Of a stretch of DNA of 20,442 nt, positions 1 to 20,442 are shown one piece after another. Numbering within the stretch: the first letter of the stretch is position 1; every line of letters begins with the position of its first letter. The DNA comes from a virus. The notes beneath the pieces were generated by a model. That model searched no databases. It had not been told where the DNA came from and worked only from the letters and a program-made list of their open reading frames with translations. The stretch spans positions 1 through 20,442 of IMG/VR virus record IMGVR_UViG_3300009150_000012. One strand, 5' to 3'. The position numbers and the translations under genes were made by a program.

Positions 1-249
1 TACGTCGGTTGTTCAGGACACATCGGGGACAGATTAAAGGTGCATTTTTCCAACGGCGATTATGGGAACAAAATTAAGGCAATTGATATTATCAGATTCA
101 CGCCCCAGGATGGTTCGATGGCAGTTGAAGCGAATTTGATTGAGGAGTTTAAACCAATTTACAATAAGACAAATCAATATTTTAGGATAAATGCTAAATT
201 GCCTTTGGATTTGACGGCAATTATAAAGCAAATCAAAAATAAATCATGA
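1..249 (+). CDS. GIY-YIG nuclease domain protein, 5' end outside window
   Basis: Frame 1 is open from the first base and gives 82 residues before TGA. It opens with YVGCSGHIGDRLKVHF, which matches the second half of the GIY-YIG signature (Y-[IV]-G, then R in the L/R-x-x-H region). It continues to AVEANLIEEFKPIYNK, the typical 'E-x-x-L-I-x-x-[FY]-x-P-x-[YF]-N' block that holds the metal-binding Glu. GIY-YIG domains are metal-dependent DNA nucleases found in homing endonucleases, UvrC-type repair enzymes and small phage nucleases. The GIY motif itself and any upstream domain are cut off, so the subfamily cannot be told. The gene ends 1 base into an ATGA overlap with a dubious small reading frame. 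Confidence 0.75.
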   Translation, partial: YVGCSGHIGDRLKVHFSNGDYGNKIKAIDIIRFTPQDGSMAVEANLIEEFKPIYNKTNQYFRINAKLPLDLTAIIKQIKNKS

Positions 250-597
250 ATAAAATGAAGGCGAGTGCGGCGACAAAAAAGGGAGCTCACATCTTGCATC
301 CATCAGATGCCCCTCCTAAGTTGACGACATATAGCCCTGGGTTTTTCCGGCTTCCTTTCCTGGCCGCCTCGCCCTTTTTAAGGCAATTTGAAACTTCCGA
401 AGGAGTTGCCGATCCCAAATAAGGAGGATGGATGAAGCGATAACTGTCTTTTACTTTTCTGGGAACAGGGCTCAGCCGGCTTTTAAAGAGAAGGAAATAG
501 GTTGGCTGGGCCCTCCTAAAAAAAAGAGGATTAACCAAGAAATACAGCAAAAGACCCGCGATGTCAAGCGGGAGAAACCACAACAAAGGAGGAAAAC
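250..597 (+). other. 348-nt stretch without a convincing gene
   Basis: Two weak reading frames are present. One (246-422, 58 residues) overlaps the preceding stop as ATGA but has no ribosome-binding site and low-complexity content. The other (428-685, 85 residues) has AAGGAGG directly touching its ATG and would overlap the next gene by 88 bases out of frame. A small GC hairpin (CCCGC at 555-559, GCGGG at 568-572) lies 25 bases before the next start, and a strong AAAGGAGG precedes that start. I read the stretch as a leader or degenerate region. I cannot point to a promoter. Confidence 0.4.
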
Positions 598-1746
598 ATG
601 GATAAAAACAAAAAAGAAAACGGGCTGGCAACCCTGGAATCTCAGGATATATTCGCCAGATTCGAGGAACTCGATGACAGCCTAATTTTAAAGGAGCTCG
701 AGAACCAGATCGTGGATTCCTGGGTTTATCATTTCAACCAAGAAGGGACCGAAATCTGGGGATTAGGCAAGGTCGGCATCGATGCCTGCGCAAAGGAAAT
801 GGGGACGAAAGGCGTGGCCCTCCGGGAAGATTCGGTCGAGTATAATATTGACCCCACGCACCCGGAATTTGTTCTTTTCACGGCCAAAGTTTCAAAGCAC
901 GTCGTAGCAAAAGGGGGCGCAGAGGCTATGGTGGAATCGGCGATTGGCACCAAGCGGCAATGGATAATGCTGAAAAGAAGAAAAGACGGGAAACTTGTTC
1001 AAAATAAATTCTGGTTTGAACAGGGATCCATCAAGGCGCTGAGGAATGCCAAGGCCCGGCTTATCCCGGATGACATAAAAACCAAAATTATCACCTTTGC
1101 AAAACAGAAGAAAAAGGTGATCGAAATCGAACCGCCAAAAAAAAATAAAGAGACGGATAACGGCATAGCAGGTATGTCCAGCCAGGGCCCAGGCAAGGAG
1201 GAATTCAGAACGATCCCAATCACCCAGAAAGGCAAGGCGGTCATGCATACCAAATTTGAGGCGCTCGATCGATTCAAGGAAGCAAAGGCCCAGCTCGGGA
1301 CACAATTGTATTATAAGATTTTGGGCGAAAACGGTTACGAAAAATCAAGCCAGATCCCGGACAAGGATATCCCCAAAATTTATTATGCGTTGCTGGAGGC
1401 CCATGAGAGCATAAAAGCCCAAGTTAAAAAAACACCAGAAAAGGAAAAGCCTGCAGAGGAGAAAAAAGCGGCCGTTTTTCCCGGCGACGAGAAAAAAGAA
1501 CCGGAAACAGAACCAGAAGCGACAGCAGAAATACAGCCGGAAATGCCAACACAGGCAGAGATAATGGAGCTAACCAAACTCGAGGTGATCTTAGTGGACA
1601 AGCACGATTTCACGCCAGATCAAGTAATTGGAAAAATCATTGAAATGTTCGGCGGAGACAAGACAACCAAATTGACAAAAGAGCAAAATAAGGAAGCTAT
1701 TGAATATTTTAAGGCCGCGATTGAGGAGCTGAACAAAGGCAAATAA
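598..1746 (+). CDS. Putative Rad52-like single-strand annealing phage protein
   Basis: The gene encodes 382 residues, with AAAGGAGG seven bases before ATG. The N-terminal half (about residues 30-190) is one compact domain. It contains WGLGKVGIDACAKEMG, then a run of alternating hydrophobic strands, then FWFEQGSIKALRNAKARLIP. The last block resembles the 'SKAxRNAxxxLIP' helix of phage Rad52/ERF-like annealing proteins, which pair complementary single strands during phage recombination. The middle (about 190-300) is charged and low in complexity, including a KTPEKEKPAEEKKA-type linker, and the C-terminus looks like a small helical domain. The family assignment is inference from pattern and position just upstream of the replication genes. 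The alternative is a phage protein of unknown function. Confidence 0.45.
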   Translation: MDKNKKENGLATLESQDIFARFEELDDSLILKELENQIVDSWVYHFNQEGTEIWGLGKVGIDACAKEMGTKGVALREDSVEYNIDPTHPEFVLFTAKVSKHVVAKGGAEAMVESAIGTKRQWIMLKRRKDGKLVQNKFWFEQGSIKALRNAKARLIPDDIKTKIITFAKQKKKVIEIEPPKKNKETDNGIAGMSSQGPGKEEFRTIPITQKGKAVMHTKFEALDRFKEAKAQLGTQLYYKILGENGYEKSSQIPDKDIPKIYYALLEAHESIKAQVKKTPEKEKPAEEKKAAVFPGDEKKEPETEPEATAEIQPEMPTQAEIMELTKLEVILVDKHDFTPDQVIGKIIEMFGGDKTTKLTKEQNKEAIEYFKAAIEELNKGK

Positions 1747-1748
1747 CC

Positions 1749-2006
1749 GTGAGTTATTCCCAATACGAGCGCGGCAAATATATCCGGCTGAAGATGATCC
1801 ACCACCTCCTCCTCGATGGGGGAGCCGGGAAGATCAACCCGGAACAATTCGGGACCACCTGGGACCTCATGGACGAAATGGATACAGCCGGGACCACCCA
1901 CAGCCAGGAACTCGCGCAGGACGAATATTATAAGAAGGCAGTTTCTGCGTGGGTCATAGCTAAGAAAACCCACTGCCAAAGAATAGCCAAATCAAAATCA
2001 ATTTAA
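1749..2006 (+). CDS. Small phage protein of unknown function
   Basis: The gene encodes 85 residues and starts at GTG, two bases after the preceding stop. No strong ribosome-binding site is visible, so it is probably translated by coupling to the upstream gene. The protein begins MSYSQYERGKYIRLKMIHHLLLDGG and is mostly helical in look. It has one Cys and no recognisable motif. I do not recognise the family. Its position between the candidate annealing protein and the coiled-coil protein suggests a role in the same recombination block, but nothing in the sequence proves it. Confidence 0.55.
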   Translation: MSYSQYERGKYIRLKMIHHLLLDGGAGKINPEQFGTTWDLMDEMDTAGTTHSQELAQDEYYKKAVSAWVIAKKTHCQRIAKSKSI

Positions 2007-2018
2007 GGAGGAAAAAAT

Positions 2019-2642
2019 ATGGAAAAAATTGAACAAATTAAGAAGGACGCCCTGGGCTTCCCAGCTCGGGCAAGGAGCCTCATTGTCCACAACAATGAAA
2101 CGCTTGGGATGGCGAATAATTTTATTTTGAAAATGAAGGAAATGATGGCAGAAGTGGCCGGATCTTACGACCCAATTATCAGCCACGCAAAAGCGGAAAA
2201 AAAGAAATATTCCGACCCCTTGAAAGAAGCCCAACAAATAGCCCGGACCCACGTCACTTCCTACCTGGAGGACCAAGCAGAGATCCAAAGAAAAGCCAAT
2301 GATAAGGCCAGGGAGGAAGAGCAAGAGCGACAAAAGAAAGAGAACGATGAGCTGGACCGGGCCAAGAAATATCAGGACCAGGGAATGCAAGAAGAGGCCG
2401 ACGAGATAATAGAAGATATCCCTCTGCCGGCACGCGTCGAAGAACCGCCTCCTCCCAAACCGGCGGGCCTGGCGCTTAAGCGGATCGTGGACACAGAGAA
2501 AATCAACCGAACCGTTGAGCTCGGCAAAGGAAAATGCCAGATCCCGGGGATCAGAATTTATCCAATATGGAAGTGGGAAATCGAGGACAGAACCAAGATC
2601 CCCAGCAGCTATTATAAGAGCACCATTTCGACACGGGGATAA
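2019..2642 (+). CDS. Coiled-coil phage protein near recombination genes
   Basis: The gene encodes 207 residues, with AAGGAGG upstream of ATG. Residues 1-60 are helical. Residues about 60-125 form a long charged coiled coil rich in Glu, Lys and Gln (AQQIARTHVTSYLEDQAEIQRK onward). A Pro-rich hinge (IPLPARVEEPPPPKP) follows, then a small C-terminal domain. Proteins of this shape are common beside phage annealing and nuclease genes, and their role is unknown. The C-terminal domain has an odd order: the block VDTEKINRTV...IPGIRIY comes before the block WKWEIEDRTKIPSSYY. In relatives as I remember them, the W-x-x-E-I-x-D...IP-x-x-Y part comes first and the IPG-[IV]-R-[IV]-Y part comes last. See the separate finding. 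Confidence 0.6.
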   Translation: MEKIEQIKKDALGFPARARSLIVHNNETLGMANNFILKMKEMMAEVAGSYDPIISHAKAEKKKYSDPLKEAQQIARTHVTSYLEDQAEIQRKANDKAREEEQERQKKENDELDRAKKYQDQGMQEEADEIIEDIPLPARVEEPPPPKPAGLALKRIVDTEKINRTVELGKGKCQIPGIRIYPIWKWEIEDRTKIPSSYYKSTISTRG

Positions 2643-2646
2643 GCCC

Positions 2647-2931
2647 ATGAACGCGATAAGAATAATCTGCCAAGATTGCGGCCGCGAATTCAAATGCGAT
2701 ACGGCCGGCGTTTTGGTTAAGGAGCTTTTTCAGAAAGATAAAGAGGTTTATCGAATATGGCTGGCCGACCTTTTAAGATGCCCCGGTTGCGGAATAACTG
2801 TAATAAGCCGATTCGCAGATAACCCGATCGCGGAACATTGGAACAAAGAAAAGATGGCGGATATACTGCGGCAATGCGAGACCAGGATCCTGGGAAAAGA
2901 TCTTTTTATCTGGAGGGAAAAGAGTAAATAG
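2647..2931 (+). CDS. Small zinc-ribbon protein
   Basis: The gene encodes 94 residues. I chose ATG 2647, four bases after the previous stop, with GGGG at 2635-2638 as a weak ribosome-binding site. A longer in-frame start would run far into the upstream gene. Two CxxC pairs are visible, CQDC near residue 8 and CPGC near residue 50, enough for one zinc site of the ribbon type. The rest is helical (NPIAEHWNKEKMADILRQCE). Phage zinc-ribbon proteins of this size are usually DNA- or protein-binding accessories. The precise role is unknown. Confidence 0.6.
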   Translation: MNAIRIICQDCGREFKCDTAGVLVKELFQKDKEVYRIWLADLLRCPGCGITVISRFADNPIAEHWNKEKMADILRQCETRILGKDLFIWREKSK

Positions 2932-3019
2932 GCGGCGACCCGGTGGACCTGAATCGGGGGCTTTGAGAAAGGGGCCTTCCGAATCACCCGCCGGGCGCCG
3001 TATTTAAAGGAGCGTGAAA
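2932..3019 (+). other. GC-rich 88-nt spacer with possible stem
   Basis: The spacer before the replication initiator is clearly more GC-rich than the rest. Its ends can pair (GGCG...GGTG near 2932-2945 with CACC...CGCC near 2984-3000), and it contains AAGGGGCCTT. It could be a structured leader or a weak terminator, but no T-run follows. The folding was judged by eye only. Confidence 0.25.
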
Positions 3020-3766
3020 ATGGAGAAAAAAGAGACGAAACTCTGGATCCCATTATACATTGATAAATGGCTATTCGGGTCGACCAGAATAGAGCTATCA
3101 CCAGAAGAGCGCAGCGTTTGGATAGACCTCCTGGCCTTGGCAGCAAAGGATGACGGTCACATCCGTGCAAACGAAGGTATACCATATCCCTTGGACCAAC
3201 TCGCGGGATTATTAAGGATCCCGGAAGCCCTCCTTAAAAGAACCATCACAAAATGCATAAGAAGAAAAAAGCTTATCCGCTTAAAAGACCGAACACTTTA
3301 TATTTTAAATTGGGATAAATATCAATTCAGCGATCGGCACAAAAGGCGAATTGATTCAGATATTATATTAAAAGATAAGATAAGAAAGGATAGGAAAGGA
3401 AAGGATAGGCCGTCCGAAAAACGGCCACGGAGTCCGAAAACGCGGACATCTCAAATAAATTTCAACTTCCAACAGAGGAAATGGGAAGGAATCACCATAG
3501 AAGATAAGGCTGGATGGCTTGATGCTTTCCCGGCCTGTGATATTGAACACGAATTAAGAGGAATGCGCGAATGGTTATTATCGAATCCAGAAAAGAAAAA
3601 GAAAAGATATAGACGATTTATAACCGGTTGGCTATCCAGGACGCAGGATAGAGGAGGGACCGAAAAATTTAAACGGCACCCAGGTGGCCGGCCGATGACC
3701 AGGAAAGAACAGGCAAAAAAGGACCTGGATGATTGGGAGAAAAAACCACTCAAGAAAAAGGATTAA
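3020..3766 (+). CDS. Phage replisome organiser / replication initiator
   Basis: The gene encodes 248 residues. ATG 3020 is preferred over GTG 3014 because GGAG (3009-3012) then sits seven bases upstream. Residues about 8-100 match the N-terminal domain of phage replisome-organiser proteins (Phage_rep_org_N type): WIPLYIDKWLFGSTRIELSP, VWIDLLALAA-DGHI, LAGLLRIPEALLKRTI and LYILNWDKYQ, a winged-helix DNA-binding fold. A basic linker (about 110-150) and a C-terminal block ending YRRFITGWLSRTQDRG follow, typical of initiators that recruit a helicase loader. Such proteins bind an origin that often lies within their own gene, and the purine tract and hairpins in the linker-coding DNA fit that. The next gene may be the loader partner. 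Confidence 0.8.
   Translation: MEKKETKLWIPLYIDKWLFGSTRIELSPEERSVWIDLLALAAKDDGHIRANEGIPYPLDQLAGLLRIPEALLKRTITKCIRRKKLIRLKDRTLYILNWDKYQFSDRHKRRIDSDIILKDKIRKDRKGKDRPSEKRPRSPKTRTSQINFNFQQRKWEGITIEDKAGWLDAFPACDIEHELRGMREWLLSNPEKKKKRYRRFITGWLSRTQDRGGTEKFKRHPGGRPMTRKEQAKKDLDDWEKKPLKKKD
3371..3447 (+). other. Candidate replication origin inside the initiator gene
   Basis: The DNA coding for the linker of the initiator has an all but pure purine tract built from short AAGATAAG and AAAGGATAGG repeats (about 3371-3409). Two small hairpins follow it: GGCCGT/ACGGCC (3408-3413 with 3421-3426) and GTCCG/CGGAC (3432-3436 with 3443-3447). GTCCGAAAA occurs twice. The lambda origin likewise lies in the middle of the O gene, with repeats next to an easily melted tract. 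Function is inferred from position and structure only. Confidence 0.35.
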
Positions 3767-3768
3767 AA

Positions 3769-4245
3769 ATGCACTTTAATGATAGGCCAGAATTACGAAA
3801 TAAACTCGTCGAGATGGCGACCGTGGTAGGGAGGACCATAGATTCAGACGAAGCGACCGCATATTTTAACCAGCTCGAGGAATATCCGATCGACCTAATT
3901 ACGAAAGCAATGGATAAGGCGTTGCGCGACCGGGATCCGGAGGATATTTTTTATAAAAATGCCCTCGTGACCGTGCCAGAAATCAGAACGGCCATTGAAG
4001 ATATGGCCCGGCCAAAGGAAGACCAGATGGGCACCATAACCGGATGCAAAAAATGCCACGGGAACGGCTGGATAATAGGCCAAGACAAACAAAAAAGGAC
4101 GATCTCCTGGCCTTGCTCGTGCCTTTATGCCGTGGCGAAGGAAAACCTGGGTAAGAAGGGGAAATGGAGCGACGACACCTACCGGAAGCGAATTATTAGG
4201 GCTTACGAATATCACCAGAAAGAATGGAGAGAGGCAGATGTTTAA
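3769..4245 (+). CDS. Possible helicase-loader-like protein with Cys cluster
   Basis: The gene encodes 158 residues. ATG 3769 lies two bases after the initiator stop, with AAAGG upstream, whereas an earlier in-frame ATG would lie inside the initiator. The N-terminal 85 residues are helical (YFNQLEEYPIDLITKAMDKAL, then LVTVPEIRTAIEDM), a pattern I associate with small phage replication accessories of the DnaT/loader type. Then come CKKCHGNGWI and CSC, which could bind zinc like the CxxCxGxG motif of DnaJ. There is no Walker A motif, so it is not an ATPase loader of the DnaC kind. The role in loading replicative helicase is inferred mainly from its place after the initiator. Confidence 0.5.
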   Translation: MHFNDRPELRNKLVEMATVVGRTIDSDEATAYFNQLEEYPIDLITKAMDKALRDRDPEDIFYKNALVTVPEIRTAIEDMARPKEDQMGTITGCKKCHGNGWIIGQDKQKRTISWPCSCLYAVAKENLGKKGKWSDDTYRKRIIRAYEYHQKEWREADV

Positions 4246-4381
4246 AAAGGGAAATACGGAATGGAAGAAGGGCTATCCCATAACAAAAGCGCGAAGGGAA
4301 AGAATGAGCGAATCCGCGACGGCGAGATGGGCGAAATGGAGAATAGCGCAGAAAAAGGAGACAGCCAAAAATGAAGCATGA
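4238..4381 (+). CDS. Very small basic protein (47 residues)
   Basis: ATG 4238 overlaps the preceding stop, with GAGAGG just upstream. The protein is strongly basic and begins MFKKGNTEWKKGYP. The pattern F-K-K-G-x-x-x-W-x-K-G followed by a helix with a Ser-Glu-Ser-Ala turn resembles the small NUMOD3-like DNA-binding motif found in phage homing endonucleases, here standing alone. The resemblance is recalled, not tested. Translational coupling to both neighbours (overlaps of 8 and 11 bases) supports a real gene. Confidence 0.5.
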   Translation: MFKKGNTEWKKGYPITKARRERMSESATARWAKWRIAQKKETAKNEA

Positions 4382-4697
4382 ATTAAAAAACAAGCTCCAG
4401 AGATATGCGGAAAAAGTGGCGGGGATCCTAAGCGACCCGAAATTAAATAAAATGAACATGCTTGGCGAAATATTTTACACCGAATCTGTGGAACCGCTTT
4501 CAGAAGATACGGCCGGGATTATTTACAGAAAAGAGCCTTCGAAGCTGAAGGCCGCGATTTTTGTTTGGTTTGCGAGCGGGCAATGGTGGCGAATCACCGC
4601 GACTGATGGCCATATAACCGGCATGCTTTTATTCCCAGCGATTAAGGCGCGAGTGGAGCGCGCAAATTACGAGATAACACATGGCCAAAAAATATAA
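4371..4697 (+). CDS. Phage protein of unknown function (108 residues)
   Basis: ATG 4371 overlaps the end of the previous gene by 11 bases, with AAGGAG about ten bases upstream. The protein has a helical start (LKNKLQRYAEKVAGIL) followed by a beta-rich part with AAIFVWFASGQWWRITATDGHITGML. It has no Cys residues and no known motif. I do not recognise the family. Its place in an unbroken run of overlapping genes supports expression as part of the early operon. Confidence 0.55.
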   Translation: MKHELKNKLQRYAEKVAGILSDPKLNKMNMLGEIFYTESVEPLSEDTAGIIYRKEPSKLKAAIFVWFASGQWWRITATDGHITGMLLFPAIKARVERANYEITHGQKI

Positions 4698-4932
4698 GCC
4701 TTTTCCGACCAGCAGCCACCTCGCGGCCTGGACCGCCCTGAATTGCGGGACATGCAAGAAGGGATATGTCCATATTCGGGCTGAATTCCGCTGCGATTGG
4801 GAGCGAGAAATTTATACAGCATCGCTCATGAACAGCGAAATCAACGAAGAAACGGCCAAGGCGATCGGCCTATTGGATAGCGAGGGCTGCGACCTTTGGG
4901 AATGTCCAGGATGGGAGCGAGGACGAAAATGA
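4681..4932 (+). CDS. Small Cys-rich phage protein
   Basis: The gene encodes 83 residues and overlaps the previous gene by 17 bases. It has CGTCKKG near residue 22, a single Cys in FRCDWE, and CDLWECPGW near the end. This fits a zinc-binding pattern seen in small phage proteins of unknown role, in which an N-C-x-x-C pair opens and a W-x-C-P-x-W pair closes the domain. The gene ends in an ATGA overlap with the methyltransferase, so the two are probably translated together. Confidence 0.55.
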   Translation: MAKKYKPFPTSSHLAAWTALNCGTCKKGYVHIRAEFRCDWEREIYTASLMNSEINEETAKAIGLLDSEGCDLWECPGWERGRK

Positions 4933-5735
4933 TAGAATGGGTCGAGAAATCATCCGGATTAATTGTCCCCGAAAATTACTGCCAGCCTTCCCGGCCCAGA
5001 GCAGTAGACCTTTTTTCTGGAGCCGGGGGAATGTCACTCGGCTACATAAAGGCGGGCTTTGAAGTCGTGGCTGGGCTCGACAATGATTGCTCTGCAGCGA
5101 TGACTTATATGGTAAATTTAGGAAATTTCCCAATGAAAATCCATTTTATTGAACCCGATGACGAGACGCGATTTGAAAGAGCCTTGAACCGGGAAAGCAA
5201 AAGGGGAAAAAGCGGGACGATAATCCCTTCCTTTCCGGTAACGGGCACCGGATGGATCGCCAGCCAGCCGGCCGGAACACCTGGCCTTTCTCATTTTTTC
5301 CTTGGCGACGTAAAGAAGATAACCGGCCAAGAGATCCTTGATGCCATAGAGATAAAAAAAGGAGAATTGGATTGCGTGATGGGCGGCCCCCCATGCCAAG
5401 GATTCAGCATCGCCGGGAAGAGAAATGTCATGGATCCACGAAATTCTTACATTTTTGATTTTATTCGGCTGGTCTTTGAGATGCAGCCAAAAACGATGTT
5501 TTTTGAAAACGTCCCCGGAATTACGAGTATGGTTACGCCGGAAGGATTGCCCGTTATTGATTCGATGTGCCTGGCCCTAGAAGAGGGCGGATGGGGAACT
5601 TATAAAACACTTTTGAGGGCAATGAAATATCAGGCTGGATCCGGGGCCTTGCTTCGAGAAAAGAAATCAATAAATAAAAAAAAGGAAATGAGGCCGAAGC
5701 AACAAAAATTATTTAAAAATAGGCAGGTAAGATGA
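4929..5735 (+). CDS. C5-cytosine DNA methyltransferase, short form
   Basis: The gene encodes 268 residues from ATG 4929 (ATGA overlap with the upstream stop). It transfers a methyl group from SAM to cytosine C5 in DNA. Motif I is AVDLFSGAGGMSLG (residues 25-38), motif IV is GGPPCQGFS (152-160, catalytic Cys156), and motif VI contains FFENVPG (Glu193). A 60-residue insert separates motifs I and IV. The usual second half is missing: there is no QxRxR motif VIII, no target-recognition domain and no motifs IX-X. After GWGTYKTLLRAMKYQ the protein ends in a basic, Lys-rich tail. I recall a set of environmental and phage enzymes with this same short ending, so it may be a natural TRD-less form rather than a truncation. 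Target specificity would then need another protein. Confidence 0.85.
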   Translation: MIEWVEKSSGLIVPENYCQPSRPRAVDLFSGAGGMSLGYIKAGFEVVAGLDNDCSAAMTYMVNLGNFPMKIHFIEPDDETRFERALNRESKRGKSGTIIPSFPVTGTGWIASQPAGTPGLSHFFLGDVKKITGQEILDAIEIKKGELDCVMGGPPCQGFSIAGKRNVMDPRNSYIFDFIRLVFEMQPKTMFFENVPGITSMVTPEGLPVIDSMCLALEEGGWGTYKTLLRAMKYQAGSGALLREKKSINKKKEMRPKQQKLFKNRQVR

Positions 5736-5905
5736 AGGACGAAACGCACCGGCTGAACTGGCCGGAATGGGTCGAATATTGCGTAGAGCACGGCATCGAC
5801 CCGCGTGAACATTGCGAGGACGGCCACGATTTAGGCGGCGGAAATAGCATCACAATTGAGTGCCTCGAGGATCCGCCGGAGGAGGACGACGACAGCGTCC
5901 GATAA
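5732..5905 (+). CDS. 57-residue acidic protein ending in dif-like site 1
   Basis: The ATG at 5732 overlaps the methyltransferase stop by four bases (AGGCAGGTAAG just upstream). The protein starts MKDETHRLNWPEWVEYC and ends in a run of Glu and Asp. It has three Cys and two His residues that might bind metal. The family is not recognised. Codon use is like the flanking phage genes, not like the AT-rich cassettes that follow. Its TAA stop (5903-5905) is the last three bases of the XerC-like arm of site 1, so the array begins exactly where this gene ends. Confidence 0.6.
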   Translation: MKDETHRLNWPEWVEYCVEHGIDPREHCEDGHDLGGGNSITIECLEDPPEEDDDSVR

Positions 5906-5922
5906 TAGTAATTATGTCAACT
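5895..5922 (+). repeat. dif-like site 1 (left boundary)
   Basis: Left arm GCGTCCGATAA (8 of 11 with the array consensus), spacer TAGTAA, right arm TTATGTCAACT (11 of 11). The left arm is the true end of the upstream gene, with TAA as its stop. This suggests the array was built onto a site at the edge of the phage operon. AGGAAG follows at 5923 as the ribosome-binding site for the first cassette gene. Confidence 0.7.
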
Positions 5923-5933
5923 AGGAAGAAAGG

Positions 5934-6134
5934 ATGCCACGAAAATCTAATATGATAGGCAAGGAGAGATGGATAAGAGAGAAGGCAAGGCTTATTGTCG
6001 AAAATCTATACATGTATAAAATGGATCAGAAACCACATTATGTTCCAGATTCAGATGAGCGCAAACACTGGGATATAAAGATAGGGATAGCCGAGGACTT
6101 CATCCGTTCATTAGTTAAAGAATTCAATGATTGA
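5934..6134 (+). CDS. Cassette 1 gene a, unknown small protein
   Basis: The gene encodes 66 residues, with ATG five bases after AGGAAG, which itself abuts dif-like site 1. The protein is charged and probably all helical: MPRKSNMIGKERWIREKARL, then a short loop HYVPDSDERKHWD, then a helix ending in FIRSLVKEFND. It has no Cys residues and no known motif. The DNA is AT-rich compared with the phage genes. It overlaps the next gene by eight bases, which makes this the only two-gene cassette in the array. The role is unknown. Small proteins in such positions are often anti-host or anti-defence factors, but nothing here proves that. Confidence 0.6.
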   Translation: MPRKSNMIGKERWIREKARLIVENLYMYKMDQKPHYVPDSDERKHWDIKIGIAEDFIRSLVKEFND

Positions 6135-6324
6135 TTATTTAATTTCCAACAAAAAACGTAAATGCACCTGGTGTAATAAGAGAATTAAAAAAGGAGATTG
6201 GTTTTATCTTGATAACACAAGTTTCACCATGAGTGGTAATGATATTATTATTTGTGAGAAATGTGGACATGAACAAGAAGAAGAAGAAAAGTTAGCGATG
6301 GGATATTACGATAAGATACAATGA
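6127..6324 (+). CDS. Cassette 1 gene b, small zinc-finger protein
   Basis: The gene encodes 65 residues. ATG lies inside the end of gene a, so translation is probably coupled. Two CxxC pairs, CTWCNKRIKKGDWFYL near residue 13 and CEKCGHE near residue 45, form a treble-clef or ribbon-like zinc site, followed by an acidic run of six Glu residues. The arrangement 'C-x-x-C-x-x-x-I-x-x-G-D' is common in small zinc proteins that bind partner proteins or nucleic acid. The stop is eight bases before dif-like site 2. The function is unknown. Confidence 0.65.
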   Translation: MIDYLISNKKRKCTWCNKRIKKGDWFYLDNTSFTMSGNDIIICEKCGHEQEEEEKLAMGYYDKIQ

Positions 6325-6332
6325 AGTTTACT

Positions 6333-6358
6333 GTGTCGCATAAGTGATTATGTCAACT
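6333..6358 (+). repeat. dif-like site 2 (4-bp spacer)
   Basis: Left arm GTGTCGCATAA and right arm TTATGTCAACT are both perfect, but the spacer is only GTGA, two bases shorter than the 6 bp typical of dif. TAGGAGGT at 6361-6368 follows as a ribosome-binding site. Confidence 0.7.
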
Positions 6359-6372
6359 AATAGGAGGTAAAT

Positions 6373-6513
6373 ATGATTGAATATGGGATAGTAAAATTGG
6401 ATACAGGAACACAAAGGAGAGATTATGTGTGGGGAGTAGACAAGTGGAAAAAAATATTAAAGTTGCTCTTTGAAGTGTTGATGTCAATATCACATAATCC
6501 TGCGGAATTTTGA
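6373..6513 (+). CDS. Cassette 2, 46-residue protein
   Basis: The ATG lies five bases after GGAGG, at the same spacing as in the other cassettes, and the TGA stop (6511-6513) overlaps the first two bases of dif-like site 3. The protein starts MIEYGIVKLDTGTQRRDYVWG and ends with a hydrophobic helix (KILKLLFEVLMSIS) that could be amphipathic or membrane-associated. It would be missed by any length cut-off of 60 residues. Its reality is supported by the fit of both its ends to the array and by its ribosome-binding site. The family is not recognised. Confidence 0.55.
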   Translation: MIEYGIVKLDTGTQRRDYVWGVDKWKKILKLLFEVLMSISHNPAEF

Positions 6514-6539
6514 GTCGTAAAACTACGATTATGTCAACT
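6512..6539 (+). repeat. dif-like site 3
   Basis: Left arm GAGTCGTAAAA (8 of 11), spacer CTACGA, right arm TTATGTCAACT (11 of 11). The spacer is identical to that of site 6. In Xer recombination the exchanged central region should match, so sites 3 and 6 would be a compatible pair. Confidence 0.7.
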
Positions 6540-6552
6540 AACAGGAGATTAA

Positions 6553-6750
6553 ATGAGAATAAGAGATGACTGGAAAGGAGCATTTAAGGGTGCTTTTCGT
6601 AAAGGCTGGGAAACAGAAAGGTGCGGAAAACCAATAGAAGATTGTCCTTATGAACCGAAACCAGGCCCATATGCAGCAACAGAGCGGTTTAGAGATGCTT
6701 GGAGAGATGGTTGGAATACGGCAAGACAAGAAAGAAACAGTGTCGCATAA
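6553..6750 (+). CDS. Cassette 3, Rmf/CrpP-like small protein
   Basis: The gene encodes 65 residues, with GGAG five bases before ATG. It contains GAFRKGWETERCGKP, then CPYEP, then RFRDAWRDGWNTAR. This matches the plan of ribosome modulation factor (an 'A-x-x-x-G-[YW]' helix, a conserved CPY, then a 'W-x-x-G-[WR]' helix), also seen in plasmid CrpP proteins. Rmf binds 70S ribosomes and promotes their dimerisation into inactive 100S particles. Whether this protein does that is not shown. The last codons AGT GTC GCA TAA are supplied by the left arm of dif-like site 4, so the site encodes the C-terminal SVA and the stop. A phage-borne copy could slow host translation, which is a guess. Confidence 0.7.
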   Translation: MRIRDDWKGAFKGAFRKGWETERCGKPIEDCPYEPKPGPYAATERFRDAWRDGWNTARQERNSVA

Positions 6751-6761
6751 CTATGTCAACT
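6740..6761 (+). repeat. dif-like site 4 with 6-bp deletion
   Basis: Left arm GTGTCGCATAA is perfect and runs straight into CTATGTCAACT, with no spacer. Compared with site 6, six bases are missing from CTACGATTATG, a deletion flanked by TA on both sides. If Xer acts on these sites, this copy should be dead or poor. TAGGAGGT follows directly. Confidence 0.65.
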
Positions 6762-6772
6762 AGGAGGTGAGG

Positions 6773-7009
6773 ATGAAACCAAAAAGTAGGACACAAAAAT
6801 TAGCTTCATTAATGGAAGGAAAAATGGGGGACAATCGGTATGTTATAAACAAAAGGGAAAAAGGGCAACAAAGATTTTTTAAATGTGTTTGTTGTGGTAC
6901 GAAGTTCGATTTTAAAGATTCTGAGGATTATGTTGGAGCGGTCAAGCAATGGGAAGATGGTGGAGGAAAATGTTACCGTTGTGCAAATGGATTTTGTCAT
7001 TGCAAATAA
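6773..7009 (+). CDS. Cassette 4, Cys-rich zinc-binding protein
   Basis: The gene encodes 78 residues. ATG 6773 is chosen over GTG 6767 because GGAGG (6763-6767) then has the five-base spacing used throughout the array. The first 45 residues are basic (MKPKSRTQKLASLMEGK). The rest holds CVCCGTKFDF, CYRC and CHC (seven Cys), consistent with one or two zinc sites: a ribbon opened by CVCC and closed by CYRCANGFCHC. No family name can be given. The DNA is AT-rich like the other cassettes. The stop is two bases before dif-like site 5. Confidence 0.6.
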   Translation: MKPKSRTQKLASLMEGKMGDNRYVINKREKGQQRFFKCVCCGTKFDFKDSEDYVGAVKQWEDGGGKCYRCANGFCHCK

Positions 7010-7011
7010 CC

Positions 7012-7039
7012 GTGTCGCATAAGGGATATCATGTCAACT
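7012..7039 (+). repeat. dif-like site 5 (right arm supplies a start codon)
   Basis: Left arm GTGTCGCATAA (11 of 11), spacer GGGATA, right arm TCATGTCAACT (10 of 11). Unlike the other sites no GGAGG follows. Instead the ATG inside the arm opens the next gene, with AAGGG of the spacer region as the only ribosome-binding candidate. Confidence 0.7.
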
Positions 7040-7222
7040 AAAGATGATTTAATTTGTAAGAATTGCGATTCTTATATGCCAGGAATAATGAAGCCACATG
7101 AAGGCGTGTGTGAATTTTACGAAACTAAAGTTATTGAAAAAGAAATTATTTGTGAGTATTTCTTGCCAAAAGAGGAGAAATGGGAGTTATGGTTAGCCGA
7201 AATACCAGAAGATTTACAATGA
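7031..7222 (+). CDS. Cassette 5, small Cys-rich protein starting inside site
   Basis: The gene encodes 63 residues. The only plausible start is ATG 7031 within the right arm of site 5, so the protein begins Met-Ser-Thr from arm sequence. A C-x-x-C (CKNCDSY) is followed by G-V-C-E-F and then CEYFLP, a pattern of four Cys often seen in small bacterial zinc proteins of unknown function. The C-terminal half is acidic with several Trp residues (WELWLAEIPEDLQ). It ends five bases before dif-like site 6. AT-rich composition and a fit to the array at both ends support a real cassette. Confidence 0.6.
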   Translation: MSTKDDLICKNCDSYMPGIMKPHEGVCEFYETKVIEKEIICEYFLPKEEKWELWLAEIPEDLQ

Positions 7223-7227
7223 ACCTT

Positions 7228-7255
7228 GTGTCGCATAACTACGATTATGTCAACT
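7228..7255 (+). repeat. dif-like site 6 (right boundary)
   Basis: This is the best copy in the array: GTGTCGCATAA, CTACGA, TTATGTCAACT, all consensus. AGGAGG follows and serves the GTG start of the next phage gene. Joining the left arm of site 1 to the right arm of site 6 would leave one site and place that gene directly after the 57-residue gene, restoring a compact operon. Confidence 0.75.
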
Positions 7256-7266
7256 AGGAGGAGTGA

Positions 7267-7953
7267 GTGAGCCTGAATAAATCCAAAGGAAATATGTATC
7301 CCTGGGTTACGCATACGTGGAATCCGATCCGTGGCAAATGCCCGCACGGTTGCGTTTATTGCTTCATGAAGGACCGGAATGTGGGGGATTTGCGCTTGGA
7401 CGGGCGGACGCTAGAAGACAACCTGGGATCTGGCCGGACGATTTTCGTAGGCAGCAGCACGGATATGTGGGCAGGGCGAGTTTGGGATTCCTGGATTTTG
7501 ATGGTGCTTGAGAAATGCAATTTATACCCAAATAATTATATTTTTCAAAGCAAAAACCCGGGCCGCTTTTTTGACACCGCATGCGGCGAGGAAATATCGG
7601 AGAAATTCCCAGTGGGAACAATCCTGGGAACGACGCTGGAATCAAACAACGATTATGGCCAAGGCGTTTATGCCCCTGCACCATGGGCGCGGGCAGCCGC
7701 GATGACATACCCACAACTCGACCATTTCAAGAAGATGGTGAGCATCGAACCAATCATGGCCTTTGATTTGAAAATTTTTGTGTATTGGATCCGGCAAATT
7801 AAGCCGGCATTTGTGAGCATTGGAGCGGACAGCAAAGGGCACAACCTACCGGAGCCGAAGCCGGACGATTTGACCGATTTTATAATCGCACTCAGGAGCA
7901 TAACCGAAGTGAAGATAAAGAAAAACCTGAGCCGGATCCTGGAGCTAACATGA
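7267..7953 (+). CDS. DUF5131 / phage Gp37-Gp68-like radical-SAM-type protein
   Basis: The gene encodes 228 residues and starts at GTG 7267, five bases after GGAGG. It opens with YPWVTHTWNPIRGKCPHGCVYCFM. The TWNP-x-x-G start and the C-x3-C-x2-C motif (CPHGCVYC) are typical of the DUF5131/Gp37Gp68 family, whose members look like radical SAM enzymes with one [4Fe-4S] cluster. Later blocks (GRTIFVGSSTDMWAG, FQSKNPGRF, TTLESNNDY, KMVSIEPIMAFDL, IRQIKPAFVSIGADS) fit the same barrel-like fold. The substrate is unknown; DNA or RNA base repair or modification has been considered for such phage genes. It is followed with a four-base overlap by a PUA-like gene, a pairing I believe is common. It is the first phage-type gene after the cassette array. 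Confidence 0.75.
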   Translation: MSLNKSKGNMYPWVTHTWNPIRGKCPHGCVYCFMKDRNVGDLRLDGRTLEDNLGSGRTIFVGSSTDMWAGRVWDSWILMVLEKCNLYPNNYIFQSKNPGRFFDTACGEEISEKFPVGTILGTTLESNNDYGQGVYAPAPWARAAAMTYPQLDHFKKMVSIEPIMAFDLKIFVYWIRQIKPAFVSIGADSKGHNLPEPKPDDLTDFIIALRSITEVKIKKNLSRILELT

Positions 7954-8519
7954 AATTTAGCAAAGATTACTCGAAATTTGAGAGGCAAATATTTACGTCG
8001 ATTCGTAAGAACACCCGCCACAGCCGATTATTAGGGAATACAGGAAATAGCATTAAAATCCAGACCCCCACCCGCGAATTTAGGGCCTATATTATCGCAA
8101 AGAACGAAATAAAAAAGTATCAGATCACAGGAAGGCTGGCCCATTCCGACACCGATTGCACAAAGGCGGAGCTCATAGCCATGCTTGAGAAATGGTACGG
8201 GAAGGATTTTGACGACTTTTTATTATTGACTTTCAAGAGAGAAGGGGAGCTCCCCAAAAAAAGGGACCTAACAAGCGATGATGAATTCTTTGAGATAAGG
8301 GTGGCGGAATATGAGCGAGGATTAAAAGATGCGAAGGCGCCGGAGCTCCCAGAAATAACAGAAGAATGGGCAGGAAAAAAGGCGAAGGAGATCCAGCAGC
8401 TGATAAAAGACGGGCAGGATGAGGACCTAAGCGACCCGGTGACAGACCTTCATTATTTGGGGCTTTCCCTGGATATTGTCGATTCGATTATCAACGATTT
8501 AAGACCAAAAAATAAATAA
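7950..8519 (+). CDS. PUA/ASCH-like phage protein, partner of DUF5131
   Basis: The gene encodes 189 residues and overlaps the previous stop as ATGA. The N-terminal 100 residues (MKFSKDYSKFERQIFTSIRK, then EFRAYIIAKNEIKKYQIT, then LIAMLEKWYGKDFDDFLLLTF) have the look of a small ASCH/PUA-like domain that binds modified bases or RNA. The C-terminal third is an acidic helical extension with an EEWAGKKAKEIQQLIKDG helix. The close coupling to the DUF5131 gene suggests that the two act on the same substrate. The domain name is a judgement from pattern, not a search result. Confidence 0.5.
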   Translation: MKFSKDYSKFERQIFTSIRKNTRHSRLLGNTGNSIKIQTPTREFRAYIIAKNEIKKYQITGRLAHSDTDCTKAELIAMLEKWYGKDFDDFLLLTFKREGELPKKRDLTSDDEFFEIRVAEYERGLKDAKAPELPEITEEWAGKKAKEIQQLIKDGQDEDLSDPVTDLHYLGLSLDIVDSIINDLRPKNK

Positions 8520-8532
8520 AAAAGGAGGCACC

Positions 8533-8790
8533 ATGAAACCGATTAAATTCAAAGAACAAACCGGGATCTTGCTGAAGCCACACAACATGACTGACGAGGA
8601 ATGCGAACCCTTACCGATTCATTTTACCGGCAAGGAATATATCAGCTGTTGGAAAATGAGCACCAAAGAAAGACTAAGGGCCTTATTTTTTGGGAAAATA
8701 TGGCTTTATATTTACAGCAAGATTTCACAGCCACCGGTGGGGATGGCTTGTGACAAGACCGTATTTGATCCTATCAAGGAGACAAAATGA
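8533..8790 (+). CDS. Conserved small phage protein (unknown function)
   Basis: The gene encodes 85 residues, with AAAGGAGG upstream of ATG. It has MKPIKFKEQTGILLKPHNMTDEECEPLP, then YISCWKMSTKERLRALFFGKIWLYIY, then SQPPVGM. I recognise this combination (an early 'LLKP-x-x-M-T-D-E-E-C', then 'SCWK-x-S-x-K-E-R-L-x-A-L-F-F-G-K-[IV]-W', then 'QPP') from many phage and prophage genomes, where it has no known function. The hydrophobic FFGKIWLYIY could touch a membrane. It ends with an ATGA overlap to the next gene. Confidence 0.65.
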   Translation: MKPIKFKEQTGILLKPHNMTDEECEPLPIHFTGKEYISCWKMSTKERLRALFFGKIWLYIYSKISQPPVGMACDKTVFDPIKETK

Positions 8791-9011
8791 AAAAAGGAAA
8801 GATTGAACCGCGGCCGGAGGTCCAGGAATACGCCAAATATTTCAGAGAAAGGGGGAAACGGGTGCTGGGCGTGAAAAACTCAGAAATCGAATCCTGTCAT
8901 ATTGATTTGATTGATTTGGAATCCGTGGAAGTTTGGTTTTTTCACAAAACGAAAGACCCCAGGCGGGCAGAATTCGGAACCGACGGCCGGCTAAAAGAGA
9001 AGCACCTATGA
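8787..9011 (+). CDS. Small phage protein of unknown function
   Basis: The gene encodes 74 residues from an ATGA overlap with the upstream gene. It has a basic first half (KKGKIEPRPEVQEYAKYFRERGKRVL), then VKNSEIESCHIDLIDLESVEVWFFHKTKDPRR, which looks like a small alpha-beta fold. I do not recognise the family. The four-base overlaps on both sides support it as a real operon member just before the resolvase gene. Confidence 0.5.
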   Translation: MKKGKIEPRPEVQEYAKYFRERGKRVLGVKNSEIESCHIDLIDLESVEVWFFHKTKDPRRAEFGTDGRLKEKHL

Positions 9012-9421
9012 CAGAAATGATAAAAGAATTCAAATTCATGATCGACGGGCAGCCGATGAGCAAGAAGCGGAACTACAAAATAATTAAGATCGGCCGCCAT
9101 TATACCCTGGGACTTCCGACGAAATATAAGCATTGGGAAAAGAGCGCCCGGGACCAGCTATGGGCCCAGCGGATGACCTACCAATCGAGCATGACCGGCG
9201 TGATGAAAATCCGTTCCGACGTTGAGGTGACCTTTGAATTTTTCCTGAAAGACAAACGGAGATACGACCTGAGCAACCTAATCCAGGGACCAGAAGACGC
9301 GCTGGTTAAGGCCGGGATTCTGGACGACGATTCACTTATTCAAAGCGTGGACGGATCCCGGAAACACCGGGGATGTGACACGCCCCGAGTCATGATCACG
9401 ATAAGAGCATTCAAATGTTGA
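9008..9421 (+). CDS. rusA: RusA-family Holliday-junction resolvase
   Basis: The gene encodes 137 residues from ATG 9008. RusA enzymes cut four-way DNA junctions made during phage recombination and replication. The protein has the early strand FMIDGQPMSKKRNYK, a central strand VEVTFEFFLKDKRRYDLSNL, then DALVKAGILDDDSLIQSVDGSR, and a closing strand PRVMITI. Asp residues around RYDLSNL and GILDDDSL are at the places of the RusA catalytic acids. The common D-x-D-N motif is here D-L-S-N, a variant I have seen in relatives. The length fits the usual 120-140 residues. It fits with the annealing protein and the replication genes upstream. Confidence 0.8.
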   Translation: MTEMIKEFKFMIDGQPMSKKRNYKIIKIGRHYTLGLPTKYKHWEKSARDQLWAQRMTYQSSMTGVMKIRSDVEVTFEFFLKDKRRYDLSNLIQGPEDALVKAGILDDDSLIQSVDGSRKHRGCDTPRVMITIRAFKC

Positions 9422-9723
9422 AGAAATTAATCGAGAAAATTTTCAGGAGAAAAGAGCTGGCCGATTTGAAGGAAGACGTCCAGGAAAAGGCGGCCCAAAT
9501 AAAGCGCCTGATCACCGGCGATAGCATGCACCTGGACCAGCACGAACGGCGGATGATCCTCAGAGCTATTGAATTGCCGCCATTCCGGAAATTAATCGAA
9601 GCCCCGAATACCAAGGCATATGTCCGGATAATTTTTAGGCGGTTGCGGGAAAAATTAAAATTGAGCATAAAGGCAGAAGACGACGAAACAAAGGGAGGCT
9701 TAAATGGACACAATGTTATTTAG
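9415..9723 (+). CDS. Helical basic phage protein, unknown
   Basis: The gene encodes 102 residues; its ATG lies in the last codons of the resolvase gene. The start MLKKLIEKIFRRKELADLKED is a charged amphipathic helix, followed by a short coiled-coil region and a basic stretch RIIFRRLREKLKLS. It has no Cys residues and no known motif. Overlaps at both ends (seven bases with rusA, 20 with the next gene) make it a likely real gene. The function is unknown. Confidence 0.5.
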   Translation: MLKKLIEKIFRRKELADLKEDVQEKAAQIKRLITGDSMHLDQHERRMILRAIELPPFRKLIEAPNTKAYVRIIFRRLREKLKLSIKAEDDETKGGLNGHNVI

Positions 9724-10021
9724 GTTTATGATTTCTCTTTTTGAGATGATATTATTTGATTTGCAAATTTATCCTGACGGGAAAGGTCCCTGGGCTTGTA
9801 AAGGATTCCATCTCCGTATTTTTTGTTTTGAATTTGGGTGGAACGATGAATCTGGGTGGCGCCATGAATTCAATATGTTCTGGCAAGAATCGAGATTGGA
9901 GATCGAATTAATATTCGGCTATAAGCGCATTATTGACATAAGTCTTGCATGCCTTGAAGACCTTGGATTTTCGAGTTTTTATTTTTTGGGTTATCTTTTC
10001 CTTTGGAACGAAGAAGATTAA
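9704..10021 (+). CDS. Hydrophobic AT-rich gene of unknown function
   Basis: The gene encodes 105 residues, with AAAGGGAGG seven bases before ATG. The protein is rich in Phe and Trp (MLFRFMISLFEMILFDLQIY, then HLRIFCFEFGWND, then SFYFLGYLFLWNEED). I do not recognise the family. Codons are clearly more AT-rich than in its neighbours, which suggests that it was acquired separately. No dif-like site or other repeat flanks it. Confidence 0.55.
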   Translation: MDTMLFRFMISLFEMILFDLQIYPDGKGPWACKGFHLRIFCFEFGWNDESGWRHEFNMFWQESRLEIELIFGYKRIIDISLACLEDLGFSSFYFLGYLFLWNEED

Positions 10022-10035
10022 AGGAAGGTAAAAAA

Positions 10036-10302
10036 ATGAAGAAACGGCATCCATGGGCCCTGCCGGTCGCTTTCCTCTTGGGCTATTTATTCGCCTGGGG
10101 GACGATCCTGGTCGACCGCCAAATGCTGATTGAGGAGCAACGCCGGCTCCAGGAAAAGATCAACGGCGCTAAAATTGAGATGAAAATAAAGGTGATGATA
10201 GAGGAATATAACGAAGATTTTGACAGCCAAATAAAATGGAACCGTGAGGCGCTGGAGGAACCAAAACCAGAACAAAACAAGGAGGAAAAATGTTTAAATT
10301 AG
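10036..10302 (+). CDS. Single-pass membrane protein with coiled coil
   Basis: The gene encodes 88 residues. ATG 10036 has AGGAAGG about eight bases upstream, and an earlier in-frame start would overlap the previous gene without one. After a short basic start (MKKRHP) comes one membrane segment, WALPVAFLLGYLFAWGTILV, then a coiled coil (QMLIEEQRRLQEKINGAKIEMKIK) and an acidic tail. This shape (N-in signal anchor, then helix outside) resembles inner-membrane spanins, but no second outer-membrane lipoprotein gene is seen next to it. Alternatives are an anchor for host-membrane functions or an unknown phage protein. Confidence 0.5.
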   Translation: MKKRHPWALPVAFLLGYLFAWGTILVDRQMLIEEQRRLQEKINGAKIEMKIKVMIEEYNEDFDSQIKWNREALEEPKPEQNKEEKCLN

Positions 10303-11036
10303 CAAAATTGATTTTATGGATTAAGGGCCACGCGACAGCGATTGGGATCGTGGCCACGATTATCCTGGCCATTGGCGCTGGGATCCAGAACCATCGAGCC
10401 AACCGATGGGAGAAAGAAGCCCTGCGCCTGGATGGGAAACTCAAGGAACAGGTAGCGGACCAGGACAAGCTTTATGGAGAGGCAGCGAAAGCGCGGGCAA
10501 ATCGTAACATAGAAAAGGCCGAAGAACGCGAGCTCAGAAAAAAGCTCGAGGACCAGATCCGAGCAGCAAAAAAAGAGGGCGAAAAGGCGAAGCGCGCTCT
10601 GATTGAAGAGAAGCGCAAAACGGCCACGCTCCCAGCCACGGAGCTCGTGGCGCAGATCAACGAGCGCATAGGTGATGAGAGTAGCCTAACCGCCGCCGGC
10701 CTTTTTCTTTTCACCCGTCTGGGCACAAACCGGACCCTGGATAAATTCAAAGATGGCGAGTTTTATCTTTCAGAATTCAACCGACATCTGGGGATAATTA
10801 AGGACCACGAAAAAAAGGCAGAATCGTTCACCACAGATCTGGCCAAAACCGAGAAAGCGGAGGCCACGAACCTCGCCGGATGGGACGATTGCAGAGAGAC
10901 CCTGGCCACAGCCATAGCCAGCAAGGAAGCGGACAGAAAAGCGCTCAAGGCCAACGCCCGAATCGGCAAGATGAAAGCCTTTGTCGCCGGCGGATTGGCC
11001 CTGTTTATAGCGGATAAAATATTCGGGATTTTTTAA
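10290..11036 (+). CDS. Membrane protein with long coiled coil, spanin-like shape
   Basis: The gene encodes 248 residues. Its ATG is inside the last codons of the upstream gene, with AAGGAGG before it. A membrane segment near residues 16-32 (AIGIVATIILAIGAGI) is followed by about 100 residues of coiled coil rich in Ala, Lys, Glu and Arg. A small domain with LPATELVAQINERIG and GLFLFTRLGTNRTLDKF comes next, then a second coiled coil and a C-terminal hydrophobic stretch AFVAGGLALFIADKIFGIF. I remember similar phage proteins with Rz-like (spanin) annotation, but the second membrane segment does not fit a simple i-spanin. The protein may sit in the host inner membrane and reach across the periplasm. 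Confidence is in the topology rather than the role. Confidence 0.5.
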   Translation: MFKLAKLILWIKGHATAIGIVATIILAIGAGIQNHRANRWEKEALRLDGKLKEQVADQDKLYGEAAKARANRNIEKAEERELRKKLEDQIRAAKKEGEKAKRALIEEKRKTATLPATELVAQINERIGDESSLTAAGLFLFTRLGTNRTLDKFKDGEFYLSEFNRHLGIIKDHEKKAESFTTDLAKTEKAEATNLAGWDDCRETLATAIASKEADRKALKANARIGKMKAFVAGGLALFIADKIFGIF

Positions 11037-11047
11037 AGGAGAAGCGA

Positions 11048-11236
11048 ATGAGCAAATTAATAACATGGGAAATTTTTGAAAGCGCAAGAATTAATCTTGA
11101 AGAAAATCTGCCAAAAGTTGTCCCCATGGTTAAAAAATTGCCAGTTTATCTCATTGGAATTGAACAGCTCAATGATGGATTAAGAAAAACAAGGAGAGAA
11201 AATGAAGAAAGAAAAATCAAAAGACAGGGCGGCTGA
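11048..11236 (+). CDS. Small AT-rich gene, unknown (62 residues)
   Basis: ATG follows AAAGGAG by about seven bases. The protein MSKLITWEIFESARINLEENLP has a mixed start, then VVPMVKKLPVYLIGIEQLNDGL, and a very basic tail. There is no known motif. Codon use is AT-rich. It overlaps the next gene by 35 bases in another frame. The ribosome-binding site and position in the operon support it; the function is unknown. Confidence 0.45.
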   Translation: MSKLITWEIFESARINLEENLPKVVPMVKKLPVYLIGIEQLNDGLRKTRRENEERKIKRQGG

Positions 11237-11489
11237 TCAGCCCAACCTTTTTGGAGAACAAGACCAAGTTTATAACACAATCCAGGAAGAGATCACGATT
11301 GTCATAGCTTTAGCAGAGGCATGTGAAGAAACCATTTCAAAGAAAGAAGACCAACTGGAGGAGCTTTGGAAGAGAAAAAGGAAATTGGATAAAGCTGCCG
11401 CAACCGTGGCAAAGCTCCGGGACGCAGGGCTCAAGAAAAAGGGCAAAGAAGAGAAAAAAGGAGCATCCTGGCCAAAAGAGAAAAAATAG
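11202..11489 (+). CDS. Lys/Glu-rich coiled-coil protein
   Basis: The gene encodes 95 residues, with AAGGAG close before ATG. It starts with a short acidic-basic part that has QPNLFGEQDQ. A long helix (ITIVIALAEACEETISKKEDQLEELWKRKRKL) and a Lys-rich tail follow. NLFGEQD resembles a short linear motif of the type that binds a sliding clamp or other partner (Q-x-x-L-F), which is speculative. It is the last gene of the left operon. Two GC hairpins follow within 90 bases. Confidence 0.5.
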   Translation: MKKEKSKDRAADQPNLFGEQDQVYNTIQEEITIVIALAEACEETISKKEDQLEELWKRKRKLDKAAATVAKLRDAGLKKKGKEEKKGASWPKEKK

Positions 11490-11539
11490 ATTACCCCGAG
11501 AAAACAACGCCCTATGTGCGCTCGTAACGAACGAACGCC

Positions 11540-11576
11540 AGGGGCCGAACCCTATAGCACCCGGGAATTAACCCGG
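11540..11576 (+). terminator. Two tandem hairpins after the left operon
   Basis: AGGG/CCCT (11540-11543 with 11550-11553, loop GCCGAA) and CCGGG/CCCGG (11561-11565 with 11572-11576, loop AATTAA) lie about 50-85 bases after the last stop. No T-run follows, so termination would have to be factor-dependent. They mark the border between the coding operon and the AT-rich spacer. Confidence 0.35.
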
Positions 11577-11773
11577 AACTGAGCAAACTACCAAAAGAAG
11601 TAAATATATTACCTCTCCAATAGGCTTTATTTTACAGAAAAAAGAAAAAATGCTGAATTTGAGATTTGAATCAACCTCGACAAATTGCATAGCGTTAACT
11701 TTTAAGAAAAAATAAAATATTGGCGATTTTTTATTTAAAATCAACATTATTTCACGGAACCAACCCAACACAC

Positions 11774-11940
11774 AGAAAATCAAAAAAACCGCATAATGAG
11801 AATAAAGATATAACCTCAAGATCGCAAGAGGGAAGGCATATTGAGATTTTCAATAAAATTGATTATTTTAGGGAAGGATTTAATGCCCATCCACGGAAGC
11901 GATCCCAATAAGATGATTTATAAAAAATCGGCACATTAGC
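11774..11940 (+). repeat. Diverged direct repeat, copy A
   Basis: About 167 bp, aligned with copy B at 12083-12250. Shared landmarks in order are a (C)AWAAAAAACCGCA-like start, AATGAGAAT, CTCAAG, TTATTT, AAGGATTTAATGCC, CCACGGAAG, and AAAAAATCGGCAC near the end. The spacing of landmarks is preserved within a few bases. Identity looks moderate by eye and was not computed. Confidence 0.6.
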
Positions 11941-12082
11941 CAGGGATTTTGTCCCCCAGGCAACGGATAAGGAATATCTTAGGTTTTTCATAAAAATCAC
12001 CGGATTTTGGAAAATATTTGTTATTTAAGGCAGATTTTACAGGGGTAAATGGGCGATTTTGCGTTATCTTCCCTTCGATATA

Positions 12083-12250
12083 CGATTTTCATAAAAAACG
12101 CACAAAATGAGAATGAATTCATCCCCCCTGCATTCTCAAGGCAAGATATGGCATTTTTGAAAAAAATCGCTTATTTACCAAAAGGAATTAATGCCATTTC
12201 ACGGAAGGCTTCAGCACGATATAATTTGAAAAAAATCGCACGATTTCAAA
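12083..12250 (+). repeat. Diverged direct repeat, copy B
   Basis: This is the partner of copy A: TTTTCATAAAAAACGCAC, AATGAGAAT, CTCAAGGCAAG, TTATTTACC, AAAGGAATTAATGCC, TCACGGAAGG, and AAAAAAATCGCACG. A single further fragment of the same kind (TTTTTCATAAAAATCACCG) lies near 11973. The copies are about 309 bp apart. Confidence 0.6.
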
Positions 12251-12254
12251 TACG

Positions 12255-12290
12255 GACTATTGTCGACTAATTGTGTATGGACTAATTGTG
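12255..12290 (+). repeat. Iteron-like GACTAATTGTG repeats
   Basis: GACTATTGTC (12255-12264), GACTAATTGTG (12265-12275) and GACTAATTGTG (12280-12290, after TATG) stand in a row. A further copy, GACTAATTATG plus TATG, lies at 12404-12418. Short direct repeats of this kind in AT-rich DNA are typical of initiator-binding iterons or of operators. Confidence 0.5.
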
Positions 12291-12516
12291 CGAAAAGATA
12301 AAAAATTGAATATCAGGGAAAAAAATTTGCAGCAATATCGCGGAATAATTATGACCGCACGAAACCAAAAGGAACTGATTATTCAAAAAAATTAATTAAT
12401 ATCGACTAATTATGTATGATTAAATTTTCATAAATTAAATAAAATTGAACAATTCGACATATGAGATAAATATACGACAAGTCCGATATGGATTAATTCA
12501 CGAAATAACAAAAAAC

Positions 12517-12545
12517 TTGACAAACAATTTCAAATCCCCTATTTT
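12517..12545 (+). promoter_or_regulatory. Sigma70-type promoter before lysis and late genes
   Basis: TTGACA (12517-12522) is a perfect -35 box. It is followed by exactly 17 bases and TATTTT (12540-12545, 4 of 6 with TATAAT). Transcription would start near 12552, only a few bases before the amidase ATG at 12559, with AGGGAG between them. It would drive the lysis genes and possibly the modification and packaging genes behind them. Confidence 0.5.
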
Positions 12546-12558
12546 CCCAAATAGGGAG

Positions 12559-13001
12559 ATGGCCTTTAAACCAAAACGAATATTTCTCCACCACAGCCTC
12601 ACCAAAGATAGCGGCACGGTATCCTGGGGGGCCATCCGTAAATATCACACCCAGACCATAAAGCGACCCTATAAAGATATCGGATATCACGCCGGCGTCG
12701 AGCTAGTGAAAAGCGGGCAAGAGCTTTATTACGAGATCCTGATGGGCAGAATGTGGGACACCTCGGGGGCCCATGTCCGGGGGGCTAACGAGGATTCCCT
12801 GGGTCTCTGTTTCATCGGCAATTTCGATTTGACCATACCACACTCGCGCAGTTACAGGCTGGGGCCAAAATTGTATCCCTCTGGCTGCTGTTATTCGACC
12901 TTACGATCGGGGACGTCCACCTCCACCGCGAATATGATCCAAGTAAAAGCTGCCCGGGGGAGTTTTTCTCTCTTCGGGATTTTAAATCTTATCTTTATTA
13001 A
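12559..13001 (+). pseudogene. N-acetylmuramoyl-L-alanine amidase (endolysin), frameshifted
   Basis: Read from ATG 12559 the protein begins MAFKPKRIFLHHSLTKD and runs through GYHAGVEL and SLGLCFIGNFDLTIP. This is the first half of a zinc amidase (Amidase_2/PGRP fold; first zinc His in LHHS). Near 12838-12841 the family continues only in the frame one base back: TLAQLQAGAKIVSLWLLLFD, then DVHLHREYDPSKSCPGEFF, ending at TAA 12999-13001. That second part holds the other zinc ligands (His of HLHRE and Cys of SKSCPG). One missing C in ATACC(C)ACA would restore a 147-residue enzyme. Without it the protein loses two zinc ligands and reads on into the next gene. It could be a real mutation, a sequencing error or, less likely, a programmed -1 shift; no clear slippery heptamer is seen. 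Confidence 0.75.
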
Positions 13002-13020
13002 GAAGCAAAAGGAGGGCCAA

Positions 13021-13224
13021 ATGGCCACAAATAACAAAGAACGGAACCGGCGAATCAAGCTCGGGATCCTGGCATTGGCGCTTACCATAGTGGCATATGC
13101 TCTGGCAAAAATCACCAACGACACCAGCGGAGATTGGTTTAAATTTGCGCTTTTAGCAACCGGCCTAGCCGGGATAATTGGGGGACAGCTCACATTCACC
13201 GACGTCCTCGGGAAGAAAAATTAA
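13021..13224 (+). CDS. Two-pass small membrane protein, holin-like
   Basis: The gene encodes 67 residues. ATG 13021 has AAGGAGGG seven bases upstream and marks a separate gene, although the amidase reading frame runs into it after the frameshift. A charged start (MATNNKERNRRIKL) precedes two hydrophobic segments, LGILALALTIVAYALAKI and FKFALLATGLAGIIGGQLTF, and the protein ends in a charged GKKN tail. Size, two membrane helices and place right after the amidase fit a small holin that lets the endolysin reach the cell wall. Homology was not tested. Confidence 0.6.
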   Translation: MATNNKERNRRIKLGILALALTIVAYALAKITNDTSGDWFKFALLATGLAGIIGGQLTFTDVLGKKN

Positions 13225-13568
13225 TGCTGAAAGCGATCCCTTGGGAGACCATCGGACCGGCAGCCATCGCGGCAATAATTATCCTCGCCGTTGTTTTTGC
13301 CTTTATGTTGAAATGGCAAAAGGGGGCCAGACCCCCGATTGCCCCCACGAACCCGCCCAAAGACATAAACGCCACACACAAAAAAAGCCTCTGTTTTGCC
13401 CACGAAGGCAGAATCTCATCAAATGAGACAGCAATAAAAATGATAGGCGATCAGTTAACAAAGACCCAGGAACAAAACCGGGAGGACCACGGAAAAATAT
13501 TCGGAAAAATGGACGACATGAGAGAGAAAATAATCGAGGAGATCCACAAAGGAAACGATAAGACATGA
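13224..13568 (+). CDS. Single-pass membrane protein, lysis-linked
   Basis: The gene encodes 114 residues; its ATG shares one base with the upstream stop (TAATG). It has one membrane segment, IGPAAIAAIIILAVVFAFML, after a ten-residue start. Pro-rich and polar residues follow, then a coiled coil (MIGDQLTKTQEQNREDHGKIFGKMDDM). This shape is common for phage proteins encoded with holins, some of which act as antiholin or anchored regulators. It overlaps the ParB-methylase gene by four bases. Exact role unknown. Confidence 0.5.
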   Translation: MLKAIPWETIGPAAIAAIIILAVVFAFMLKWQKGARPPIAPTNPPKDINATHKKSLCFAHEGRISSNETAIKMIGDQLTKTQEQNREDHGKIFGKMDDMREKIIEEIHKGNDKT

Positions 13569-14839
13569 ATATAAAAAAAGTGCCAATATCTGAGGTCGAA
13601 ATCTGGGCCAAAAACCCCAAAAATATCAGAACAAAAGACTTCGAGCGCTTGAAGAAACAGATCCAGGAGCTCGGGATTTATAAGCCGCTTATTTGCTGCA
13701 GAGAAAACGGGAAATACATAACGCTGGGCGGCAACCAGCGGCTAAAGGCTCTGCAGGTTTTGAAACACCAGGACGTCGATATTTCCATAGTGGCAGCACC
13801 AGACGACGCGACGAAAATAAAATACGCGCTTTCAGACAACGACCGTGCCGGTGAATATGATGACCAGGCCCTGGCCGAATTAATATATGCAGCAAAGGAC
13901 AAAATAAGCCCGGATTTATTCCGAATCGACCTCGGCAACACGCTATCCGTGGAAGAGGTCCTGAACCAATTCGGGCCAAAAATAGAGGCCGGAGAAGAAG
14001 ACATTGTCCCAGAACCGGGAAAGGAAGCGAAGGCCAAACTCGGCGAGCTTTATGAGCTGGGCCCACACCGCCTCCTCTGCGGCGATGCCACAGACCCCAA
14101 AGCTTACGAAGCCCTGATGGACGGGAAACTGGCGGATATTGTTTTCACAGACCCCCCATATAACGTAGCTTACGTCGGCGGAGTAAGCTCGAAATTTGGA
14201 CCGATTTTGGGCGACGATATGACCGAAGAGCAATTCGTGGAATTTGTAATTATCTTCATTGGCCATATGAAGGCGAACCTGAAAACCGGCGGCGTTTTTT
14301 ACATCTGTAGCGGCTACTCACCATACTCGATATTTGTTTATGCTTTTAAACACCATCGGCTGACTTATGCCTGCCCGATAATTTGGGTTAAAAACGTGAC
14401 GACCTTTAATTGGGCCGATTACCGCGGCAAAAACGAAATGCTACTAAAAGCCAGAAAGGGAAAGAAAAAGGCCCAGCCGATACTTTATGGTTGGAATAAA
14501 GGTCGGCACTATTTCATGGACCACAAATTCGAGGCCGACGTTTGGGAAATAGCTCGCCGCGGCAGCCAAACAATGCTCCATCCTACACAGAAGCCCTTGG
14601 GCCTAATTCAAAGAGCCCTCCGGAATTCGAGCCGGCCGAAGGAAATCGTCTTGGATCCTTTCGTAGGAAGCGGAAGCACGATCGTAGCAGCAGAGCGCGA
14701 AGACCGGATAGCTTACGCGATGGACCTGGACCCGATTTATATTGACGTAACCATCCGAAGATACGCGGCGCTCGGAGCCCAAACCGAAAAGGAGATCCGG
14801 GCAACCAAGTGCCAAATTCCACTGGAGAAACCCAAATGA
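13565..14839 (+). CDS. ParB-domain / DNA adenine or N4-cytosine methyltransferase fusion
   Basis: The gene encodes 424 residues. Residues 1-90 are a ParB/sulfiredoxin-like domain: VPISEVEIWAKNPKNIR, LGIYKPLICC and the GGNQR motif at 55-59. From about residue 160 comes an amino-methyltransferase of the N6/N4 (PF01555-like, beta-class) type: DPPYN (196-200, catalytic motif IV) before DPFVGSGST (364-372, SAM-binding motif I). HPTQKPLGL just ahead of motif I is typical. Such fusions are widespread in phages and presumably protect phage DNA; the ParB part may bind DNA or use a nucleotide. The gene is coupled by ATGA overlaps to both neighbours. Confidence 0.88.
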   Translation: MNIKKVPISEVEIWAKNPKNIRTKDFERLKKQIQELGIYKPLICCRENGKYITLGGNQRLKALQVLKHQDVDISIVAAPDDATKIKYALSDNDRAGEYDDQALAELIYAAKDKISPDLFRIDLGNTLSVEEVLNQFGPKIEAGEEDIVPEPGKEAKAKLGELYELGPHRLLCGDATDPKAYEALMDGKLADIVFTDPPYNVAYVGGVSSKFGPILGDDMTEEQFVEFVIIFIGHMKANLKTGGVFYICSGYSPYSIFVYAFKHHRLTYACPIIWVKNVTTFNWADYRGKNEMLLKARKGKKKAQPILYGWNKGRHYFMDHKFEADVWEIARRGSQTMLHPTQKPLGLIQRALRNSSRPKEIVLDPFVGSGSTIVAAEREDRIAYAMDLDPIYIDVTIRRYAALGAQTEKEIRATKCQIPLEKPK

Positions 14840-15840
14840 ACACCCTGGCCGAAGCAATCAGCACCGAACGGGAACACCCACAGGATCCAGCCAGCGCCTA
14901 CCTCTATGAACCGGCGAAAGAATCATTTACGTCGCCAGAACCGGCCAAAATCGCACGATTTAATGAAATAATCGACATGGCAATGCGCAACCACCCCCGC
15001 GCCTGCGTGGCATTCAGCGGAGGAAGCGACAGCCTTGTCCTTCTCGATTTAATTTGTAATAAACCTTTCACGACCCCACCCGAATACAAACTGATTATAA
15101 TCTGGACCGACACCCAAATGGAATACCCGGGCAGCCGCGAATTCGTGGAAAAAACCGTGGCCAAATACGGCCTCGACCTCCGCATAGCCCGGGCACCCCA
15201 CACACCGCGCGAGCAATGGCAGCGCACCGGCTGGCCCGTTTTAGGGAAGATGGGCGCCCGACTTTGGATGCAACAGAACCGCCATATGGGATTTTCAATA
15301 AACGTTTCAGAATGCTGCAGGGCAATGAAGATTAAACCAGCCCGGATCCTGGCCCGGAATTTGGGCCTCGAGCTTCAAATAACAGGACAGCGCGGAAGCC
15401 GGGATGACAGCCTCCGGGGCCTTCGAACCCTAAAAGATGGACAACTTTTTTATCAGCAGCGGGACCGAATATGGATTGTTAATCCGCTCACCGGATGGAC
15501 GGACCCAGAAATCCAAGGATACATAAAACACCACAAGCTTGAGCAACACCCCACACGCACACGCGGCGCCCTCACCATCGGCTGCGTTTATTGCGGCGGA
15601 GGGAGCCAATACACGAACAGCGGATATCGGATCCTTCGTAAAACATGGCCAGAAGCCTGGCGCCGGCTAATCGTGGAATGGGGAGCCGGCCTGATTATTT
15701 TAGCGCTGAAACACAAGCGGCCGATTGACGAGATCCGCGCAGCGGTCCAGGAGCTCGGCGGCCTCAAAACATTAGCCAAATTCCAGCCCTGGCTTTTCGA
15801 TTTTACACGGAAAACACCACAACCGGGATACCAGAAATAA
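14836..15840 (+). CDS. PAPS-reductase-like PP-loop protein with Cys cluster
   Basis: The gene encodes 334 residues. ATG 14836 (GGAG eight bases upstream) is preferred to an in-frame ATG inside the methylase gene. Residues 57-66, ending SGGSDS, form the ATP-binding PP-loop. TDTQMEYPGS is the usual second block of the PAPS reductase/adenylate-transfer fold. Cys residues lie at 160-161 (SECCRAMK) and at 250 and 253 (GCVYC), enough for a [4Fe-4S] cluster as in APS reductases and the DndC phosphorothioation protein. GQRGSRDDSLRG and NPLTGWTDPEI also fit. Phages often carry this gene beside methylases and terminase; sulfur metabolism or sulfur-based DNA modification is possible, but no DndD/E or cysteine desulfurase is present here. 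Confidence 0.75.
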   Translation: MNTLAEAISTEREHPQDPASAYLYEPAKESFTSPEPAKIARFNEIIDMAMRNHPRACVAFSGGSDSLVLLDLICNKPFTTPPEYKLIIIWTDTQMEYPGSREFVEKTVAKYGLDLRIARAPHTPREQWQRTGWPVLGKMGARLWMQQNRHMGFSINVSECCRAMKIKPARILARNLGLELQITGQRGSRDDSLRGLRTLKDGQLFYQQRDRIWIVNPLTGWTDPEIQGYIKHHKLEQHPTRTRGALTIGCVYCGGGSQYTNSGYRILRKTWPEAWRRLIVEWGAGLIILALKHKRPIDEIRAAVQELGGLKTLAKFQPWLFDFTRKTPQPGYQK

Positions 15841-15841
15841 C

Positions 15842-16354
15842 ATGGCCAAATTGAAATACGACGAGGATTTCCCGAAGCGAGCGGAGGATTGGGCTCGGCA
15901 AGGATTAAAGGATGATGACATCGCAAAAAACCTGGGCATTTCAAGAGCCGTATTTTATGAATATCAGAAAATATACCCAGACTTTAAAGACGCCATAAAA
16001 AGGGGAAAGGCCCCGATTGACTTTGAAGTCGAGAACGCACTCCTAAAAAGAGCCCGGGGATTTGAGTACGAAGAGACCCACATCGAATACAAACCCGGCG
16101 AAGGCGAGAAGCTGATTCCCGTCCACATAAAAAAAGTGAAGAAATTCGTGGCCCCAGACACGGCGGCCATTGCTTTCTGGTTGAAGAACCGGCGGGCAAG
16201 GAAGTGGCGGGACCGGCACGATTTCGCAATTGACGGAAACGTTTTATTAAAAGTGATAACCGCCGTCCCGCGACCGACGCAAAAGAAGCCCCCGAAAAAA
16301 CACTCGAGTAAGAAATCCCCCCAGGGAAAACAGAACCCTCGAGAGAAGAAATAA
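15842..16354 (+). CDS. terS: Terminase small subunit
   Basis: The gene encodes 170 residues, with ATG one base after the upstream stop. A helix-turn-helix at residues about 17-45 (WARQGLKDDDIAKNLGISRAVF) binds the packaging site. The core ALLKRARGFEYEET, then VKKFVAPDTAAIAFWLKNRRARKWRD, is a block I know from phage small terminases. The C-terminus is a Lys/Ser/Pro-rich tail. It recognises phage DNA and hands it to the large subunit encoded directly behind it. Confidence 0.85.
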   Translation: MAKLKYDEDFPKRAEDWARQGLKDDDIAKNLGISRAVFYEYQKIYPDFKDAIKRGKAPIDFEVENALLKRARGFEYEETHIEYKPGEGEKLIPVHIKKVKKFVAPDTAAIAFWLKNRRARKWRDRHDFAIDGNVLLKVITAVPRPTQKKPPKKHSSKKSPQGKQNPREKK

Positions 16355-16355
16355 C

Positions 16356-17759
16356 ATGGAATTAATTGAACAGACGATTGACCTGAGCAAGCTATACGAC
16401 CCGCGGACCAACGTGAAACAGATGATGTTTCACAGAGCCGCGGAAATGTATAAGCTATACGGCGGAGCCATGGGCGGGGGCAAAACAGCGGCCCTTATCA
16501 ACGAAGGCATCCAACTGAACCTGGATTACCCGGGTAACTTCGGCCTTTTGATGAGGAAGACTTGGCCATCATTCCGGGACACGCTCCTGCCGCAATTGGA
16601 GAAATTTCTGCCCGAAAGCCTCTGGGCCGATTGGAACCATAGCGACAAGATGATCGTTTTTAAGAACGGAAGCCGGATCCGGTACGGCGGCCTGGGCGAC
16701 AAGCCGAACGATTGGGAGAAATTTATGTCCGGGGAATACGGCTGGATAGCCCTGGACCAGGCGGAGCAATTCACAGAAAAAGAATTCATGATGCTGGCCA
16801 CGCGCCTCCGATTGAACATTCCAGGGATCCGATATTTTTTCCTTTTGAGCTGCAACCCGAACATTGGATTTTTAAAGGCGCAATTCATTGAGAGCAACCG
16901 GAAAGACCATATATTCGTGCCTGCCTTACCTACGGACAACATTAAAAATTTGCCCCCAGGTTACATCGAAAACATGAAGGACATCCTGACCCCCCAGCTT
17001 ATAGCCGCACTCCTGGAGGGCGATTGGGAGGCCATAGGCGAACCAGACAACGTTTATACCTATCTCGAAATACAACGGGCAGCCAAACGCCGACTGAATC
17101 CAACGCTACCCGTCGAGATAGGTGTTGACGTTGCCAGGAGCGGGGACGACGAATCCGTAATCGTGTTGAGGGAAGGGCTCCGGGTCCGGATCCACAGCCA
17201 AGCCAAGGGACATGATACCATGCGGACCACGGGCGAGATCTGGCGCTGCTGTAGCGAGAAGATAATCCCCCGCTGGGGCCCAGAGCTTGACCGGATAACA
17301 ATCAAGGTGGATGCCGACGGCTTGGGCGCCGGAGTAGTGGACAGATTGAAAGAGCAGCGCCTGGAAAAAGAAGCCCAATACACGGCCCAGATGCTGGCGA
17401 AACTTAAGCCAAGAGAGCGTGAGGACCTGCAGCAAAGCGGCTACCGGCTGCGCATAAAAATAATTGAAATCCACGGATCCGGGAAAGCGAAGGAACCGGC
17501 CAAATATAAGAACCAACGGGCGGAGATCCACTTCGGCCTCATGGAGCTTTTGCCGGATTTGGACTTACCCGATGACACAGAGAGCTTGACACAGCTAATG
17601 GCAATAAAGTATAAAATAAATTCAGCCGGCCAAATACAGATCGTGGCAAAAGAGGACATAAAAAAGAACCTGGGACGCTCACCGGACCAGGCCGAAGCAA
17701 TAATCTATGCGCTGGCCGACGTGCGGCCGAAGACAGAACCGAGGATCTGGAGGGCGTAA
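16356..17759 (+). CDS. terL: Terminase large subunit
   Basis: The gene encodes 467 residues. The packaging motor has an ATPase half with Walker A GGAMGGGKT (36-44), a RKTWPSFRD block, and Walker B WIALDQAEQF (130-139). The usual D-E is D-Q here, with Glu two residues on. SCNPN (165-169) is the coupling motif. The nuclease half has GVDVARSGDDESVI (first Asp near 258), VDADGLGAGVVDRL and SPDQAEAIIYAL, the three acid blocks of the RNase H-like fold. Length and order are normal for terminases of the type found in HK97-like siphoviruses. It starts one base after the small subunit and ends directly at the portal start. Confidence 0.92.
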   Translation: MELIEQTIDLSKLYDPRTNVKQMMFHRAAEMYKLYGGAMGGGKTAALINEGIQLNLDYPGNFGLLMRKTWPSFRDTLLPQLEKFLPESLWADWNHSDKMIVFKNGSRIRYGGLGDKPNDWEKFMSGEYGWIALDQAEQFTEKEFMMLATRLRLNIPGIRYFFLLSCNPNIGFLKAQFIESNRKDHIFVPALPTDNIKNLPPGYIENMKDILTPQLIAALLEGDWEAIGEPDNVYTYLEIQRAAKRRLNPTLPVEIGVDVARSGDDESVIVLREGLRVRIHSQAKGHDTMRTTGEIWRCCSEKIIPRWGPELDRITIKVDADGLGAGVVDRLKEQRLEKEAQYTAQMLAKLKPREREDLQQSGYRLRIKIIEIHGSGKAKEPAKYKNQRAEIHFGLMELLPDLDLPDDTESLTQLMAIKYKINSAGQIQIVAKEDIKKNLGRSPDQAEAIIYALADVRPKTEPRIWRA

Positions 17760-19865
17760 ATGAAGGAACGTTTATTGAGAATTCCGCACCCAAAAAGATT
17801 TATTAATATTTTCAAACGGAGCAAAGCCACGGAGCGGCCATACAGGGCCCTGATGGCGTTATGGGGAAGGAACCCGATCTGGACGGACCTGGAAATAAAG
17901 AAGCTAGCCGAAGAGGGGTTTAAAAATTGCATGACCGTATTCGCCTGCGTAAGCCTTCTTTCAAAGGGCGCAGCCGGGATCCCCTGGCAATTATTCAAGA
18001 AGCCCATCTCCAAGGATTCAAAGAAAGAAGAGATATTCCAGCACGACCTCCTGGACCGGATTCACCGGCCGAACGAGCACTGTGGACAGGCGGCCTTTAT
18101 TGAGAATCTGGCGGCCTTTTATTACATCGCCGGTAACAGCTATATGCTCCAGGTGGGCCCAGAAGGCGAACGGGCAGCACCCCGCGAATTGCATTATTTA
18201 TACCCGCACCTTATGAAGATAAAGCCAGGAACCCGGGCCGAACCCGTGGCCTATTACGAATACAGCGCGAACCCCGCAAAACCAGATCCCTACACGACTG
18301 ACGACGTCCTGCACATCAAAGCCTTTCACCCCCTGAATTCATATTACGGCCTTTCACCGCTCGAGGCAGCAGCCAGAGGAATCGACATAGCGAATATGAC
18401 GATGAGCTGGAACATGAAGCTTCTGCAGAACGACATGCGCCCGGCCGGAATGTTTAAAATTGAAGGCAACCTGGACAAGGAGCAAAGGGATGATTTCAAG
18501 GCCGATTTGAAAGAGAATTATCAAAGCTATGAGAACACGGCCATGCCATTAATATTGGAGGGCGGCCAAGATTGGATTCAAACCGCACTGAGCCCAAAGG
18601 ATCTGGATTGGATAACCGGCGAAAAGATGACCATTCGCAAAATTTGCAGCGTCCTGAATGTGGCCAGCGAGCTAATCGGGGACAGCGAAAACAAGACCTA
18701 CAGCAACGTGAAGGAAGCCCGGAAAGCGCTTTATACCGAAGCGATCCTGCCATTCATGGATTTCCTGCGCGACGAATTCAACAACTGGCTCGTGCCCAAA
18801 TGGAATGACGAACGGTTATATTTGGATTACAACCGCGGCGATATTGAGGCGCTAAAAGAAGAGGCAGCGGCCGTTTTTACCCGCATGGCATCGGCGCATT
18901 GGCTGACCATAAACGAAAAGCGCGTGGCCTCCGGATTCGACGAGAACCCAGCACCGGAAGCGGACAAGATATACCTCCCCATGATGCTCGTTCCCATAGA
19001 CGGCGGATCCGCAGCAGCAGCCCAGCCCGGGAACGGCGGAGCGAAGGCGAATAAGAAGGCCTCATTCTGGCAGCGCAAGGAAAACAAACAGCGCCTATGG
19101 GCCCATTTCGTAAAGCGGGTCGAGGCCAAGGAACGGACCCTCTGGGATCCCGCGCAGAGATACCTCGTGGCCCAGGCCCGGCGGGTAAAGGCCGGGATGG
19201 CGCAATTTAAGACCATCGGTGAAGTGGACGTGAATAAAATTCTGAACGATAAGGAAGAGGCCGCAAAATATCAGAAGATATTCGAGGGCCAATACCGCGA
19301 GCATTTTCTCCTGGCTGGACAAGCCGGGATGGAGGCAGCCGAAGGAAAGCTTCTGGATTTGAGCAAGGAACTGAAACAAGAAGAGGGCTTCCATTTTACC
19401 GACGACCTTTTGAAACAGATGGAATGGCTGATTATGAATTCTGGCGCCAAGATAAGCGAGGCAACGTTGAAGAAAATAGCCCAACATGTTATAAAGGGGC
19501 AAATAGAGGGCCTGACCGTGGAAGCAACGACACAAGTGATATGGGAAAAGCTCACCAGCCTAGCCATAACCCGGAGCCGCACCATATCACGAACGGAGAT
19601 GGCCAAGCTCGAAAATTTTGGACAAATGGAAGGATACAAGCAGACCGAATTCGTGGAGCTGAAAGGCTGGTTGAGCGCCATGGTGCCGGACACCCGGCTA
19701 GCCCACACGCTGGCCGACGCAGAATATGCAGACAATCCGATCGCACTCGACGCCGCATTTATCGTCGACGGCGAGGCTTTGCAATACCCGGGGGATCCAA
19801 ACGGCTCGCCGGGAAATGTGATCAATTGCCTCTGCGCGACTTATCCAGAGGTTAGGGAGATTTAA
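17760..19865 (+). CDS. Portal protein fused to MuF-like head morphogenesis domain
   Basis: The gene encodes 701 residues, with ATG immediately after the terminase stop. Residues about 30-410 are an HK97-family portal (VFACVSLLSKGAAGIPW, AFYYIAGNSYMLQ, VLHIKAFHPLNSYYGLSPLEAA, then LDWITGEKMTIRKICSVLNV and NRGDIEALKEEAA). It makes the dodecamer through which DNA enters the head. A Gly/Ala-rich linker (DGGSAAAAQPGNGGAKANKK) follows, then a helical domain. The last 110 residues have the MuF/SPP1-gp7-like pattern: ITRSRTISRTEMAKLENFGQ, KGWLSAMVPDTRLAH and NCLCATYPEV. Such fusions are known; in other phages the two parts are separate genes. Confidence 0.87.
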   Translation: MKERLLRIPHPKRFINIFKRSKATERPYRALMALWGRNPIWTDLEIKKLAEEGFKNCMTVFACVSLLSKGAAGIPWQLFKKPISKDSKKEEIFQHDLLDRIHRPNEHCGQAAFIENLAAFYYIAGNSYMLQVGPEGERAAPRELHYLYPHLMKIKPGTRAEPVAYYEYSANPAKPDPYTTDDVLHIKAFHPLNSYYGLSPLEAAARGIDIANMTMSWNMKLLQNDMRPAGMFKIEGNLDKEQRDDFKADLKENYQSYENTAMPLILEGGQDWIQTALSPKDLDWITGEKMTIRKICSVLNVASELIGDSENKTYSNVKEARKALYTEAILPFMDFLRDEFNNWLVPKWNDERLYLDYNRGDIEALKEEAAAVFTRMASAHWLTINEKRVASGFDENPAPEADKIYLPMMLVPIDGGSAAAAQPGNGGAKANKKASFWQRKENKQRLWAHFVKRVEAKERTLWDPAQRYLVAQARRVKAGMAQFKTIGEVDVNKILNDKEEAAKYQKIFEGQYREHFLLAGQAGMEAAEGKLLDLSKELKQEEGFHFTDDLLKQMEWLIMNSGAKISEATLKKIAQHVIKGQIEGLTVEATTQVIWEKLTSLAITRSRTISRTEMAKLENFGQMEGYKQTEFVELKGWLSAMVPDTRLAHTLADAEYADNPIALDAAFIVDGEALQYPGDPNGSPGNVINCLCATYPEVREI

Positions 19866-19866
19866 C

Positions 19867-20442
19867 ATGAAACGAAAAGAAGACGCCCATTTCCAGGAAA
19901 CAAAATCCTTTAAATTTGAAATTAAGAAGCTAACAGCCGAAGGGGAGTTTGAAGGCTACGCGGCCATTTTCAATCTGGTCGACCATGGCGGAGACATCAT
20001 CGAACCAGGCGCATTCAAGAAAACCATCCGGGATAACCGGGGCGTTTTTCCGATGACTTGGTATCACGACGTCCGGGACCCGATCGGCGGAGTGAAGGTG
20101 AAGGAAGACGAACACGGCCTTTTTGTGAAGGGCAAATTAAACCTCGAGGTCCAATCGGCGAAGGAGAAATACCACCTCATGAAGCAAGAGGAGCCGGGCC
20201 CAGTTATAAAGGGCCTTTCCTTTGGATATGACACCATAAAGCAAGAGCTCGACGACACCGGGAAAAAGCCCGTGCGCCGGTTGAAGGAGTTGAAGCTTTA
20301 TGAAGTCGCCCCGGTTTTATTCGCCATGCAGCCCCACGCCACGATCACGGACGTGAAAATGGAGGGCAAACCTTCGACGGAAAACCACATATGCCGGCTA
20401 AATTCTGGCGATTACATTCGATACCGGAGCGAGAAGCGGAAA
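19867..20442 (+). CDS. Prohead protease, 3' end outside window
   Basis: The ATG is one base after the portal gene, and the frame is open to the last base (192 codons). It begins with SFKFEIKKLTAEGEFEGYAAIFN and HGGDIIEPGAFKKTI, the start of the HK97 prohead protease family (serine protease, herpesvirus assemblin-like fold). WYHD contains the likely catalytic His67, and VIKGLSFGYD contains the likely nucleophile Ser118. LKLYEVAPVLFAMQPHATIT is another family block. It cleaves scaffold and capsid N-termini during head maturation. The major capsid gene is expected just outside the window. Confidence 0.88.
   Translation, partial: MKRKEDAHFQETKSFKFEIKKLTAEGEFEGYAAIFNLVDHGGDIIEPGAFKKTIRDNRGVFPMTWYHDVRDPIGGVKVKEDEHGLFVKGKLNLEVQSAKEKYHLMKQEEPGPVIKGLSFGYDTIKQELDDTGKKPVRRLKELKLYEVAPVLFAMQPHATITDVKMEGKPSTENHICRLNSGDYIRYRSEKRK

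Follow-up and report, generated by a model that had tools for sequence, protein, structure and literature searches.

Copies of a host dif-like site separate small accessory-gene cassettes in a phage genome and may be places of their exchange

The window that we analysed, a stretch of 20,442 bases that makes up an entire IMG/VR virus record, carries a row of small genes separated by six dif-like sites. Our reading of this arrangement, to which we give a probability of just under one half, is that small accessory-gene cassettes are jointed by copies of dif, the site at which the host separates its chromosomes, and would be exchanged, most likely, by the host recombinases XerC and XerD. The row of cassettes suggests that host dif serves phages as a place to keep and trade accessory genes.

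Phages are known to be mosaic, and few specific devices for this modularity are known. If host Xer recombination acts here, phages would possess an integron-like store of accessory genes without the cost of a recombinase, and viruses would exchange genes by way of a widespread bacterial house-keeping system. Even with homologous exchange, one would not expect host dif to be reused as a joint that brings its own stop and start signals. Looking downstream of dif copies also offers a simple way to find accessory genes of fast turnover.

Six dif-like sites in the window

As the original prediction stated, there are six dif-like copies and all point in one direction, every site lying on the + strand:

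5895..5922, + strand, dif-like site 1: GCGTCCGATAA-TAGTAA-TTATGTCAACT; C-arm with 3 mismatches, D-arm perfect
6333..6358, + strand, dif-like site 2: GTGTCGCATAA-GTGA-TTATGTCAACT; 4-bp spacer
6512..6539, + strand, dif-like site 3: GAGTCGTAAAA-CTACGA-TTATGTCAACT; C-arm with 3 mismatches
6740..6761, + strand, dif-like site 4: GTGTCGCATAA-CTATGTCAACT; spacer absent (0 bp)
7012..7039, + strand, dif-like site 5: GTGTCGCATAA-GGGATA-TCATGTCAACT; the ATG of the site is the start codon of cassette 5
7228..7255, + strand, dif-like site 6: GTGTCGCATAA-CTACGA-TTATGTCAACT; the only perfect copy, with TAGGAGG directly after it

The predicted layout of two 11-bp arms around a spacer stood in part: four of the six sites have a 6-bp spacer, but that at 6333 has 4 bp, that at 6740 has none, and the C-arms at 5895 and 6512 are those with mismatches. 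Allowing at most 1 mismatch, the D-arm TTATGTCAACT occurs at the six site positions and nowhere else in the whole window. The full 28-bp pattern (at most 3 mismatches) has 4 matches in the window against 0.00 in 100 shuffles, which rules out a chance origin of the motif. Compared with the E. coli dif sequence, the arms match at 8/11 and 9/11 positions, reproducing the 17/22 counted before. The spacer TAGTAA of site 1 is also present in G004, G005 and G008.

The sites divide the following genes:

5732..5905, + strand, left flank gene: 57 aa; homologous to a cassette gene that follows a site in L133
5934..6134, + strand, cassette 1, first gene: 66-aa open reading frame without family match; homologue absent from related records
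6127..6324, + strand, cassette 1, second gene: 65 aa, Cys-rich, zinc-ribbon/RING-like (below the Pfam cut-off)
6373..6513, + strand, cassette 2: 46-aa open reading frame
6553..6750, + strand, cassette 3: 65 aa, ribosome modulation factor (RMF) family, PF04957, E=6e-7 (above the cut-off)
6773..7009, + strand, cassette 4: 78-aa Cys-rich open reading frame
7031..7222, + strand, cassette 5: 63-aa Cys-rich open reading frame; MSTK start inside the D-arm
7267..7953, + strand, right flank gene: DUF5131-like protein (below the Pfam cut-off), 69% identity in G006

Mostly there is one gene per cassette. The genes between the sites encode 46-78 aa and, as had been described, are small and AT-rich; in many cases their products are Cys-rich. 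The stop codon of cassette 3 sits within the next C-arm (..SVA*). GC content is 33-42% inside the outer sites; it is 58% in the gene that directly precedes them and ~50% directly after them, so that the reported shift of composition at the outer sites is confirmed. Upstream of the array, at 4896-5735, lies a cytosine-5 DNA methyltransferase gene that looks short relative to its family profile.

The phage and its probable host

Terminase, portal, endolysin and replisome organiser genes were recognised in the window. The portal protein shares 34% identity with its counterpart in Geobacillus phage GBK2 and at most 50% with portal proteins in six Aminicenantia genomes, with best segments mostly at 38-45%; among annotated phage records, no DNA similar to the window was found. 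One region of the window has closer relatives:

598..2931, + strand, conserved left block: open reading frames 598-1746, 1749-2006, 2019-2642 (exonuclease-like) and 2515-2931; homologues in G006 and L132, 63-78% identical

A search for further relatives of this block returned only G006 and L132, the latter a contig of an Aminicenantes bin.

The original prediction proposed a comparison with the dif site of the predicted host. The arms of the site at 7228 are identical, at 22/22 positions, to the chromosomal dif of the class Aminicenantia. In a genome scan, many Candidatus Aminicenantes MAGs proved to have a single site with exactly these arms and a 6-bp spacer, and within the class a site with at most 2 mismatches is present in 74/142 genomes; because there is mostly one per genome, we take these arms with a 6-bp spacer to be Aminicenantia dif. 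Proteins of the XerD family were detected in 60/60 scanned Aminicenantia genomes, nearly always as two strong matches each. The dif site alone cannot fix the host, because other phyla have the same arms. It is rather the bins and relatives that point to Aminicenantia as the probable host: L132, and a prophage on contig C103 of MAG G060 (HyVt-373), where a bacterial-type protein kinase gene is followed by a phage integrase and then by the prophage, whose array-type sites lie at 20813 and 22184. The array of the window lies in a tailed-phage genome, and the phage is probably one of uncultured Aminicenantia-type bacteria.

In the same MAG, C96 (L193, L194) and C103 (L195) hold about twelve dif-like sites that have 6-bp spacers and lie at distances of 0.2-6 kb; a conserved 20-bp flank, TTCTTTTCCCCGAGAAGACT, stands before many of them. 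These clusters represent pdif-like modules of the chromosome or else an interspersed repeat.

Similar arrays in other phages

Pattern scans of IMG/VR, together with whole records, yielded similar arrays in at least 15 other phage or prophage contigs. Four of these (G004, G006, G008 and G011) have overlapping ends and are apparently circular and complete. Besides the Aminicenantes bin of L132, array-bearing contigs occur in bins of Cloacimonadota (L133) and Desulfobacterales (L123). No near-full match to the motif was found in 50,697 annotated phage records, and a scan of IMG/VR with the E. coli-type D-arm TTATGTTAAAT gave no convincing array among the 80 matches listed.

Across 59 array sites the spacers are mostly 0-7 bp long with a mode of 6 and few longer ones, the lengths being 6 (23 sites), 2 (11), 5 (8), 3 (6), 4 (5), 0 (3), and -1, 7 and 8 (1 each). 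A start codon is reached from 57/59 sites, after a Shine-Dalgarno sequence or inside the D-arm: either it lies 21-26 bases from the beginning of the D-arm with a Shine-Dalgarno sequence in front (two exceptions), or it is the D-arm's own ATG or GTG, in which case most of the proteins begin MSTK or MSTR. The C-arm holds the end of several upstream genes, ..VA* (GTC GCA TAA). Taking the arrays together, weak zinc-ribbon matches are frequent among the cassette proteins, and the genes also include an HNH endonuclease, a phosphoesterase/exonuclease and a DNA methyltransferase. The cassette at L133:3412-3933, for instance, codes for an HNH-endonuclease-like protein and has its start codon within the D-arm. 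A second C-arm type, GSGGCAAATAG, with the spacer AGAGGA, is seen at G004:16040 and L137:6556, in different phages and with different genes behind it.

Two candidates were rejected. L140, considered as a host-phage junction, is an array-type joint ahead of a methyltransferase gene, and the Syntrophomonadaceae matches from the genome scan, considered as arrays, belong to an interspersed repeat in which the spacer measures 0-1 bp. This dif-like repeat, ..GACAATTTAGTT-GTGTCGCATAATATGTCAACT-ACGAAAGTTGAG.., has 44 copies in the Syntrophomonadaceae MAG G026 and is perhaps a transposon end; its loci are L111, L112, L114, L118, L120, L127, L128, L130 and L134 (MAGs G025 and G026).

Gene content changes at the sites

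It had been proposed that gene content between the sites should vary while the flanks stay fixed, and this is what comparisons between relatives reveal. Over 41 kb, G001 and G007 show 99.95-100% identity, and the point at which they diverge lies exactly inside a site; the two agree up to ..GCAGGAGTGCGTGTCGCATAAGA, beyond which different cassettes follow, behind a 6-bp spacer in one and a 2-bp spacer in the other. In G002, the end of the contig consists of a site and gene that are also found near the contig start, with different upstream sequence and spacers of 6 and 3 bp; there are thus two alternative arrays within one population. Between L133 and L137 the left flank is 90% conserved up to a site and the right flank 80% from a site, and between these common flanks L133 has three cassettes and L137 two, unrelated to each other. 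G008, L129 and L140 have one common upstream gene up to a site, followed by a different gene in each. The cassettes of the window itself have no homologue in G006, L132 or L137, though the flanks are 63-77% identical at the protein level. Relatives do not, therefore, all share the same genes between the sites.

Homology on one side only was observed in 47/49 site-by-relative comparisons against 316/381 gene starts without a site (p=0.019). The breakpoints were not significantly tighter at sites (19/49) than at site-less gene starts (106/381; p=0.13), and we have dropped the claim of greater exactness at sites. These phages are widely mosaic at gene starts that lack a site. Several cassette homologues, in G004, G011, G008, G005 and L132, have no site, and their homology begins at the Shine-Dalgarno sequence. 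Taken together, the comparisons show the joints to be places of exchange, against a background of strong gene-start mosaicism.

Xer recombination and its rivals

By sequence, each joint consists of three parts: a XerC-type half-site with which the upstream cassette closes (in many cases with its stop codon), the spacer, and a XerD-type half-site that opens the next cassette and either precedes TAGGAGG and a start codon or contains the start codon. In the mechanism that we propose, a piece joined at a site would enter the operon ready for expression, because the site carries both direction and translation signals. The exchange itself would most likely be made by host XerC/XerD on copies that retain the 6-bp spacer. 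Copies with a shortened spacer or a damaged C-arm are probably weak or locked, being swapped by homologous recombination or not at all, and as such would protect the array from excision. We thus regard the intact copies as candidates for present or recent Xer sites, and the altered ones as probably locked or spread by homology.

Several results are consistent with Xer recombination. The positions that vary in the sites with 6-bp spacers match those that vary in host dif (Spearman 0.79), which does not hold for the short-spacer sites (-0.03). Identical 6-bp spacers occur between different phages in 10 pairs against 0.45 expected, a recurrence that is expected because Xer needs matching centres. 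No tyrosine recombinase gene (PF00589) was found in the window or in 18/19 other phage records, an absence that is less certain for fragments; G006 has one, and so does the prophage on C103. Counted against Xer is that only 23/59 array sites have a 6-bp spacer, given that known XerCD sites have spacers of 6-8 bp (PMC5357621). Nor are the short-spacer sites simply dead: they keep the C-arm better than the 6-bp sites (0.31 against 0.95 mismatches), and they still spread, because arrays contain repeated copies of non-6-bp spacers (L133 has GGTCA three times). The integron-like store relying on host XerC/XerD that was originally predicted therefore stands as far as the dif-like sites, the varying content and the missing recombinase in the window and 18/19 other records are concerned, while Xer recombination itself we infer, with homologous recombination as a serious rival.

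That rival holds that the sites are dif-derived linkers, and that the swaps occur by homologous or relaxed single-strand-annealing recombination between repeats of ~35 bp (the arms plus TAGGAGG), using phage or host recombinases rather than Xer. It is serious because of the non-6-bp spacers, the duplicated short-spacer sites and the breakpoints at site-less gene starts: spacers of any length from 0 to 7 bp are tolerated and passed on, and such exchange accords with the general gene-start mosaicism of these phages. The exonuclease-like gene at 2019-2642 of the window, which adjoins the gene of a conserved 382-aa protein without a family assignment, favours it too, and its product is a hint of a possible phage recombination module. 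Homologous recombination between repeats thus fits nearly as well as XerCD, but it leaves three things unexplained, namely the 22/22 identity of the linker to host dif, the spacer mode at 6, and the host-dif-like positional variation of the 6-bp sites. Weighing these, we give Xer exchange a probability of about one half, and its homologous rival one of a third.

A further explanation, which we consider unlikely, is that the motif is a start-associated leader, that is, a protein-binding or translation signal before certain genes with ordinary mosaicism around it. The precedent is the SAS/ESAS of cluster K mycobacteriophages, described as a repeated two-arm motif with variable spacer, just upstream of many small-gene starts (PMC3203893). 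The arrays resemble these in their variable spacers and in their position just upstream of the start, which 57/59 sites have at a stereotyped distance. Yet the arms of ESAS, in Anaya and in Pixie, form long inverted repeats whose sequence is a different one. ESAS also stay with their gene families, and cassette exchange is not reported for them (PMC3203893). In our arrays there is no such fidelity: homologous genes occur both with and without a site, which makes a pure leader less likely and shows that the motif is more than the fixed leader that the original prediction had named as the alternative. The identity to host dif would, moreover, be a coincidence. An RNA hairpin leader specifically was rejected, as folding is no better than that of shuffles (z -1.0 to +0.7) and spacers of 0-2 bp give no loop.

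Finally, a chimeric joining of contigs from different phages via the repeated site is very improbable: G001 and G002 do end at or near sites and are metagenome assemblies, but arrays are intact in the window and in the apparently circular G004, G006, G008 and G011, they are present in many independent samples, and G001 and G007 share only 13 site bases on the left before parting, which is below the usual assembly word sizes.

Comparison with known systems

Returning to exchange by host XerC/XerD, a fuller form of it can be put forward more tentatively, namely a recombinase-free integron-like system in which XerC/XerD would insert, shuffle and remove cassettes at phage-specific dif variants, the site doubling as stop codon, ribosome site and start codon. 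As the spacers are mostly unlike the host's, cassettes in such a system would recombine mutually and not with the chromosome. Like integron cassettes, those described here are small, lie in the same direction within an operon and are separated by recombination sites; unlike them, they have neither an integron integrase nor attC hairpins, and the dif copies stand 5' of each gene.

The pdif (Re27) modules of Acinetobacter plasmids are gene modules flanked by inversely oriented sites (PMC7399989). They share with the arrays accessory genes that lie between pairs of XerC/XerD half-sites and have no recombinase of their own, and content that varies between fixed flanks. The arrays differ in lying in a phage operon, in their tiny genes, in site orientation (the window has six direct sites), in the built-in translation signals and in many non-6-bp spacers. 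Phages of the IMEX type (CTXphi, VGJphi and others) use one or two dif-like sites as attP for integration (PMC5357621). They too carry host-dif-like sites and rely on host XerC/XerD, as we propose here, but the array sites separate genes inside the phage and their spacers are mostly unlike the host's. The pdif modules, IMEX phages, integron cassettes and ESAS are each partly alike, and each is without a defining part. In agreement with the original prediction that no such phage system had been described, the open-access papers that we searched do not describe phage arrays of cassettes bounded by dif.

The host dif spacer is matched by 3/23 array spacers against 7/15 single sites in phage-related records (p=0.03), from which it seems that a second type of site, resembling attP, is present in some of these phages. 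The 20-kb window has no attP-like single site with a host spacer. Extra single sites, on the strand opposite to the array, occur at G002:30943 and 34552, G008:13656 and 17287, and G004:28591, some of them beside XRE-type regulators. In three of these the spacers, CGGTTA and CAGTTA, are Aminicenantia dif spacers. The extra single sites in G002, G004 and G008, which in G002 and G008 form pairs ~3.6 kb apart, are likely to be attP.
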